Under the pieces are notes generated by a model. That model saw only the letters and a list, made by a program, of their open reading frames with translations, did not search any database and was not told the DNA's origin. The position numbers and the translations under genes are program-made. Below are positions 1 through 64,000 of a stretch of DNA of 64,000 nucleotides, in pieces. This stretch comes from Marinoscillum furvescens DSM 4134 (GTDB taxonomy: Bacteria > Bacteroidota > Bacteroidia > Cytophagales > Cyclobacteriaceae). The DNA lies in NCBI RefSeq assembly GCF_003386095.1, contig NZ_QREG01000023.1:1-64000 (forward strand). The letters run 5' to 3'. Position 1 is the stretch's first letter; each line of letters begins with the position of its first letter.

Positions 1-95
1 GGGAAAACTTCATGCACGGTTTGATGAAGGGGGCGCTGGCAGTTCTATTTCGCTATATTTATAGCAACATGTAGGGCTGTCAGGCTCTACTCTAC
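1..95 (+). mobile_element. 3' end of a group II intron (domains V-VI), partial
   Basis: The window opens in what looks like the apical GAAA loop and 3' strand of a domain V hairpin (ACTTCATGCACGGTTTGATG, positions 7-26), followed by a domain VI-like stem in which CTGGCAG (36-42) can pair with CTGTCAG near 77-83, with an inner hairpin around TATATTTATA. The tract ends CTCTACTCTAC, and a splice site after AC near position 95 would fit the AY ending of group II introns. The intron-encoded reverse transcriptase and the 5' part would lie left of the window. This is recognition by eye without a covariance model, so it is a moderate-confidence call. Confidence 0.5.
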
Positions 96-120
96 CCATC
101 TATGCACTCCAGAACGCTGA

Positions 121-276
121 TCATTGGTACTCGACAAACTCAAACAACGAATCTTAACGGGATCGCCTACTGAACAAATGGAGGTGGTGGATGAACTTGT
201 TGCAATGAACAACGAGAATGCAGACGAACTCTTTATCGAACTGCTTGAATCCACTGAAAACACTAATTGTCAGTAA
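121..276 (+). pseudogene. C-terminal remnant of an unidentified gene
   Basis: An open frame follows the stop at 118-120 and runs to the TAA at 274-276. It gives about 51 codons of plausible protein composition (acidic, ending in LLESTENTNCQ) but has no good start except a TTG at 124 or an internal ATG. It lies directly downstream of the putative intron 3' end, so it may be the 3' exon or a remnant of a gene broken by insertion. I do not recognise the family. Confidence 0.3.
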
Positions 277-278
277 TC

Positions 279-701
279 ATGAAGTATACCTTGATACTTG
301 TTTTCTCATGTTTCTTACTTAACAAGGAATGTTTTTCTCAAAAATGTGAAAGGCTAGATAGAGTGTTTGTAGAGTTAAATTCTCTTGATACTACCTTAGT
401 TGTTAATTGTCTTAACAACATCGAAACCAGAATCTTTTTAGCGGATAGTAGTGAAATTTTCATGAGGAAATCTGGGTTGGAACTCATAGAAAATGATGAG
501 TATTACCTCATTCATTTTAAATCTGTTGAACAATTACGAAAAAAAGCAATAGAAATAAGGAAGTGTGAGGTTCAACAATCCAACAATAGTGTTTTTCTAG
601 ATCCAAGTATCAACTCAATATTTAAAAATATTTATATGGTAGCCCGATCGAAGGAATGCATATACAGGTTTAGAGTTGTTTGGGTGGACGGCATAGAATA
701 G
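279..701 (+). CDS. Small secreted protein, unknown function
   Basis: The chosen start is the ATG at 279, two bases after the stop of the upstream remnant. A TTG start at 267 would only add four residues before an otherwise typical signal peptide. The product is 140 aa. Its N-terminus (MKYTLILVFSCFLLNKECFSQ) is a lysine followed by a hydrophobic stretch and a probable signal peptidase I site, so export to the periplasm or beyond is likely. The rest is a mixed, charged protein with Cys residues (KC near the mature N-terminus, RKC, KEC) that could form disulfides. I recognise no domain. The gene is clearly richer in A and T than the PUL to its right and shares that trait with the next gene, which suggests acquired DNA. 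Confidence 0.6.
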   Translation: MKYTLILVFSCFLLNKECFSQKCERLDRVFVELNSLDTTLVVNCLNNIETRIFLADSSEIFMRKSGLELIENDEYYLIHFKSVEQLRKKAIEIRKCEVQQSNNSVFLDPSINSIFKNIYMVARSKECIYRFRVVWVDGIE

Positions 702-932
702 AGGTATTAAGTCTTCCAATTCAAGCGGAATCTGAATTGTGTCTGATCAAAACACCTTATTAAGATTCATTACGAATGTTATCAGTCCATTTGGCAGCCT
801 ATGATGATAAATTAGACAGGGCATTATTTTCTTGGGATACTATATATTCCTTTACGGTGATGTAAATTCTAAAAACAGATACGACGAAAATTTAATAAAG
901 TAGGCTAGACTTAAGAAATAATTATATGAGTC

Positions 933-1427
933 ATGGGCAAATCGAATCAAATAAATGCAATTAGGGCGTTTTTCATTGTAATTTTTGTGGTTGTAGGACA
1001 TGCTACTTATGCCATATATTTTGAAACAGAAGAAAATGCTGACACCCTCTACATATTGTATGAACAAGTTGATTTGAATAACATTAGGAAATCTAGCCGG
1101 ACTTTGTCTGATAATAATGATTATCCAAAGGACTGGGGTAGGACTTATAATATTTTAATTAAAAATCACCTGCATGTTTGGTTTCATTACTATAATAACC
1201 TACCCTCTTGGTCTGATTTGGTTTTTGAATATCAGGTAAAACCAATATCATTTCTTGATGAAGTGAATGTTATAGATCAAAACTGGTTCAGAAATACATC
1301 TAAAAACAAAATATATAAGACTTTTTCTGGCAAGGATAAAGTCATTTATCTTGTAGAAAAGGATAAATTAATGAATGGTAAAGCAACCTTGATAAGGGTT
1401 TATTTTGATGTCCCTGAGAAAGAATAG
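933..1427 (+). CDS. Single-pass membrane protein, unknown function
   Basis: This 164-aa protein has one hydrophobic segment near residues 11-30 (AFFIVIFVVVGHATYAIYF), either a signal anchor or an uncleaved signal peptide. About 130 residues with many aromatics follow (HVWFHYYNNLPSW, FEYQVKP), ending in a beta-rich, charged tail. I recognise no domain. It is AT-rich like its left neighbour and sits alone between a non-coding stretch (702-932, which holds only a 29-codon fragment with no clear homology) and a hairpin. The size, membrane anchor and setting beside a mobile element would suit an orphan accessory or immunity-type gene, but nothing in the sequence proves that. Confidence 0.55.
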   Translation: MGKSNQINAIRAFFIVIFVVVGHATYAIYFETEENADTLYILYEQVDLNNIRKSSRTLSDNNDYPKDWGRTYNILIKNHLHVWFHYYNNLPSWSDLVFEYQVKPISFLDEVNVIDQNWFRNTSKNKIYKTFSGKDKVIYLVEKDKLMNGKATLIRVYFDVPEKE

Positions 1428-1496
1428 TATTTGAATTTAATACTACCAGCTAAATCGTAAAACCAAAGCAGGACTTAATCCTGGCCTGTATACTTC

Positions 1497-1520
1497 ACCT
1501 GGGATTACTGTAATCCAGGT
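1497..1520 (+). terminator. Hairpin after the orphan membrane protein
   Basis: ACCTGGGATTA and TAATCCAGGT form a 10-bp stem with one bulged G and a CTG loop. There is no T tract after it, so it is terminator-like or a simple stem-loop. It lies 70 bases after the stop at 1427. Confidence 0.35.
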
Positions 1521-1610
1521 AAAGTACAATTAGGATTATCACTTATTGATGTAAACTATTATTAGAAGAATTAAGTAAAAACCTGTCAAGTAATATTAGG
1601 ACGGGTCCCA

Positions 1611-1883
1611 CGGAAGTCTCCAACCCACGGGCGGAAGCCTCCAACCCACACACGGAAGCCCCCAACCAACACACGGAAGCCTCCAACCCATGCACGGAAG
1701 CCTCCAACCCACGGGCGGAAGCCTCCAACCAACGCACGGAAGCCCCCAACCAATGCACGGAAGCCTCCAACCAATGCACGGAAGCCCCCAACCAATGCAC
1801 GGAAGCCTCCAACCAATACACGGAAGCCTCCAACCAATACACGGAAGCCTCCAACCAACGCATGGAAGCCTCCAACCCAGGCA
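1611..1883. repeat. 21-bp minisatellite, 13 tandem copies
   Basis: Thirteen head-to-tail units of exactly 21 bp (core CGGAAGCCTCCAACC followed by a variable six-base segment such as CACGGG, CACACA, AATGCA or AATACA) run without interruption, and a fourteenth starts and breaks off at 1884. The core varies only by T/C at one or two places, while the last six bases are hypervariable. As 21 is a multiple of three, several frames on both strands stay open and would read as heptapeptide repeats. None has a convincing start, so I do not call a gene. It lies about 40 bp left of the PUL operator. Confidence 0.9.
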
Positions 1884-1924
1884 CGGTGGACTAAATCCTT
1901 ATCAAATACCCTAAAAGCCCTCTT

Positions 1925-1968
1925 CTGTACGATTGTTACCCCTAATCTGTACGCCTGTTGCCAGTGCC
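1925..1968 (+). promoter_or_regulatory. Candidate HTCS operator before the lyase gene
   Basis: CTGTACGATTGTTACC at 1925 and CTGTACGCCTGTTGCC at 1947 form a direct repeat with 22-bp spacing, two helical turns apart, on the coding strand. Related repeats with the same spacing lie before susC (7569/7591) and, on the minus strand, before the TIG lipoprotein (18894/18872). The second copy ends about 52 bases before the ATG at 2015. The AraC-type output domain of the regulator encoded at 3429 would be expected to bind such a direct repeat. Confidence 0.6.
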
Positions 1969-2014
1969 AGCCATAGTTTTAAGTTTAAAATACCTAAAGA
2001 CGAATATAGCGTGT

Positions 2015-3298
2015 ATGAAAAAATCACTGGTAATGATTCTTATGTTGGTCATTTGGGCACCGATGCTCTTCGCCCAGGAAGTGACAGTAACGGAAATCGT
2101 GGCAGATGGACCTGGTAATACCTATGAGCTGCTGGCAGAAAAGCTAGGTGGACAGCCCCTCGAAGTGCCGGACTGTGACCATGAAGACAACCAAAAACAC
2201 ATCGATGAGGTATTTGATGAGGCGCTGGGCAAAAATGTCTTTCGGTTTCACATCCACAAGACCATCGATACGGATCGCTGCAAAACGAAGGAAGACCGCC
2301 AGCGCAATGAGATCAAGGCTTACAGTCCGTCACCAGACTATCTCAAAGGAATAAGGCGCGAGCAGGTGACTTATGAATGGTACTTTAAAATTGACGAAGG
2401 CTTCCAGTCGAGCGCTGGCTTTACACATTTGTTTCAGCTAAAAGTAGTAGGTGGCGATGACGACAAAAATCCGCTGGTGACCATCACTCCACGCAAAGGT
2501 GACCCGGACAAGCTGCAGCTACTCCATGGCCGTGGGGGGAATGCCTACACGGCAGTAGAGGAAGTGCCGATAGGGCTGATAAAAGGAAAATGGACCAAAG
2601 CAACCTGTGAGGTGCTCTATGCCGAGGATACGGGCTCCCTGCGGATGGACCTTCACCTACTGGATGGCACATCGGTGCTAAGCTATGAAAATACCTCGCT
2701 CGACATGTGGAGGGATCAGGCTTCGTTTGTTCGCCCGAAATGGGGCATCTACCGGAGTTTGTCGGATAGTAGTTCGCTGCGCGACGAAACGGTGCTTTTT
2801 GCGGACTTCAAAGTCACCGAGGTGGCGGCATGTCCGGTTTGGTATGAAGACAAAGATGGAGATGGTTTGGGTGATCCCAATCATTATACTTTTGCCTGTA
2901 CCAGGCCTGAAGGGTATGTCCAAAACAATGTAGATAGCGAATGTGGAGACTGGTATGCAGATGCCGATCAGGATGGCCTGGGCGACCCTGAGGTGAAAAT
3001 GTATGCCTGCGAGAAGCCGGAAGGGTATGTAGCCAATGCGGATGATACGAATGATTCCAGTAGCGATGTGCTAAAGACCGGCTTACAACAAGGGTTTGTG
3101 TATCCTAATCCTGTGTCAGAGGTGCTGCAGCTGGAGCATGCAGGTACAGCTCCATGGACGATATATGCTGTAAGTGGAGAAATAGTAGGGCATGCATCTG
3201 CCACATATTTTGAGGTCAGTCATTTGCCTGAAGGTGTCTATTTCGTGATGGATGCTCATGGTTCAAGGTTTCGATTTGTCAGATCTAATCACGATTAG
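2015..3298 (+). CDS. Secreted polysaccharide lyase-like protein with T9SS sorting tail
   Basis: Start ATG 2015 gives a clean signal peptide (MKKSLVMILMLVIWAPMLFAQ); the earlier ATG at 1958 would overlap the operator. The 427-aa protein has a jelly-roll lyase-like domain at about residues 25-270, with the Arg-rich RQRNEIK segment and a YEWYFKID strand resembling heparin-lyase-I/glucuronan-lyase-type folds. Two calcium-binding thrombospondin-3-like motifs follow (DKDGDGLGDP near 278 and DADQDGLGDP near 314), then a type A T9SS C-terminal sorting domain starting near YPNPVSE (about 362). It is therefore predicted to be exported by type IX secretion and cut the polysaccharide by beta-elimination outside the cell, making the unsaturated uronates that GH88 downstream removes. 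The exact lyase family and substrate (ulvan, glucuronan or a glycosaminoglycan-like glycan) cannot be fixed by eye. Confidence 0.7.
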   Translation: MKKSLVMILMLVIWAPMLFAQEVTVTEIVADGPGNTYELLAEKLGGQPLEVPDCDHEDNQKHIDEVFDEALGKNVFRFHIHKTIDTDRCKTKEDRQRNEIKAYSPSPDYLKGIRREQVTYEWYFKIDEGFQSSAGFTHLFQLKVVGGDDDKNPLVTITPRKGDPDKLQLLHGRGGNAYTAVEEVPIGLIKGKWTKATCEVLYAEDTGSLRMDLHLLDGTSVLSYENTSLDMWRDQASFVRPKWGIYRSLSDSSSLRDETVLFADFKVTEVAACPVWYEDKDGDGLGDPNHYTFACTRPEGYVQNNVDSECGDWYADADQDGLGDPEVKMYACEKPEGYVANADDTNDSSSDVLKTGLQQGFVYPNPVSEVLQLEHAGTAPWTIYAVSGEIVGHASATYFEVSHLPEGVYFVMDAHGSRFRFVRSNHD

Positions 3299-3428
3299 TA
3301 CTAGTTGACCCAAAAGCTATAGGATGCTTTCATAAAAACCTGTTAATTTTCTCTCTAAGCATATAGACATCTATGATCGTAAGGTTGCGGATAGATATTT
3401 ATATAGGCTTTGATCAGACCCAACCTAA

Positions 3429-6400
3429 ATGTCACATTTACTAAACAACAAACTACTAGTCCTATCATTTTTTCTGGTCTTTTGTGTAAACAACGTACTC
3501 TATGGCCAGTATCAGTTTAGACACCTGGCTACAGCCGATGGGCTCTCGCAGGGCTCAGTGATTAGCATCGCGCAGGACTTAAATGGATTGATGTGGTTTG
3601 GTACCCGCGATGGACTCAATCGGTATGATGGCAATCAGTTTACGGTATATAGAAATGACCCTGATGACAGTACCACGCTGAGCAACAATGACATCCTGGA
3701 GGTTTTGGTAGATCGGTCTGGAGACCTGTGGATAGGCACCTACAATGGGTTAAATCATTACGACTATGACCAGGACAGGTTTACCCGGTATTTAAAAGAT
3801 GAAAAAGACCCTAACTCCCTGGTGCACAATAGTGTGTGGGCATTGTGCCAAAGCTCTAATGGAACCCTTTATGTAGGCACAGCAGGAGGGTTGTGCCAGT
3901 TAAGAAATGGGCGATTGGAGCGAGTGTATCTTACACAAGACAAAACTGATGTGCACGTATATGAGTTGTATCAGTCAACTAGGGGTGAGCTCTATGTAGG
4001 GACATCCAGCGGGCTTTTTAAAACCAATCCTACAGGTGGATTTGTGCCTGTAACTCTTGTGCCGGGTAAGGAAATGCATGTGCAGTCCATCGCACTATCA
4101 CCTGACTCGATGCTTTGGGTGGGTACGCGCCAGGGGCTTTTTGTGTTGGATAAAAACCTGAACGTTCACCGGAGGTTTCGCAGTATCCCGGGGGCAGATC
4201 ACTCGCTCAGTCATGACGATGTACGGTCGCTCAGTTTTGACCAAAAAGGAAACCTGTGGGTGGGTACCTATAAAGGGCTCAATCAATACGATGGTGAAAA
4301 AGGATTTGTAAGGCTACTCAGTGACCCTGCGGATGATGGTAGTCTATCGAAAAACACGATCAAATCTACCTATGTAGACCGTAAAGGCTCGTTATGGGTG
4401 GGTGTTTACTATGGAGGAGTCAACCTACTGGATGAAACGAACAGCAATTTTTTAAACTTTAGTCAGCAGCCGGCGGGCAGAGGTTTGAGTTACCCCGTAG
4501 TGAGCAGTATGGTGGAGCTCCCATCCGGGAAAATAGTGATCGGCACGGAAGGAGGTGGCATCAACATGCTCGATATGGAGCGCCAAGAAATACAACACAT
4601 TACAACCGATAATGCACAACTTTCAGATGACAACATAAAGTCGCTGTTTCTTCAGGGGAATACACTTTGGGTGGGAACGCTCAGTAGGGGGCTGGACGTG
4701 TACAATATGCAATCCAATGAATGGGTACAGCACTATGACGTGCAAAGTGGCCTGAGTAACAATAGTGTGTACAGTATCTCACATGAAGAAAACCGTGTAT
4801 GGCTGGGGACTTTTGGAGGCGGGGTGCAGGTGTTGGGCCTGGCAGACCAAACCTTTAAAACCTACCTACACGATGAACAAGACCCTAAGAGTATTTCGGA
4901 TGACCATGTCCGTGCCGTACATGTAGCTACTGATGGAGGCCTCTGGGTAGGCACGCAGTATGGTCTCAACTACCTTTCGCCTGAATCCAGAGCAGAAGAA
5001 ACCACAGCGTTTGTCAGGTTCTTTTACAATCCAGAAAAGCGTACTGGTGAGGATATACTGGTGATCCATGAAAGCTCGGATGGTAGGATTTGGGTAGGAA
5101 CGTATGAGTCAGGTCTTAGCTTATATGACTCTCAAATTCAGGATTTTAAGGCGATAGACCTCTTTGATGGAGCGGATGGCAGCAGCAAGGTAGTTCACGG
5201 GATTTTGGAGGACGATGAGGCCAATCTTTGGATAAGTACCAATCAGGGGATAGTCAAATACAACCCGGATACAGGCGAGAGCTTAACCTTTGATGAATCG
5301 GATGGGTTGGTATCCAATGAGTTTAATAACAACGCATGCTTGAAAACGACAAACGGGCGTCTCTTTTTTGGTGGCCCTCAGGGGGTAAGTTCATTTTTTC
5401 CACGAAAGATACAGCCCAACACCTATACGCCGCGCACCATACTTACAGATTTCAAGGTTTACAATGAATCAGTTGAAGTAGGGGGGCACATCCTATCGCA
5501 GGTGATTTCTGAAACCAGTGAGCTGGTGTTGGATCATGATGAGGCCATCTTTTCTATTGATTTTGCGATTCCAAATTTTATCAATCCAGATAAAAACATC
5601 TACGCCTACCGGCTGTCTGGTCTGGAAGAAAACTGGAACATTTCGCATACAAACACTGCCACCTATACCATTCAGCGACCCGGTATGTATACATTCGAAG
5701 TGCGTGGTGCTAACAATGATGGTTTGTGGAGCGATGAGGTCACCACCTTGGCAATACGTGTAAAACCGGCTCCATGGCGTACATGGTGGGCTTTTGTAAT
5801 CTACTTTTTAGTGGTGGTGGTTTCCTTGCTTGCTTTAGGCCGGATCATTGCCTCTCGATCAAAATTGCGTCATCAGCTAGAGTTAGAACACCTGGAGCAC
5901 GAGCGTCAGCAGTCGTTGCATCAGATGAAATTGCGGTTTTTCACCAATATTTCTCATGAATTTCGTACGCCACTCACCCTCATTTTGGGGCCTCTGGCGC
6001 AGATTTTGGCAGACTATCAGGGACCCAACAAAGTCTACAAGCAGCTGCAGGTAATGGAAAAAAATGCTCAACGGCTGCTAAGGCTCATTAATCAACTGCT
6101 CGACTTTAGGAAGTTCGAAAACCAGCACGAAAAGCTTCAAGCTGCTGAAGGCAACATTGTGAAATTCGTAGAAGAAATCTTTTTGTCCTTTAAGCAGCAT
6201 GCAAAGATCCACAACATTACCTACAAGCTGTCAAAAAGTGACGAATCCATCATGGCGTGGTATGATCGGGATAAGCTGGAGCGCGTGTTTTATAATCTGC
6301 TGAGCAATGCCTTTAAGTATACGGACGAAGGAGGGCGTATTACTGTAGAAATAGAGCTTCAAACTTCACATGTGCAAATAGTGGTAAAAGACACGGGTGT

Positions 6401-7532
6401 AGGTATGGCACCCGAGCACCTGGAGCGTATTTTTGATAGGTTTTATGAGATAGAGCACCAGCAGCCAATTTCAAAAATGCAACAAGCAGGTACAGGTATT
6501 GGCCTGGCCATTGTCAAAGCTGTGGTGGAAATGCATCAAGGACAGATTCGTGCCGAAAGTGAAAAAGGAACAGGGAGCACATTTTCCGTATCGCTACCTC
6601 TTGGTAGAGCACACCTGTCAGAAGATCAGGTGCTTACAGATTTTCGCAATAGTGAAGATGCACTTGTATACCAAAAAATAAATGAGGATGAGCTAGAGCT
6701 GCTCCGCGAAGATAAAGCCCAGGACTTAATACATGTCAATCAGGATACGAGCCTGCCTTTGATTCTGGTAGTGGAAGACAATGCATCGGTCAGGCAGTTA
6801 ATTGTGGAAGTGTTTGCTGGCGAATACCGTATAGAGCAAGCCGCCGATGGTATGGAAGGCTTCAAAAAGGCCATTAATCTCGTGCCTGATCTTATTATCA
6901 GTGATGTGATGATGCCCAAGATGGACGGGATAGAGTTTTGCTTTCAAGTAAAATCCAATTTGAAAACCAGTCATATACCGTTTGTGCTGTTGACTGCTCG
7001 TACCTCACTGATTTTTAAGTTTGAAGGGCTGGAGTCTGGCGCAGACGAATACATCAACAAGCCATTTCATGTAAAGGAGGTACAACTTAAAGTACGCAAT
7101 TTACTCAGAGCCTTTGATCGTATCCGCAAAAAATTTGCGGAAGATACTGTGGTGAAACCAGCGGACATTACAGTGTCTTCCATGGATGAGAAGTTGCTGA
7201 AAAGAGCCCTGGATATAATAGAAGAGCATATCGGTAATGAATTCTTTAATATTCAGCTATTTAGTTCGGAGTTGGGGGTGAGCCGTACGATGTTGTTTAC
7301 CAAGATCAAGGCATGGACCAACTTGACCCCAAATGAATTCATACAAAGTATGCGCATGAAGCGAGCTGCACAGCTGCTGGAGCAGAATAAGCTGAGTGTT
7401 TCTGAGGTGAGCTATCAGGTGGGCTATACCAACCCAAAGTACTTTAGCAAGTGTTTTCAAAAGCATCATGGAGAGACGCCCTCGGCATACGCCGAAAAAT
7501 TCACCGTTCGGACTGATGAAATTGATCAATAA
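3429..7532 (+). CDS. Hybrid two-component system regulator (HTCS) of the PUL
   Basis: The 1367-aa protein has the full HTCS order. A signal peptide (to about residue 26) precedes a periplasmic sensor made of about a dozen two-component-regulator propeller repeats (LWVGTYNGLN, LWVGTRQGLF and similar) up to about residue 690, then a Y_Y_Y beta-sandwich to about 780 and a membrane helix at about 787-808. The HisKA phosphoacceptor His843 lies in NISHEFRTPL, followed by an HATPase domain (DTGVGM, GTGIGLAIV), a receiver domain with phospho-acceptor Asp1159 in ISDVMMPKMDG, and an AraC-type helix-turn-helix at about 1255-1360. HTCS proteins sense an oligosaccharide in the periplasm and switch on PUL promoters directly. 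No copy of the 22-bp-spaced repeat is visible before this gene, so it is probably not autoregulated through that site. Confidence 0.95.
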   Translation: MSHLLNNKLLVLSFFLVFCVNNVLYGQYQFRHLATADGLSQGSVISIAQDLNGLMWFGTRDGLNRYDGNQFTVYRNDPDDSTTLSNNDILEVLVDRSGDLWIGTYNGLNHYDYDQDRFTRYLKDEKDPNSLVHNSVWALCQSSNGTLYVGTAGGLCQLRNGRLERVYLTQDKTDVHVYELYQSTRGELYVGTSSGLFKTNPTGGFVPVTLVPGKEMHVQSIALSPDSMLWVGTRQGLFVLDKNLNVHRRFRSIPGADHSLSHDDVRSLSFDQKGNLWVGTYKGLNQYDGEKGFVRLLSDPADDGSLSKNTIKSTYVDRKGSLWVGVYYGGVNLLDETNSNFLNFSQQPAGRGLSYPVVSSMVELPSGKIVIGTEGGGINMLDMERQEIQHITTDNAQLSDDNIKSLFLQGNTLWVGTLSRGLDVYNMQSNEWVQHYDVQSGLSNNSVYSISHEENRVWLGTFGGGVQVLGLADQTFKTYLHDEQDPKSISDDHVRAVHVATDGGLWVGTQYGLNYLSPESRAEETTAFVRFFYNPEKRTGEDILVIHESSDGRIWVGTYESGLSLYDSQIQDFKAIDLFDGADGSSKVVHGILEDDEANLWISTNQGIVKYNPDTGESLTFDESDGLVSNEFNNNACLKTTNGRLFFGGPQGVSSFFPRKIQPNTYTPRTILTDFKVYNESVEVGGHILSQVISETSELVLDHDEAIFSIDFAIPNFINPDKNIYAYRLSGLEENWNISHTNTATYTIQRPGMYTFEVRGANNDGLWSDEVTTLAIRVKPAPWRTWWAFVIYFLVVVVSLLALGRIIASRSKLRHQLELEHLEHERQQSLHQMKLRFFTNISHEFRTPLTLILGPLAQILADYQGPNKVYKQLQVMEKNAQRLLRLINQLLDFRKFENQHEKLQAAEGNIVKFVEEIFLSFKQHAKIHNITYKLSKSDESIMAWYDRDKLERVFYNLLSNAFKYTDEGGRITVEIELQTSHVQIVVKDTGVGMAPEHLERIFDRFYEIEHQQPISKMQQAGTGIGLAIVKAVVEMHQGQIRAESEKGTGSTFSVSLPLGRAHLSEDQVLTDFRNSEDALVYQKINEDELELLREDKAQDLIHVNQDTSLPLILVVEDNASVRQLIVEVFAGEYRIEQAADGMEGFKKAINLVPDLIISDVMMPKMDGIEFCFQVKSNLKTSHIPFVLLTARTSLIFKFEGLESGADEYINKPFHVKEVQLKVRNLLRAFDRIRKKFAEDTVVKPADITVSSMDEKLLKRALDIIEEHIGNEFFNIQLFSSELGVSRTMLFTKIKAWTNLTPNEFIQSMRMKRAAQLLEQNKLSVSEVSYQVGYTNPKYFSKCFQKHHGETPSAYAEKFTVRTDEIDQ

Positions 7533-7568
7533 TTACGCTGACTGGCTTATAGAGTAGAAATTGAACTT

Positions 7569-7612
7569 CTGTACCCCTGGTTTCGGACTTTTGTAACCCA
7601 CAGACTCCTTAA
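7569..7612 (+). promoter_or_regulatory. Candidate HTCS operator and -7 box before susC
   Basis: CTGTACCCCTGG at 7569 and TTGTAACCC at 7591 repeat the motif seen before the lyase gene, again with 22-bp spacing and the same orientation relative to transcription; the second copy is the most diverged of the six. AACTTTTG at 7636-7643, 45 bases after the second copy begins, is one mismatch from the Bacteroidota -7 consensus TAnnTTTG and may be the susC promoter, giving a 5' leader of about 90 bases. Confidence 0.5.
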
Positions 7613-7642
7613 GATTGGACTGAAATATCAACGCGAACTTTT

Positions 7643-7726
7643 GTGAAATATAAAATCAGTTTTCTTGAGGTAGCACTCAGTGTAGTCATTGTCTTTATGG
7701 TGCTGCTGATGATTTACTTATTCTAA
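7643..7726 (+). CDS. Possible 27-residue single-pass membrane peptide
   Basis: A GTG-initiated frame encodes 27 residues: MKYKISFLE followed by an uninterrupted hydrophobic run of about 18 residues ending in YLF. It stops 12 bases before the susC ATG, so it would be translated just ahead of SusC. Against it, the GTG overlaps a near-consensus -7 promoter box (7636-7643), in which case its start would not be transcribed. Chance is a real alternative. Confidence 0.2.
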   Translation: MKYKISFLEVALSVVIVFMVLLMIYLF

Positions 7727-7738
7727 CCGAAAACAAGT

Positions 7739-10700
7739 ATGAAAATGAACATTTTCCTAACTAGAAACTCCAGGAGCTTGCTCGGGCTACTGGCAATGAT
7801 GATGAGCTGTTGGGCATGGGCACAGCAGCGGACGGTGACGGGCACAGTCACTACTACCGACGGGGAAGAGTTGCCCGGGGTATCGGTACTGGTGTCAGGT
7901 ACCACATCTGGTACCATTACGGATATGGACGGCAATTACACACTTAGTGTCGAAGGTGATGATGCCCGTTTGATATTTAGTTTCATAGGTTTTGAGCAGA
8001 AAGAAGTGGCTGTGGGCAGCCGCTCTGTAGTAGACGTTACCATGACGGATGACCTGGTTTCTCTGGATGAAGTAGTGGTAGTGGGATATGGAGCCGTAAA
8101 GAAAAGCGACCTTACGGGCTCTGTTTCCTCCGTGAAGGCAGAAGAAATCGCAGCCTTTCCGGCATTGTCTGCAGTACAGACCTTGCAAGGTAGAGCTGCC
8201 GGTGTGCAGATCCAATCAAACAATGGAGGACAGCCGGGCGCCGACTACAGCATCAAAATTAGAGGTGGAACCTCCATCAATGCAAGTAGTGATCCTATTC
8301 GTGTGGTAGATGGGTTTGTAGGAGCAGAAATGCCTCCACCAGAAGACATTGCTTCTATCGAGATCCTAAAAGATGCTTCCGCTACAGCGATCTATGGGTC
8401 ACGCGGTGCCAATGGGGTTATACTCATTACCACTAAGCGTGGTAAGGCCGGCAAAACCAAAATTAACTTTAACAGCTCCTACACCACTCAGTCGGTACTT
8501 AATGAACTGGACCTACTCAATGGTGAGGAGTTTGGAGACTACATGCGACAACTTACGCCAGCCTACGAAGGTGGCGGAGCCAATACCAACTGGCAAGAGG
8601 AGATTTACCAGACAGGAATCATAGCCAACAATCAGCTTTCCATCACAGGAGGAAATGAGAATTTGCGCTATTACGTGTCAGGTACCTATTTTGATCAGCA
8701 AGGTGTGGTTATTGGGTCTGGCTACAATCGCTATTCGGTCAATAGCAACATGGATATTCAGGCCAACGACTTCCTGAAACTAGGTGTAAGCCTATACGGT
8801 CGCAGAAGTACCAGCGAAGGGGTCACCACTCAGGAAAATAGCGGAGGTGCCGGCCAGGCGGGAGTTATTTCATCTGCATTCCGTTTCAATCCAGACCTGG
8901 GCATCTACCATCCGGATGGCACATACACTACTTCTACGATAGGTGATGAAATAGATAACCCTTATGCCCTGGCTACGGCCTATGAGCGTGAGCGGGTAAC
9001 GGACAGGTTCCAAACCAACAACTACGCGGAGGTGGAGATAGCGGATTGGTTAACCTTCAAGAGCACACTTGGCCTGACGTATAACAACTGGCGAAACGGA
9101 GAGTATTATCCTTCCTCCCTAATAGCAGGAGCAAGCCAAAATGGGCTGGCAGAAATGGAGACTATGAAGCAAACCTCTGTACTAAGTGAAAACTACTTTA
9201 CGATCAACAAGACTGTAGGAGATCATTCCCTTACCTGGGTAAATGGTTATTCATACCAGCACAATCAAAGTGAGCGTTTCAATGCTGGCAATCGACAGTT
9301 TATCAATGATGCCGCAGGCTATTGGGGGTTAGGCAATGGATCTGATCCGTTGGTGCCCGGCTCTTCTATCACTGAGTCAGTGATTAAGTCCTACTATTCC
9401 CGAGCCAACTATTCGTTTTTGAACCGCTATATCCTCACGATGACGGCTCGTTATGACGGAGCTTCCAACTTTGCTGCTAAAAACAAATGGGCATTTTTTC
9501 CATCTGCGGCACTGGCCTGGGATATGAAAGGGGAGTCCTTTTTGGATCCCGTAGATTTTATTAGTCAATGGAAATGGCGAGTGAGTTATGGTGTGACCGG
9601 AAATCAGGCCATTGGTCCGTATCAGTCACTAGCTGAGCTGGCGTCTATTTACCATAGCAATGGCGATCAGCTACAAAACGCCTTGAAAGTGGATAATTTG
9701 GCCAATGATCAGCTCACCTGGGAGTCCACTACGCAGTTTGACATAGGTGCCGACATAGGTATCTATGATGGGAGAGTAAACCTGACTGTAGACTATTACA
9801 GAATGGAAACACAAGACTTGCTGGTTCAGCGACAGCTGCCATCATACGTGGGTGTATCTAGCCAGTGGCAAAACATCGGCAGGTTGGAAAACAAGGGTGT
9901 CGAACTTTCATTAAATACCCGAAATTTCGTAGGGCCATTTACGTGGGATACCGACTTCAATATTTCATTCAATCGTAATAAAATCCTCGAATTGCCTGAT
10001 CACGCAGATGAATTTTACAATTCTGCACCCGGACACTTCTTGCTTTCCAATACAGGTATACTGCGTGAAGGCGAGGCTGTGGGATCTTTTTACGGATTTA
10101 TCTATGACGGTATCTATCAGGCAGGTGATGAGTTTTTGCCAGGCAGTGGATTTGAGCAAGAGGCTGGCGGTGAGCGTTTTCAGGATATCAGTGGGCCTGA
10201 TGGAGTGCCTGACGGTGAGCTGACCAATGACGACCGTACGATCATCGGCAACCCCAACCCGGATTTTATCTGGTCCATGAACAATACCTTTACTTACAAA
10301 GGATTTGACCTCAATGTGTTTTTTCAGGGCTCTCAGGGTAACGAAATGCTCAACTATACCCTGATGGAGCTGGATATCCTTACAGGCCAAAACAATGCAA
10401 CCAAGGCGGCCTTGGATGCATGGACGCCTACCAACCCGAATACAGATGTGCCAAAAGTGACAGGAACACGGTCTAAACGTGTATCTACGCGCTGGGTATA
10501 TGATGCGAGCTATATCAGGTTGAAAAATGTGGCCCTGGGCTATACCTTTCCTAAAGCCTTGTTGGCAAAAGCCAAAATCAGCTCACTGCGCATGTACGTG
10601 AGTGCACAAAACCTACTCACCTTTACTGAGTACCCTGGTCTGGACCCAGAGGTAGGGTATCGCAACTCTAATAACAGTAGAAATGGAAACCTGATGGTAG

Positions 10701-10765
10701 GGCTCGACTATGGTAGCTATCCGAATGTGCGTGCTTTCACTTTTGGAATAAATCTGGGACTATAA
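7739..10765 (+). CDS. susC: SusC-type TonB-dependent outer-membrane transporter
   Basis: The 1008-aa protein has the normal SusC length. A signal peptide ending near AWAQQ is followed by a carboxypeptidase-D-like regulatory domain (about 30-105, TVTGTVTTTDGEELPGVSV), a TonB-interaction segment and plug domain (about 112-230, LDEVVVVGYGAVKKSDLTGS; the SusC signature GSRGANGVILITTKRG near 220), and a long beta-barrel that ends in a terminal strand (AFTFGINLGL). SusC barrels import oligosaccharides across the outer membrane with a SusD lid. The start could be ATG 7739 or the second ATG at 7745. It heads an operon with susD (21-base gap), GH88 and GH2. Confidence 0.96.
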   Translation: MKMNIFLTRNSRSLLGLLAMMMSCWAWAQQRTVTGTVTTTDGEELPGVSVLVSGTTSGTITDMDGNYTLSVEGDDARLIFSFIGFEQKEVAVGSRSVVDVTMTDDLVSLDEVVVVGYGAVKKSDLTGSVSSVKAEEIAAFPALSAVQTLQGRAAGVQIQSNNGGQPGADYSIKIRGGTSINASSDPIRVVDGFVGAEMPPPEDIASIEILKDASATAIYGSRGANGVILITTKRGKAGKTKINFNSSYTTQSVLNELDLLNGEEFGDYMRQLTPAYEGGGANTNWQEEIYQTGIIANNQLSITGGNENLRYYVSGTYFDQQGVVIGSGYNRYSVNSNMDIQANDFLKLGVSLYGRRSTSEGVTTQENSGGAGQAGVISSAFRFNPDLGIYHPDGTYTTSTIGDEIDNPYALATAYERERVTDRFQTNNYAEVEIADWLTFKSTLGLTYNNWRNGEYYPSSLIAGASQNGLAEMETMKQTSVLSENYFTINKTVGDHSLTWVNGYSYQHNQSERFNAGNRQFINDAAGYWGLGNGSDPLVPGSSITESVIKSYYSRANYSFLNRYILTMTARYDGASNFAAKNKWAFFPSAALAWDMKGESFLDPVDFISQWKWRVSYGVTGNQAIGPYQSLAELASIYHSNGDQLQNALKVDNLANDQLTWESTTQFDIGADIGIYDGRVNLTVDYYRMETQDLLVQRQLPSYVGVSSQWQNIGRLENKGVELSLNTRNFVGPFTWDTDFNISFNRNKILELPDHADEFYNSAPGHFLLSNTGILREGEAVGSFYGFIYDGIYQAGDEFLPGSGFEQEAGGERFQDISGPDGVPDGELTNDDRTIIGNPNPDFIWSMNNTFTYKGFDLNVFFQGSQGNEMLNYTLMELDILTGQNNATKAALDAWTPTNPNTDVPKVTGTRSKRVSTRWVYDASYIRLKNVALGYTFPKALLAKAKISSLRMYVSAQNLLTFTEYPGLDPEVGYRNSNNSRNGNLMVGLDYGSYPNVRAFTFGINLGL

Positions 10766-10786
10766 TCACCTCAAAAGAAGAAAATC

Positions 10787-12328
10787 ATGAAAAAGCAATA
10801 TTCAATATTTACACTTCTGGCATTCCTTTTCATCGCTTCGTTTTCTTGCGAGGATCTGGAAGAAGAACCTGTAGGCTTGCTCAATCCAGAGGCTTTTTAT
10901 AAAACACCCTCTGATGTACTTGTAGGACTAAACGGAGCCTATTCGGCTATAGCCAGCGAAGAGTTTTATGGACGTAAGCTTTCGCTCTCGCTGCTATTGA
11001 GGAGCGATATGGTCACCATAGGTGATCAGGGTACGAGTAGTCGACGAATTGACGTAGATCAGTTTAACATGTCTGCAGACAATGGCATGGTATCTAAGTT
11101 TTGGCCAAAGGGCTACGAAGCATTGGCTGCTGTCAACTATGCAGTAGAAGGTGCTGCGAATATCGATGCAGATGAGGAAGTGAGAAAAGCACTCATTGCT
11201 GAAGGATATTTCATACGTGCTTTTATCCATTTTCACTTTGTGCGGTTGTTTGGAAATATTCCCTATATAGACTTTCCGTTCAAGGATCCTGAGCTGGCTT
11301 ACAATCTGAAAGAAACAAACGTAGATGACGTTTATGCAGGTATCATCGCTGATTTGGAGTATGCAAAGGAATGGTTGCCAGACCAGCAAAATACTCGTGC
11401 CAGAGCCAGTAAAGGTGCTGCAGCAGCTCTGTTGGCTTCCGTGCAGCTGACTAGAGGCAACTGGCAAGCTGCCTATGACGAAGCTAAGTATGTGATAGAC
11501 AATGCCGGAGCATTTGGTTATGCCCTGGAGCCGGATTTTCAAGCCTTGTTTGATGCGAGTCTTCCCGAATCATCACCAGAAGTCATATTCGAAATTGACT
11601 TTAGAGGCAATGATCAGGATGCCGGAGGTAATTACAGTAGAGACTACATGGCTTCTGTTACAGGCATTCGTGGTGATAGCCGCCACGAAACAGGAGAGGG
11701 CTGGAGTGTAGCAGTACCCAGCATGGAGGTGTACAATAGCTGGGATTCACGTGACTATCGCAAAGCAGTGAGTTTCGATACGGTCACGCTGATCAACGAC
11801 GATACCGTTCATTATTCGAACTGGGATCAGGTGCCTCGTGGAGTGGCACGTCCTCATATCGCCAAATATTTCCGATATCCGGGCAAGTCGGGCATCAATG
11901 CCAGAGACTCAGATCAGGATTACCCGGTAATCCGATATGCGGAGGTGTTGCTGATAGCTGCAGAAGCCGCCAATGAGCTAAACGGACCTACAGCAGAGGC
12001 TATTGGGTTTGTAAACCAGGTACGTGAGCGTGCTCGACGTGAGCTGGATGGAGACGCTGCTACTAACAATGCTTATCCTGAAGATGTGACTACAGGTCAA
12101 ACACAAGATTCGTTTAGAGACCTGGTACTAAATGAGCGCAGACTTGAGCTTGCCTTCGAGTTTGGGCGATGGTATGACATAGTCCGCAGGCAGCTGGGTG
12201 AAGAGTCATTCGGTCCTGGCACACTCGAGCCAGACAATGCCTTTAAAGCTTCTAGAGACTACCTGTTTCCAAAGTTTGCGGGCGATTTGGACCGCAATGA
12301 AAACCTAAAACAGAACGACGGTTATTAA
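10787..12328 (+). CDS. susD: SusD/RagB-type glycan-binding lipoprotein
   Basis: The 513-aa protein starts with a lipoprotein signal (IASFSCED; the Cys near residue 21 would be lipidated) and has the SusD helical fold features: the N-terminal PEAFYKTPSDVLVGLNGAYSA segment, an AEGYFIRAFIHFHFVRLFGNIPY stretch typical of the TPR-like core, and the C-terminal RDLVLNERRLELAFEFGRWYDIVR signature. SusD is a surface lipoprotein that caps SusC and binds the glycan. The gene follows susC by 21 bases. Its stop at 12326-12328 touches a spurious ATG at 12328. Confidence 0.96.
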   Translation: MKKQYSIFTLLAFLFIASFSCEDLEEEPVGLLNPEAFYKTPSDVLVGLNGAYSAIASEEFYGRKLSLSLLLRSDMVTIGDQGTSSRRIDVDQFNMSADNGMVSKFWPKGYEALAAVNYAVEGAANIDADEEVRKALIAEGYFIRAFIHFHFVRLFGNIPYIDFPFKDPELAYNLKETNVDDVYAGIIADLEYAKEWLPDQQNTRARASKGAAAALLASVQLTRGNWQAAYDEAKYVIDNAGAFGYALEPDFQALFDASLPESSPEVIFEIDFRGNDQDAGGNYSRDYMASVTGIRGDSRHETGEGWSVAVPSMEVYNSWDSRDYRKAVSFDTVTLINDDTVHYSNWDQVPRGVARPHIAKYFRYPGKSGINARDSDQDYPVIRYAEVLLIAAEAANELNGPTAEAIGFVNQVRERARRELDGDAATNNAYPEDVTTGQTQDSFRDLVLNERRLELAFEFGRWYDIVRRQLGEESFGPGTLEPDNAFKASRDYLFPKFAGDLDRNENLKQNDGY

Positions 12329-12341
12329 TGCAAACAATTGA

Positions 12342-12372
12342 GGCTGCTTTGGAGCAATACTCCAGAGCAGCC
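12342..12372 (+). terminator. Intra-operon hairpin between susD and the GH88 gene
   Basis: GGCTGCTTTGGAG (12342-12354) pairs with CTCCAGAGCAGCC (12360-12372) over 13 bp with one G-U pair and a five-base loop. Only a weak T-rich tail (TTCTATAG) follows. It is more likely an attenuator or a 3' stabiliser of the susCD message than a full stop, since the enzyme genes have no other obvious promoter. Confidence 0.5.
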
Positions 12373-12405
12373 TTCTATAGAATCACAATTCAAATACACT
12401 TTTTC

Positions 12406-13599
12406 ATGTCAAAATTACTTGTTGCACTCTCGCTTGTAGTAATAGTCGTTTGCCACCAGGCATGTACTTCCAATCAGGAAACTCAAGCTGCTGAGAACCA
12501 AAAGTCTACATCAGCCAATCCGTTAGATTTTGTGATCTCTCGTGTGAAAAGCGTGGATTATCCTGCGCGGGCAGGAGCATTTCCGCGAAGCCTGGAACCA
12601 AATGGCGAAGTGCGGAAAGTGCCATCAAAAGATTGGACGAGTGGATTTTACCCTGGAGTCTTGTGGTATGCATTTGAGCTGAGCAAAGATCCCGCTATCA
12701 AAAAGCGGGCTGAAGAATGGACCTGGCTGGTAGAACCCGAGAAGACCAATGATCGCACCCACGATATGGGGTTTAAGATCAACTGTAGCTTTGGCAATGC
12801 TTATCGGCTGACAAGTAATGAAGATTACAAAGCAGTAATTCTGGAAAGTGCTGCTACGCTGGCTACCCGGTACAACGACACAGTAGGATGCATTAGATCC
12901 TGGGATTTCAATCGGGAGACCTGGGATTTTCCCGTAATCATCGACAACATGATGAACCTGGAGCTGCTGTTTTTGGCTACACAGTACGCTGGCGATTCTT
13001 CTTATTATGATATCGCTTATCAGCATGCCAAAACAACTTTAGAAAATCACTTTAGAGAGGACAATAGCTCTTATCATGTGGTAGACTATGATCCTGAGAC
13101 GGGCGAGGTGCGAATGAAAGTAACCCATCAGGGAATAAGTGATGAATCATCGTGGGCGAGGGGCCAGGCATGGGGACTTTACGGGTTTACGATGGCTTAC
13201 CGTTTTACCAAAGACTCCTCTTTTCTGAAAAAAGCCCAGGCTATTTATCAATATATGTTCAGCCACCCTTCACTACCTGGTGATTTAATTCCATACTGGG
13301 ATTATGATGCCCCAGATGATAACAAACCACGAGATGTGTCTGCAGCTACAGTTACTGCTTCAGCGCTTTATGAGCTGTCAGACTTTTCAGCAAATAGTAA
13401 TATGAGGGAACATGCAGATCAGATACTTGCCAACCTCATGAAGAACTACACTGTTCCAGAAAATGCACCTCATCCATTTATCCTTGACCATAGCACTGGC
13501 AACATGCCAAAGACTGATGAGGTGGATGTGCCGATAAGCTATGCTGATTATTACTTTATAGAAGCTCTCCTTCGTCAAAAGGAACTAGATCTAAGATGA
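12406..13599 (+). CDS. GH88 unsaturated glucuronyl hydrolase, lipoprotein
   Basis: The ATG at 12406 is preferred over the in-frame ATG at 12328 because it begins a good lipoprotein signal (VVIVVCHQACTSNQ) and lies after the intergenic hairpin. The 397-aa protein shows GH88 hallmarks: HDMGFKINCSFGNAYRLT, with Asp120 as one conserved acid, and RETWDFPVIIDNMMNLELL, with Asp180 as the other. The spacing of 60 is close to that of the catalytic pair in the characterised Bacillus enzyme. Further family segments include SSWARGQAWGLYGF and YWDYDAP. GH88 enzymes hydrate the 4,5-unsaturated uronic acid left at the non-reducing end by a lyase, releasing it from the oligosaccharide, most likely in the periplasm. 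It overlaps the GH2 start by four bases (ATGA), which implies translational coupling. Confidence 0.93.
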   Translation: MSKLLVALSLVVIVVCHQACTSNQETQAAENQKSTSANPLDFVISRVKSVDYPARAGAFPRSLEPNGEVRKVPSKDWTSGFYPGVLWYAFELSKDPAIKKRAEEWTWLVEPEKTNDRTHDMGFKINCSFGNAYRLTSNEDYKAVILESAATLATRYNDTVGCIRSWDFNRETWDFPVIIDNMMNLELLFLATQYAGDSSYYDIAYQHAKTTLENHFREDNSSYHVVDYDPETGEVRMKVTHQGISDESSWARGQAWGLYGFTMAYRFTKDSSFLKKAQAIYQYMFSHPSLPGDLIPYWDYDAPDDNKPRDVSAATVTASALYELSDFSANSNMREHADQILANLMKNYTVPENAPHPFILDHSTGNMPKTDEVDVPISYADYYFIEALLRQKELDLR

Positions 13600-15989
13600 T
13601 GATACCCAACAAATACTTGAATGTCCTGGTGCTGCTGATCGTCAGCGCTGGTGTGCTCGCGCAGAGCCGAATGACACTAATGAATGAGAACTGGCAGTAT
13701 CTGGAAGCAAATATGAGCAACATAGAGCAAGCCAGGAGCATGGACAATTGGGAGCCTATAGACCTTCCACACACCTGGAATGCCTTAGATGTGACCGACC
13801 AAACTCCAGGTTATAGACGAACTGCAAGTTGGTATCGAAAATCACTTGATTTAGAGCAGCTTAATGGAAGATACCTTTTGTACTTTGAGGGTGCCAACAC
13901 CAAGACTCAGCTCTATGTGAATGGGCGTTATGCCGGCGGTCATCTGGGGGGATATGTTGGTTTTGAAATAGAGCTCACAGAATTTTTAAAAAATGGAGCT
14001 AATGAACTAATGGTGCGGGTGGACAATGGGTATGATCGTCAGCTCATACCATCTCAGCAATCTGATTTTTTTATCTATGGAGGCATAACGCGGGATGTAT
14101 GGCTAAAGCAAGTACCCGAAACATATCTGTCAGACATCACCATTACTACGCCACAAGTCAGCGAAAAAGTAGGCCAAACGAACATCGCTGTGGAACTCAA
14201 AGGCAATGAAAAGCATCAGCAAGTAGTGGAACTCTCTATAGTAGACCCTACGGGAATCACCGTATTTTCGGATAAAGCTAAATCAGGAACGAGTGGAAAG
14301 GCGTTGTTTGAGTTTAAGGTGAAAAGGCCGATGCTTTGGGATATTTCAAACCCAAACCTGTACACTGTAGTAGCGCGTCTCAGCAATGGTGACGAGCTTC
14401 AGGATCGCTATGGCTATCGCTGGTTTCATTTCGAACCACACGGACCTTTTTACCTCAATGGTAAGCGGTTGTTGCTGCGAGGTACGCACCGGCATGAGGA
14501 ATTGGCAGGCGTAGGCGCGGCTCTGTCAAATGCTCAGCACCAAGCCGATATTCAGGCTATAAAGGACATGGGAGCAAATTTCATACGCCTGGGGCATTAC
14601 CCTCAGGACCCGGAAGTTTACCGCGCATGTGATGAGCTTGGGTTGCTGGTGTGGGATGAGCTGCCCTGGTGCCGTGGGGGAATAGGTGATGAAGTCTGGA
14701 AAGCCAATACACAACGACTGCTGGAGGAGATGATAGACCAAAACATCAACCACCCAAGTATTGTATTGTGGTCTCTGGGCAATGAAATTTATTGGTTGCC
14801 AGAATTTGAGGGTGGTGGTGATCCAGATGAGATCAACCCCTTTCTACAGCAACTGCACAACCTTTCTCATCAATTAGACCCGTATCGCAAGACGGCTATT
14901 AGAAAGTATTATGAAGGAGCGGATATTGTAGATGTCTTTAGTCCATCTATTTGGTCTGGCTGGTACTCAGGCACTTATAAGAATTACGAGCAGGCACTTA
15001 ACAAGTCTTTAGCTAAGTATGATCACTTCGTACATATGGAATATGGGGGCTCTAGCCATGTGGGCAGGCATACCGAAAATCCCATCACCGGAGATGGACT
15101 GATCAACCCAAATGAGTGGGAGGAAGCTGTGAACCAGGTAGAAGTGATGAACATTGCCCAAAATGGAGATTGGAGTGAAAATTACATCGTTGACTTGTTT
15201 GATTGGCACTTGCAGATCTCAGAGACTCATCCAGATTTTATGGGTAATGCCCAATGGGCTTTTCGTGATTTTGGGACCCCTTTACGCCCAGAAAATGACA
15301 TTCCATATGTAAACCAAAAAGGACTGGTGGACCGCTCAGGCAAACCCAAGGACGCATACTATGTATTCAAAAGCTATTGGTCGGATGAGCCATTTGCTTA
15401 TATAGAATCGCATACGTGGACCGAACGGTCTGGCCCTGATGGTGTAAAACGAGAAATTAATGTGTTTAGTAATGCTGATGAAGTGGAGTTTTTCCTAAAC
15501 GGAAAGCTTTTAGGTCGTAAACAAAGAGATTTGAGTAGTTATCCGGCTTGTGGCCTCACCTGGGATGTACAGTTTGAGGCTGGCGCTAACGAACTTCGCG
15601 CTGTAGCTTACAAGGCCGGTAAGCAGGTGGCCACGGATTCTATGACGGTAAATTATCGCTTTGAGAAAGCAGGTACCCCTGATGCATTAACGCTAAGTTT
15701 TGCTAAGCTGGAAAATGGCAATTTACTAGTGACAGCCCATGCCGTAGATCAAAACGGGCTGAGATGCCTGGATTATGAGGAAAAGGTGTATTTCCAATGC
15801 CTGGAGGGAGGGAAGCTGGTAGAGCATTTAGGCACTCCTACAGGTAGTTCTGTGATTGCTATGGCCAATGGGATGGCTGCTATTGAGGTAGTACCAGATG
15901 CGTCAGCGGCTACATTGGTGATGACCGTACTCAACCAGAGTTTTAAGGGGACGTTTCTGGAAATTCCGCTTCTGGTTAAAACACCATAA
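13596..15989 (+). CDS. GH2 glycosidase (beta-galactosidase/beta-glucuronidase type)
   Basis: The 797-aa exported protein (signal peptide to about AGVLAQ) has the GH2 layout: sugar-binding jelly roll (about 25-180, LPHTWNALD, YRRTASWYRK), immunoglobulin-like domain (about 180-275), TIM barrel (about 280-590) and C-terminal accessory beta domains. The probable acid/base is Glu397 in WSLGNEIYW and the nucleophile Glu482 in HMEYGGSSH; RLGHYPQ is another family motif. It should remove a beta-linked residue from oligosaccharides after GH88 has acted. Whether it takes galactose, glucuronate or another sugar cannot be read from the sequence. It is the last gene of the susCD operon and is followed by a terminator. 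Confidence 0.9.
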   Translation: MMIPNKYLNVLVLLIVSAGVLAQSRMTLMNENWQYLEANMSNIEQARSMDNWEPIDLPHTWNALDVTDQTPGYRRTASWYRKSLDLEQLNGRYLLYFEGANTKTQLYVNGRYAGGHLGGYVGFEIELTEFLKNGANELMVRVDNGYDRQLIPSQQSDFFIYGGITRDVWLKQVPETYLSDITITTPQVSEKVGQTNIAVELKGNEKHQQVVELSIVDPTGITVFSDKAKSGTSGKALFEFKVKRPMLWDISNPNLYTVVARLSNGDELQDRYGYRWFHFEPHGPFYLNGKRLLLRGTHRHEELAGVGAALSNAQHQADIQAIKDMGANFIRLGHYPQDPEVYRACDELGLLVWDELPWCRGGIGDEVWKANTQRLLEEMIDQNINHPSIVLWSLGNEIYWLPEFEGGGDPDEINPFLQQLHNLSHQLDPYRKTAIRKYYEGADIVDVFSPSIWSGWYSGTYKNYEQALNKSLAKYDHFVHMEYGGSSHVGRHTENPITGDGLINPNEWEEAVNQVEVMNIAQNGDWSENYIVDLFDWHLQISETHPDFMGNAQWAFRDFGTPLRPENDIPYVNQKGLVDRSGKPKDAYYVFKSYWSDEPFAYIESHTWTERSGPDGVKREINVFSNADEVEFFLNGKLLGRKQRDLSSYPACGLTWDVQFEAGANELRAVAYKAGKQVATDSMTVNYRFEKAGTPDALTLSFAKLENGNLLVTAHAVDQNGLRCLDYEEKVYFQCLEGGKLVEHLGTPTGSSVIAMANGMAAIEVVPDASAATLVMTVLNQSFKGTFLEIPLLVKTP

Positions 15990-15998
15990 AAATCGAAT

Positions 15999-16058
15999 AA
16001 AGCATACACCTGGCTCCAACAAGTAGAACAAATAAGTTTTTTGGTGTATGCTTTTTTC
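15999..16058 (+). terminator. Terminator of the susCD-GH88-GH2 operon
   Basis: AAAGCATACACC (15999-16010) pairs perfectly with GGTGTATGCTTT (16043-16054), with a 32-base loop and a T-rich tail. Confidence 0.75.
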
Positions 16059-16088
16059 TTTATCCTTTCAAATACCGATACAATCATT

Positions 16089-16140
16089 TATCGTCTATAT
16101 AGGCGATATTATTAATTATCGATTAAATAACCGATATTTG
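16089..16140 (+). promoter_or_regulatory. Twin inverted-repeat operator and -7 box before satD
   Basis: Two 20-bp imperfect palindromes, TATCGTCTATATAGGCGATA (16089-16108) and TATCGATTAAATAACCGATA (16117-16136), share the form TATCG-N10-CGATA with centres 28 bp apart. A further half site (ACCGATA) lies near 16074. The second palindrome overlaps GATATTTG (16133-16140), one mismatch from TAnnTTTG and four bases before the ATG. Binding would block the promoter. The SatD protein, which ends in a helix-turn-helix, is the obvious candidate ligand. Confidence 0.55.
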
Positions 16141-16144
16141 ATGA

Positions 16145-16738
16145 ATGTTCGCAATTCTTACCGGAGACATCATCAACTCTCGTCAGGTCAATTCTTCTCA
16201 ATGGATAGATGACCTGACAACAACACTCAATCAATACGGTAGCAGTCCACAGCAATGGGAAATATACCGGGGAGACAGTTTTCAACTCGAAGTAGCAGCT
16301 GCTAATGGCCTGCTTGCGGCGCTTCATCTCAAGGCTACTATTCGTCAGCACGCTGGTTTGGATGTGCGTGTGGCTATTGGCTTAGGCCAAAAGGACTATG
16401 AAGGAGCCCAGGTAACTCAATCAAATGGGCCTGCATTTGTCCGCTCTGGTCAGCTTTTTGACGAACTCAGAAAGCAGACACTGGCCGTACGGAGTGATGA
16501 TGAAAAGCGAGATGCACACATCAACCAACTACTTGCTCTCGCTACACTTACCATAGATCATTGGGCCCCAGGGGCAGCAGCGGTGGTGAAAGTCGCTATA
16601 GAGCATCCAAATGCTAACCAGCAGGAGCTAGCCCGCATCATGGGAAAATCTCAGAGTACTATAAGTGAAGCTCTCAAACGCGCAGGCTTTGAAGAGATCA
16701 TGAGAATGGAGCAGACTTTCAAAAACTCAATCAGCTAG
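16145..16738 (+). CDS. SatD family protein
   Basis: The 197-aa protein starts MFAILTGDIINSRQV, the characteristic SatD opening, followed by a nucleotidyl-cyclase-like alpha/beta segment (YRGDSFQLEV, VRVAIGLG). It ends in a helix-turn-helix (about residues 150-182, NQQELARIMGKSQSTISEALKRAGF). SatD proteins take their name from a Streptococcus mutans acid-tolerance locus, and their biochemical role is not known to me. The start lies only eight bases after a TATCG-N10-CGATA palindrome, which suggests autoregulation through the C-terminal HTH. The next gene, DUF3307, begins four bases after the stop, and this pairing recurs in Bacteroidota. Confidence 0.8.
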   Translation: MFAILTGDIINSRQVNSSQWIDDLTTTLNQYGSSPQQWEIYRGDSFQLEVAAANGLLAALHLKATIRQHAGLDVRVAIGLGQKDYEGAQVTQSNGPAFVRSGQLFDELRKQTLAVRSDDEKRDAHINQLLALATLTIDHWAPGAAAVVKVAIEHPNANQQELARIMGKSQSTISEALKRAGFEEIMRMEQTFKNSIS

Positions 16739-16742
16739 CCAG

Positions 16743-17456
16743 ATGCTTACCATCACACTAAAATTATTACTAGCGCACATAATAGGGGACTTTGTGCTTC
16801 AGCCAGCACAATGGGTTCGAGATAAGGAGCTCAAAAAAATTGCTTCACCATTTTTATACCTACATGTGCTTTTGCACGGGATGCTCGTCTGGCTGATGTT
16901 TCAGTTTGATGTGCAGTACTTATGGGTAGCCGTGACTATTTCGGTAAGTCATGGACTGATAGATGCGTGTAAATTATATGCCCAGCGTTGGCACCACAGA
17001 TGGGTGTTTTTCCTGGATCAACTAGCCCATTTAATAGTAATAGCTTGGGTGGTTCATGACTTGACCCCAAATGTGTGGACCTGGAACCTTAACCTGACAA
17101 ATGCACATTTTCTACTGATTACAGCGCTGCTGTTGGTCTCGGTAGTATCATCTATAGTTATGCGCGTGCTGATGTCCAGATGGGCCCTGGAAGAAGATAC
17201 TGCCGAAGAATCTCTTTCCAATGCTGGTAAATACATTGGTGTTTGCGAGCGACTGTTGGTGTTTGCTTTTATTGTTTTAGGTCAGTGGCAGGCCATTGGG
17301 TTTCTGATAGCGGCCAAGTCAGTATTCAGGTTTAGTGACCTGTCTCGCGCCAAAGACCGTAAACTTACCGAGTACATACTGATAGGCACCTTGCTGAGTT
17401 TTGGCTTGGCTATCATCATTGGCTTGGCCTATTTGCACCTACTCAAACATGTCTAA
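16743..17456 (+). CDS. DUF3307 integral membrane protein
   Basis: The 237-aa protein has about six or seven hydrophobic segments. It begins with the DUF3307 signature LLLAHIIGDFVLQPAQWV, in which conserved His and Asp residues lie in the first helix, and repeats a similar HGLIDACK motif in a later helix. A cytoplasmic loop near residues 140-165 carries acidic residues (EEDTAEE). The function is unknown to me. It is co-transcribed with SatD (four-base gap) and is followed by a strong hairpin. The SatD-DUF3307 pair separates two PUL transcription units and is probably unrelated to glycan use. Confidence 0.8.
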   Translation: MLTITLKLLLAHIIGDFVLQPAQWVRDKELKKIASPFLYLHVLLHGMLVWLMFQFDVQYLWVAVTISVSHGLIDACKLYAQRWHHRWVFFLDQLAHLIVIAWVVHDLTPNVWTWNLNLTNAHFLLITALLLVSVVSSIVMRVLMSRWALEEDTAEESLSNAGKYIGVCERLLVFAFIVLGQWQAIGFLIAAKSVFRFSDLSRAKDRKLTEYILIGTLLSFGLAIIIGLAYLHLLKHV

Positions 17457-17465
17457 TCAAAAATA

Positions 17466-17514
17466 GGCTGCCACATGGCCATTCTAAAATGAATCCATGT
17501 GACAGCCCGCTTTT
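17466..17514. terminator. Bidirectional terminator between DUF3307 and the TIG gene
   Basis: GGCTGCCACATGG (17466-17478) pairs with CCATGTGACAGCC (17495-17507) apart from one mismatch. TTTT follows on the plus strand, and AT-rich sequence on the other side can serve the convergent gene. Confidence 0.7.
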
Positions 17515-17545
17515 AATCAAACCAAAAAAATAAGTGCGCTAATTA

Positions 17546-18802
17546 TTATTTAAAGCTATAGGGACCACCTACAGAGATTAGGGCATTGTCGAAGCTCTGC
17601 GAGTAGAAAACACCTCCAGCAGCTTCGGTATGTTGCTCACCAGAAGTACCACCAGTGCCATAGTTTCTACGTACTACTACACCTATGCGCTGCATGTCTG
17701 TAAAAGCAAAAGTTCCTAGTGCCGCATCATCATCAAATAGCGTGGCAGGAATCGATAAGTTCATCCATCCATTTTCGTCTGCCTCGAACCCAAGCTCCTT
17801 TAATTCGGTGGGAGATGGGGTAAATTCATAATCATCACCATCAAACCGCATGCGCAAGCCAAAGAGTACATCGTCATATTCCGCCGGGAGATCCCCCACA
17901 TTAATTTGTAGGTTGAAGTAAATAGAGGCATCTGTGGCACCAGAAAAGAATTCGGCATGTGTTCCGGCAGGCTGAGCAGATGAGTTTTGCACAATAGCCG
18001 TATAGCTTCCAGACAAGTCTGCAGTACAGTATCCCTCAAAATGAAAGAAGTTCCCATCTATAGCACTGGGCAATGCCTTGGCATTGGCTTTAACAGTTTC
18101 GTCATTTGACACCCCAAAGACAGTTGATTCTTCAGCGTCCGGAGAGCCAGTGTATACACCATCTTGTTCACCATCAAAAGTCATCATTAACTCTGAGGTG
18201 GTTTTGATAATGTAAAATTCAACAACTTCAGTCGATGTGGTATTGGTGCCACCATCATTTACAATGGTAAGTGAATTGGGACCTACTGCTACACCTTCGG
18301 GAATCGTAATTTCTACCGAACTCTCTGAAGTACTTACGATAGTGGCTTCTACTTCACCTACCTTTACAGAGGACACAGTGGTCATTTCCGTTCCATTAAC
18401 GACTACCTGATCACCAGGTTCGGCAGACACAGGGCTCACACTTGTAACCTCTACAGCGCCTACTATGATCACTGTAAAATCTTCAGCACTCTGACCGAGA
18501 CCACCTTCGGTTCTTACTGATATTTTGCCAGTAGTGGCTCCTTCGGGTACAGTTGCTACTATTTCTGTAGTGGTGTTCGAAACAATCGCAGCTTCCGAAT
18601 TACCTATTGTTACTGCAGTGGCTCCGTCCAGGTCTGTCCCGGTTATGGTCACATTGTCACCAGGCTCTCCACTAGCTGGAGAAAAGGAAAGAACTACGGG
18701 AATGCGGGGATCATCTCCTCCTTCATCTTCACTACAGCTGAAGTTTGTCATTATCAGCGCAAGCCCAATTAGGACTGTGGTCAGTCTGTTTAAATATTGC
18801 AT
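17546..18802 (-). CDS. Surface lipoprotein with two IPT/TIG domains, likely glycan-binding
   Basis: The 418-aa protein has a lipobox (LIMTNFSCSEDEGGD) followed by an acidic stretch, as expected for surface-exposed lipoproteins of Bacteroidota. Two IPT/TIG immunoglobulin-like domains follow (about 35-115, SFSPASGEPGDNVTITGTDL; about 118-200, SVSPVSAEPGDQVVVNGTEM). The remaining 215 residues form a beta-rich domain rich in aromatics and Asp (FFHFEGYCTADLSGSY, LRMRFDGDDYEF). This layout matches PUL surface glycan-binding proteins in the SusE/SusF position. It is transcribed away from the rest of the PUL, but its promoter carries the same 22-bp-spaced repeat, which ties it to the same regulator. 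Confidence 0.75.
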   Translation of the reverse strand: MQYLNRLTTVLIGLALIMTNFSCSEDEGGDDPRIPVVLSFSPASGEPGDNVTITGTDLDGATAVTIGNSEAAIVSNTTTEIVATVPEGATTGKISVRTEGGLGQSAEDFTVIIVGAVEVTSVSPVSAEPGDQVVVNGTEMTTVSSVKVGEVEATIVSTSESSVEITIPEGVAVGPNSLTIVNDGGTNTTSTEVVEFYIIKTTSELMMTFDGEQDGVYTGSPDAEESTVFGVSNDETVKANAKALPSAIDGNFFHFEGYCTADLSGSYTAIVQNSSAQPAGTHAEFFSGATDASIYFNLQINVGDLPAEYDDVLFGLRMRFDGDDYEFTPSPTELKELGFEADENGWMNLSIPATLFDDDAALGTFAFTDMQRIGVVVRRNYGTGGTSGEQHTEAAGGVFYSQSFDNALISVGGPYSFK

Positions 18803-18808
18803 TTCTAT

Positions 18809-18816
18809 AAAAGTTA
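18809..18816 (-). promoter_or_regulatory. -7 promoter box of the TIG lipoprotein gene
   Basis: On the minus strand TAACTTTT is one base from TAnnTTTG and ends six bases before the ATG, so the message would have almost no leader. The operator repeats start 56 bases upstream of this box. Confidence 0.35.
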
Positions 18817-18850
18817 GATTGAAAATTTCTTTACCTGCAGAGGTAGGAAA

Positions 18851-18894
18851 TAGCCCACTTTCAATCGTTCAGGATAGGGGTACTAATCGTACAA
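18851..18894 (-). promoter_or_regulatory. Candidate HTCS operator before the TIG lipoprotein
   Basis: On the minus strand TTGTACGATTAGTACC begins at 18894 and CTGAACGATTG at 18872, a 22-bp-spaced direct repeat. The first copy differs from the site at 1925 (CTGTACGATTGTTACC) at only three of 16 positions. The second copy ends about 55 bases before the start codon, nearly the same distance as at the lyase gene. Confidence 0.6.
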
Positions 18895-19055
18895 TTTGGA
18901 CCAAAGCACGGTGTATTACTGTGCTGACAATGAAAATAGCACGAAATAAACTGTGCTCTAGTAGTGTAAATTGTAAATTATAAAGGTAAATGAGAGAATA
19001 ATTTGAAATCTTTCATACCGTGTATAAATTACACAGTAAAGAACTCTACACACAT

Positions 19056-20255
19056 ATGAAAAACTCTATAATCATACTTTCATTAGCCGCAAGTGTTTTG
19101 GCTTGCGAGCAAAAGAACCAGTTGATACTCGAATCCTCCGAATCAGGTATTGATGCAAAATCGGTAGTCTTATCACGAACTGAAGTACCTGCTGTATCTA
19201 CTGAGTTTTTTCTCTTAAAAGACACGCAGGGCCAGACTTTACCCTTACAATTTGACGACCTGGATAGTGATGGCAAATGGGATGAAGTGGCTTTTCAGGT
19301 TTCGTTTGAAACCAATCAGGTGGCTCTAGAAGTGTTTCCTGCAGAGGAAGCTGACTTGCCTGATTTTCCAATGAGAACGGATGTGTATTTAGGTCATAGC
19401 CCAGAGCGCAATGGACAGTTTCAGTCTGTCAGTTACAACGAGCGTCCGGCTGATCACGTAGCGATGAGCACACCTTTTTTATATCAGTATGAAGGGCCAG
19501 GATGGGAAAGTGACCTGGTAGCTTTTAGAACTTACTTTGATAGCAGAAATGGTAAAGACATATTTGGTAAGACAAAACCTGCACTTCAGATTACCAAAAT
19601 AGGTTTAGAAGGAAACTATCACGAACTAGCCGACTGGGGCATGGATGTGCTCAAAGTAGGCAACTCGCTGGGAGCAGGCGCCATAGCTATGCTGAAGAAT
19701 GACTCCATCTACAAATTGGGAGATACTGACCTGGCTTCTTTTGAAATCGTCACTGAAGGTCCTGTACGCTCAATACTCAAGCTTAAGTACAGTGGTTGGG
19801 ATGTGGCCGGTGAGACTTATGACTTAGAAGAAACCATCAGTATCTGGGCAGGAAAGCGAAGCTATCAAAGTGCGCTCAAGCTGAAAAATGCATCTAGTGA
19901 CACCTTGGTTACAGGTATTGTCAACCTCAAAGATCTGAGTGCTCAGGATCTAGAGGTGTCAGGTTTCAAGATTCGATACACACACGGTAAGCAAAGTGAA
20001 AACAAAGACGAGTTGGGCATGGCCGTGATGGTGCCCGTGGCTGGTGCTGCAGGTTTTGGTGCTGCTCCAGAACAGGGCGATGGAGTCACCAATACTTACA
20101 CTGCTATGCTATCTCCTGTAGAGGGTACTTATACTTATCACTTCTATGCCGGATGGGTCCAAGAAAACGCGGCATTCAAGGATGAAGAAAGTTTTAAAGC
20201 GTCTTTGACAGCTGCAGCAAAAGAACTAAATGCCGAGGTGTCTATTGTAAAATAA
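19056..20255 (+). CDS. DUF4861 family lipoprotein of the PUL
   Basis: Start ATG 19056 gives a compact lipoprotein signal (SLAASVLACEQK); an upstream in-frame start at 19020 would place charged residues before it. The 399-aa mature-type sequence has features of the DUF4861 family: an N-terminal FFLLKDTQGQTLPLQFDDLDSDGKWDEVAFQV segment, then GPGWESDLVAFRTYFDSRNGKDIFGK and an EGNYHELADWGMDVLKVGNSLGAGAIA block. The body is predicted to be a beta-sandwich or supersandwich. Family members often sit beside lyases and unsaturated-uronyl hydrolases, so an enzymatic role on uronate oligosaccharides is a reasonable inference, but the activity is not readable here. It diverges from the TIG gene across a 253-base gap with no operator repeat on its own strand, and ends in a good terminator. 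Confidence 0.75.
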   Translation: MKNSIIILSLAASVLACEQKNQLILESSESGIDAKSVVLSRTEVPAVSTEFFLLKDTQGQTLPLQFDDLDSDGKWDEVAFQVSFETNQVALEVFPAEEADLPDFPMRTDVYLGHSPERNGQFQSVSYNERPADHVAMSTPFLYQYEGPGWESDLVAFRTYFDSRNGKDIFGKTKPALQITKIGLEGNYHELADWGMDVLKVGNSLGAGAIAMLKNDSIYKLGDTDLASFEIVTEGPVRSILKLKYSGWDVAGETYDLEETISIWAGKRSYQSALKLKNASSDTLVTGIVNLKDLSAQDLEVSGFKIRYTHGKQSENKDELGMAVMVPVAGAAGFGAAPEQGDGVTNTYTAMLSPVEGTYTYHFYAGWVQENAAFKDEESFKASLTAAAKELNAEVSIVK

Positions 20256-20276
20256 TTGATTCTGATTTAGTTGTAA

Positions 20277-20307
20277 ACCACTCCGGGAGACTGGGGTGGT
20301 TTTTTTA
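20277..20307 (+). terminator. Terminator after the DUF4861 gene
   Basis: ACCACTCC (20277-20284) pairs with GGGGTGGT (20293-20300), followed by seven T. It marks the right end of the PUL. Confidence 0.85.
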
Positions 20308-20378
20308 TTTTCATCAATACTTCGGGCTGTAATGAGTGAGAATTGAACTCTTTGTTCAGGAATACGTGTTTAATTTCA

Positions 20379-20386
20379 TAGCTTTG
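20379..20386 (+). promoter_or_regulatory. -7 promoter box before the thioredoxin gene
   Basis: TAGCTTTG matches the Bacteroidota -7 consensus TAnnTTTG exactly. TTTG at 20351-20354 may be the -33 element although the spacing is a few bases long. The ATG is 48 bases downstream. Confidence 0.45.
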
Positions 20387-20434
20387 GTAGATCGCATGAT
20401 TTGTGCTTCTATTTAATTGAACAAGAAATAGGCT

Positions 20435-20953
20435 ATGAAAAAATACTTCTTATTGGCAACTGTATTGGTTTCGATGTGTCAGCTTTCTTTCGCTCAGGAA
20501 GTGGAGTGGCTTAGCTTTGAGGAAGCTGTAGAAAAGGCCGAGCAGGAGCCCAAAAAACTACTGATAGATATCTACACAGACTGGTGTGGGTGGTGCAAGC
20601 GAATGGATAGAGACACATATGCTAATCCTGAAATTGCTGAATATATCAATGAAAACTTCTACGCTGTAAAATTCAATGCCGAGCAAAAGGAATCAATTGA
20701 ATTTGACGGGCATACGTTTAAGTTCGTAGCTCAGGGCAGGCGAGGCGTCCATGAGTTGGCTGCAGCTCTTACCAATAACAAATTAAGTTATCCCACCACA
20801 GTCTTTATGACAGAAGAGCTGCAGATCATTCAGCCAATACCCGGCTATATGAATGCACAATCGCTTGATCCCATCTTGAAATACATCGGAGGCGATAACT
20901 ACAAAACTACCAAGTGGGTAGATTTTCAAAAAAACTATCAATCCTCACTTTAA
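20435..20953 (+). CDS. Periplasmic thioredoxin-fold protein
   Basis: This 172-aa protein has a signal peptide (to CQLSFAQ) and a thioredoxin-like domain of the thioredoxin-7/DUF255-like type. The redox motif WCGWCK has cysteines 51 and 54 and is preceded by IDIYTDW; the cis-proline segment is SYPTTVFM near residue 125. It likely reduces or isomerises disulfides, or detoxifies thiol oxidation, in the periplasm. The partner is unknown. It is followed 49 bases later by the GIN-domain gene on the same strand. Confidence 0.85.
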   Translation: MKKYFLLATVLVSMCQLSFAQEVEWLSFEEAVEKAEQEPKKLLIDIYTDWCGWCKRMDRDTYANPEIAEYINENFYAVKFNAEQKESIEFDGHTFKFVAQGRRGVHELAAALTNNKLSYPTTVFMTEELQIIQPIPGYMNAQSLDPILKYIGGDNYKTTKWVDFQKNYQSSL

Positions 20954-21002
20954 TCATGCAACCTTTCGTAGTTTGTAGTGTCATTAACCCAAAAAAGATA
21001 TT

Positions 21003-21734
21003 ATGAAGAACTACGTATTATTAGGACTGTCACTGTTTATTGGCAGCTTGTGTTTTGGACAAACTACACGTCAGTTATCATCATTTGATGAGCTTACAGT
21101 ACACGAAGGCATTGAGGTGATATTGACTAAAGGAACCGATGAGTCAGCACGTATAGAAGCAGACGGTATCGCTGTAGATAAGGTGTTGACGGACGTATCT
21201 GGAGGCACTCTCAAAGTGCACCTTGAAGGCAATAACAATCGTGGCGCTGACGTACGTGTGTACATCACCTATGTTTCACTGGAAGGCTTGTCAGCCTCTT
21301 CTGCCGGCTCTATTAGTGCTGACGAGCGCATTGCTACTGATGATGAGTTTGAAATTTCCTGTAGCAGTGCTGGGAGTATAGAAGCTAAAATTGAAGCTGA
21401 TGAAATAGAGCTGGATGTAAGCAGTAGCGGAGATGTAACGTTAGAAGTAGTAGCTTCCTTTTTGGAAGCTGAAGTCTCTAGCGCTGGAAGTATAAAAGTA
21501 AGTGGAAAGGCAGCTAGTGTTGAAGCTTATGCTAGTAGTTCTGGAGAATTTAACGGATATGACCTGGAGGCAAAAAGTGCAGAAGTAAAAGCGAGCAGTG
21601 GCGGGTCTGTAAAAGTGAATGTAAGTGATGAACTGGATGCCAGAGCCAGTAGTGGAGGGAGTGTACGCTTCAAGGGGAATCCATCAACTATTGACAAGGA
21701 AACAAGTAGCGGGGGCTCTGTCCGAGAAAGCTAA
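21003..21734 (+). CDS. Head GIN domain (DUF2807) secreted protein
   Basis: The 243-aa protein starts with a signal peptide (to GSLCFGQ) and then RQLSSFDELTVHEGIEVILTKG, the standard opening of the DUF2807 head GIN domain. The rest is a right-handed beta-helix-like run of short strands punctuated by Ser-Ala-Gly-Ser and Ser-Ser-Gly-Gly-Ser turns (SSAGSI, SSSGDV, SSGGSV), about nine turns. Such proteins are envelope-associated in Bacteroidota and are possibly adhesive or structural; no enzymatic role is known to me. A strong terminator follows. Confidence 0.85.
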   Translation: MKNYVLLGLSLFIGSLCFGQTTRQLSSFDELTVHEGIEVILTKGTDESARIEADGIAVDKVLTDVSGGTLKVHLEGNNNRGADVRVYITYVSLEGLSASSAGSISADERIATDDEFEISCSSAGSIEAKIEADEIELDVSSSGDVTLEVVASFLEAEVSSAGSIKVSGKAASVEAYASSSGEFNGYDLEAKSAEVKASSGGSVKVNVSDELDARASSGGSVRFKGNPSTIDKETSSGGSVRES

Positions 21735-21755
21735 TTTTTAGAAAATATACTGCTC

Positions 21756-21827
21756 AAAGCTTTTTGAAAGATTCTGCTAGCTATTCCAATAATTTAGCTA
21801 TTCTTTCAAAAAGCTTTATTTTTTTTG
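21756..21827 (+). terminator. Strong terminator abutting the next gene
   Basis: AAAGCTTTTTGAAAGA (21756-21771) pairs over 16 perfect base pairs with TCTTTCAAAAAGCTTT (21802-21817), followed by TATTTTTTTT. The next start codon is only 14 bases after the stem's A-T-rich tail begins, so that gene's leader overlaps the terminator. Confidence 0.85.
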
Positions 21828-21831
21828 TCCC

Positions 21832-22848
21832 ATGAAGAAAATAGTGAGTGTAATGTTGTTGCTATTCCTCATGGGATGTGCGAGTGATGAAGTGCGGCGA
21901 GATCGGTTTTTCCTTCAGGGAAACAATGCCTTGCAAAATGGCGAGTTAAATGACGCTGTAGATTTTTACACTAAAGCCCTTACTATAGACCCTAAATTTG
22001 CGCGAGCGTACAACAATCGGGGCGTGGCATATATTGAGGACGATCACCCCTATGAGGCCATTCAGGATTACAATCAAGCGATAGCTCTTGATGAAGACTA
22101 TTATGATGCTATTTTTAACCGTGCTTTCGCATACGAGCAAATAGGCAAGTACGATGATGCCCTTGCAGACCTCAATCAGGTAAAACAGCAATACCCAGAT
22201 TCAGCTTATGTGTATTTTTATCAGGGATTATTAGAAACGCACATGCGCTCCTATGATGCTGCCAAAGAGAGCTTTAAAATGGCGATTGGAATGAACCCAT
22301 CCAATGAGGAAGCTAAAGTAAACCTGGCCACACTTTATTACTTTCAGGATAGCTTGTCGATGGCTATGGATCAGCTTAAGGAAATAGTGAAAAACAATCC
22401 CACACAGAGTAGTGCGCTCAATACGCTAAGTCAGGTATATCTGGCTGCAGGGGATTACCAAAATGCTTTGATTACAATCAATCAGGCTTTGAAAATAGAG
22501 CCATCAGAGCCTTACTTCCTCAACAATCGCGGACAAGTCTATTTGGAAATGCAATCCTATGATTTGGCTTTAAAAGATATCAACAGAAGTATATTGCTGG
22601 ACCCTAAGAACTCCTGGGCATACCGTAACAAGGGGCTGTATTTCCTGGCGCAGAAGCAATATGATGATGCCATTCGGCTATTTGAGAAAGCGCTTGCTGG
22701 GAATGAGTTTTTGGATGAAATATACGTGCCGTTTGGCCAGGCCATGCTCATGAGTGGTAAACCAGACATGGCCTGCGAACTTTGGCAGCAAGGTGTGAAA
22801 AATCATGAAAAATCAGCTCAATCCTTATTAGAACAACACTGCAATTAA
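21832..22848 (+). CDS. TPR-repeat lipoprotein
   Basis: The 338-aa protein has a lipobox (LLLFLMGCASDE) and eight or so tetratricopeptide repeats from about residue 25 to the end (NNALQNGELNDAVDFYTKALTIDPKFARAYNNRG, then ALNTLSQVYLAAGDYQNALITINQALKIEPSEPYFLNNRG). TPR superhelices bind protein partners; here the lipid anchor places it at the envelope. No partner is evident. Its start lies just after the terminator of the GIN gene, and its stop overlaps the convergent membrane protein gene by four bases. Confidence 0.85.
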   Translation: MKKIVSVMLLLFLMGCASDEVRRDRFFLQGNNALQNGELNDAVDFYTKALTIDPKFARAYNNRGVAYIEDDHPYEAIQDYNQAIALDEDYYDAIFNRAFAYEQIGKYDDALADLNQVKQQYPDSAYVYFYQGLLETHMRSYDAAKESFKMAIGMNPSNEEAKVNLATLYYFQDSLSMAMDQLKEIVKNNPTQSSALNTLSQVYLAAGDYQNALITINQALKIEPSEPYFLNNRGQVYLEMQSYDLALKDINRSILLDPKNSWAYRNKGLYFLAQKQYDDAIRLFEKALAGNEFLDEIYVPFGQAMLMSGKPDMACELWQQGVKNHEKSAQSLLEQHCN

Positions 22849-23558
22849 TCCTCAGTATCCTCCGTGATAAAAATGAGTTTGTATAGTGATGCCACGTGAC
22901 AAAACAACACTCCTGGCACTACAAATAAGGGCAAGAGAATATAAGGGAAATAGAAAACTGCCAGGTTAGGCACATCGAACTGAACCGGGTTATAAAAATA
23001 AGGTGTAGCCATGATCGCACGTACTACGATGTTTATTAAAAGCCCAAGAGCCAGGAGGTTCCATATAATAGCAGCTATTCTGCTTTTACTTTTCATGCCT
23101 ACCAAAAACAATCCGGCAAACGGAGCAGAAATGCCTGAAAGGATATCATAATTTACTCCTTCGAAAGTCATTACTTCCGATACAACACCGTTGATAAACA
23201 ACCACCAAAGGACTATTTCCACTGGTACTCTGATGATATGTATATAGGTAAGAGTAGTGATGGGCATCTCTGCTATAAATCGCCTGACACCTGATAAACT
23301 CATCAACAAAATAAGGAGAGCAAGCAGTATGGCCAGTCCCACCATCAACCGGGGAGGCCAGGCATGATAGTCCTGAAAAAAACCCTGAATGCTAAGCAGT
23401 GACACTACGAAAACCCAAATAGCACATAAAGTGGTAAAAAAAATGGGAACATTGCTTCCTCGGCCACCGGCATGCTGTATAGCAAAATAGATAAATCCAA
23501 AAGTAGCCACCACGCATGCCAGGAACGTGAGGCTAACACAAGAAGGTATATTTTCCAT
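22845..23558 (-). CDS. Integral membrane protein, unknown function
   Basis: The 237-aa protein has about seven hydrophobic helices and short loops, with charged residues mostly in the loops (RRFIAEM, MKSKSRIAA) and an acidic C-terminus (ITEDTED). A conserved-looking loop reads GGVNYDILSGISAPFAGLF-like around residues 135-150 (EGVNYDILSG). I do not recognise the family. It stands alone on the minus strand between two plus-strand units, overlapping the TPR gene's 3' end by four bases. Confidence 0.65.
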   Translation of the reverse strand: MENIPSCVSLTFLACVVATFGFIYFAIQHAGGRGSNVPIFFTTLCAIWVFVVSLLSIQGFFQDYHAWPPRLMVGLAILLALLILLMSLSGVRRFIAEMPITTLTYIHIIRVPVEIVLWWLFINGVVSEVMTFEGVNYDILSGISAPFAGLFLVGMKSKSRIAAIIWNLLALGLLINIVVRAIMATPYFYNPVQFDVPNLAVFYFPYILLPLFVVPGVLFCHVASLYKLIFITEDTED

Positions 23559-23678
23559 TGGTTAGATTAGACTGATTCTCAATATAAAGAATTCTGAAAC
23601 GAAAATTAAGCCCATTCTGGTGGATGCGTGCACTTTTCTTTGCGAAGTTGCATTTCAGTATAAATTAATAGTTTTACG

Positions 23679-24311
23679 ATGATGGAGGAGCTTATTCCAA
23701 AACTCAAAGCAAGGTTGAAGTCAGGATTGCCAGGAGACGTTGCTCATCAAAAGATGACGCCCAGGTTAATCAATGGTAACCGGGTACGGATGAAAAATTC
23801 GCAGACCCCACGAAAAGGAGCTGTATTGGTCTTGCTCTATCAAGATGCAGATCGTTGGCATTTTCCACTTATACAGCGTCCGAGCTACGAAGGAGTCCAT
23901 AGCGGGCAAATGGCACTACCCGGAGGACGGATGGAGCCCGAAGATCAAAACCTGATAGATACCGCCCTGCGGGAGACCCACGAAGAAATAGGGGTGCCTG
24001 CAGCGAATGTAGAAGTACTGGGGCAATTATCTGAGTTTATGGTGACAGCCAGCAACCACCTGGTGCTTCCAGTAGTAGGGTATTCGCCTCATAAGCCCTC
24101 GTTTACACCTGACCCTAGAGAAGTGGCCGAAGTAATACGAGCTCCTCTGGATCAACTGCTCAATAAAGACCATCTGAAGGAAAAGGAAATAGAAGCTAGT
24201 GGTGGTTTTAGGCTGCATTCTCCATACTTCGAACTAAATGATAAGGTGGTGTGGGGAGCTACTGCTATGATGTTGAGCGAATTTGTACATATCTTAGAGG
24301 ATTTGACATAA
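23679..24311 (+). CDS. NUDIX hydrolase, CoA pyrophosphatase-like
   Basis: The 210-aa protein carries a complete Nudix box at about residues 80-103 (GGRMEPEDQNLIDTALRETHEEIG), with the REx2EE catalytic core that binds magnesium. It is preceded by the LPGG segment and LIQRPSYEGVHSGQMA, which is typical of the NudL/CoA-diphosphatase subgroup. Those enzymes cleave coenzyme A or related nucleoside diphosphate derivatives in the cytoplasm. The length and layout fit that group, but substrate cannot be proven. It begins an operon with DUF819 (12-base gap) and an alpha/beta hydrolase. Confidence 0.85.
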   Translation: MMEELIPKLKARLKSGLPGDVAHQKMTPRLINGNRVRMKNSQTPRKGAVLVLLYQDADRWHFPLIQRPSYEGVHSGQMALPGGRMEPEDQNLIDTALRETHEEIGVPAANVEVLGQLSEFMVTASNHLVLPVVGYSPHKPSFTPDPREVAEVIRAPLDQLLNKDHLKEKEIEASGGFRLHSPYFELNDKVVWGATAMMLSEFVHILEDLT

Positions 24312-24323
24312 TAAACAACTTTT

Positions 24324-25568
24324 ATGAACACCCCATTGCTAACCAATGATGCCGTGATATTTGGTATCATCATGCTCATACTTGGTTTTGTATTTACTAC
24401 CTCTTCCAGCGATCACCCCATTTGGAAGCGCTTTTATTCGGTAGTTCCTGCATTGCTGATGTGCTATTTTTTGCCTTCACTGCTTGGGACCTTCGGCATC
24501 ATTGACCCACAGGAATCCAACCTGTATTTTGTGGCTAGCAGATACATGCTTCCTGCTAGCTTAGTTTTGCTGACAATAAGCGTAGACCTTAAAGAAATTC
24601 TTAAGCTAGGACCAAAGGCACTCATCATGTTTATTACAGCTACGTTGGGGATCGTTTTTGGTGGGCCATTAGCTATTTTACTTTTTTCGGCTATAGCCCC
24701 AGATGTGGTAAGTGCACCACCACCCAATGAAGTGTGGAGAGGGATGACGGCCATTGCAGGGTCCTGGATAGGGGGAGGCGCCAACCAGGCAGCCATGAAG
24801 GAAGTATTTGAAGTAAATGACGTGTTGTTCTCCAAAATGGTTGCTGTAGACATCATTGTGGGCAACACCTGGCTGGGTATACTCCTGGCAGGTATTGGGT
24901 ACTCTAAGGTGATCGATCGAAAGCTAAAAGCAGATGCTTCGGCCATAGAGCATTTAAAGGAAAAGATGGAGGCTTTTCAGGCCAGCATTACTAAAACCCC
25001 TTCGCTAACTGATTTGATGAAAATATTGGCAGTGGGTTTTATCTGTACAGCTGCGGCTCATTATGGCAGTGATCTAATAGCTCCAGCTATTGCTGCAAAT
25101 TACCCTTACCTGGAGCAGTACAGCCTCACGTCCGGTTTTTTCTGGATTGTGGTCATTGCCACCACACTGGGCGTAGGGCTTTCGTTTACCAAAGCCAAAA
25201 ACCTGGAAGGTGCAGGTGCCTCCAAAATTGGAAGTGTTTTTATTTACATTCTTGTAGCAACCATCGGTATGCACATGGATGTTATGGCTGTTTTTGATGA
25301 CCCTGCCTTATTTGCAGTGGGGGCAGTATGGATGCTCATTCATGTCACGTTACTTATACTGGTTGCCAAACTTATCCGTGCTCCTTATTTCTTTGTAGCA
25401 GTGGGCAGTACAGCCAATGTGGGAGGTGCGGCATCAGCACCTGTAGTGGCGGCCGCTTTTCACCCTTCGCTGGCGCCAGTAGGTGTACTCCTGGCCGTGT
25501 TGGGATACGTACTGGGTACGTATGGAGCATACCTATGTGGTATACTGATGGGGGTAGCTGCACCATGA
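24324..25568 (+). CDS. DUF819 family membrane protein
   Basis: The 414-aa protein has about ten to twelve hydrophobic helices and matches the DUF819 (YjcL-like) family: an N-terminal NDAVIFGIIMLILGFVF segment, a DPQESNLYFVASRYMLPASLVLLT block, a central GSWIGGGANQAAMKE motif and, near the C-terminus, VGSTANVGGAASAPVVAAAFH. The two Gly/Ala-rich re-entrant-like motifs resemble those in secondary transporters, so a transporter role is inferred; the substrate is unknown. Its TGA overlaps the next ATG (ATGA). Confidence 0.85.
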   Translation: MNTPLLTNDAVIFGIIMLILGFVFTTSSSDHPIWKRFYSVVPALLMCYFLPSLLGTFGIIDPQESNLYFVASRYMLPASLVLLTISVDLKEILKLGPKALIMFITATLGIVFGGPLAILLFSAIAPDVVSAPPPNEVWRGMTAIAGSWIGGGANQAAMKEVFEVNDVLFSKMVAVDIIVGNTWLGILLAGIGYSKVIDRKLKADASAIEHLKEKMEAFQASITKTPSLTDLMKILAVGFICTAAAHYGSDLIAPAIAANYPYLEQYSLTSGFFWIVVIATTLGVGLSFTKAKNLEGAGASKIGSVFIYILVATIGMHMDVMAVFDDPALFAVGAVWMLIHVTLLILVAKLIRAPYFFVAVGSTANVGGAASAPVVAAAFHPSLAPVGVLLAVLGYVLGTYGAYLCGILMGVAAP

Positions 25569-26203
25569 GTCGTGAACATCACCTTCAGGTTAGCATAAAG
25601 GCTTCATTTTCAACATTAAATGAGCTCACAGACCAAACAAAAAGGATCTGGTTGGTATTCCATGGCTATGGCCAGTTATCCCGGTATTTCGTTCAAAAAT
25701 TTAAAGGATTAGACCCAGTTGAAAATTTCATCATTGCTCCTCAGGGGTTGTCAAAATTCTACCTTGAAGGATTCTCAGGCAGAGTAGGAGCTACCTGGAT
25801 GACACGTGAGGATCGTCTCACTGAAATTGTCAATCAACAGGCCTATGTAGATCAGGTACTATCTTCTATTGATATAGACTGGGCTTCTGTTCAGCTAAAT
25901 TATTTTGGTTTTTCGCAGGGAGTAGCCACGATGGTTCGATACGCCGCATATGCACAAATTCCATTCGCTCAAATGGTTGTATGGGCTGGGACTTTTCCGC
26001 CAGAGCCAATGTCAGATGCTTTTGCATTTCTTTCAGGACAGGAGTCCATTTCATATTTTAGTGGAAAGGATGATCCATTTTACAAACCAGAAATGGAGGA
26101 ACAGCAACGTGAGACTATTTATAAAGCCAGTGGAATAACTCCAAAAGTTGTGTTTTTCGAAGGCAAACATGAAGTGAAATCTGAGCTGGTGAGTCAACTT
26201 TAG
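25565..26203 (+). CDS. Alpha/beta hydrolase, phospholipase/carboxylesterase-like
   Basis: Start ATG 25565 overlaps the DUF819 stop, which signals translational coupling; a longer frame to 25328 merely runs through DUF819. The 212-aa cytoplasmic protein has WLVFHGYGQLSRYF (oxyanion-hole region), the nucleophile elbow GFSQG with Ser near residue 117, SGKDDPF with the acid near 166 and a KHEV histidine near 201. The compact size and the FIAPQG segment resemble the carboxylesterase/thioesterase 2 family. The substrate is not known. Confidence 0.75.
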   Translation: MSREHHLQVSIKASFSTLNELTDQTKRIWLVFHGYGQLSRYFVQKFKGLDPVENFIIAPQGLSKFYLEGFSGRVGATWMTREDRLTEIVNQQAYVDQVLSSIDIDWASVQLNYFGFSQGVATMVRYAAYAQIPFAQMVVWAGTFPPEPMSDAFAFLSGQESISYFSGKDDPFYKPEMEEQQRETIYKASGITPKVVFFEGKHEVKSELVSQL

Positions 26204-26336
26204 GGTTGTTCATGACTGAACATTCCATGTGCTAAATCGGACAATAGTAAAGTAGGCTTACGCTGAAGTGGGTCTAAATCAGAGAGTTGCTGTTTTGGTA
26301 TTTTCTTTGAGTATTAAGCCGGATAAACCTAATCTT

Positions 26337-26999
26337 ATGATCAAACTAACCGAAGTAGATAAGTATATCGAGTCAAAATACCAACGTGTATTTATACTCA
26401 AAGGAATAAATCTTGAAATCAATGAGGGCAAGTTTGTGAGCATCATGGGGCCGAGTGGTTCGGGTAAATCTACACTACTCAATATCATCGGCATGCTAGA
26501 CAAACCCTCACAGGGGGCATATTATTTTTTGGATCAGCCGGTCCATACCTTTCGCGAACGCCAAACAGCCAAAATGCATAAAGAGCAAATTGGGTTTATC
26601 TTCCAGGCATATCACCTGATCGATGAGTTGAATGTGTACGAAAACATCGAAACGCCATTGATCTACCGAGGAATCAAACGCAAGGAACGCCAAAGTATGG
26701 TGGCTGAGATGTTGGACCGGTTCAATATGGTTGCAAAGCGGGATTTATTCCCGGAGCAGCTTTCTGGTGGCCAACAACAGCTTGTAGGCATAGCGCGCGC
26801 TATCGTAGGCAAGCCAAACTTACTATTGGCCGATGAACCTACAGGGAATTTGCATTCATCCCAGGGCGAAGAAGTCATGGAATTGTTGCGTGAATTAAAC
26901 AAAGAGGGAATGACCGTAGTTCAGGTAACACATAATGAGAAATTTGCTGAGTATGGTTCACGTATCGTTCAGTTGGACGATGGGGCCATTCGGCAATAG
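26337..26999 (+). CDS. ABC transporter ATPase, LolD/MacB type, without adjacent permease
   Basis: Start ATG 26337 gives a 220-aa ATPase of standard length; the longer frame to 26268 adds an implausible N-terminus. Visible motifs are Walker A GPSGSGKST (about 38-46), Q-loop FIFQAYHL, the signature LSGGQQQ (about 142), Walker B LLLADEPTGNL (about 162) and the switch His in VTHN. The family (MacB/LolD/FtsE-like) pairs with FtsX-type permeases for lipoprotein release or efflux. No permease is adjacent; a MacB-type permease without an ATPase lies 22 kb away at 48767, and whether they pair is unknown. The OprB-like porin gene follows after 18 bases. Confidence 0.88.
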   Translation: MIKLTEVDKYIESKYQRVFILKGINLEINEGKFVSIMGPSGSGKSTLLNIIGMLDKPSQGAYYFLDQPVHTFRERQTAKMHKEQIGFIFQAYHLIDELNVYENIETPLIYRGIKRKERQSMVAEMLDRFNMVAKRDLFPEQLSGGQQQLVGIARAIVGKPNLLLADEPTGNLHSSQGEEVMELLRELNKEGMTVVQVTHNEKFAEYGSRIVQLDDGAIRQ

Positions 27000-27017
27000 T
27001 AGCCATCACCAATTTAT

Positions 27018-28253
27018 ATGAAAAGAGTGTTGTTGAGTGCCATTACCATTTTGCTACTAGGAGTAGCCGTGGCACAAGAGGAGGAGCGGAAGATTATAAA
27101 ATTAGGAGCAGTATATTCTTCTTTGCCCTGGTTAAATGCCTCAGGTGGTGAAAAAGAAGGGTTTGTATATATGGACAACCTGGATTTTACAGCTAATTTA
27201 AACATCGACCGCATCTTTAAGTGGGAAAACGATTTGATCGTATTTGCTTATCTACTGAGCAACCATGGCGGACAGGCATCAAGCTTGATGGGCGATTTTC
27301 AGGTGGCAAGCAACATCGAAGCACCCCGTTCAACTCGCTTGTTCGAGTTATGGGTTCAGGAAAACTTCTTTCACAATGACATCTCGGTGCTCGTAGGGTT
27401 GTACGATCTCAATTCTGAGTTTGATGTGCTACGGCCGGGCACGATTTTTATCAACAGCTCTTTTGGTATAGGTGCTGAGTATGCACAGTCAGGTTTAAAT
27501 GGTCCGTCCATCTTTCCTATATCATCATTGGGCATGCGTATGAGTGCGCAAATGGGAGACAAGGTGGTTGTAAGGCTTGCTGTTCTTGATGGAGTCCCAG
27601 GTGATGCCGGTGACCCCACTACCAATCATATTCACCTGTCAAAAAAAGATGGCGCATTGCTGGCCGCAGAAACAAGTATCTATCCGGGTAGTACCGTGGT
27701 GATAAACCCAGAACATGTAGAGCGAGGCTATGTGACGAGAAGAAAAAAAGTAGGTCGGGAACATGAAATACCTACCAATGATAAAATCAATCTAGGAGGG
27801 TGGTACTATACGGCCAAATTTCCAGAGTTGAATAGCCCATATGTTTCGCATGGCAACTGGGGTGTTTATGCAGGTATGCAAAAGTATTTTCACTTTGGAA
27901 GAGAGGGTCGCTACCTGGCGCTCTTTGGTAGGTATGGAGTAGCCAATGCCCTCTACAATCAGCTGCAGTCTGCACTGTCAGGAGGCGTGGTTTTTGCGGA
28001 TCTGATCAAAGGCAAAACAGACTATCTTGGCTTTGGTTTTTCCACAGGATACAATGGAGATCCTTACATGGAGGGTATGCAGTCACCACAAGAGCCATTA
28101 CGATCTGAAACCGCTTTAGAATTCACATATAGTGTTTCATTGGCCAACTGGTTTAGCTTACAGCCAGACGTGCAGTATGTGATTAATCCTGGCATGAGGC
28201 GCAGCCTGAGCAATAGCCTTGGTGTGGGGCTATTGCTACAGGTTTCTATTTAG
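27018..28253 (+). CDS. OprB-like carbohydrate-selective porin
   Basis: The 411-aa protein has a signal peptide (to LGVAVAQ) and a beta-barrel pattern typical of the OprB family: LDFTANLNIDRIFKWENDLIVFAYLLSNHGGQASSLMGDFQVASNIEAPRSTRLFELW, with VGLYDLNSEFDVL and INSSFGIG as further family segments. The C-terminus ends in a beta strand (GVGLLLQVSI). Such porins let small sugars or other solutes diffuse through the outer membrane. It is probably co-transcribed with the ABC ATPase just upstream, an odd partnership. Confidence 0.8.
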   Translation: MKRVLLSAITILLLGVAVAQEEERKIIKLGAVYSSLPWLNASGGEKEGFVYMDNLDFTANLNIDRIFKWENDLIVFAYLLSNHGGQASSLMGDFQVASNIEAPRSTRLFELWVQENFFHNDISVLVGLYDLNSEFDVLRPGTIFINSSFGIGAEYAQSGLNGPSIFPISSLGMRMSAQMGDKVVVRLAVLDGVPGDAGDPTTNHIHLSKKDGALLAAETSIYPGSTVVINPEHVERGYVTRRKKVGREHEIPTNDKINLGGWYYTAKFPELNSPYVSHGNWGVYAGMQKYFHFGREGRYLALFGRYGVANALYNQLQSALSGGVVFADLIKGKTDYLGFGFSTGYNGDPYMEGMQSPQEPLRSETALEFTYSVSLANWFSLQPDVQYVINPGMRRSLSNSLGVGLLLQVSI

Positions 28254-28558
28254 TGAATAATAGGGCTGCGCTCTACGGGTTGGTTAGGGGTAAAAAGCAG
28301 GCGGTATGTTCTGGATGTTTGAGTCTTTTTGAATTCTCGCAATTAATTCCCAATGTCTCACATTTATCGACTTTGATTAATACTAGATATGGTTGAGAAA
28401 AGGGTTTGTAATGATCACTCTACGAATTAACTGCATTTGCTCTGCCGCAAAAAACGAAAGTCTGCACCCTGATTTAAGTTGAGTTGCAATTTTCGCAAAT
28501 CCTATTTAGACAATTTTGGGCATATTGCTATTCTTGCCTTTATACCGAAGAGTGTGGA
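28254..28558. other. Convergent intergenic gap, nothing recognised
   Basis: About 305 bases separate two converging genes. I see no long open frame, no convincing hairpin with a T tract, no repeat and no RNA gene in it. Confidence 0.5.
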
Positions 28559-29578
28559 TCACTTTTCGTAAATACCTACATGGCGCGGAGGTAAGAGTCT
28601 CACTTGAAACTGATCAATTTTGTCCTTCATCTTGTTGAAAAATTGCAGGCGAGCTTTCTCAGAAGAGTGACTTAGCAAACTGGATTTTTGTAAGATGTTA
28701 TCTATGTATGCTTCTATATTTTCACAGAAAGCTTCGTCTGTAGTAGTCAGTACATTCAGCATGTTATAGGTTTTCATCACCATCCGTTTGTTACCGAGAG
28801 AAAAGAAAACCGTATTGTCCCCGATTTCTATTTCATTGTGGTAAAGCTCAAATTTTCCGAACTCAATGTGCTTTTTGTCGCTATGACATAGTTTGTGGCC
28901 GGCCTCTGCAGATTTGCTAAGCAAGTCGAGCATGTTTTTTAACTCAGACAACAGCGCCTCTAATTGCTCTCTACTTATTATTTGAGTATCAAAATAATAC
29001 TCGATTTGCCTCAGGGTAATGTTCATGGTTTCGTCACTCCAGATTTCCAGTGAAGGGACATCTCGGTAGGTTTTCCAAATTTGTTCGCTAGTCTCCATTA
29101 TCTCTGGAGCTACCGCACGCTCATCAAATGGTTGTTGGAGGGTCTTGGGATCTTTGAGGATAGTTCTGAGCCAAAAATATGATTTAAACCTGCTCAGTAA
29201 TGGAAATTGAAAGTAATGAAAAGGCGGAATGTCTTTGGCCACATACACCATGCGATAGGAGGGTGCAGCCCCCACCAGACTGATGCTTTCGGCTACAGAT
29301 TTCAGAAAATCACCATAGGTAAATGTTTCGTTTATTGTGCGTTTATGAAATAATACGGTGCTTTTGGAGGTTTGGAAAAACGTATCGAGAGACAGGTTGT
29401 AGTGAAGCGCAATTTTCCGTATTTCATTGAAGGTGAGTAAAGTGTCCCCGCGCAGGCGTCTGTAGGCACTGTCTCGGCTAATGTCTAATAACAAGCACAA
29501 CTCGTCGGCCAGTGTAGAATGCGTATTGGCCTTTACCCATTCCAAAAAACGGACTTGTATTTCTCTATCGGTAGGCAT
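28559..29578 (-). CDS. HTH-type regulator with long C-terminal domain
   Basis: Start ATG at 29578 (MPTDREIQVRFLEWV) is chosen because the longer frame adds an unlikely hydrophobic, Cys-containing leader. The 339-aa protein begins with an XRE/BetR-like helix-turn-helix (about residues 15-62, TLADELCLLLDISRDSAYRRLRGDTLLTFNEIRKIALHYNLSLD). About 270 residues of helix-rich sequence follow, with an FHYFQFPLLSRFKSYFWLRTIL segment and a mostly polar C-terminus. This layout is common among Bacteroidota regulators of unknown signal. No operator or partner is evident; the upstream region separates it from the queuosine-precursor transporter gene. Confidence 0.7.
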   Translation of the reverse strand: MPTDREIQVRFLEWVKANTHSTLADELCLLLDISRDSAYRRLRGDTLLTFNEIRKIALHYNLSLDTFFQTSKSTVLFHKRTINETFTYGDFLKSVAESISLVGAAPSYRMVYVAKDIPPFHYFQFPLLSRFKSYFWLRTILKDPKTLQQPFDERAVAPEIMETSEQIWKTYRDVPSLEIWSDETMNITLRQIEYYFDTQIISREQLEALLSELKNMLDLLSKSAEAGHKLCHSDKKHIEFGKFELYHNEIEIGDNTVFFSLGNKRMVMKTYNMLNVLTTTDEAFCENIEAYIDNILQKSSLLSHSSEKARLQFFNKMKDKIDQFQVRLLPPRHVGIYEK

Positions 29579-29651
29579 AGCTGGTAAGGTTCGAAAAATG
29601 AAAATACAATATTTTGCGCATTCAACAGGCAAAAGCTTGTATCAAATCGAT

Positions 29652-30446
29652 TTACCAAAATCCCTGGCTCGAAGCTGAAGCCTCTTGCTGCATTTCTTCC
29701 GATAGTTCTTTGCCCAGAAAACGGTCGATCAGGTAGTGAGCAAGGTAGATGAGTGGAGTTAGCAGTATGGCTACCCCAAATTTATAGATATAGTTTATGG
29801 TGCCTACAGATAAAAGTTGGGGCATCGACCATTTGCTGCCTTCAGGAGCGAGTAGGTAAAAGGCTATACCTAAAACCACGAAGCTGTCTATAAACTGTGA
29901 AATCAAGGTGGACCCTGTAGCCCGTAACCAAACAAACCTGGCACCAGTAATTTTTCTTAACTTTTGAAAAACGAAAACGTCTAATAATTGGCCAATAAGA
30001 AAAGCAACCAGGGAGCCAATAATGATACCCAGGCCTTGCTGGAAGATGGTTTTGAATGCATAGTTTATGTTGAAATTGGCCCCTTCCGGGCCTTCACTAT
30101 TCACATCTAACCAAAACTGGGCTGGAGGCAATAGTGTGATAGTGTAGATGACCAAAAAGGCAAAACAAATGCAGCCAATGGTCAGAAAGCTAATGGTCTT
30201 AACGCCTTTTTTGCCAAAGTACTCATTGATCACATCAGTGGTCACGAACACCACGGGCCAGATGACTACACCTGCTGTGAGGTTAAAATCCAATACAAAA
30301 TCGCCAAAAAGTGGGATGTTGGCAGGAGCAAGCCCCAGGGTTTGCTCTGCTGAAAAGATTTTTACACCAATTATTTCAGCCAACAATGCATTGGTCAGAA
30401 ATATGCCTGCCAGGATTAGGAAGAGTTGTTGTTTCTTAGATTTCAC
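29652..30446 (-). CDS. Queuosine precursor transporter (YhhQ/VUT family)
   Basis: The 264-aa protein has about six hydrophobic helices. It matches the YhhQ family through ILAGIFLTNALLAEIIGVKIF at the N-terminus, VVFVTTDVINEYFGKKGVK in the middle (the TD-x-NEYFGKK signature) and FVWLRATGSTLISQFIDSFVV later. The family imports 7-deazaguanine precursors of queuosine for tRNA modification at the wobble base of His, Asp, Asn and Tyr tRNAs. It lies five bases after rnz, another tRNA maturation gene, on the same strand. Confidence 0.9.
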   Translation of the reverse strand: MKSKKQQLFLILAGIFLTNALLAEIIGVKIFSAEQTLGLAPANIPLFGDFVLDFNLTAGVVIWPVVFVTTDVINEYFGKKGVKTISFLTIGCICFAFLVIYTITLLPPAQFWLDVNSEGPEGANFNINYAFKTIFQQGLGIIIGSLVAFLIGQLLDVFVFQKLRKITGARFVWLRATGSTLISQFIDSFVVLGIAFYLLAPEGSKWSMPQLLSVGTINYIYKFGVAILLTPLIYLAHYLIDRFLGKELSEEMQQEASASSQGFW

Positions 30447-30451
30447 CTGGC

Positions 30452-31369
30452 CTAGTGATTTATTACAAATTTTTTACCTTCTTCAGCCAGGTAGGTTTCT
30501 GAAAAAACCGATCGTGCTTCACGAAGTAGCGGAGATAGGTCTTTATAACGTGTAGAAAAATGACCTAGTAATAGTCTTCTGACTTCAGCTTTTTCGGCCA
30601 GTTCTGCCGCTTGGCGGGCTGTGGTATGATAAGTACTTGCCGCTCGCTCATGCATGTCGTGCATGAAGGTAGACTCGTGATATACCAGATCCACGCCCTT
30701 TATTGTTTCTGCCAATTCAGGTATAAGGCGAGTGTCTGAGCAATAAGCGTAGCTATAGGGAGGTTTTGGGTCGAAAGTGACTTCTTCATTTTTGAAAACG
30801 ACATTTCCACTTTCATCTACCAAATCTTCACCATTTCTAAGCTTGGCTGCTTCTACAGGCGTTAGCTTTCGCTTGATGGCGTTTTTATTGATTCCGCGCT
30901 TCTTAGCTTTTTCTTCAAAGAGAAACCCTGAGCAGGGGATGCGGTGATCAAGAGGTATAGTGGTAATGCGTAATTTGTCATTATCAAAAATCACCTCGGG
31001 TACATTGGGGGTCCACTCTTTAAACTTAATGTCATAAGACAGTCTGGTCATAGAGTAGCGCAGCTGCAAGGTGATAATCTCTGCGAGACCTGGTGGTCCG
31101 TAGATACAAAGATCTGCCTTACGTCCATACAGATGTAATGTGGAGATTAGCCCCATTAGGCCGTAGTAATGATCTCCGTGTAGGTGCGAAATCAATATTT
31201 CATTGATTCGCGACAGTTTGATCTTGTGCTTTTTGATGAGCAGCTGAGTGCCTTCCCCACAGTCGATTAGGAAATACTTGTCCTGCACACGCAGTAGCTG
31301 CGAGGTATGGTGACGATTGTGGGCGAAGGCTGCTGAATTGGAACCTAATATTTGAAGCTCTATTGCCAA
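30452..31369 (-). CDS. rnz: Ribonuclease Z
   Basis: The 305-aa protein is a metallo-beta-lactamase-fold endonuclease that removes the 3' trailer of pre-tRNAs. Visible features are the zinc motif HLHGDH (His62, His64, Asp66, His67), the GSNSAA start in place of the usual GTxxA, an exosite-like RGINKNAIKRKLTPVEAAKLRNGE segment, YCSDTR, HESTF and the C-terminal LGHFSTRY. The tRNA genes here do not encode CCA, so 3' trimming by RNase Z followed by CCA addition would be needed. It is in an operon after purC and the STAS gene. Confidence 0.95.
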   Translation of the reverse strand: MAIELQILGSNSAAFAHNRHHTSQLLRVQDKYFLIDCGEGTQLLIKKHKIKLSRINEILISHLHGDHYYGLMGLISTLHLYGRKADLCIYGPPGLAEIITLQLRYSMTRLSYDIKFKEWTPNVPEVIFDNDKLRITTIPLDHRIPCSGFLFEEKAKKRGINKNAIKRKLTPVEAAKLRNGEDLVDESGNVVFKNEEVTFDPKPPYSYAYCSDTRLIPELAETIKGVDLVYHESTFMHDMHERAASTYHTTARQAAELAEKAEVRRLLLGHFSTRYKDLSPLLREARSVFSETYLAEEGKKFVINH

Positions 31370-31378
31370 AATCAGGTG

Positions 31379-31759
31379 TTATTCCTCGCCGCCTTCTTCT
31401 CGAAGACCTTTTTCGATTTCATTGAACATTACAGCTTCTACAGCTTCTTCCTGAGTAGGGAGGATGTCCATCACCTTATCCAGCATAGAAATTTTGATGA
31501 GCTTCATTACATGCTCGTTTACACCACACATGATGAATGATCCGCTCTCTTTAAAAAGTCTGTTGCCCACCAGCAATGCGCTCAACCCCGAAGAGTCAGA
31601 ATATTTTACCACGGACATGTTCACTACTACATTTTCCACACCTTCGGCCTGGAGCGTGACAAATTCTGATTTTACCTCTGGAGCAATCGTGCTATCCAGC
31701 TTTTCTTCATCTATAGTAAGAATGGTATATTGGTCTTGTCTGTCTATTGAAAACTTCAT
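31379..31759 (-). CDS. STAS-domain anti-anti-sigma factor-like protein
   Basis: The 126-aa protein is a single STAS domain (residues 1-105) with the phosphorylatable serine motif DSSG at residues 55-58 ([13 protein letters not shown]) and an acidic C-terminal tail (EEGGEE). Such proteins are SpoIIAA-like regulators that bind anti-sigma or serine kinase partners according to phosphorylation. No kinase or phosphatase partner is in the window. Its start overlaps the purC stop by four bases. Confidence 0.85.
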
Positions 31760-32700
31760 AATCTATCTATCGTCTTTTCTACGTTCTTCTTTATACGGTC
31801 TAAAATGTTTTCGGTGGTGTCTTTTATAAAAACCATTCCAGTTATTTTCTCAAAAAGTTCAATGTATCGCTCCGAAACAGAATTTACAAACTCTTCCGTC
31901 ATTTCGGGGATTTGTTGCCCTTCTTTTCCCTGAAAACCATTGCTGATCAGCCATTGCCGAACAAATTCTTTTGAAAGTTGCTTTTGCCCTTCACCGCTTG
32001 CCTGACGTTTTTCATAACCTTCGGCATAAAAATATCTCGACGAATCTGGCGTATGCACTTCATCTATAAGCAATATTTCGCCATTATGTTTTCCAAATTC
32101 ATATTTGGTATCCACCAAAATCAACCCCTGTTCGGCTGCTAGCTGAGTGCCTCGCTCGAAGAGTTTTACGGTGTATTCTTCAAGTTGCACATAGTCTGAC
32201 TCACTCACCAACCCCTGGGCTAAGATTTCTTCTCGTGAAATGTCCTCATCATGCCCCTCATGAGCTTTGGTAGTAGGTGTTATGATAGGGGAAGGTAGCT
32301 TGTCATGCTCTTTGAGCCCATCGGGTAGAGGTACACCGCACAGGCTTCGTTTCCCGTCGCGGTATTCACGCCAGGCGTGACCGGTAAGGTAACCACGGAT
32401 GACCATTTCCACAGGAAAGGCCTCGCATTTGATACCGATAGTTACATTAGGATCAGGAACTGTCAAAACCCAGTTCGGCACAATGTCTTTCGTTTTTTGC
32501 AGCATGGTAGCTGCTATTTGGTTTAGTACCTGACCTTTAAAGGGAATAGGCTCTGGTAAGACTACATCAAAAGCCGATATCCGGTCTGATGCGATCATCA
32601 GAAGCTTATCGCCAAATGAATAAACGTCACGTACTTTACCAACATATTTGTCGGTCTGCTTAGGGAATTCGAAATCTGTGTATTTGATGCCTTTGGACAT
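31756..32700 (-). CDS. purC: SAICAR synthase (phosphoribosylaminoimidazole-succinocarboxamide synthase)
   Basis: Start ATG 32700 ([13 protein letters not shown]) is preferred over one three codons upstream, because a -7 box lies only six bases before it. The 314-aa protein is Pur[33 protein letters not shown], then [23 protein letters not shown] and [12 protein letters not shown]. It joins CAIR with aspartate using ATP in purine synthesis. It is the first gene of a minus-strand operon with the STAS protein, rnz and the queuosine-precursor transporter. Confidence 0.96.
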
Positions 32701-32706
32701 AGGGCG

Positions 32707-32714
32707 CAAAGATA
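32707..32714 (-). promoter_or_regulatory. -7 box of the purC operon
   Basis: On the minus strand TATCTTTG matches TAnnTTTG exactly and ends six bases before the purC ATG, implying a leaderless or nearly leaderless message. No clear -33 TTTG is visible. Confidence 0.5.
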
Positions 32715-32760
32715 GTGATCTGAATGGAATAAAATTGACCTCTAAATTACAATACTCTGT

Positions 32761-34080
32761 TTAACCAGCGGTCAACTTTTCGGAGCTAATTACCCTGCCA
32801 GACTCATAGTTTTCTTTGAGGATCATCGTTTCCTTTCGATCGTAGTAGTACCACTCACCTGTGCGTTTGTTTCGCAGGTAGTTGCCTTCATATTCTTTTG
32901 CGCCGTTTTTGTGATACTTTACAAAAGGGCCTTGCAGCCGGTCGAGCTTCCAGGTTTCTTTCGTTTTTAGCTTTCCATTGGGGTAGTAGGTGGTAGCCTC
33001 ACCCTGCTTGCGTCCATAAGCAAATGTAGTGCGCTCTACGATGGTGCCCTTCTGGTAAATTTCAGTCACCCCATGCAATTTCCCGTTCTGCCACGTTTGG
33101 ACCTTTGATAGCCTGTTTTTATCATCATAAAATTTCCAGGTGCCATGCGGGAGTTCATTGAGGAGTTGTTTGCTGGCTACTATTTTGCCTTTTTCGCTGT
33201 ATTCGGTGATACGCGCATCCATGCCTTTGTTGGAATACACCCCTTCAACCTTCACTTTACCATTCGCGTGGTACTCCAGGTTTTTGCCCACTCGATACCC
33301 GTTTTTATAGCTAAACTTTTTATGTAGGTCTCCATTGTCGAAATAGGCTATATAATCACCTTGCAGTGCGCCTTCTTTGTATTTTCCTTCTGACTTGAGT
33401 TGACCATTTTCATGAAAGTATTTCACAAATCCTGAGCGTTTCCCACGCTCATTCAGCACTTCCATTTCCAGATTGCCAGAAGGGTAGTAGGTGCGGTATT
33501 CCCCGTCGAGCAGACCTCCTACATACTCGGCTTCCAGCATCACTATTCCTGATTCATAATATTTTTTGGTGGTGCCGTTTGGTTTGCCATCAGCGTATTC
33601 CACTTCTTGCTTTAGGTTGCCGTTCGGGTAGTATTCGGTTACCAGTCCATCAGGCTTGCCGTTTACAAACTGTGTGGAGCCACGGAGCTGTCCATTTTCA
33701 TTGTATACTTTGAGCTCGCCTACAAGCGTATCTTGCTGAAACATGGCCTCCTGCATCACAGTGCCGTCCGGAGCATATACTTTGGTCAGCCCTTCCTTCA
33801 GGTTGTTTACATAAGTGGTGACACGCTGCACCGTTCCATTTTCGTAATAATTAGTAAAAGTGCCTTGCTTTTTCCCATCTTCAAAATGCCCTTTTACCAG
33901 CACTTCGCCAGAAGGACTAAACTTTTTATAAGGTCCATGCACCCGACTAGAATCATTGTCTAATACCTGATAGGTTTCTTTTACCTGCCCATCCAGGTTT
34001 TCATAATACGTGGTTATGGGGGTTTGGCTTTGCGCCAAAATGGACATGAGAATAAATAGTGAACAAAGGCTGACTTTCAT
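32761..34080 (-). CDS. Secreted MORN-repeat protein (YwqK-like)
   Basis: Start ATG 34080 gives a signal peptide (MKVSLCSLFILMSILAQSQ); the longer frame adds an implausible N-terminus. The 439-aa protein consists of about fifteen MORN_2-type repeats of some 22 residues (YYPNGNLKQEVEYADGKPNG, YHENGQ-like and similar), from about residue 30 to the end. In annotated genomes such proteins are often labelled YwqK-family antitoxins, but nothing here indicates a toxin. The repeats probably form an extended beta-hairpin meander at the cell envelope. Confidence 0.85.
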   Translation of the reverse strand: MKVSLCSLFILMSILAQSQTPITTYYENLDGQVKETYQVLDNDSSRVHGPYKKFSPSGEVLVKGHFEDGKKQGTFTNYYENGTVQRVTTYVNNLKEGLTKVYAPDGTVMQEAMFQQDTLVGELKVYNENGQLRGSTQFVNGKPDGLVTEYYPNGNLKQEVEYADGKPNGTTKKYYESGIVMLEAEYVGGLLDGEYRTYYPSGNLEMEVLNERGKRSGFVKYFHENGQLKSEGKYKEGALQGDYIAYFDNGDLHKKFSYKNGYRVGKNLEYHANGKVKVEGVYSNKGMDARITEYSEKGKIVASKQLLNELPHGTWKFYDDKNRLSKVQTWQNGKLHGVTEIYQKGTIVERTTFAYGRKQGEATTYYPNGKLKTKETWKLDRLQGPFVKYHKNGAKEYEGNYLRNKRTGEWYYYDRKETMILKENYESGRVISSEKLTAG

Positions 34081-34238
34081 ATCACAAAAAAAGAGAATGC
34101 TGAGCATGTAACGCAAATAGAAAAGATGAATTGTAAAGTTCGGGTATTTAGAAGCAATACAGGTAGTTAACATCGTGTAATCAGAAATGATTTCCTGAAG
34201 AACATGGCATATCCTATGGCTAAGACTGCTCTAATTTA

Positions 34239-34246
34239 CACCTTTG
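34239..34246 (+). promoter_or_regulatory. -7-like box before the SMP-30 gene
   Basis: CACCTTTG differs from TAnnTTTG only in its first base and ends five bases before the ATG at 34252. It lies inside the longer possible reading frame from 34204 and so supports the later start. Confidence 0.35.
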
Positions 34247-34251
34247 TAATT

Positions 34252-35136
34252 ATGGAAGCTAATCAATTGGAAAGTCAGGTTTTTATAACTGCAGAAATGG
34301 AACTTGGGGAGGGTCCGCTTTGGCATCCTGTGGAGAGCTGCTGGTACTGGGTGGATATCTATCAGGGCAAACTTCATAAGGCTGATGCTGCTGGAAATCA
34401 CCTAAGTAGTTTTGCTTTTGATAAAAAATTAGGTTTCGCGCTGCCAGCCAGCGAGGAACAGTTTGTTTGTGGGTTGGAGGATGGATTGGCAGTATTTAGT
34501 ATGTCCACGGGGAAAACTTCTTATCTGGCCAATATCAATCATGAAGCAAACGGCAACAGATTTAACGATGGCAAAACTGACCCGACGGGTAGGGTATGGG
34601 GAGGTACTATGAATGTAGACGAAAGTACGCGCTATGGAAATTTGTACACCTGGGAACATCAAAAACTCAGGTCTCACCTAAGTCAGCTAGGTGTATCTAA
34701 TGGACTGGGATGGTCACCGGATCATCGAACTTTTTATCACATAGACTCACCAAGGCGCACCATCACTGCTTATGGTTTTGATGCCGTGTCTGGTAGTTTG
34801 GAAGAAGCATCCAATGTGATTCATGTACCGGAAAGCATGGGTTTTCCAGACGGGATGGCTGTGGATAATGAAGGCATGCTTTGGGTAGCGCATTGGGATG
34901 GGTATGCGGTAAGGTGCTGGGATCCTGAGTCTGGCAAAGTGCTACACGAAATTCAAGTGCCCGCTCCGAGAGTGACGTCTTGTGCTTTTGGTGGAGCCGA
35001 TGGCAAAACACTCTTAATTACTACAGCGCGAACAGGCTTAAGTAAAGAAGAGCTGATGAAATATCCGCAAAGCGGAAGCTTGTTTGTGGCCCATCTCAAT
35101 GTAGGTGGAATGCCCTGTACCCTGGCTAAGCACTAA
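34252..35136 (+). CDS. SMP-30/gluconolaconase-type sugar lactonase
   Basis: The 294-aa protein is a six-bladed beta-propeller of the SMP-30 family. Visible residues are the early metal Glu in LGEGPLWHP, then RFNDGKTDPTGRVWGGTM (Asn and Asp ligands), GVSNGLGWSPDHRTFYHID and FPDGMAVDNEGMLWVAHWDG with the catalytic Asp. Such enzymes open sugar lactones using a divalent metal in the cytoplasm. A FucP-type sugar transporter gene follows after 111 bases on the same strand, so the two probably serve uptake and oxidation of one sugar. Confidence 0.88.
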   Translation: MEANQLESQVFITAEMELGEGPLWHPVESCWYWVDIYQGKLHKADAAGNHLSSFAFDKKLGFALPASEEQFVCGLEDGLAVFSMSTGKTSYLANINHEANGNRFNDGKTDPTGRVWGGTMNVDESTRYGNLYTWEHQKLRSHLSQLGVSNGLGWSPDHRTFYHIDSPRRTITAYGFDAVSGSLEEASNVIHVPESMGFPDGMAVDNEGMLWVAHWDGYAVRCWDPESGKVLHEIQVPAPRVTSCAFGGADGKTLLITTARTGLSKEELMKYPQSGSLFVAHLNVGGMPCTLAKH

Positions 35137-35247
35137 AGCACACGTGTGAACGTCGAAATCTTTTCGTTTTTAATTTTATTTAAAATGCTTCGCGTAGCTT
35201 TAAACGGATTTTTAGTCTGTTAATATTTTTTTCCTAAACTAAACTAT

Positions 35248-36543
35248 ATGAAGTCAACATCTGATCCTGTGGTAGGACGTAGTGTGCTTTTACCTTTTAT
35301 TCTGATCACTTCACTATTTGCCCTTTGGGGATTTGCCAATGCAGTTACGGATCCTATGGTTCAGGCATTTAAGAAAGTGCTCGAACTATCCAACTCTCAG
35401 GCTGCATGGGTGCAAATGGCTTTTTATGGAGGCTATTTTTGTATGGCATTACCTGCGGCATTGTTTGTAAGAAAGTTTTCTTATAAAACGGGGGTGCTAA
35501 TAGGTCTGGCGCTATATGCTGGTGGTGCGCTGTTGTTTTATCCGGCAGCTACTTCAGAGCAATTTTGGTTTTTCTGTTTGGGCCTATACATTCTTACGTT
35601 TGGTTTGGCTTTTTTAGAAACTACAGCCAATCCCTACATACTGGCAATGGGATCGCCTGAAACTGCCACTCGTAGGTTAAACCTTGCTCAGGCTTTCAAT
35701 CCGCTGGGATTGATTTTGGGACTATTAGTAGCCCAACAATTCGTGTTGAAGAAGCTACAATCCGATAATATAGAAGACTATGCTTCTCTGGCTGAAGCTA
35801 AAAAAGCGCTGATAAGAACCAGTGATTTAATGGTGATCCGTGATCCTTACGTGATGTTGGGCCTTGTGGTGCTGGGCATATTTGTGCTCATCCTGATCAA
35901 TAAAATGCCTCAGGCTAAAGACAAAAATGGCATGCCTTCTTTAAGCAATACAATCGGAGCGCTTTTAAGCAGAAGGAAGTACAACTTAGGAGTGTTGGCG
36001 CAAGTGTTGTATGTAGGCGCTCAGATCATGTGCTGGACATATATCTACCAATACGCTGAGGCCATTGGTATCAGTAGCGATATTGCAGCCAATTATCAGT
36101 TTGCTGCATTCTTATTGTTTTTAGTAGGAAGGGCAGTGGGTACTTATATGCTGCGCCTGATCAACTCTGGAAAGCTGCTTTTACTTTTTGCAATAGCTGG
36201 AGGCATCTGTACAGTGCTTACCATGGTGCTTTCGGGCGTTTCTGGCTTGTATGCACTGGTGGCTATATCCTTTTTTATGTCAGTAATGTTTCCTACAATC
36301 TATGGTATTGCTCTCGAAGGTCTTAGCGAGGAAGAGTCCAAAATCGGTGCTGCAGGGTTGGTAATGGCTATTGTAGGTGGTGCTCTGATGCCCAAGTTTC
36401 AAGGGATGTTGATTGATCTGGGAGGAGCAGGAGTAAGTGATATTACAATATTAGGAATGGCGGAAGTCAACTTTTCATTTATTCTACCTTTACTCTGTTT
36501 TGTAGGTATCGCATTATACGGATCAATTACACAGCGTAAATAG
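35248..36543 (+). CDS. FucP-family sugar:proton symporter
   Basis: The 431-aa protein has about twelve membrane helices and major-facilitator features of the L-fucose permease family: FALWGFANAVTDPMVQAFKKV in helix 1, WVQMAFYGGYFCMALPAA in helix 2, LAFLETTANPYILAMG (the ETTANP motif) and RRLNLAQAFNPLG. Such transporters bring a monosaccharide across the inner membrane with protons. The specific sugar (fucose, glucose, galactose or other) is not evident. It follows the SMP-30 lactonase and ends at a good terminator. Confidence 0.9.
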   Translation: MKSTSDPVVGRSVLLPFILITSLFALWGFANAVTDPMVQAFKKVLELSNSQAAWVQMAFYGGYFCMALPAALFVRKFSYKTGVLIGLALYAGGALLFYPAATSEQFWFFCLGLYILTFGLAFLETTANPYILAMGSPETATRRLNLAQAFNPLGLILGLLVAQQFVLKKLQSDNIEDYASLAEAKKALIRTSDLMVIRDPYVMLGLVVLGIFVLILINKMPQAKDKNGMPSLSNTIGALLSRRKYNLGVLAQVLYVGAQIMCWTYIYQYAEAIGISSDIAANYQFAAFLLFLVGRAVGTYMLRLINSGKLLLLFAIAGGICTVLTMVLSGVSGLYALVAISFFMSVMFPTIYGIALEGLSEEESKIGAAGLVMAIVGGALMPKFQGMLIDLGGAGVSDITILGMAEVNFSFILPLLCFVGIALYGSITQRK

Positions 36544-36585
36544 GTATTGTTCTCCTTAATTTTCTGATAACTAATTAATCTTAAG

Positions 36586-36633
36586 AGTTGCTTTGTATCG
36601 TAGACCTATCTACCTGCAAAGCAACTTTTTTTA
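36586..36633 (+). terminator. Terminator after the FucP-type gene
   Basis: AGTTGCTTTG (36586-36595) pairs perfectly with CAAAGCAACT (36617-36626), followed by a run of T. The rest of the gap up to 36789 shows nothing else I can name. Confidence 0.8.
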
Positions 36634-36789
36634 TCTCCCGGCATTGCGGAGCCTTGTCTGCTGTCCATTTCAGGTCTCAACTGAGCTGCGTGTTGCAAAC
36701 AATGAAGAGAATTTACACTTAGAACTAAGTTCTATCTTTTACCACTTGATATAGTCAGATTAAAATCCTCTTTTTGCACAAAAAAAAAC

Positions 36790-37380
36790 ATGCCCAATAC
36801 GCGTTTATTACAGCAACTCGAATTCATTCGAGAAATTGATAAACTCAAATACATTTTTCGTAAGTCCAGGCTATTTGGCAGTGACCGTCATGAAAACGAT
36901 GCGGAGCACAGCTGGCATTTGGCGATGATGGCTGTAGTGCTTGAAGAGCATGCCATCGCTCCCGTTTCGCTTTTGCGAGTGATCAAGATGCTGCTCATTC
37001 ATGACATAGTTGAAATAGACGCTGGGGATACCTTCTTGTATGACACCACCAAGGATCATAACAATACAGAAGAGGAACTAGTGGCCGCCAATCGCATTTT
37101 TGGGATCCTTCCTGAGGATCAGCGAGATGAGTTCATCAAGATCTGGCAGGAGTTCGAGGCAGGGGAGTCGGCAGATGCCCGCTTTGCTAAAGCCCTGGAC
37201 CGACTAGAACCCGTGATGCAAAATGCCTCCAATGGAGGGGGAACCTGGCAGGAATTTGATGTGCCAAAAGAAAAGGTTCTTAATAAAATTCAAGGTATCA
37301 GTAGAGGTTCGGATACTTTATGGGCTTATACGCAACAGCTATTGGATAAGTGTGTAGCTGACGGATTGCTGAAAGCTTAA
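36790..37380 (+). CDS. HD-domain phosphohydrolase (HDDC2/YfbR-like)
   Basis: The 196-aa protein has the HD-domain metal set: RHENDAEHSWHLAMM (first His), LLIHDIVEIDAGD (HD pair) and the later Asp in ALDRLEPVMQN. The order and length match HDDC2-type 5'-deoxynucleotidases acting on nucleoside monophosphates in the cytoplasm. It stands alone and converges on the SRPBCC gene with a four-base overlap. Confidence 0.85.
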   Translation: MPNTRLLQQLEFIREIDKLKYIFRKSRLFGSDRHENDAEHSWHLAMMAVVLEEHAIAPVSLLRVIKMLLIHDIVEIDAGDTFLYDTTKDHNNTEEELVAANRIFGILPEDQRDEFIKIWQEFEAGESADARFAKALDRLEPVMQNASNGGGTWQEFDVPKEKVLNKIQGISRGSDTLWAYTQQLLDKCVADGLLKA

Positions 37381-37832
37381 GAATCCGCTGCGTATCTTGG
37401 GTTGCCTTCGGCAAAAGATTTGAAGTCTTCCATAAACTGCAAGCTTTGCTTCTTAAATGCCTTTTTTCCCATGAAAAAGGCCATAAACTTCATTAAACCA
37501 CTAAATTCAAACTCTGTTTCACTGACCCACCTCGTCTGATTTCCTTGATCGTAAAAATAGTTGCGCTGTATATTGAAAGCACCTTTGGTATCATAGGTGC
37601 CATGAAAAGCATCCGGCAAGCTGCGCTCAGTGATCGTTTCAATCATTTCCATCTCACGTTTACCCCATTTGTATTTGAGCCTTGAGGTGGCACCACGAGT
37701 TCCGGGCTCGCCATCCAGATGCTCGAACGAGATAAATCCCTTTTGCCAATACTTCATGTTGTCAGGGTTGTCAAACTTTTCGATGACCTTGTCTCTAGGT
37801 AAGTCGATAGTGATTTCCAGGTTATATTTCAT
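37377..37832 (-). CDS. SRPBCC-fold protein
   Basis: The 151-aa protein opens MKYNLEITIDLPRDKVIEKFDNPDNMKYWQKGFISFE, the usual start of a START/polyketide-cyclase-like hydrophobic-pocket fold, and continues with RLKYKWGKREMEMIETI and WVSETEFEFSGLMKFMA. It probably binds a hydrophobic small molecule or lipid; the ligand is unknown. It has no signal peptide. Its promoter region borders the far end of the tRNA-derived repeat array. Confidence 0.8.
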   Translation of the reverse strand: MKYNLEITIDLPRDKVIEKFDNPDNMKYWQKGFISFEHLDGEPGTRGATSRLKYKWGKREMEMIETITERSLPDAFHGTYDTKGAFNIQRNYFYDQGNQTRWVSETEFEFSGLMKFMAFFMGKKAFKKQSLQFMEDFKSFAEGNPRYAADS

Positions 37833-37960
37833 TTTTAGGTTAATGTGTTTAGAGTAAAGCTAATGGATTTGTAGGTTTTGAAGAAAATGGATACTGAGTA
37901 AACAGGTGGCGAAATTTAGGTGTTCAGGTTGAAGCCCCATTTTTAAGAACTCCTTTATTG

Positions 37961-38018
37961 CGGTATGGACAGGACTCGAATCGCAGCGGCGCACCGTCCG
38001 CGACTTCTTGCGTATCAG
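37961..38018 (-). pseudogene. tRNA-Asp 3'-half copy 1
   Basis: This is the most distal unit. It covers the anticodon loop to the discriminator base, with the T-arm insertion. It differs from the others by ACAGGA in the T stem and a changed anticodon-stem base, and it has lost the terminator. Confidence 0.8.
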
Positions 38019-38132
38019 GCCTGTTGAGTTTTTGAGATGTTTGTTGGAGTTTAAGAATGAAATGCTTGCTACTAGTGGAATAGGGTGGATTAGACACAAA
38101 AAAAGGAGGCTCATCTGAAAACTCCTTTATTG

Positions 38133-38190
38133 CGGTATGGACGGGACTCGAATCGCAGCGGCGCACCGTCCGCGACTTCCTGGGTAACAG
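38133..38190 (-). pseudogene. tRNA-Asp 3'-half copy 2
   Basis: Same 58-bp segment with the T-arm insertion. The anticodon-loop region is altered (plus strand GGGTAACAG), so no Asp anticodon remains. Confidence 0.8.
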
Positions 38191-38304
38191 GCCTATTGAG
38201 TTTTTGAGATGTTTGTTGGAGTTTAAGAATGAAATGCTTGCTACTAGTGGAATAGGGTGGATTAGACACAAAAAAAGGAGCCTCATCTGAGAACTCCTTC
38301 CTTG

Positions 38305-38362
38305 CGGTATGGACGGGACTCGAATCGCAGCGGCGCACCGTCCGCGACTTCCTGCGTATCAG
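38305..38362 (-). pseudogene. tRNA-Asp 3'-half copy 3
   Basis: Same segment with the T-arm insertion and a full terminator. The anticodon-loop region reads GCGTATCAG on the plus strand, two bases off the intact gene. Confidence 0.8.
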
Positions 38363-38476
38363 GCCTGTTGAGTTTTTGAGATGTTTGTTGGAGTTTAAGA
38401 ATGAAATGCTTGCTACTAGTGCAATAGGATGGGTCTGATACAAAAAAAGGAGCCTCATCTGAGAACTCCTTCTTTG

Positions 38477-38534
38477 CGGTATGGACGGGACTCGAATCGC
38501 AGCGGCGCACCGTCCGCGACTTCCTGCGTAAAAG
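38477..38534 (-). pseudogene. tRNA-Asp 3'-half copy 4
   Basis: Same segment with the T-arm insertion. The anticodon-loop region is altered to GCGTAAAAG on the plus strand, and the 5' flank resembles copies 6 and 7 (TTGATGAG) more than copies 1-3. Confidence 0.8.
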
Positions 38535-38648
38535 GCCTATTGAGTTGATGAGCTGTTTGTTGGAGTTTAGGAATGAAATGCTTGCTACTAGTGGAATAGG
38601 GTGGATTAGACACAAAAAAAGGAGCCTCATCTGAAAACTCCTTTATTG

Positions 38649-38706
38649 CGGTATGGACAGGACTCGAATCGCAGCGGCGCACCGTCCGCGACTTCCTGCG
38701 TATCAG
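38649..38706 (-). pseudogene. tRNA-Asp 3'-half copy 5
   Basis: Same segment with the T-arm insertion. It shares the ACAGGA variant with copy 1. Confidence 0.8.
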
Positions 38707-38820
38707 GCCTGTTGAGTTTTTGAGATGTTTGTTGCGGGTTAAGAATCAAATGCTTGCTACTAGTGGAATAGGGTGGATTAGACACAAAAAAAGGAGTCTC
38801 ATCTGAGAACTCCTTCCTTG

Positions 38821-38878
38821 CGGTATGGACGGGACTCGAATCGCAGCGGCGCACCGTCCGCGACCTCCTGCGTATCAG
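38821..38878 (-). pseudogene. tRNA-Asp 3'-half copy 6
   Basis: Same segment with the T-arm insertion. Its GACCTCCTGCG tract is identical to the intact tRNA, unlike the GACTTCCTG of most copies. Confidence 0.8.
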
Positions 38879-38987
38879 GCCTATTGAGTTGATGAGGTGT
38901 TTGTTGGAGTTAAAGAATGATTGCTACCAGTGGAATGGGATGGGTCTGATACAAAAAAAGGAGCCTCACCTGAGAATACCTTCCTTG

Positions 38988-39045
38988 CGGTATGGACGGG
39001 ACTCGAATCGCAGCGGCGCACCGTCCGCGACTTCCTGCGTGACAG
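38988..39045 (-). pseudogene. tRNA-Asp 3'-half copy 7
   Basis: This is the copy nearest the intact genes. It retains the intact anticodon-loop sequence (plus strand GCGTGACAG, encoding GTC) yet carries the T-arm insertion and lacks the 5' half. Confidence 0.8.
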
Positions 39046-39126
39046 ACCTATTGAGTTGATAAGAGGTTTGTTGGAGTTTAATAACGAAATGATATTGCTA
39101 TTAGTGGAATAGGGTGGAATAGACAC

Positions 39127-39156
39127 AAAAAAAGGAGCCTCATCTGAGAACTCCTT
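39127..39156 (-). terminator. Terminator of the inner tRNA-Asp gene
   Basis: On the minus strand AAGGAG pairs with CTCCTT, with an inner CTC/GAG pairing, followed by seven T, five bases after the tRNA end. The same hairpin recurs in six of the seven array units. Confidence 0.85.
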
Positions 39157-39161
39157 CTTTG

Positions 39162-39235
39162 CGGTATGGACGGGACTCGAACCCGCGACCTCCTGCGTGA
39201 CAGGCAGGCATTCTAACCAACTGAACTACCACACC
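39162..39235 (-). tRNA. tRNA-Asp (anticodon GTC)
   Basis: The 74-nt minus-strand gene folds as a full cloverleaf. The acceptor GGTGTGG pairs with CCATACC, the D arm carries AGTTGGTTAGA, the anticodon stem-loop is CCTGC-CTGTCAC-GCAGG, and the T arm is GCGGG-TTCGAGT-CCCGT. The discriminator is G and CCA is not encoded. It differs from the neighbouring degenerate copies by a complete 5' half and by lacking the T-arm insertion. Confidence 0.96.
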
Positions 39236-39293
39236 AGTGCAATTATCATTTTGATCAAAGCCTAACACGAAATGAATTGAATCGTGAGTAGGT

Positions 39294-39325
39294 AAAAAAA
39301 GGAGCCTCAATGATGAAAGCTCCTT
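39294..39325 (-). terminator. Terminator of the outer tRNA-Asp gene
   Basis: On the minus strand AAGGAGC pairs with GCTCCTT, followed by T residues, directly after the tRNA 3' end. The loop differs from that of the array terminators. Confidence 0.75.
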
Positions 39326-39328
39326 TTG

Positions 39329-39402
39329 CGGTATGGACGGGACTCGAACCCGCGACCTCCTGCGTGACAGGCAGGCATTCTAACCAACTGAACTACCACA
39401 CC
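39329..39402 (-). tRNA. tRNA-Asp (anticodon GTC), second copy
   Basis: This 74-nt gene appears identical in sequence to the tRNA-Asp 167 bp away and has the same cloverleaf, anticodon and uncoded CCA. It is the first gene of the tRNA cluster in transcription order, and its own hairpin terminator lies between it and the second copy, so each copy looks like a self-contained unit. Confidence 0.96.
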
Positions 39403-39560
39403 TTTGATCTTTTTGGGACGCTTACACTCGTTTGTGTGCGTGTTTCCCTCAATTGCGATGCAAAACTATGTGCTTATTTGATTAAATCCAATAGGCCAAT
39501 TCAATTATTTTTATCCACATTTTCGATATCGTTAAAACTGTCGAAAAGGGGATTTCTTTC

Positions 39561-39568
39561 TACATTTG
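39561..39568 (+). promoter_or_regulatory. -7 promoter box of accA
   Basis: TACATTTG matches TAnnTTTG exactly and lies 20 bases before the accA ATG. It faces away from the tRNA genes. It also supports the start at 39589 over a frame that runs back through a tRNA. Confidence 0.5.
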
Positions 39569-39588
39569 TCCCAGTAAAAAATCAAAGC

Positions 39589-40533
39589 ATGCACTTAGAG
39601 TTCGAAAAGCCAATAGTAGAATTAGAAAGCAAGCTGGCAGATATGAAACAGCTAGCCCAGCAGAGTGATGTAGACGTAACAGATGCCATCAAAAAGCTGG
39701 AGACAAAGATTACAACCCTTAAGAAAGATACCTTTACCAATCTTACGAGGTGGCAGCGAGTGCAGCTGTCCCGTCATCCTGAGCGCCCGTACACCCTGGA
39801 CTATATCTATGAGATCTCTGATGATTTTGTAGAGTTACACGGTGATCGTACTGTAAAAGACGATAAAGCCATGGTGGGAGGTTTTGCTACCATAGATGGT
39901 GAGTCGGTAATGATCATTGGACAACAAAAGGGGAGAAATACCAAGCAGCGTCAAGAACGTAATTTTGGTATGGCCAACCCTGAAGGGTACCGAAAAGCTT
40001 TGCGCCTCATGAAGTTGGCTGAGAAGTTTAACAAACCCATCATTACGCTGGTGGACACTCCGGGTGCTTATCCAGGGTTAGAAGCGGAAGAACGCGGACA
40101 GGGAGAAGCCATCGCTCGAAATCTCAAAGAAATGATGATGCTCAAAGTACCAGTGGTGAGTGTGATCATTGGAGAAGGAGCTTCTGGTGGAGCATTGGGG
40201 ATTGCCATCGCAGACAAAGTTTTAATGATGGAAAATACCTGGTATTCGGTGATATCGCCTGAGTCGTGCTCGTCGATACTGTGGAGAAGCTGGGATTATA
40301 AAGAACAGGCTGCTGAAGCACTCAAGCTTACCGCAAAGGATATGCTGGAGCACAAACTGATTGATGGTATTATCAATGAGCCGCTTGGAGGTGCGCATTC
40401 AGATATGAAAGCGGCTGCTTCTCAGCTGAAAAGCGATGTGCTAAAACACATCAAAGCCTTGAAGAAACTTTCAGAAGATAAGCGTATACAACAGAGAATA
40501 GATAAATTCTCTGATATGGGAGCTTATAAATAA
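39589..40533 (+). CDS. accA: Acetyl-CoA carboxylase carboxyltransferase subunit alpha
   Basis: Start ATG 39589 gives the usual length of 314 aa and excludes a frame that reads through the tRNA-Asp gene. The protein shows the AccA coiled N-terminal region ([11 protein letters not shown]), [54 protein letters not shown] and the oxyanion segment [11 protein letters not shown], then [15 protein letters not shown]. With AccD it transfers the carboxyl from carboxybiotin to acetyl-CoA, making malonyl-CoA for fatty acids. AccD is not in the window. Two lipid-related genes follow closely. Confidence 0.97.
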
Positions 40534-40539
40534 TTGACA

Positions 40540-41322
40540 ATGAAAATTGGTTTAGTGCTTTCGGGAGGTGGTGCCAGAGGAATCGCTCATCTTGGTATTA
40601 TGGAGGCACTTCTAGAATCTGGAGTACGTTTTAGTGTGGTGTCCGGATCGAGCGCCGGAGCTCTTGCAGGAGCCTTATACTGTGCTGGTCACTCACCTAG
40701 AGAAATTTGCCAGATTATTGAAAAAACCAATTTTTACAGAGCTTTCAGGCCTTCTTTTAACAGCAGAAGCCTGCTAAACATAGAAAGAGCTTCTGGGGAG
40801 TTGAGTAAATACTTCCCGGAAGATTCTTTTGCATCTCTCAAAATCCCTCTTCGGGTAACGACCACAGATATTTCCAAAGGCAAGGTAAAGGTTTACAAGC
40901 GAGGACAGCTCATACGCCCAGTGTTAGCTTCTTGTTGTATTCCAGTGGTTTTTGACCCTGTTCGTATCGGAAAACGCACACTTGTAGATGGTGGTATACT
41001 GGATAACCTTCCATATAAGCCAATCAAAAAGGAGTGCGATAAAATCATCGCTTTACATTGCAACCCTATAGATAAGGGGTATCGTCCGGGTAACTGGAGA
41101 GACCTGATGGAACGCTCCATGATGCTTACGGTGACACAGTATGTGCACAGTAAGAAAAAAAACTATGATTTGTTTTTAGAGCCGCCAGGAGTGAGTAGAT
41201 ATAAGGTGTTTGATTTTAAGAAGGCTCAGGAAATTTTTGATTTTGGATATGAGTATGCCCAAAAAGAGATAGCTTCAGGTGCGTTAGAAAAGATCGGACT
41301 CCATGAAAAAAGCGTTCTTTAG
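40540..41322 (+). CDS. Patatin-like phospholipase
   Basis: Start ATG 40540 is seven bases after the accA stop. The 260-aa protein has the patatin catalytic set: the oxyanion-hole GGGARG (residues 9-14), nucleophile Ser38 in GSSAG and Asp150 in VDGGILDN. There is no signal peptide and no barrel domain, so it is a cytoplasmic acyl hydrolase of phospholipids or similar esters. It overlaps the following acyltransferase gene by 20 bases, suggesting joint control of acyl removal and addition. Confidence 0.9.
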   Translation: MKIGLVLSGGGARGIAHLGIMEALLESGVRFSVVSGSSAGALAGALYCAGHSPREICQIIEKTNFYRAFRPSFNSRSLLNIERASGELSKYFPEDSFASLKIPLRVTTTDISKGKVKVYKRGQLIRPVLASCCIPVVFDPVRIGKRTLVDGGILDNLPYKPIKKECDKIIALHCNPIDKGYRPGNWRDLMERSMMLTVTQYVHSKKKNYDLFLEPPGVSRYKVFDFKKAQEIFDFGYEYAQKEIASGALEKIGLHEKSVL

Positions 41323-41851
41323 TGTATGTTTTAGGCTTACGGGCTGGAGGGTAGTAGGGCAAAGACCTGTGCACTTAAAAAAGTATGTGCTCATAGTAGC
41401 CCCACACACTAGCAATTGGGATTTTTTTGTGGGTGTGGCAGCCAGGAGTATTTCAGGGCTGAAGAGTGACTTCCTGGCAAAGGACTCCTTGTTCAAAATT
41501 CCACTTGTAGGTTGGTTTTTACGGAAGGTTGGAGGGCATCCTGTAGACCGATCACGTAAAATGAATATGGTGGACCAGGTAGTGGAGCTGTTTCATAAAC
41601 ATGAAGAGTTTGTGATCACTATAACCCCAGAGGGTACCAGATCTTATAACCCGAATTGGAAAACCGGGTTTTATAGAATAGCTGACAAAGCCAGGGTGCC
41701 AATAGTACTTGTAGGGTTTGACTATGAAAAGCGAACAGTGGAATACCGAAAGCCTTTTATTCCTACAGGGGATTTGGAAAAGGAACTAGAAGAAATCAAA
41801 GCTTACTTTCGTACCGTGAAAGGAAAGCATCCGGAAAAAGGAGTGAGGTAA
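41303..41851 (+). CDS. PlsC-type lysophospholipid acyltransferase
   Basis: The 182-aa protein has the acyltransferase motif HTSNWD (HX4D, His35 to Asp40) and the substrate motif PEGTRS near residue 109, with a KTGFYRIADKARVPIV block in between that is typical of the family. It is shorter than most AGPATs and has little membrane helix. It likely adds an acyl chain to a glycerophospholipid or an unusual lipid. It overlaps the patatin gene and ends before a terminator. Confidence 0.88.
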   Translation: MKKAFFSVCFRLTGWRVVGQRPVHLKKYVLIVAPHTSNWDFFVGVAARSISGLKSDFLAKDSLFKIPLVGWFLRKVGGHPVDRSRKMNMVDQVVELFHKHEEFVITITPEGTRSYNPNWKTGFYRIADKARVPIVLVGFDYEKRTVEYRKPFIPTGDLEKELEEIKAYFRTVKGKHPEKGVR

Positions 41852-41874
41852 TCGGAGCGGATGCCTTGCAAATA

Positions 41875-41901
41875 AAAAAGCCCCGATCAACGGGGCTTTT
41901 T
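41875..41901. terminator. Bidirectional terminator after the acyltransferase gene
   Basis: AAAAAGCCCCG pairs perfectly with CGGGGCTTTTT around an ATCAA loop. It ends both the accA-side operon and the convergent zinc-ribbon gene. Confidence 0.92.
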
Positions 41902-41902
41902 G

Positions 41903-42682
41903 TTATTTCTTCTTTGTGGTTCGTTTTGTTCGGCGCTTTGGCTTCACTTCTTCCACAATTTCATCTTCTACGTCTGCGAGAATACGTCCACAGTGCTCGC
42001 ATACGATGATCTTTTTCTTTTCTCTGATCTCAGCTTGCATTTGTGGAGGCACCACGTTGAAACAGCCACCACAAGCACCTCTTTTTACAGGTACCACAGC
42101 AAGTCCGTTTCGCATATTGTTTCTTACTTTGTCGTAAGACTTCAATAAGCGATCTTCTACTTGCTTAGCAGCTTTTTCACGATCTTTTAACAGCTTTTGT
42201 TCATCAGCTTCAGACTCCTGAGTGATGGTTTCCAATTCAGCCTTTTTCGAATCAAGATCTTTGCCTCTTTCAGTAAGAATGCCTTCAGTTTCGGCGATCT
42301 CCTCCTTCTTTGCATCAATCTTCACAAAAGACTCCTTGATTCTTTTTTCAAGAATCTGAATTTCCAGCTGCTGTAGCTCAATTTCTTTGCTGATCGCATC
42401 ATATTCGCGGTTATTGCGAACATTCATTTGCTGCTCTTCATATTTTTTGATGAGCTTCTCAGCGTCTTTTATAGCAGTACGGTTGCTTGAGATATTGTCT
42501 TCCAAGTCGGCCAATTCCTGCTTTTGCTTCTCAATCCTCGTCTGGTAACCAGCAATCTCATCTTCAAGGTCCATTACCTCATCAGGCAAAGCACCTCTTA
42601 CTTTGATTAATTCGTCACGTTCTGAATCGATGGATTGTAATTTTACGAGGTTTTCGAGCTTTTTCGCTACAGTATTTTCCAT
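41903..42682 (-). CDS. Coiled-coil protein with C-terminal zinc ribbon (DUF164-like)
   Basis: The 259-aa protein is a long antiparallel coiled coil (about residues 5-180, many EK and heptad patterns) followed by a C4 zinc ribbon (CGGCF...CEHCG, about residues 200-235) and a Lys/Arg-rich tail (KPKRRTKRTTKKK). This matches the DUF164/zf-RING_7 family, thought to bind nucleic acid, but its role is not established to my knowledge. It is the second gene of an operon, six bases after the Nif3-like gene, a pairing common in Bacteroidota. Confidence 0.88.
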   Translation of the reverse strand: MENTVAKKLENLVKLQSIDSERDELIKVRGALPDEVMDLEDEIAGYQTRIEKQKQELADLEDNISSNRTAIKDAEKLIKKYEEQQMNVRNNREYDAISKEIELQQLEIQILEKRIKESFVKIDAKKEEIAETEGILTERGKDLDSKKAELETITQESEADEQKLLKDREKAAKQVEDRLLKSYDKVRNNMRNGLAVVPVKRGACGGCFNVVPPQMQAEIREKKKIIVCEHCGRILADVEDEIVEEVKPKRRTKRTTKKK

Positions 42683-42688
42683 GCAGTA

Positions 42689-43783
42689 TTACAAATAATT
42701 GATAGGATTCGTTTGTACGTCCGATAAACGGAGTGCAATATTAGTGAATTTTTCGCTTAATATATCATAAAGCAAATCCTTTGTGAATTGCTCACTTTCG
42801 TAGTGTCCAATATCCGCAATGATGGTCTGTCCATCGGCTTCAAAAAACTCGTGGTACTTAAAATCCCCTGTGATAAATACATCTGCACCCTGACGAATAG
42901 CGCTACTAAGCAGGAAGCTTCCTGCTCCACCGCAGAGAGCCACTTTTGATACCTTGTTACGGGTAATGGCTGTGTGACGAATGCATTTGGTCTGCATTTT
43001 TTCCTTTAACCATGCCAAAAACGCAGCAGTGTCCATAGGATTTTCAAGTACACCGATCATTCCAGACCCAACATCCTGGTGCTTGTTCGAGAGCGACGTG
43101 AGGTAGTATGCTACTTCCTCATAAGGATGTGCCTGTCGTAAAGATGCCAGTATTTTGCCCGACAAGTGGTTAGGAAAAATGACCTCCACCCGGTCTTCAG
43201 TTACGGTTTCATCTACATGCTGAGCACCGATATGTGGATTGGTGTGTGCTCCAGGTCTAAAAGTACCAGTGCCGGCTACACGAAAACTACAGTGGTCGTA
43301 ATCGCCTATACTTCCAGCACCAGCAGCATAGAGTGCATCCAACACTTCCTGAGTGTTATCTTTAGGTACAAAGGTGGTTAGCTTAGTCAGTAGGCCTGAT
43401 TTGGGGCTCAAAGTGCGTACCTGCTTTAGGCCGAGGCGTTCTGCAATCCTACGATTGACGCCCAGGTGATAGTTGTCCAGATTTGTGTGGATAGCATAAA
43501 TCGCTATGCCATTTTGGATAGCTTTGATAATGCATCGTTCTACCCAGTGATTGCCCGTGAGGCTTTTCAACCCTTTGAAAATAAGCGGGTGATGGGCGAT
43601 GATTAAGTTGTCACCATTTTGAATAGCTTCTGCGATTACCTCTTCTGTAACGTCCAGGGTAAGGCTTATTCCTTTAACTTCTGAATTTGGATTACCAACT
43701 AAAAGCCCACAGTTGTCATAAGACTCCTGATATTCCAGAGGCACAAGTCCTTCCAGGTAATTGGTTATATCTTTGATTTGCAT
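42689..43783 (-). CDS. Nif3-like dinuclear metal centre protein
   Basis: Start ATG 43783 (MQIKDITNYLEGLVPLEYQESYDNCGLLVG) is chosen; a longer frame runs into the divergent lpxK gene. The 364-aa protein has the NIF3 metal ligands HHPLIF and HTNLD, an inserted domain, and the closing GDFKYHEFFEADGQTIIADIGHYESE motif. Members form hexamers with a two-metal site; they have been linked to GTP cyclohydrolase I, but the function is unproven. Its start is ten bases from the lpxK start on the other strand. Confidence 0.92.
   Translation of the reverse strand: MQIKDITNYLEGLVPLEYQESYDNCGLLVGNPNSEVKGISLTLDVTEEVIAEAIQNGDNLIIAHHPLIFKGLKSLTGNHWVERCIIKAIQNGIAIYAIHTNLDNYHLGVNRRIAERLGLKQVRTLSPKSGLLTKLTTFVPKDNTQEVLDALYAAGAGSIGDYDHCSFRVAGTGTFRPGAHTNPHIGAQHVDETVTEDRVEVIFPNHLSGKILASLRQAHPYEEVAYYLTSLSNKHQDVGSGMIGVLENPMDTAAFLAWLKEKMQTKCIRHTAITRNKVSKVALCGGAGSFLLSSAIRQGADVFITGDFKYHEFFEADGQTIIADIGHYESEQFTKDLLYDILSEKFTNIALRLSDVQTNPINYL
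43768..43775 (+). promoter_or_regulatory. -7 promoter box of lpxK inside the Nif3-like gene
   Basis: TATCTTTG matches TAnnTTTG exactly and lies 18 bases before the lpxK ATG, within the first codons of the divergent gene. It supports the 43794 start. Confidence 0.45.
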
Positions 43784-43793
43784 AGATTCAAAT

Positions 43794-44834
43794 ATGATGT
43801 ATTGGTGGCAAATAATTCTATTTCCTTTTGCTTTGCTTTTCGATGTGATCACGAGGCTCCGTAACCGTTTGTATGATCGGGGCATTCGGCAAAGCACAAA
43901 ATTTGATACAAATGTAGTGTCGATAGGAAATCTATCCATAGGAGGCACGGGTAAAACCCCTATGCTCAACTATCTCATCGATTATTTTCATGCGAAAGAC
44001 TGGAAAGTGGCAACGCTTAGTCGTGGATATGGGCGCAATACTAGAGGCTTTAGGCTTGCAAGCACTGAGGATAATGCCGATAGTATAGGTGACGAGCCAT
44101 TTATGTACTACACCCGCTACAAAGGCGTAGTGCCAGTAGCGGTAGGGGAAGAGCGTGACTTAGCGTTGTCCGAATTGTACTTACATGAGCCTGACACTCA
44201 TGTGGTCCTGCTAGACGATGCGTTTCAACACAGGCGCTTGCTGCCATCTGCTAGCATCATGCTCACTACTTATCAGCATCCTTTTATGACGGACTTTCTT
44301 TTGCCAGCGGGTAGGTTGCGAGAAGCCAGAAGTGGTGCTCGACGAGCAGATATCATTATTGTCACCAAATGTCCGGAGAATATTTCTGGGGCTGAACAGG
44401 TCAAATACCGTGAGCAAATCCGATCATACAGTGATGCAGAGGTCTTTTTTATGACCACTGTTTATCACCAACCAAAACCCATGTTTGAAAACGACATTCC
44501 ACTAAAGCGAAATGTAGTGGGGATTTCAGGGTTAGCGCATTCGGGCTCATTTGAAAGGCATCTACAAAAACACTTTGGAGTAAAACTCACTCACCATTAC
44601 CGCGATCACTATCGCTATAAAAATCAGGACGTCAAAGACATTATTCAAGAGCTCGACGATGACACCAGCCTCGTTACCACAGAAAAGGATATGGTAAAAC
44701 TTAGACATTTTGATGCACTGCAGCGTTTCTCCTGTTTTTATATCCCTATCGAAATGAAATTTATAAAGGATGAAGCGTTATTTCTTTCTACAATGGAGTC
44801 TAAGTTAAAAAACTATGTGGATGACCCGAATTGA
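43794..44834 (+). CDS. lpxK: Tetraacyldisaccharide 4'-kinase
   Basis: The 346-aa protein is LpxK. It has an N-terminal membrane-associated helix (YWWQIILFPFALLFDVITRLRN), the P-loop SIGNLSIGGTGKTP, RGYGRNTRGF, GDEPFMYYTR and LDDAFQHRRL, followed by LLPAGRLREARSGARRADIIIVTKCP. It phosphorylates the 4' position of the lipid A disaccharide at the inner membrane. Start ATG 43794 or 43797 is equally possible. Confidence 0.95.
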   Translation: MMYWWQIILFPFALLFDVITRLRNRLYDRGIRQSTKFDTNVVSIGNLSIGGTGKTPMLNYLIDYFHAKDWKVATLSRGYGRNTRGFRLASTEDNADSIGDEPFMYYTRYKGVVPVAVGEERDLALSELYLHEPDTHVVLLDDAFQHRRLLPSASIMLTTYQHPFMTDFLLPAGRLREARSGARRADIIIVTKCPENISGAEQVKYREQIRSYSDAEVFFMTTVYHQPKPMFENDIPLKRNVVGISGLAHSGSFERHLQKHFGVKLTHHYRDHYRYKNQDVKDIIQELDDDTSLVTTEKDMVKLRHFDALQRFSCFYIPIEMKFIKDEALFLSTMESKLKNYVDDPN

Positions 44835-44837
44835 TTA

Positions 44838-44845
44838 TACTTTTG
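44838..44845 (+). promoter_or_regulatory. -7 box of the putative porin gene
   Basis: TACTTTTG matches TAnnTTTG exactly and ends four bases before the GTG start at 44850, so a leaderless transcript is implied. Confidence 0.4.
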
Positions 44846-44849
44846 CCAC

Positions 44850-46715
44850 GTGAAAAGAATCCTGACATGTATTATAGCTGCCATGAGCACGGTAGCATTG
44901 TTTGCTCAGATCACAGATGATTCTACCAAGCTGGTGTACAATGCCAATACCACTAGGATCATTCTAGAGTCAGATTTAAAAAACAATATTGAATCCGAAA
45001 GACATCCTGACACCACTCTTTACGAGTTGGAAAAATTTACTCCATTGGATCAGGCGGATTTTAAATATCAAGACCTTGGCAATGTAGGAACTGCGATGTT
45101 CCCTATTTTCTATCCTGTAGCAGACGAGATCGGACGCACAAGTGGGCTTTCGGCCTACGACTATTATATGGTGTCTCCGGAAAGCTTCAAATACTATAAC
45201 AGCAAGTCTCCATTTATGGACCTCATGGTGGTGTTTGGTGGAAAAGGAAGGTCAGTTGTGGATTATTCATTTAGTAGAAATGTAAATGAAAACTGGAATT
45301 TTGGATTTGACATCTATCGCATCACTTCTGACAAACAAATAGGTAAAAGTGGACAGCAAGACCGAAATGTTGTAGGGACTGTAATAGACTTATACACCTA
45401 CTATCAGCATCCGGAAAAGCCCTATGAAGCAATGGTACATGTAGCCAACATGGGTTTTAACATTGAAGAAACAGGAGGTATATATGTAGATGATATTTCA
45501 AATGCATCCAGTGTAGATTTATTTGAATATCAGGATTCGGATATTCAACTCAGCGAAGCACGATCTTTTGAAGACCGCTTTCATTTCCACCTATACCATC
45601 AGTACAACTGGACCAAACAGCTTCAGTTTTATCATCAGCTTGATATCAAAAATCAGGAGTCGGGCTATCAGGATTTTAGAGATGGGGGCGGCACTTACAA
45701 TACCTATACTGATTATTATGATCAATTTTTGCTGGGGGTAGACAGTACCTACAGACAAATTAAGTGGAGTGAAGTAAGTAATGAAGCAGGAGTAAAAGGA
45801 GACCTGGCCAATCTATTTTACCGGCTTTACCTAAAACGTCGGGATTTGAATATGGATGCGATCTATGAAGATCCCACAGACAAATTCAGCGAAATGTTTT
45901 TGGGAGGCTACACCCGGTTCAACTGGCGAGACAAGTTTAATGTGGAAGCGCAGGCCGAACTGATGCAGTCGGGTGAGTATAAGCTAATAGGAAACCTCAA
46001 CTCCGATTTGATTTTTGGCTCCTATAAATCCTTGCGCCTGAAACCTTCAGTGTTCAGTGATAGATACTTTGGCAATCATCAGGACTGGGACAATTCGTTT
46101 GCTTCAGCATTTACCAATGAGATTACTGGTGGTATACAGCTAGATCTCAAATGGCTGACCATCAGACCAAAAGGACGACTTTTGTCTCGAGATAAATTTA
46201 TATACTATGACGAAAATCGCACCGTACGCCAAAGTGATGAGGTGGCCATAATGGCATCAATCGGTGGTGATTTCAACCTCAAGTTGATTACCAATAAAGA
46301 ATATAATGAATCGATACACCTTGAAAATGAAGCCTATTTCACCAAAGTAAGTGGCAACGGTGCACAGTACATGCCTGTGCCAGAGTGGTTTTATAATGGA
46401 AGGCTTTTTTGGAGAGGGTTTTGGTTTAACAACACGATGGGCGTGGAAGTAGGGGTAAACCTCCATGCAAAAAGCCAATACTTTGCTCCTGCATATGCTC
46501 CAGAAATCCAGCAGTTTTATCTGCAGGATGAGTTTCGCATCGAAAACTTCTACACCGCTGACATCTTTTGGAGTATGCAGGTCAACAACGTACGGGCATT
46601 TGTGAGATGGACCAACTTTAATCAAACCGGATTCACGGGGTATTTTATCACCCCATATTACCCAGGGCAAAGCCGAACTCTGGATTTTGGTGTGCGCTGG
46701 CTCTTTTACGACTAG
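44850..46715 (+). CDS. Putative outer-membrane porin (Porin_10 type)
   Basis: The 621-aa protein begins at a GTG with a signal peptide (KRILTCIIAAMSTVALFAQ); the next ATG would cut that signal. The body is a beta-barrel-like protein: LYELEKFTPLDQADFKYQDLGNVGTAMFP and YDYYMVSPESFKYYNSKSPFMDL are typical of the Bacteroidota putative porin family, as are the repeated aromatic strands and the C-terminal FGVRWLFYD strand. A role in outer-membrane permeability is inferred from family. miaE follows after five bases. Confidence 0.8.
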   Translation: MKRILTCIIAAMSTVALFAQITDDSTKLVYNANTTRIILESDLKNNIESERHPDTTLYELEKFTPLDQADFKYQDLGNVGTAMFPIFYPVADEIGRTSGLSAYDYYMVSPESFKYYNSKSPFMDLMVVFGGKGRSVVDYSFSRNVNENWNFGFDIYRITSDKQIGKSGQQDRNVVGTVIDLYTYYQHPEKPYEAMVHVANMGFNIEETGGIYVDDISNASSVDLFEYQDSDIQLSEARSFEDRFHFHLYHQYNWTKQLQFYHQLDIKNQESGYQDFRDGGGTYNTYTDYYDQFLLGVDSTYRQIKWSEVSNEAGVKGDLANLFYRLYLKRRDLNMDAIYEDPTDKFSEMFLGGYTRFNWRDKFNVEAQAELMQSGEYKLIGNLNSDLIFGSYKSLRLKPSVFSDRYFGNHQDWDNSFASAFTNEITGGIQLDLKWLTIRPKGRLLSRDKFIYYDENRTVRQSDEVAIMASIGGDFNLKLITNKEYNESIHLENEAYFTKVSGNGAQYMPVPEWFYNGRLFWRGFWFNNTMGVEVGVNLHAKSQYFAPAYAPEIQQFYLQDEFRIENFYTADIFWSMQVNNVRAFVRWTNFNQTGFTGYFITPYYPGQSRTLDFGVRWLFYD

Positions 46716-46720
46716 AATAC

Positions 46721-47320
46721 ATGGATACGCAAAAAACAGTACTAGGACTTAACCTCCCTACCGATCCTCGCTGGGTGAATATCGCTGAAATGAACATCGA
46801 GGATATCCTCGTAGATCATGCCTACTGCGAGCAGAAGGCAGCCTCTTCCTGCATTTCGTTGATCGTGCAGTATCCCGACAAAGAAGAGATCGTGGAAATG
46901 CTCACTCCAGTGGTAGCGGAAGAATGGGCCCATTTTGAACGAGTGATTGAGCAGATTAAGAAGCGTGGCTATAAGCTCGGTAAAATGCGCAAAGACGAAT
47001 ATGTAGCCGCACTCAGTCAAATACTGAAAAAGGGTGGTAGCCGCGAGCAACAGCTTGTTGAAAAGCTCCTCATGAATGCGTTGATAGAAGCACGTTCTGC
47101 TGAGCGGTTTAAACTCTTGTGGAAAAACATTGGTGATGAAGAATTGTCACGCTTTTACTATGAACTTATGGTGTCGGAGGCGGGTCATTATAATAATTTT
47201 ATAGACCTGGCCAAGACTTATATGCCAGAGGACTATGTGGTAAATCGCTGGCAGGAATTTCTGAGTGAGGAAGCTAAAATCATGCAGTCTTTGGAAGTAA
47301 GAGGTGATCGCATGCACTGA
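46721..47320 (+). CDS. miaE: tRNA-(ms2io6A)-hydroxylase
   Basis: The 199-aa protein has the di-iron four-helix ligands expected of MiaE: EQKAASSCISL with an early Glu, EEWAHFERV (ExxH), EARSAERFKLL (Glu) and SEAGHYNNF (ExxH). It hydroxylates the isopentenyl group of the modified adenine at position 37 of tRNAs reading U-starting codons, using oxygen. It follows the porin gene by five bases, an arbitrary-looking pairing. Confidence 0.93.
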   Translation: MDTQKTVLGLNLPTDPRWVNIAEMNIEDILVDHAYCEQKAASSCISLIVQYPDKEEIVEMLTPVVAEEWAHFERVIEQIKKRGYKLGKMRKDEYVAALSQILKKGGSREQQLVEKLLMNALIEARSAERFKLLWKNIGDEELSRFYYELMVSEAGHYNNFIDLAKTYMPEDYVVNRWQEFLSEEAKIMQSLEVRGDRMH

Positions 47321-47429
47321 AGTCACTCACTATGACTAGCCTTTAAATCAAATCGATAGCCTAAAGCAAGTAACCCACATCCTTCAGGAAGACTGCCCAG
47401 ACTAGCAAAACGCATCAACTACACAGTAA

Positions 47430-48686
47430 TCAGGTCTTTTGTTTCTTCTTTTTGGCTGCAGGAAACAGGATGTTGTTAAGAATGAGCCTGTATCCGGGAG
47501 AGTTGGGATGGAGGTTTAGGTCAGTGGGTTGCTCATTGACGAAGTGCTGGTAATCCTCAGGATCATGCCCGCCATAAAACGTCCAAAACCCTTTACCCAT
47601 AACCCCATGTATGTACCGGGCTTCGCCTACCGAGCGGTTTTCGCCCATGATTACCACGTCTGATTTAATCAGTGATTTTCTGAAGGCCGTGGTTTGCCCC
47701 ATAAAACCTTTAATGATGCGTTCATGATTTTGGGTAAGCATAGTAGGGATGGGGTCCCATTTCGCAGAAAATTCGAACAACGAAAAGAAATCATTTTCTT
47801 GGCGCAAACCTCTTTCTCTTGCTTGCATATCGATGTTTGAGTATTCGTACTGATAGGGGTCACGTTCTATCAAAAAGTTTTCAAAAGCCATGGTCTCAGA
47901 AAAATCCAATTTGTTTTGGGCATTGGGGTCCGCAGGATCTCCATCGTACATGGATTCTACTATATCCAGACCTTCGGCCGAAAGAGCAATGTCGTAGGTG
48001 TCTGTGGCAGAGCACATGGCAAACAAAAATCCTCCACTGGCTACATACGCTTTGATTTTCTTAACCACGGCCAATTTCAGGTGTGAAACTTTCGAAAAAC
48101 CATGCTTACGTGCAGATTCTTCGTATTCCCGCTGCTGCTGCTGGTACCAGGGAAAGTGCTGATAGGTCTTATAAAACTTACCATACTGTCCTGTGAAATC
48201 TTCGTGATGCAAATGCAGCCAGTCATATTTTGGAAGTTCATTGTACATGATTTCATCGTCGAAAATCACGTCATAGGGGATTTCCGCATAGGTAAGCACC
48301 AGTGTGACAGCATCATCCCAGGGCTGCTTGCTTTTGGGCGAGTAGACCGCAATTTTCGGATATTTTTCCAATTTCATCACATCCATATTTGATGCAGGGC
48401 TTCCAATCTGCTGGATAATGCTATTGGCCTGAGCATCACTGATGACCTTGTAGGAAACGTTTCTGATTACGCACTCATTTTCAATGCGTTGGAGGTGTTT
48501 TACCATAAAGCTGCCCCCTTGATAATTGAGCAACCAATCCACAGGCACTTCCTGAGTAAGCATCCAGTAGGTGATTCCATATGCCTTTAGGTGGTTGGTT
48601 TGGCTTCCATCCATTGGGATCAAAATATATGCGGCTTTAGCCTGTAGCGCACCCGCCAGCAAGATCAATACTATCCAATTCCTCAT
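47430..48686 (-). CDS. Secreted conserved protein, often labelled asparagine synthetase B-like
   Basis: Start ATG 48686 (a GTG precedes it) gives a signal peptide (LILLAGALQAKA). The 418-aa protein continues AYILIPMDGSQTNHLKAYGITYWML, then PKIAVYSPKSKQPWDDAVTLVLTYAEIPYDVIFDDEI, YDWLHLHHEDFTGQYGKFY and AYVASGGFLFAMCSATDTYDI, and later GKGFWTFYGGHDPEDYQHFV. The second half resembles a class-I amidotransferase-like (GATase/ThuA-like) fold, with a Cys in the nucleophile elbow position (FAMCSATDT). I recall the family under the label asparagine synthetase B, but it has no Ntn glutaminase or AMP-binding motifs, so that name is probably wrong. The function is unknown. Confidence 0.65.
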   Translation of the reverse strand: MRNWIVLILLAGALQAKAAYILIPMDGSQTNHLKAYGITYWMLTQEVPVDWLLNYQGGSFMVKHLQRIENECVIRNVSYKVISDAQANSIIQQIGSPASNMDVMKLEKYPKIAVYSPKSKQPWDDAVTLVLTYAEIPYDVIFDDEIMYNELPKYDWLHLHHEDFTGQYGKFYKTYQHFPWYQQQQREYEESARKHGFSKVSHLKLAVVKKIKAYVASGGFLFAMCSATDTYDIALSAEGLDIVESMYDGDPADPNAQNKLDFSETMAFENFLIERDPYQYEYSNIDMQARERGLRQENDFFSLFEFSAKWDPIPTMLTQNHERIIKGFMGQTTAFRKSLIKSDVVIMGENRSVGEARYIHGVMGKGFWTFYGGHDPEDYQHFVNEQPTDLNLHPNSPGYRLILNNILFPAAKKKKQKT

Positions 48687-48766
48687 CACGCATCAATTTT
48701 TCTTGTACTAACGATCTCTCAAAACGACTAGTTCTGATTATCTTTCCATTGCCATAAAGGTAAGTC

Positions 48767-50002
48767 ATGGACATTATAGAAAACGTCAAGGAAGGGATAA
48801 ATTCCATTAAAGCCAATAAACTCCGAACAATCCTTACAGCTGCGATAATAGCTATAGGTATTACTTCACTTGTAGGTATTCTTACTGCCATAGAGGGTAT
48901 CCAGTCGTCGATCAACGACAGCTTTTCCAATTTGGGTGCCAATACTTTTGATATAGAAAGCAAAAGAGCCAACCGCGGCTCCAGAGATGGGAAAACCGCC
49001 AAAGTCTTTCCTCCACTGACTTATGACAACTTATTGAGGTTTAAGGAAAAATTTACAGCTGGCCAAGTCAGCATCAATGCAGCTGTGACATGGACTGCTG
49101 AAGTTACCTATGCTTCACAAAAATCCAACCCAAACATAAGAGTCCAGGGTGGAGACTATGACTACCTGGTAGTAGATGGGTATGATATATCGGAGGGCAG
49201 GTCTTTTTCTCAGGCTGAAGTAACTAATGGAGCAATGGTGGTAATCATTGGTTCAGAAGTGAAAAAGTCCTTGTTTGCCAATGATGAAAATCCGATAGGC
49301 AAAGAAATTAAGTTTTTGGGTGGCAAGTTTAAAGTCATTGGCATGCTGGGCACACAGGGAGGGTCCGGTGGTGATGACAGTATCGATAGGATGTGCCTGG
49401 TGCCTACGCTTACAGCGAGGAAACTGGCTGCGGGCAGACGGCTCAACTATGAAGTTACTGTAGCTGTAAACGACCCTGAAAAAATGGATGCTGCTACAGG
49501 ACTCGCCACGGGTTTGATGCGAGCCATTCGAAGGGATCCGGTGAAATCTGAAAGTTCGTTTGAAGTAAAAGTAAACCAATCCTTAGCGGAAAGGCTGGGA
49601 GAAATTACAGGCTATTTGCGAATTGGTGGTTTTACTATCGGGTTTATTACGTTACTGGGAGCCTCTATAGGTTTGATGAATATAATGCTCGTATCAGTGA
49701 CCGAGCGCACACGAGAAATAGGAGTGCGAAAAGCACTTGGAGCTACTCCTCTAAAAATCAGGCAGCAGTTTCTTATTGAAGCATTGGTAATCTGCCAGAT
49801 GGGTGGATTGGGCGGCATTGTCTTGGGTATAGCCATTGGCAATCTCACCTCAGGCTTGATTAGTGATGGAGGGTTTGTGATCCCTTGGGTATGGATCATT
49901 TTCGGTGTAGTTGTTGGCATGATTGTAGGATTGATTTCCGGATATCTGCCAGCCTACAAGGCTTCTAAGCTAGACCCTATCGACTCACTTCGTTTTGAAT
50001 AA
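48767..50002 (+). CDS. MacB/FtsX-type ABC transporter permease
   Basis: The 411-aa protein has the MacB layout: N-terminal helix (RTILTAAIIAIGITSLVGILT, about 20-42), periplasmic MacB-PCD domain (about 45-280) and an FtsX domain with three helices (about 288-405) including VSVTERTREIGVRKALGATP and the C-terminal YLPAYKASKLDPIDSLRFE. Such permeases act with a separate ATPase in efflux or envelope export. None is adjacent; the nearest suitable ATPase is at 26337. TATCTTTC at 48737 is a near -7 box. It is coupled to the next gene through an eight-base overlap. Confidence 0.9.
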   Translation: MDIIENVKEGINSIKANKLRTILTAAIIAIGITSLVGILTAIEGIQSSINDSFSNLGANTFDIESKRANRGSRDGKTAKVFPPLTYDNLLRFKEKFTAGQVSINAAVTWTAEVTYASQKSNPNIRVQGGDYDYLVVDGYDISEGRSFSQAEVTNGAMVVIIGSEVKKSLFANDENPIGKEIKFLGGKFKVIGMLGTQGGSGGDDSIDRMCLVPTLTARKLAAGRRLNYEVTVAVNDPEKMDAATGLATGLMRAIRRDPVKSESSFEVKVNQSLAERLGEITGYLRIGGFTIGFITLLGASIGLMNIMLVSVTERTREIGVRKALGATPLKIRQQFLIEALVICQMGGLGGIVLGIAIGNLTSGLISDGGFVIPWVWIIFGVVVGMIVGLISGYLPAYKASKLDPIDSLRFE

Positions 50003-50558
50003 ATTACTACTTCTTACGGTTACAATGCTCATGTTGTGGACGGCATGTACACCAAAAATATATACAGATCAGAAGTTTTTTACCTGCGCTAAAGAAGAGT
50101 TCGAATCTTCCAACTCAGATAAAAGTCAACTCTTCAAGGCAGTACTACACCATGCACTATTGGAAGAAAAAGACTTGCCTGGCTACGAGTCTTTAGCTGA
50201 TCCGAATCGGGTTTACGTTCTAGACTTGATGTATCAAACGTCCCCAACGAGTGACTCACCAGAAATGACTCGAGTGACTACTTCCGAGCTGCCCTCCAGT
50301 GTAGGTGAGGTCGTCTTTTGTGTGAAAAGTAAAAGAGAGCTTCAAGAAATCGCCGATCGGGCAGGAGCTTTCATGTATCTGATTTTAGGAGTAGTAGAGC
50401 TCACCGAACAGAATGCAGTAGTAGCTATAGAAAGCCAATGGCAAACCAGCAGGTTAGATCCACTTGCCATTGCCGATGGTGGTGGCTATACTTGCCGATT
50501 CATCCAAAAAGATGACCAATGGACTTTTGATAAAAAATTGGACAGTTGGTCTATGTAA
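49995..50558 (+). CDS. Small lipoprotein of unknown function
   Basis: The 187-aa protein starts at a TTG overlapping the permease stop by eight bases. The following ATGs would leave too few residues before the lipobox Cys (LWTACTPK), so TTG with translational coupling is preferred. The mature part (about 170 residues) has a folded, mixed alpha/beta look (FKAVLHHALLEEKDLPGYESL, VVFCVKSKRELQEIADRAGAFMYLILG) and ends WTFDKKLDSWSM. No family is recognised. Coupling with the permease suggests that it works with it. Confidence 0.7.
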   Translation: MNKLLLLTVTMLMLWTACTPKIYTDQKFFTCAKEEFESSNSDKSQLFKAVLHHALLEEKDLPGYESLADPNRVYVLDLMYQTSPTSDSPEMTRVTTSELPSSVGEVVFCVKSKRELQEIADRAGAFMYLILGVVELTEQNAVVAIESQWQTSRLDPLAIADGGGYTCRFIQKDDQWTFDKKLDSWSM

Positions 50559-50570
50559 TCTTAATCGTAC

Positions 50571-51101
50571 ATGTCAGACATTACCCAAAAACTAGAGCAA
50601 ACCATCCGTGACATCCCTGATTTCCCAAAACCGGGAATTGTTTTTAAAGACATTACTCCGGTATTGGCTAACCCGGAGATAAGTAAAGCGGTAAGCGAAG
50701 CTTTTCTAAATTATTGGAAAAAGGCGCAGATCGATGTGATTGTGGGCATCGAATCACGGGGGTTTATGTATGGACTTCCGCTTGCTCAGGGTTTAGATGT
50801 ACCTTTTGTGCCTGTACGAAAAGTGGGTAAGCTACCATATACTACCATCAGGCATAGCTATGATTTGGAGTATGGGTCGGCTGAAGTAGAAATTCATACT
50901 GATGCCATTGCTCCCGGGCAACGAGTATTAATACACGATGACCTCTTGGCCACAGGTGGAACAGCTGCTGCGGCCGCTGAGCTCATTCGGAAAATTGGAG
51001 GTGAAGTGGTGGGGTATTCCTTTTTGGTGGAGCTGGCTTTTCTAAACGGTAGAGCAAAGCTTGCTGATAAGGAGGTGCATGCTCTTGTTACCTATTCTTA
51101 G
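50571..51101 (+). CDS. apt: Adenine phosphoribosyltransferase
   Basis: The 176-aa protein is a standard-length APRT: IRDIPDFPKPGIVFKDITPVL at the N-terminus, IESRGFMYGLPLA, FVPVRKVGKLPYTTI and the PRPP loop VLIHDDLLATGGTAAAA. It salvages adenine to AMP with PRPP in the cytoplasm. It follows the lipoprotein gene by 12 bases and converges on a minus-strand pair. Confidence 0.97.
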   Translation: MSDITQKLEQTIRDIPDFPKPGIVFKDITPVLANPEISKAVSEAFLNYWKKAQIDVIVGIESRGFMYGLPLAQGLDVPFVPVRKVGKLPYTTIRHSYDLEYGSAEVEIHTDAIAPGQRVLIHDDLLATGGTAAAAAELIRKIGGEVVGYSFLVELAFLNGRAKLADKEVHALVTYS

Positions 51102-51104
51102 GTT

Positions 51105-51449
51105 TTACTGGATAATTCGGATTTCCTTTACCCGGTCTAGTGCATCAAACCTTACTGATAGCCTTTTGGCTATACAGTCATCATCAGCTATCAACGAATA
51201 GTAGAAGAATTTCTGATTGCGATTGTACAGTTCATGTTCTGTAGGCTGGCCTAAAAGTGTTTTGATTTCAGCCTGGCCTTCTCCCAGGAGTTTTTCTTGC
51301 TGACTCACGAGCAACTCCGCATGAGACAGCCTATTGTCTTTACAGGTAAGTTTTGAATGCTCCCACGAGGCTGCATCAAACCCATCGATCTCAGGAGTGC
51401 TATAACAAGCGGAAAGGAATACAAGCATCAGTGGAAAAATACGATTCAT
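51105..51449 (-). CDS. Small lipoprotein with SmpA/BamE-like fold
   Basis: Start ATG 51449 overlaps the stop of the sterol desaturase gene by one base (TGATG). The 114-aa protein has a lipobox (MLVFLSACYSTP) and a C-terminal half with the SmpA/OmlA-like pattern: LLGQPTEHELYNRNQKFFYYSL, then LSVRFDALDRVKEIRI. Such small lipoproteins often scaffold outer-membrane complexes. The identity is only suggested by the pattern. Confidence 0.65.
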   Translation of the reverse strand: MNRIFPLMLVFLSACYSTPEIDGFDAASWEHSKLTCKDNRLSHAELLVSQQEKLLGEGQAEIKTLLGQPTEHELYNRNQKFFYYSLIADDDCIAKRLSVRFDALDRVKEIRIIQ

Positions 51450-52678
51450 CAGTGTGGTATACTCTGTTTGATAGTAGGTGCCGGAGCACGCGAAATTAGG
51501 TAGAAGGCAACTAATGAACCAATACTCAGAACAATAGTTGGGATGAAAAAATAGGGAGAAGGGGAAATAGCGTAAACTAATATTCCACATGCTACTAATC
51601 GCAGATACTCTAGTGCTTGCCATTTACTCTGTTCCAATAGAACTCCGAACTGAGCCACGGACCAAATAATGAACCCTCCAAACGTAAGCTGCTGAACGAT
51701 ATTCATTTGATCACGGGTAAAAAGAAAAATGGAGGTAATACCGAGAATGGCTATAAATTGAAAAAAGAGATACACCTGCAAATGACGCCAGGTGTTCGCA
51801 TTAAATTTTTGATAAGTATCAGAATTCGGTTCTTCAACTTGAATGGGGCCTCCAAGTATTTCTGGTCTCCATCCGGGTTTGTAAAACGTCACTTTTAGCT
51901 TATTGAAAAAACCTGGTGTTTCGCGAAGCTGACGAGCCATATCTAAATAATGTTGCAGGTTAGCTCTTATTGGGTTCCAGGTGTTGATGGGTTTGGTAAT
52001 GCCATAAGTGGGGCGTTCTTCCTCTTCTTGAAAGGTCCCAAAAATCCGATCCCAAATGATCAGTGATCCCGCATGGTTTTTATCAATGTATTTGGGGTTT
52101 TTGCCATGATGTACCCGGTGGTGTGACGGTGTATTAAATATCCACTCAATCGGTTTAGGCAACTTCCCAATGGTTTCTGTATGAATCCAAAATTGATATA
52201 CTGTATTGAGTGCCGAGACCAGGAGAAAGTCCAGGGTGTTAAAGCCCAAAATGGCTAGAGGAAGGTAGAACCAAAACGTCCACAAAGCTTGAAAAGACCC
52301 TTGGCGTAATGCTACAGAAAAGTTGTAGTCTTCGCTCTGGTGGTGCACTACATGACCACCCCAAAACAAGTTGACTTCATGACTCATTCGGTGCCCCCAA
52401 TAGTAACAAAAATCAACGCCAAGAATCAGGAGTAGCCAGTACCACCATGAATTGGGTAGGTGAAACACCGCCAAATATTCGAATGCCATCTGATAAACTC
52501 CTACCATGGCAACCTTAATAAACGCCCCGGTTATTTGCTGGGTGATCCCACATGAAATATTCGTCATGGCGTCATTTAGCCGGTAGATCTGCCTCTTACG
52601 AACGAGCTGAATCATCAGCTCAATGGCTATTAGGGTAAAGTATAGGGGTATACTTAAAATAATGGGGTCAATGTTCAT
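51449..52678 (-). CDS. Sterol desaturase/fatty acid hydroxylase family membrane protein
   Basis: Start ATG 52678 (MNIDPIILSIPLYF) is chosen, as ten extra residues before it look non-native. The 409-aa integral membrane protein has the di-iron histidine boxes HRMSH, HVVHH and HHRVHH (about residues 95-220) and roughly eight hydrophobic helices, four of them in an extra C-terminal region (about 290-400). Family members use oxygen to hydroxylate or desaturate lipids. The gene forms an operon with the small lipoprotein that follows. Confidence 0.88.
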   Translation of the reverse strand: MNIDPIILSIPLYFTLIAIELMIQLVRKRQIYRLNDAMTNISCGITQQITGAFIKVAMVGVYQMAFEYLAVFHLPNSWWYWLLLILGVDFCYYWGHRMSHEVNLFWGGHVVHHQSEDYNFSVALRQGSFQALWTFWFYLPLAILGFNTLDFLLVSALNTVYQFWIHTETIGKLPKPIEWIFNTPSHHRVHHGKNPKYIDKNHAGSLIIWDRIFGTFQEEEERPTYGITKPINTWNPIRANLQHYLDMARQLRETPGFFNKLKVTFYKPGWRPEILGGPIQVEEPNSDTYQKFNANTWRHLQVYLFFQFIAILGITSIFLFTRDQMNIVQQLTFGGFIIWSVAQFGVLLEQSKWQALEYLRLVACGILVYAISPSPYFFIPTIVLSIGSLVAFYLISRAPAPTIKQSIPH

Positions 52679-52713
52679 ACCCTTAAAAATAGGAAATCCT
52701 TTAGCCAATCGAA

Positions 52714-53331
52714 TTATTCTTCGACAAGCTCACTAAGGTTTTCTTCCAATTGTTTTAGGTAAGGACCAAAAGCTTTTTTGTTGAGGTAGCGAGCCAGGAA
52801 ATAACCAACCACTGTACTAACAAGGATCACCACACCAAAAATAATCCAGGACTTTGTGCTGTTTAATATGGGTTGCTCTCCAGCCATCCACTGAAACCCC
52901 AGTAAAAATCCACTTGCAGCGCAGACGGGGTATAGGCATAATGCCACGTGTTCCTCGTACCGCAATACCTTTTCAATACGCTTCTTGTAGTTTTTGACAC
53001 TTGTACGTACGTTTTGTGTCATGTCGATTCCTGCTTTGAGGATTCGATATTCTTGAAAAAGTAAAATGGATCCACTCACATATGCAGCAAAAAGAATAAT
53101 GAGGAGATACTGGGACACCACAGGCATAGCTATAGGGATGATAGCTCCAAAGACCAACGCGAACGCTATAGCGAAATAGGCCTTGGAACGTATGCCGCGT
53201 AGCAGTTTTTCCATAGGAGCAGAGGAGCGTTTTACTGCATTTCCATGGATTACATCACTTGTTTGCTTCTCAGCGTCAGCATTTGCGATGTTTACTTCTT
53301 TCCATAGGTCTTTCAATTCGTCCATGTGCAT
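52714..53331 (-). CDS. Membrane protein, probable partner of the adjacent ECF sigma factor
   Basis: The 205-aa protein has a cytoplasmic N-terminus (DELKDLWKEVNIANADAEKQTS, about 1-48) and four hydrophobic helices (about 50-68, 71-90, 125-145 and 160-182). It overlaps the 3' end of the sigma factor gene by 19 bases, so the two are co-translated. Position and topology suggest an anti-sigma factor, although the zinc-binding ZAS motif is absent. A start at the third codon (53325) is also possible. Confidence 0.6.
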   Translation of the reverse strand: MHMDELKDLWKEVNIANADAEKQTSDVIHGNAVKRSSAPMEKLLRGIRSKAYFAIAFALVFGAIIPIAMPVVSQYLLIILFAAYVSGSILLFQEYRILKAGIDMTQNVRTSVKNYKKRIEKVLRYEEHVALCLYPVCAASGFLLGFQWMAGEQPILNSTKSWIIFGVVILVSTVVGYFLARYLNKKAFGPYLKQLEENLSELVEE

Positions 53332-53798
53332 TCCTTTAGTTTCTTTGATAGCTGCTGTTTTATTCTGTGAAGTTTTACTCCTACATTATTAGGAGTCATT
53401 CCCAGTATTTCGGCTATTTCGCCATTGTCAAAGTCTTCCAGGTGCAGCGTAATGATCGTTTTATTGATGTCTGAAAGCTGCCGAATAGCTCGCATCAGCA
53501 GTTCGGCTCGATCACTGGATTCTGTGGGAGTGTAGCGTAGATTTTTTTGTGCTTCCAGAGAGGATAGGGGTGGTTTCAGTTTTCTCCGGTAGGTGAGGGC
53601 GGTATTGAGAGCCACCCGATAGAGCCATGTACTAAACTTGGAAGCACCCTTAAACTTATCAACTGCACGCCACGCCTGGAGCTGAATTTCCTGTGTAAGA
53701 TCCTCCCGGTCAATAGGATCATCACAATACAGGTATACAATCTTTTGAATGATGCCCAGATGCTGTTGTATATGGTGGATAAATTCTTGTTCAGTCAA
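53313..53798 (-). CDS. ECF-type RNA polymerase sigma factor
   Basis: The 161-aa protein starts at a TTG; an in-frame stop lies a few codons upstream and no ATG precedes the sigma-2 region. Sigma region 2 covers about 10-75 (YCDDPIDREDLTQEIQLQAWRAVDKFKGASKFSTWLYRVALNTALTYRRK), and region 4 covers about 100-155 with IAEILGMTPNNVGVKLHRIKQQL as the helix-turn-helix. It should direct polymerase to a stress or envelope regulon. It is co-translated with the membrane protein that overlaps its 3' end. Confidence 0.93.
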   Translation of the reverse strand: MTEQEFIHHIQQHLGIIQKIVYLYCDDPIDREDLTQEIQLQAWRAVDKFKGASKFSTWLYRVALNTALTYRRKLKPPLSSLEAQKNLRYTPTESSDRAELLMRAIRQLSDINKTIITLHLEDFDNGEIAEILGMTPNNVGVKLHRIKQQLSKKLKECTWTN

Positions 53799-53821
53799 AG
53801 GTGAATGTGGTTAGAGTGACC

Positions 53822-53829
53822 TACTTTTG
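53822..53829 (+). promoter_or_regulatory. -7 box before the 53880 gene
   Basis: TACTTTTG matches TAnnTTTG exactly and lies 50 bases before the ATG at 53880, in the gap divergent to the sigma factor gene. Confidence 0.4.
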
Positions 53830-53879
53830 CTCTCATTAGTAGAGTCTGGTCTTCAAATATTACACCCCGGAGCATAATT

Positions 53880-54302
53880 ATGGTAAAAGTTGTCAACTTT
53901 TTGAAATTCCTGTCCATTGTTCTTTTTTTAGGTATTCTCCTCATGGTTTATGCCTATTTGCCTGTTCAGGTTAGTCTGGAAACGGCACCTGGGGGTTACC
54001 AGCTCCATAAAGAAACTTTCTTCTATTACACGATCACTGGATTTATAGTCATCAACATCGTGTTGCTGGCATTTCAAAAGCTCAATGAAAAGCGGCTTTC
54101 GGGCGATCCCCTCAAAGCATGGATGAGAGGCTTAGGCTTTGTGGTAAACATATACCTTACACTGATAATCGGTTTCATCGGTGTGATCAATAACACCACT
54201 CATCTGGACCCGGCAAGTTTTGCATACCTCAATTACCTGGGGCCGTTTCTATTGGTCGCCTGGTTTGTAGGATTATTTTATTTGGTTTTTTCTAAGCGGT
54301 AA
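53880..54302 (+). CDS. Four-helix membrane protein, unknown function
   Basis: The 140-aa protein has four hydrophobic segments (about 10-30, 48-66, 84-106 and 116-136) with the loops VQVSLETAPGGYQLHKETFFYY and NTTHLDPASFAYLNYLGPF. I do not recognise a domain. It sits 156 bases upstream of parE on the same strand and may share its region, but a separate -7 box (53822) and the gap argue that it has its own transcript. Confidence 0.65.
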   Translation: MVKVVNFLKFLSIVLFLGILLMVYAYLPVQVSLETAPGGYQLHKETFFYYTITGFIVINIVLLAFQKLNEKRLSGDPLKAWMRGLGFVVNIYLTLIIGFIGVINNTTHLDPASFAYLNYLGPFLLVAWFVGLFYLVFSKR

Positions 54303-54458
54303 AACTCACTGAATAGCAGTTTATTAAGGAGGATGATTTCAATCAAAATCCTAAGTTATCAGTGTTTTTAACACGTTTTGAAATCTGAATTTTTGTATAA
54401 ATTCCGATTTTAGTTTGGTTTAAGACAGTTTCAATCTACTCGAATTGACTTAAAAAGT

Positions 54459-56336
54459 ATGGCGGACGTTCAATACAACGAAGACAGTATTAAATCACTA
54501 GACTGGAAGGAGCACATCAGGCTCCGACCGGGTATGTACATTGGTAAGTTAGGTGATGGATCTGCGCATGATGATGGTATCTATGTACTCGTAAAGGAGA
54601 TAATAGACAACTCCATAGATGAACATATGATGGGACATGGCAAAACCATTCACATCAAAGTGACAGACAGAAGGGTAGAAGTACGTGACTATGGACGTGG
54701 AATTCCGCTGGGTAAAGTGGTGGACTGTGTGAGTAAAATCAATACGGGTGGTAAGTATGACTCTGGAGCCTTTCAAAAGTCTGTAGGCTTGAATGGAGTC
54801 GGTACCAAAGCTGTAAACGCACTGAGTAATTACTTCAAAGTGCAATCTTATAGAGATGGTGAAACCAAAGCCGCAGAGTTTGAACAGGGAGAGCTTATCA
54901 ATGATGCTAAGATTGAGAAAACCTCTGAGCGCAATGGTACTGCCACCATTTTTGAGCCGGATGAATCGGTGTTTAAGAATTACCATTTCCGTCCAGAATT
55001 TTTAGAAAACCTGCTGTGGAATTACGCTTTCCTAAATGCAGGTCTTACCATCAACTTTAATGGCAAGAAGTACCATTCAGAAAATGGGTTGCTTGATTTG
55101 CTTCAGCGAAAAACAGACGAAGAAGCATTAAGGTATCCAATTATCCATTTGAAAGGTAACGATATCGAGGTGGCTCTTACTCATGCCAATCAATATGGCG
55201 AGGAGTATTATTCCTTTGTGAATGGCCAGCACACCACCCAGGGAGGAACACACCTGGCGGCACTGCGTGAGTCTATTGTAAAGACACTTCGTGACTTCTA
55301 TGGCAAAAACTTCGATGCGGCTGATGTGCGAGCATCGATTGTAGGAGCCATCGCAGTAAGAGTACAAGAGCCAGTATTCGAAAGTCAGACAAAAACTAAG
55401 TTGGGGTCACAGAATGTAGCTCCGGACGGACCTACCATGCGTACCTTCGTCAATGACTTCATTAAAACTGAGCTAGATAACTTTCTGCACAGAAATAGCG
55501 ATACAGCCGATGCGCTCTTAAAACGTATTTTACAGTCAGAGAGAGAGCGAAAAGAGATTGCAGGGATTAAAAAACTAGCTAACGAACGTGCCAAAAAAGC
55601 AAACCTGCACAATAAAAAATTACGCGACTGCCGTATTCATTACAACGATAAGCGTGGTAAAGAAGAGGTGCTCGACAAAACGATGATTTTCATCACAGAG
55701 GGGGACAGTGCTAGTGGATCTATTACCAAGTCACGTGATGTGCAGACTCAGGCTGTTTTTAGTTTAAGAGGCAAGCCGTTCAACTGTTTTGGGCAAACCA
55801 AGAAGGTGGTATATGAAAATGAAGAGTTTAACCTACTGCAACACGCTCTGAACATAGAAGATGGATTGGAAGGGCTTCGCTATAGAAAAATAGTGATTGC
55901 TACCGACGCAGATGTAGACGGAATGCACATCCGCCTATTGATGCTCACCTATTTTCTGCAGTTCTTTCCTGAGTTGGTTCGTAACAACCATGTTTACATA
56001 CTGGAGACACCGCTCTTTAGAGTGAGGAACAAAAAAGAAACCATCTATTGTTACAGTGAGCAGGAGCGACGCGATGCTATTGCCAGGTTGGGCGGTAAAC
56101 CAGAAATCACTCGATTTAAAGGCTTGGGTGAAATCTCGCCAGAAGAGTTTGGCGGCTTTATCGGAGATGATATCCGTTTAGAGCCAGTGATTCTGCAAAA
56201 GGACACGAAAATCAAAGATTTGCTCAGGTTCTACATGGGTAAAAACACCCCTGATCGTCAGGAATTTATCATTGACAGGCTGAGAATCGAAAAGGATCTG
56301 ATAGACGAAGATCTGCAGAAGCAAGTAGTAGCCTGA
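54459..56336 (+). CDS. parE: DNA topoisomerase IV subunit B
   Basis: The 625-aa protein has the GHKL ATPase (EIIDNSIDE and [34 protein letters not shown]), the transducer domain, and the Toprim domain with EGDSASGS near residue 411 and DADVDG near 482. It ends with [13 protein letters not shown], the ParE/GyrB closing signature. It partners with the subunit A encoded at 58601 to decatenate and relax DNA. The length fits ParE rather than GyrB with an insert. Two secreted-protein genes lie between it and parC. Confidence 0.93.
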
Positions 56337-56341
56337 TATTG

Positions 56342-57562
56342 ATGAAAACGACCCAATTATATGTAGCATGTTTTGTCTTGATGGCAGGCTTATGGTCCTG
56401 TTCGGATGGAGGAGATGAGACACCCAAGCCGGAAGAGAGTCCGTCTACTTTGGTAGCGGATGAAAGCTTTGGTACCTGGAGAAGTGGTGATCTTCGTGGA
56501 TTTATAGGTTTTTCTGGTCTTGATATCAGCAGTGAGGCGATGACGCATGACGTCAACCTTTTCAAGGTGAGGTATACTACTATGTACCAAAACCAGGAGA
56601 TTGAAGCTTCTACATTGGTGATCTTGCCAGCAAATGAGGAAGGTGAAAATGAAGCATTTTCAGTGTTTAGTTTTCAGCATGGTACGATAGCTTCAGATGC
56701 TGAGGCACCTACCAATCAAGCCATCAACAGCCAAACCAATATTTTCTTGTCGTCACTTGCCAGTACAGGACAAGTAGTGGTAGTACCAGATCTGATCGGA
56801 TTTGGGGCTTCGGCCGATTACGTGCACCCTTACTATGTGGAAGAACTCACAGCCACGGCTACCATAGATGCCATCTACGCTGCTCGCGAGTTGGCCACAG
56901 CCAATGACTTGGCATTGGATGGAGAGCTATACCTTGGAGGTTATTCGCAGGGAGGCTATTCTACCATGGCCACTCATAAGCATATAGAAGAAAAAGGCGT
57001 CAGTTTTTTTGAGTTGAAAGCTTCGTTTCCATCCTCTGGAGGGTATGATGTGAAGGCATTTCAAGAGTACTTCTTTGGGTTAGAGACCTACCATCAGCCG
57101 TTCTACATGGCTTTTGTAGCGTACGGTTATGCAGAAGCATATGGTTGGTCAGATGCATTACCAAAGCTTTTCAACGAACCTTACGCTTCTAAAATCCCTC
57201 AGTTATTTGACGGGTCACAAAGTGGCGGGCTTATCAATAAGGAATTAAACGATACACTCAGCGTCTTTTTAACAGCCGATATTCTGGCCAATATTGATAA
57301 TTACCCGGATTTCAAGGATGCACTTGTAGCCAATAGCCTTACCGACTGGACACCCACGATCCCTATGTATATGTATCATGGCGATGCAGACATTACTGTT
57401 CCTTTTGAAAACAGTCAATTGACGTATGATCAACTGATCGCTAATGGCGCATCGAAGGAGGTAGTAACCTTTACGGCCTTCGAAGGAGCTACGCATGGCA
57501 CAGGAGTATCGCCTTACATTGAGGCTTTCATAGAAGTGCTTTTAAAACTCGAAACCCAATAA
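56342..57562 (+). CDS. Secreted alpha/beta hydrolase lipoprotein (lipase-like)
   Basis: Start ATG 56342 follows the parE stop by five bases. The 406-aa protein has a lipobox (LMAGLWSCSDGG) and an alpha/beta hydrolase domain with the nucleophile elbow GGYSQGGY (Ser202), an FQHGTIASDAEAPTNQA cap-like segment, the acid in YHGDADITVP and the His in GATHGTGVSP. It resembles secretory lipases and prolyl-oligopeptidase-like esterases. The substrate is unknown. The position in the parE-parC operon is unexpected for a topoisomerase partner. Confidence 0.8.
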   Translation: MKTTQLYVACFVLMAGLWSCSDGGDETPKPEESPSTLVADESFGTWRSGDLRGFIGFSGLDISSEAMTHDVNLFKVRYTTMYQNQEIEASTLVILPANEEGENEAFSVFSFQHGTIASDAEAPTNQAINSQTNIFLSSLASTGQVVVVPDLIGFGASADYVHPYYVEELTATATIDAIYAARELATANDLALDGELYLGGYSQGGYSTMATHKHIEEKGVSFFELKASFPSSGGYDVKAFQEYFFGLETYHQPFYMAFVAYGYAEAYGWSDALPKLFNEPYASKIPQLFDGSQSGGLINKELNDTLSVFLTADILANIDNYPDFKDALVANSLTDWTPTIPMYMYHGDADITVPFENSQLTYDQLIANGASKEVVTFTAFEGATHGTGVSPYIEAFIEVLLKLETQ

Positions 57563-57570
57563 TAACCCCC

Positions 57571-58557
57571 ATGAATAAAATCATTACTGTTTTTTGTCTA
57601 AGTCTACTAATGGTGTTCGGTGCCCTGGCACAGTACAACAAAGAGAATCCTCTCACTCATACCTATTCCATTGTGGCGTATGATAAAACCTCAGGAGACA
57701 TAGGTGTGGCTGTTCAGTCTCATTGGTTTTCTGTAGGCACAGTAGTGACCTGGGCGGAAGCGGGAGTAGGGGCAATTGCCACACAGTCATTTTCCAATCC
57801 AGCTTTTGGGCCTCAGGGACTTGCCTTACTAAAAACAGGTCTGAATGCCGAGCAAACGCTCGCTGCACTCATCGCTAGTGATGAAGGAGAAGCCTATCGG
57901 CAAGTAGGTGTGATCGATGCTTCCGGACTGGCTGCATCTCATACTGGAAGTAAAAACATTCCAGCTGCTGGCCATCTGGTAGGTGAAGGGTATGCCGTTC
58001 AAGCCAATTTAATGGAAAAAGAAACCGTTTGGCCTGCAATGGCTCGTGCATTTGAAGACTCTGAAGGCAAGCCACTCGCTGAGCGACTTATATTAGCGCT
58101 GGAAGCTGCTCAACGTGAAGGTGGAGATATCCGGGGAAAGCAATCAGCTGCAGTATTGGTAGTTTCGGGTAAATCCACGGGAAAGCCCTGGATAGACCGT
58201 AAGGTGGATTTGCGGGTAGATGACCATGCTGAACCGCTTCTGGAGATTCGCAGATTGTGGAAAGTACACCAGGCCTACGAATTCATGAACCAGGGAGATC
58301 ATGCGGTAGAGGCCGGTGATTTTGAAAAGGCAGGTAAACTTTATGAGCGAGCAGAGCAGATGTTTCCGGACAACCTGGAAATGCAGTACTGGCACGCCAT
58401 CAACCTCGCCAATATTGGGGAAATGGAAAAAGCTCTCCCAATGTTTAAAAGCATTTTTAAAAAGGACTCTAAGTGGAAAACACTTACCCCCAGACTGCTG
58501 GACAATGGAGTGTTAACCGTGGGTGAAGAGGACTTAAAGAAGATATTGAAACAATAA
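57571..58557 (+). CDS. Secreted DUF1028 protein with C-terminal TPR
   Basis: The 328-aa protein has a signal peptide (to VFGALAQ) and the DUF1028 domain (THTYSIVAYDKTSGDIGVAVQSHWFSVG, then AGVGAIATQSFSNPAFGPQGL), an Ntn-hydrolase-like fold also seen in asparaginase-related proteins. The TPR region (about 225-290, YEFMNQGDHAVEAGDFEKAGKLYERAEQMFPDNLEMQYWHAINLANIGEMEKALPMFKSI) follows. An amide-hydrolase role is possible but unproven. It sits nine bases after the lipase gene and 44 bases before parC. Confidence 0.85.
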   Translation: MNKIITVFCLSLLMVFGALAQYNKENPLTHTYSIVAYDKTSGDIGVAVQSHWFSVGTVVTWAEAGVGAIATQSFSNPAFGPQGLALLKTGLNAEQTLAALIASDEGEAYRQVGVIDASGLAASHTGSKNIPAAGHLVGEGYAVQANLMEKETVWPAMARAFEDSEGKPLAERLILALEAAQREGGDIRGKQSAAVLVVSGKSTGKPWIDRKVDLRVDDHAEPLLEIRRLWKVHQAYEFMNQGDHAVEAGDFEKAGKLYERAEQMFPDNLEMQYWHAINLANIGEMEKALPMFKSIFKKDSKWKTLTPRLLDNGVLTVGEEDLKKILKQ

Positions 58558-58600
58558 GACGTTTTATTTTTAGCACTTAAAACTTAAAGCACAAGAGTAC

Positions 58601-61204
58601 ATGAGTGAGGAAAACGGAAGAAACGACGAAGAACTACATGGATCAACGGCCGTTTCGGGAATGTACGAAAACTGGTTTTTGGACTATGCTTCTTACGTAA
58701 TAATGGAGCGGGCGGTGCCTGCTATAGAGGATGGTTTGAAACCTGTACAGCGTAGGATATTGCATGCGCTGAAAGAGATGGATGATGGCCGGTTTAACAA
58801 AGTGGCCAATATCATTGGTAGCACGATGCAGTACCACCCTCATGGGGATGCGTCCATTGCGGATGCCATTGTAAACCTTGGTCAAAAAAACCTACTGATC
58901 GAAACGCAAGGTAACTGGGGCGATGTGCGCACCGGTGATAGTGCTGCAGCGCCAAGGTATATCGAAGCCCGGCTGTCCAAGTTTGCATTGGAAGTAGTGT
59001 ACAACCCTCAGACCACCGAATGGCAGCTTTCTTACGATGGCCGAAAAAAGGAGCCCGTTACATTTCCAGTAAAATTTCCGTTGTTGTTGGCTCAGGGAGT
59101 GGAAGGAATCGCCGTAGGTTTGTCCACCAAAATTATGCCTCACAACTTTTGTGAGATTTTGCAAGGTGCCATCAATACCCTGAAAGGTAAAAAGGTGACA
59201 CTGTACCCTGATTTTCAGACCGGTGGCAAAATAGACATCACTGATTATAACGATGGAAAGCGCGGTGGTAAAGTAAGAATTCGAGCTAAAATTGAGGAGC
59301 TGGATCCTAAAACGCTTGTAATTAAGGATATACCCTATGGCACCACGACTAGTTCATTGATCGAGTCCATCATCAAGGCCAATGACAAAGGGAAGATCAA
59401 GATCAAAAAAGTAATCGACAATACGGCCAAGGACATAGAAGTTCTGGTACAGTTGGCACCCAATACCTCACCGGACATCACCATTGATGCACTGTATGCT
59501 TTCACAGACTGTGAGGTATCCATTTCACCAAATGCGTGTGTAATTCACGAGGAAAAACCTCAATTCCTTGGTGCAAGTGATCTCCTAAAACATTCTGTAG
59601 ACCAGACTGTAGACTTACTAAGACAAGAGCTGGAAATCAAGCGTGGCGAATTGATGGAGAAAATACTCTTTTCGTCACTTGAGAAAATCTTTATCGAAAA
59701 CCGTATCTACCGGGATATAGAAGAATGTGAAACCTGGGAGGCAGTACTCGAAACCATCGATAAAGGGCTAGATCCCTATAAGCCACAGTTTTACAGAGAA
59801 ATCACTCAGGAAGATATTATCCGACTTACTGAGATCAGAATCAAGCGAATTTCTAAGTTTGATACTTTCAAGGCAGATGAACTGATGCGTAAGCTCGAGG
59901 AAGAGCTAAAAGAAACAGAGTACCATCTGGAGCATCTTACTGACTTTGCTATAGCTTATTACCAAAACCTGTTGGATAAATATGGTAAAGGCCGTGAGCG
60001 AAAAACGGAAATCGCGAATTTTGACACTATTTCTGCATCGGTCGTAGCTGCAAATAATGCGAAACTCTATGTAAACCGTACTGATGGCTTTATAGGTTAT
60101 GGCCTCAAGAAAGACGAATTTGTTTGTGACTGCTCGGACATTGATGATATCATCGTTTTCAGAAAAGATGGTGTTTGTCAGGTCACGCGGATTCAAGACA
60201 AGGTATTTGTAGGGAAAAACATCATACATGTAGGCGTCTTTAAAAAAGGCGATGAACGCATGACCTACAATATGTGCTACGTAGATTCCAAATCTGGACG
60301 TACCATGATCAAGCGATTTCAAGTATTGTCGGTGACAAGAGATCGTGAATATGACCTTACCAAAGGAGGAAAAGGATCAAAAGTGCTCTACTTTAGCGCC
60401 AATCCAAATGGGGAAGCCGAAACCATAACTGTATACCTTACTGCTGCCAGTAAAGCACGAAAGAAAGTCTTTGATTTTGAGTTTGCTGACATTGAGATAA
60501 AAGGCCGAGGTGCAGGAGGGAATATTCTTACTAAATATCCAGTGCGTAAAATACAGTTTAAGGCTGCAGGGGTGTCTACACTCGGTGGATTGGATATGTG
60601 GTATGACGAAGTAGTAGGACGTCTAAACACAGATGAAAGAGGTAATTACCTAGGCAACTTTAAGCCTGAGGATCAGATCATCGTGTTTTATAAGGACGGT
60701 AGCTATGAGCTAACCAGCTTTGAAATCACCAATCGTTATGAGCCTTCGCAGGTCCTTGCACTGCAGAAGTTTGAGCCAGAACAGCCAGTAAATGCGATTC
60801 ACTATGATGGAGACAATAAAACCTACTATGTGAAACGTTTCATGGTGGAAACGTCTACTCAAAACAAGCGATTTTCCTTTGTGACAGAATCGAAAAGTTC
60901 TAAGCTAGTCTTTGCGAGTAATACGGCGGCTACAAGAGCTAAGGTCACTTATAAAGAGGGGCGTAGCAAGAGTACCACAGAGATGGATCTTTCTGAAATC
61001 GTGGATGTAAAAGGGTGGAAGGCCATAGGAAATAAATGTCCGGTTCAGAATGTGCAAGAAGCACAATTGATCGTAGAAGAACCCAAGAAGGAGGCCGAAG
61101 TAGATATTGAAGGGCTAAAAGACTCTATCAAAAGTGAAGTAGAAGAAGAAGAGAATCAGTTAGGTTTATTTGGTGGAGGGAAAAAAGAAGACAATCCTTC
61201 ATAA
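58601..61204 (+). CDS. parC: DNA topoisomerase IV subunit A
   Basis: The 867-aa protein has the winged-helix and tower domains (SYVIMERAVPAIEDGLKPVQRRIL, then the active-site Tyr120 in AAPRYIEARL), a long coiled-coil arm and a C-terminal beta-pinwheel region (about 510-800) of GyrA-like blades without a clear GyrA box. The missing GyrA box and the nearby parE support ParC over GyrA. The C-terminal tail is acidic (EEEENQLGLFGGGKKEDNPS). Confidence 0.93.
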   Translation: MSEENGRNDEELHGSTAVSGMYENWFLDYASYVIMERAVPAIEDGLKPVQRRILHALKEMDDGRFNKVANIIGSTMQYHPHGDASIADAIVNLGQKNLLIETQGNWGDVRTGDSAAAPRYIEARLSKFALEVVYNPQTTEWQLSYDGRKKEPVTFPVKFPLLLAQGVEGIAVGLSTKIMPHNFCEILQGAINTLKGKKVTLYPDFQTGGKIDITDYNDGKRGGKVRIRAKIEELDPKTLVIKDIPYGTTTSSLIESIIKANDKGKIKIKKVIDNTAKDIEVLVQLAPNTSPDITIDALYAFTDCEVSISPNACVIHEEKPQFLGASDLLKHSVDQTVDLLRQELEIKRGELMEKILFSSLEKIFIENRIYRDIEECETWEAVLETIDKGLDPYKPQFYREITQEDIIRLTEIRIKRISKFDTFKADELMRKLEEELKETEYHLEHLTDFAIAYYQNLLDKYGKGRERKTEIANFDTISASVVAANNAKLYVNRTDGFIGYGLKKDEFVCDCSDIDDIIVFRKDGVCQVTRIQDKVFVGKNIIHVGVFKKGDERMTYNMCYVDSKSGRTMIKRFQVLSVTRDREYDLTKGGKGSKVLYFSANPNGEAETITVYLTAASKARKKVFDFEFADIEIKGRGAGGNILTKYPVRKIQFKAAGVSTLGGLDMWYDEVVGRLNTDERGNYLGNFKPEDQIIVFYKDGSYELTSFEITNRYEPSQVLALQKFEPEQPVNAIHYDGDNKTYYVKRFMVETSTQNKRFSFVTESKSSKLVFASNTAATRAKVTYKEGRSKSTTEMDLSEIVDVKGWKAIGNKCPVQNVQEAQLIVEEPKKEAEVDIEGLKDSIKSEVEEEENQLGLFGGGKKEDNPS

Positions 61205-61229
61205 CCTGGAAATCTTATAAGATCACAGC

Positions 61230-61877
61230 ATGCGGGTGCTTTGGAAAGTGACCAAATATATGGTTTTGTTTGGAGGGATTTTGGCAGGACTCATCTTGTC
61301 AATCAACTTTTGGATTGTTTCATCCACGCAGGACCAGATATACTATCAGACAGAATCAGTGCCTCCCAAAAGGGTGGCACTGCTTTTAGGTACCAGTAAG
61401 CGCACTACCAAAGGTGGCACCAATAAGTACTTTGCCGAAAGAATAGCAGCAGCAGCAGACCTTTATCACCGCGGAGTAATCTCTCACATCATCGTAAGTG
61501 GTGACAACAATACGGTCTATTACAACGAGCCACGTGATATGCTCAAAGCGCTATCAGAGAAAGGCGTGCCTCAGGAAGACATTACGATGGACTATGCAGG
61601 ATTTAGAACACTCGACTCTGTGGTTCGCTGCAAGTTAGTGTTTGGACAAAACGAAGTGATGATTATCACTCAGGATTTCCATTGTTACCGAGCATTGTTT
61701 ATTGCTAATCACTACCAAATGAACGCTGTGGCCTTTTCAGCAGACAATAAAGACCAACTCCCCTGGACACTAGCATTGCGAGAGGTTCTAGCACGAACCA
61801 ATAGTGTGCTTGACTTATACGTTTTTGATAAAAAACCGAAGTTTCTGGGAGAAGGAGAGGACCTGACTATAGACTGA
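61230..61877 (+). CDS. SanA/YdcF-type membrane protein
   Basis: The 215-aa protein has one N-terminal membrane helix (about 9-31) and a DUF218 domain: VALLLGTSKRTTKGGTNKYFAERIAAAADLYHRG, HIIVSGDNN, EPRDMLKALSEKGVP, DYAGFRTLDSVVR and ITQDFHCYRALFIA. SanA proteins affect envelope barrier properties in enteric bacteria; the mechanism is not known. It is 25 bases after parC and overlaps the convergent Hpt gene by 11 bases. Confidence 0.9.
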   Translation: MRVLWKVTKYMVLFGGILAGLILSINFWIVSSTQDQIYYQTESVPPKRVALLLGTSKRTTKGGTNKYFAERIAAAADLYHRGVISHIIVSGDNNTVYYNEPRDMLKALSEKGVPQEDITMDYAGFRTLDSVVRCKLVFGQNEVMIITQDFHCYRALFIANHYQMNAVAFSADNKDQLPWTLALREVLARTNSVLDLYVFDKKPKFLGEGEDLTID

Positions 61878-62181
61878 AAAAAGCCCTCATTTCACTTACC
61901 GCTGCTGTGCATTCAGACTCCATTTCCAGGATCATATCCATATTGGCCGTTTCTGGCTCGTTCTGAATTCGAATTGCCGTATCCAATGTCTTCAGGCTAA
62001 GCATTTGTAAAGATGGTTTGAGCTGATGGGCCAGTTTTCTGGCTTGGTCCAGATCACCTGCATTCCAGGTTTCTTTCAGTTCACTGAGAATTTTTCCTGA
62101 ATTCGACTCAAAAGTCAAAATAAACTCCTCAATAAACGCCTTATCCCCGTCACTGATCGAATTGAGATACGATAAATCCAT
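61867..62181 (-). CDS. Histidine phosphotransfer (Hpt) domain protein
   Basis: The 104-aa protein is a single Hpt four-helix bundle with the phosphoacceptor His52 in LAHQLKPSLQML, flanked by DGDKAFIEEFILTF. It would relay phosphate between a hybrid histidine kinase and a response regulator. No partner is next to it; the only receiver-containing protein in the window is the PUL HTCS, and a link is unsupported. Confidence 0.9.
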   Translation of the reverse strand: MDLSYLNSISDGDKAFIEEFILTFESNSGKILSELKETWNAGDLDQARKLAHQLKPSLQMLSLKTLDTAIRIQNEPETANMDMILEMESECTAAVSEMRAFFSL

Positions 62182-62210
62182 AGGTTAAAATTATATTACT
62201 GACATATAGA

Positions 62211-63185
62211 ATGCCAATGAAGCTACTTTTTATTTCTATTGTATTCGTATCAGTACTGCTGATCATTCTGGGAGTGATTTGGGCATCCGGACCAGCTGAA
62301 CGAATAACTGCTCCGAATCGCTTGCAGGAGTACCCTGCAATTCAGCGACTGGAGTCAAAAGACACTTTTTCCGTGCTTACATACAATGTAGGATATTTCT
62401 CTGGCATGACGAACAATTTGCCATTGGAGCGCAGTGAGGCATTTTTTAAAGAAAACCTCGAAAGCGGTTTGAAAACATTATGGACCATAAAGCCTGACAT
62501 ACTGGGACTACAGGAAGTTGATTTTGGCTCCAGCCGATCATTTAATTACAATCAGCAAGACACTATTGCCGTCAGGTTGGGGTATAAATATGCCTACCAG
62601 TCGATAAACTGGAATAAGCGCTACGTACCTTTTCCATATTGGCCTCCGAGCCTTCAATTTGGACGACTCTTGTCTGGTCAGTCTATCATTAGTCATTATC
62701 AGATAAACCCGATTCATACCATAACCCTTCAACGCCCGGAAAACCAGCATTTTTTTAGGGATAAGTTTTATATCGACCGGCTACTGCAAATCGCTGAAGT
62801 AAAGCTGGGAAACCATCTGGTAGTGGTCATGAATGTACATATGGAAGCTTATGACCAGGCTACGCGGGTAGATCAGGCTGCGCAAGTGCTGGAGGTGTAT
62901 GAAAAGTATGCGAGTTCTTCACCCGTGTTACTAATTGGAGATTTCAACAGTGCTTTTGATAGCGAGGATGCTATGGAGCTAATTATGAAAGGCAGTCACA
63001 TAGCGTCAGCCCTGCTTCCGGATCAGAGCAACCACACTTACAGTTCATTAAAGCCGGAAGAGCAAATTGACCACATTCTTTACAATTCAAATTTCATTGA
63101 AAAAGTCTCAGCAGAAGTAGTGTCAACGGCAGGACAGGTTTCTGATCATTTACCTGTGGTAATGAACTTTAAGTTTGTGAAATAA
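62211..63185 (+). CDS. Endonuclease/exonuclease/phosphatase family protein
   Basis: The 324-aa protein has an N-terminal hydrophobic segment (FISIVFVSVLLIILGVIWA), either a signal anchor or signal peptide, followed by the EEP fold: VLTYNVGYF (Asn), LGLQEVDF (Glu metal ligand), NVHMEAYD (His), IGDFNSAFD (Asp and Asn) and SDHLPVVMNF (Asp-His catalytic end). Substrates range from DNA to sphingomyelin or inositol phosphates. Membrane anchoring suggests a lipid or extracellular substrate, but that is inference. Confidence 0.88.
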   Translation: MPMKLLFISIVFVSVLLIILGVIWASGPAERITAPNRLQEYPAIQRLESKDTFSVLTYNVGYFSGMTNNLPLERSEAFFKENLESGLKTLWTIKPDILGLQEVDFGSSRSFNYNQQDTIAVRLGYKYAYQSINWNKRYVPFPYWPPSLQFGRLLSGQSIISHYQINPIHTITLQRPENQHFFRDKFYIDRLLQIAEVKLGNHLVVVMNVHMEAYDQATRVDQAAQVLEVYEKYASSSPVLLIGDFNSAFDSEDAMELIMKGSHIASALLPDQSNHTYSSLKPEEQIDHILYNSNFIEKVSAEVVSTAGQVSDHLPVVMNFKFVK

Positions 63186-63193
63186 TTGACAAA

Positions 63194-63222
63194 AAAAATT
63201 GAGTGATAAACACCCAATTTTT
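63194..63222 (+). terminator. Terminator after the EEP gene
   Basis: AAAAATTGAGTG pairs with CACCCAATTTTT apart from one A-C mismatch, with an ATAAA loop. The T-rich 3' side also begins the promoter region of the next gene. Confidence 0.7.
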
Positions 63223-63256
63223 ACTATTTTCGAGCGACTATCTAAAACTATAGATC

Positions 63257-63721
63257 ATGATCGAAGAATTCGAAAACCTACGGGAAGATGAAATAGAGGT
63301 GTTGGTAAATGCACCAGTGCATGTGGCTATTCTGATTGCTGGAGCTGATGGCAACATTGATAAATCAGAGCGCAAAGAAGCGATAGAAGTGGCTCGCAGT
63401 AAGCAAAGCAGAGCACGTGAACAATTAGTAGATTATTACAAGCTTGTGGGGGAGTCGTTTGAGGAGAAGTTTAATAGTATGATCGATAGCTTGCCAGAAG
63501 ATGCCGAGGAGCGAAACAAGGCGATTACAGCAGAGCTTCGAAAGCTCAACTTCATTTTACCGAAAGTAGATAAAAACTTTGCAGTAAAGCTGTATGCTTC
63601 TTTGAAAGATCTGGCTAAAAAAATAGCAGAAGCATCAGGAGGTATACTGGGATACCTGTCAGTAAGCTACGAAGAAGCCAAGCTGATAGAATTGAAGATG
63701 ATCAACGATCCTAACGCATAA
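63257..63721 (+). CDS. Small helical protein with TerB-like fold
   Basis: The 154-aa protein contains VHVAILIAGADGNIDKSERKEAIE, the start of a TerB-like helical domain with an acidic motif resembling a metal-binding loop, and continues as alternating helices (EEKFNSMIDSLPEDAEERNKAITAELRKLN, then FAVKLYASLKDLAKKIAEASGG). TerB-like proteins are thought to sense metal or stress near the membrane; the function here is unknown. A hairpin terminator follows. Confidence 0.75.
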   Translation: MIEEFENLREDEIEVLVNAPVHVAILIAGADGNIDKSERKEAIEVARSKQSRAREQLVDYYKLVGESFEEKFNSMIDSLPEDAEERNKAITAELRKLNFILPKVDKNFAVKLYASLKDLAKKIAEASGGILGYLSVSYEEAKLIELKMINDPNA

Positions 63722-63741
63722 AGCGAATTAATTATAAAGTA

Positions 63742-63768
63742 AAAGCTGCCACTGGCAGCTTTTTTTGT
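63742..63768 (+). terminator. Terminator after the TerB-like gene
   Basis: AAAGCTGCC pairs with GGCAGCTTT around an ACT loop, with seven T after the stem begins to close and a T-rich tail. Confidence 0.88.
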
Positions 63769-63799
63769 TTTCAGGCATTTGTCGGCAAACGATTTGACG

Positions 63800-63991
63800 T
63801 TAGATTCGTTTTTCCTTCATACCAAAAGCAGATTCATTGTATCGCAGTAGTGTCATTCCTCCTTTACGACTGGTGTTTCTCATGTGGCTAGCATACACTT
63901 TACAAATGTATTCTGGTGTAGACCTTGGTTTTTTAGGAGTGAACCCAAGAACACTCTCAGGGCTGATAGGAGTGATTACCGCGCCGTTGAT
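63800..63991 (-). pseudogene. Interrupted reading frame at the right edge
   Basis: On the minus strand a frame open for 64 codons ends at the TAA at 63800-63802. It reads as plausible protein (SVLGFTPKKPRSTPEYICKV, then GGMTLLRYNESAFGMKEKRI) but has a TGA at 63992-63994 and no good start before an internal ATG. It may be the C-terminal remnant of a gene whose body lies to the right. I do not recognise it. Confidence 0.25.
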
Positions 63992-64000
63992 TCACGGCTC

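Follow-up and report, generated by a model that had tools for sequence, protein, structure and literature searches.

An RtT-like tandem array of interrupted tRNA-Asp fragments in Marinoscillum furvescens, and broken tRNA copies elsewhere in its genus

Marinoscillum is a cytophagalian genus of the Bacteroidota, and the window analysed here is the stretch of 64,000 nucleotides at positions 1 to 64,000 of contig NZ_QREG01000023.1 (C23) of M. furvescens DSM 4134. Two intact tRNA-Asp(GTC) genes lie on the minus strand at 39328..39402 (gene 1) and 39161..39235 (gene 2), both recognised by ARAGORN and both scoring 69.7 bits against the Rfam tRNA model. Each is followed on the same strand by a terminator-like hairpin and T-run, at 39294..39327 for gene 1 and 39127..39160 for gene 2; the first differs in sequence from those of the units described below, and the second is almost identical to them. 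Downstream of the two genes, seven tandem units follow on the minus strand, for which Tandem Repeats Finder reported a period of 172, 7.2 copies and 90% matches at 37946-39181. Measured from one tRNA 3' end to the next, the unit lengths are 172, 172, 172, 172, 172, 167 and 174 bp (n=7); a first, sequence-only reading of this DNA had described the seven-unit array behind two intact genes and the first six of these lengths, and both descriptions were borne out. The array is flanked on one side by genes for an HD-domain protein and for a protein that matches Polyketide_cyc2 only weakly, below the cut-off, and on the other by a gene for an acetyl-CoA carboxylase carboxyltransferase. A separate 21-bp tandem repeat of 13.2 copies occupies positions 1609-1886 of the window, overlapping a 113-aa minus-strand frame of WLEASV-type heptad repeats.

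Counted outwards from gene 2, the tRNA-Asp 3' parts of the units lie, all on the minus strand, at 38987..39045 (unit 7; insert at 39008-39023, hairpin and T-run at 38953-38986), 38820..38878 (unit 6; 38841-38856 and 38786-38819), 38648..38706 (unit 5; 38669-38684 and 38614-38647), 38476..38534 (unit 4; 38497-38512 and 38442-38475), 38304..38362 (unit 3; 38325-38340 and 38270-38303), 38132..38190 (unit 2; 38153-38168 and 38098-38131) and 37960..38018 (unit 1, the most distal; insert at 37981-37996). The hairpin and T-run thus stand 3' of six of the seven units, as had been claimed, and are absent after the last, whose 3' end is at 37960; a strict terminator scan of the array recognised only one unit hairpin, and shuffled sequences gave a mean of 1.4. 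None of the units was called as a functional tRNA, ARAGORN and Rfam reporting just the two intact genes. The tRNA half of each unit had been described as a 58-bp segment; it does run from the anticodon region to the 3' end, but it comprises 59 bases, 43 of tRNA-Asp and 16 inserted. The insert, CGGTGCGCCGCTGCGA on the sense strand, stands directly before the T-loop sequence TTCGA, which begins at tRNA base 55, and is identical in all seven units. It had been missed in the sequence-only reading and is the key feature of the units. The presence of one insert at one site throughout the array implies either that insertion preceded amplification or that the insert spread by conversion.

Pairwise identity among the seven units is 86-95%, and variable columns are distributed unevenly: 2 of 46 in the 3' block vs 32 of 82 in the spacer (Fisher p 7e-6). 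Both observations support the earlier suggestion that the array was duplicated and perhaps homogenised, although the low variability of the 46-base 3' block could be explained equally well by conversion or by selection. The copy number itself might be questioned as an assembly artefact, since the genome is a draft of 62 contigs and short-read assemblies can miscount arrays; the units are, however, distinct from one another, the array is internal to one contig, and arrays of similar kinds are present in other relatives, which makes an artefact very improbable. Among six genomes of the genus, the 172-bp unit was found only in this one, the matches in the five others spanning at most 39 of the 172 query bases. 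In two of these (G002 and G005) a tRNA-Asp gene adjoins the same carboxyltransferase gene and, by eye, the array is missing; G003 is uninformative, as its contig stops 126 bp behind the tRNA-Asp gene.

The sequence-only reading had found no named feature to which such a structure could be assigned; that claim was overturned by the RtT repeats of the E. coli tyrT locus, which share its plan. In strain K-12, two tRNA-Tyr genes precede 3.1 units of 178 bp, and the locus bears the annotations rttR and tpr. At both loci, two intact tRNA genes precede tandem units of near-equal length (178 vs 172 bp), and each unit ends with a tRNA 3' part whose T-loop is split by an insert; the E. coli unit reads GGTTCGA, 68 foreign GC-rich bases and then ATCCTTCCCCCACCACCA, so that the T-loop is interrupted there too. 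The Marinoscillum array differs in that the tRNA is tRNA-Asp rather than tRNA-Tyr, the insert is 16 bp long and of other sequence, terminator-like hairpins stand between the units, and broken copies occur at many isotypes within one genome. The Rfam RtT model (RF00391) gave four matches at the E. coli locus, used as a positive control (three units and one match between tRNA genes), but none at E <=1 in 37300-40000 and none in 17 further tRNA loci of the genus. Given the shared plan and the lack of an Rfam match, the Asp array appears to resemble RtT without being a member, and its nearest named relative would be the RtT repeat. The Rfam scan of the array yielded, besides the two tRNAs, only two sub-threshold SpF41 matches, which we read as chance, and a literature search found nothing on tRNA-half arrays of this kind, though such an account may still be in print. 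The fourth E. coli K-12 match lies between tyrT and tyrV (L159, 1864-1995). Val and Pro copies in the congener G005 (L218 and L233) carry repeated, long T-loop inserts in which, by eye, GGATGAGAA and GAGTAATCC are common with the E. coli RtT unit; neither locus has an Rfam RtT match.

The likeness raises the possibility that the units are functional RtT-like RNAs, transcribed by read-through from the tRNA-Asp promoter and freed as small structured RNAs during processing of the tRNA precursor, the T-loop insert blocking tRNA activity and conferring a structure of its own. The shared plan, including the annotated non-coding RNA rttR, speaks for this reading, as does the conserved 3' block of the Asp array, a tendency also seen among the E. 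coli units (3/95 vs 10/83 variable columns, p 0.04, the 3' block being the less variable). In Actinobacillus, northern signals were obtained for RtT-family RNAs located next to tRNA-Asn and tRNA-Lys genes, and E. coli RtT RNAs have been tied to modulation of the stringent response (PMC4986893). Weighing on the other side, the Phe array of this genome has no significant constraint on its insert block (4/27 variable columns vs 18/78, p 0.42), and the E. coli insert, although matched in 4,680 of 5,426 E. coli genomes (at 1-9 places each, median 2), is absent from the other 746 and hence dispensable there.

Transcription of the units would also have to pass the terminator-like hairpins behind each tRNA-Asp gene and six of the units. 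These hairpins agree with the earlier description of the unit as an independently terminated module, but no promoter that would make it independent was seen in the array. The sequence TANNTTTG, which we take to be the Bacteroidota -7 box, precedes 17 of 31 intact tRNA genes at a distance of at most 150 bp, where about 1.7 would be expected, and is present on neither strand of the array; about 0.44 occurrences per strand are expected there by chance, so its absence weighs little. A sigma-70-like promoter scan of the array likewise returned no site.

Two unit RNAs folded no better than their shuffles (z 0.74 and -0.72; intact tRNA, z -2.21). When 16 inserts from Marinoscillum were folded alone, six reached p<0.05 (Thr, Cys, G001-Phe and three D-loop palindromes) and ten did not, the Asp insert among them (p 0.75); the combined p of 3e-7 is carried by the six significant inserts, and 9 of the 12 T-loop inserts were not significant at p<0.05. 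In a manual alignment of 14 inserts, each 16 nt long (Asp, Phe x4, Lys, Ser x2, His, Arg-cct x3 and G001-Phe x2), columns 1-3 paired with columns 8-10 in 90.5% of cells, and two of the pairs had changed on both sides; an alternative helix paired in 69.6% of cells. The covariation score of the three-pair helix was reached by 0/500 shuffles, but its number of pairs changed on both sides was matched by 31/500 and its number of pair types by 500/500; because the inserts were chosen and trimmed by hand, the helix result is supportive only. Taken together, we regard functional RtT-like RNAs as an unlikely, if serious, alternative.

Open frames of 81-120 aa traverse the units on the minus strand, and with the annotated tpr of E. 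coli as a precedent the units might be thought to encode small basic peptides. The 172-bp period, however, shifts the frame at every unit, a Pfam scan of three of these ORFs found no match, and several of the ORF starts lie, by eye, inside terminator hairpins; peptide-coding units seem hardly credible.

Broken tRNA copies are not confined to tRNA-Asp. In this genome (G000), a broken sense copy of the gene's own isotype was found within 1.2 kb of 14 of the 33 tRNA genes tested (the two Asp genes among the 14 sharing one array), whereas the control with other isotypes gave 0/160. The congeners G001 and G005 had such copies at 10/32 (control 0/157) and 6/31 (control 0/151) tRNA genes, respectively, so that the control pooled over the three genomes was 0/468. 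No broken own-isotype copy was found at the 31 tRNA genes of G016, from the same family (control 0/152), and two genomes of the same order gave counts with a control that was not clean (G028, 1/32 with control 5/151; G033, 4/26 with control 2/124). The Asp array is one case of a wider occurrence of broken tRNA copies in the genus.

In this genome, 11 genes have their copies on the downstream side, chiefly as 3' parts, and three (Met, Gln and Glu) have them upstream. Four further arrays are formed at tRNA-Phe (L163, contig C5; 6 x 105 bp), tRNA-Thr (L171; four full units of ~121), tRNA-Met (L174; three copies at a spacing of ~172) and tRNA-Arg-tct (L162; two copies at a spacing of 255), with inserts in the T-loop or anticodon loop. 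Break positions are readable only where two matched blocks exist, and six were found: 53|55 with 16 extra bases (Asp), 50|51 with 48 (Arg-cct), 33|34 with 14 (Met), 21|24 with 15 (Glu), 54|61 with 16 (His) and, in G005, 54|56 with 15 (His). The 16-mer is not in every broken copy, inserts of other sequence being common. At three G001 loci (L198, L203 and L207), the D-loop of broken tRNA 5' parts contains palindromes of the GATAGCTATC or GATAACTATC type. In each of three species, the broken 3' copy at the His locus shares its terminator variant with the intact gene of that species, and the T-loop inserts differ from one species to the next; the terminator pattern points to conversion between the copies or to their repeated formation.

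Tyrosine recombinases displace tRNA fragments that run from the anticodon to the 3' end, and such fragments are found at the attachment sites of genomic islands. The units could accordingly be debris of attachment sites, tRNA 3' halves displaced by integrative elements since lost, with crossovers in the anticodon loop or T-loop. The downstream copies often span the anticodon region to the 3' end and, as in island remnants, tRNA 3' fragments adjoin an intact tRNA gene; unlike such remnants, they form tandem arrays without cargo and carry inserts in their loops. Only four Phage_integrase (PF00589) matches were found in the genome, none on the window's contig, upstream 5' parts with D-loop inserts also exist, and the 16-bp insert is left unexplained. 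Attachment-site debris was rejected for want of an integrase on the array's contig, and we consider it a very unlikely origin.

The insert motif recurs well beyond the array. With up to three mismatches, it has 7 matches in the window against 0.43 expected from shuffling, and 0/100 shuffles reached 7. Its opposite-strand form, TCGCAGCGGCGNACCG, is present exactly in five of six genus genomes and in 22 of 196 family genomes, the reversed control giving 0; named loci that bear the motif include those of Marinoscillum pacificum and Marinoscillum sp. MSM7. With one mismatch allowed, the genus yields 46 matches, of which 23 are exact and the other 23 carry a single change, although some of the latter are copies of one repeat and the 23 are not independent events; this genome holds only 14, seven of them within the array. 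The changes are T1 to C in 11 matches (all with G at free position 12), at positions 5-6 in another 11 and at position 11 in one, a pattern that fits a hairpin in which TCGC would pair with GCGA and the loop would be free.

To place these matches, 100 distinct motif sites were taken from the collected loci, their flanks joined and compared with the tRNAs of those loci. A tRNA-like context was found at 34 of the 100 sites (seven of them supplied by the Asp array), vs 1/100 with shuffled flanks, and 33 of the 34 share the orientation of the tRNA. The approximate junction falls at or adjoining the T- or D-loop in 29 of the 34, at tRNA nt 51-55 (64-65 in the long Ser and Leu) or 18-20; the remaining five (three Met, one Arg-tct and one His) fall at 61 or 69, perhaps due to further inserts in those copies. 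T-loops are favoured by one of the search patterns, because it starts with CGAA; when the 21 sites that this pattern alone had yielded are left out, 32 of 79 were tRNA-like. The isotypes with motif sites are Asp, Val, Met, Arg, Ser, Thr, Glu, Cys, Leu, Lys and His. Other motif sites lie in intergenic repeats and, by eye, also in transposase-like and reverse-transcriptase-like genes. A class-wide scan with a looser motif found it in 9 of 396 genomes (19 matches) against 8 genomes (9 matches) for the reversed control, counts so close that the motif is not shown to exceed background in the class outside two families (f1 and f11). In a scan of database contigs, 18 of 26 stretches were by title from outside Bacteroidota and were taken as chance; tRNA-like flanks were present at 0 of the 17 that were checked. 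The motif also occurs in direct head-to-tail repeats in G451 (L129 and L133), the T-loop of the Arg-cct copy (L173) is filled by three 16-base variants in a row, and a related 16-mer, CCGCAGCGGCGGACCG, lies in repeated intergenic sequence of this genome (L136, L137 and L141).

Among known dispersed repeats, REP sequences are palindromes of 20-40 bp tagged GTAG or CGTC (PMC3733652). The 16-mer, too, is short, dispersed and hairpin-like, with a tetranucleotide that stays constant and a loop that varies; it differs in its length of 16 bp, in its end (CGGT/ACCG rather than GTAG/CGTC) and in its frequent position in tRNA loops. REP copies of the GTAG class flank a RAYT/Y1 transposase gene; REP-like transposition by a Y1 transposase was rejected, no motif lying within ~1.5 kb of the three Y1_Tnp loci of this genome. 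We tentatively raise the possibility that the 16-bp motif is a true micro-mobile, hairpin-forming CGGTYCGCCGNNGCGR unit, possibly among the smallest known. It would be oriented, with no target duplication seen in the tRNA copies, and would enter the T-loop (GG|TTCGA) and D-loop (GGA|TAGAG, by eye) as if it targeted the tRNA gene folded as a single strand; together with duplicated tRNA fragments, it could then be a recurrent source of bacterial RtT-like loci.

For the array itself, the reading that we favour, and consider probable, is that tRNA fragments were duplicated in tandem, received a micro-insertion directed to a loop, and underwent unequal exchange and homogenisation. A segment running from the anticodon region of tRNA-Asp gene 2 to some ~80 bp past its terminator would have been duplicated in tandem, as the unit boundaries suggest. 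One promoterless-looking copy may then have gained a 16-bp micro-insert at its T-loop, drawn from the dispersed, oriented short motif that this bacterial family carries at the T- and D-loops of tRNA copies. The insert-bearing copy would have given rise to seven, whether by unequal exchange or by replication slippage. Conversion probably kept the units similar, above all over the insert and the 3' end of the tRNA; any unit RNA would stem from read-through of the tRNA-Asp transcript. The insertion route and duplication breakpoints are those that we infer. Besides the low variability of the 3' block, two observations sit less easily with duplication and homogenisation: the insert is oriented and mostly at loops, not random debris, and the broken His copies (in three species) and Met copies (in two of the three species compared) are long-lived for dead DNA.

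Among repeats built on such a plan, the E. coli tyrT ones are the best known. In Marinoscillum, up to two fifths of the tested tRNA genes have broken copies of their own, with several insert sequences and isotypes, and the Asp array is a strong example of this wider phenomenon. With so many loci, inserts and isotypes in one genus, the birth, spread and possible function of such repeats may be compared across loci and species, and the oriented, loop-associated 16-bp insertion poses a mechanistic question, namely what places so short a sequence in the loops of tRNA copies.
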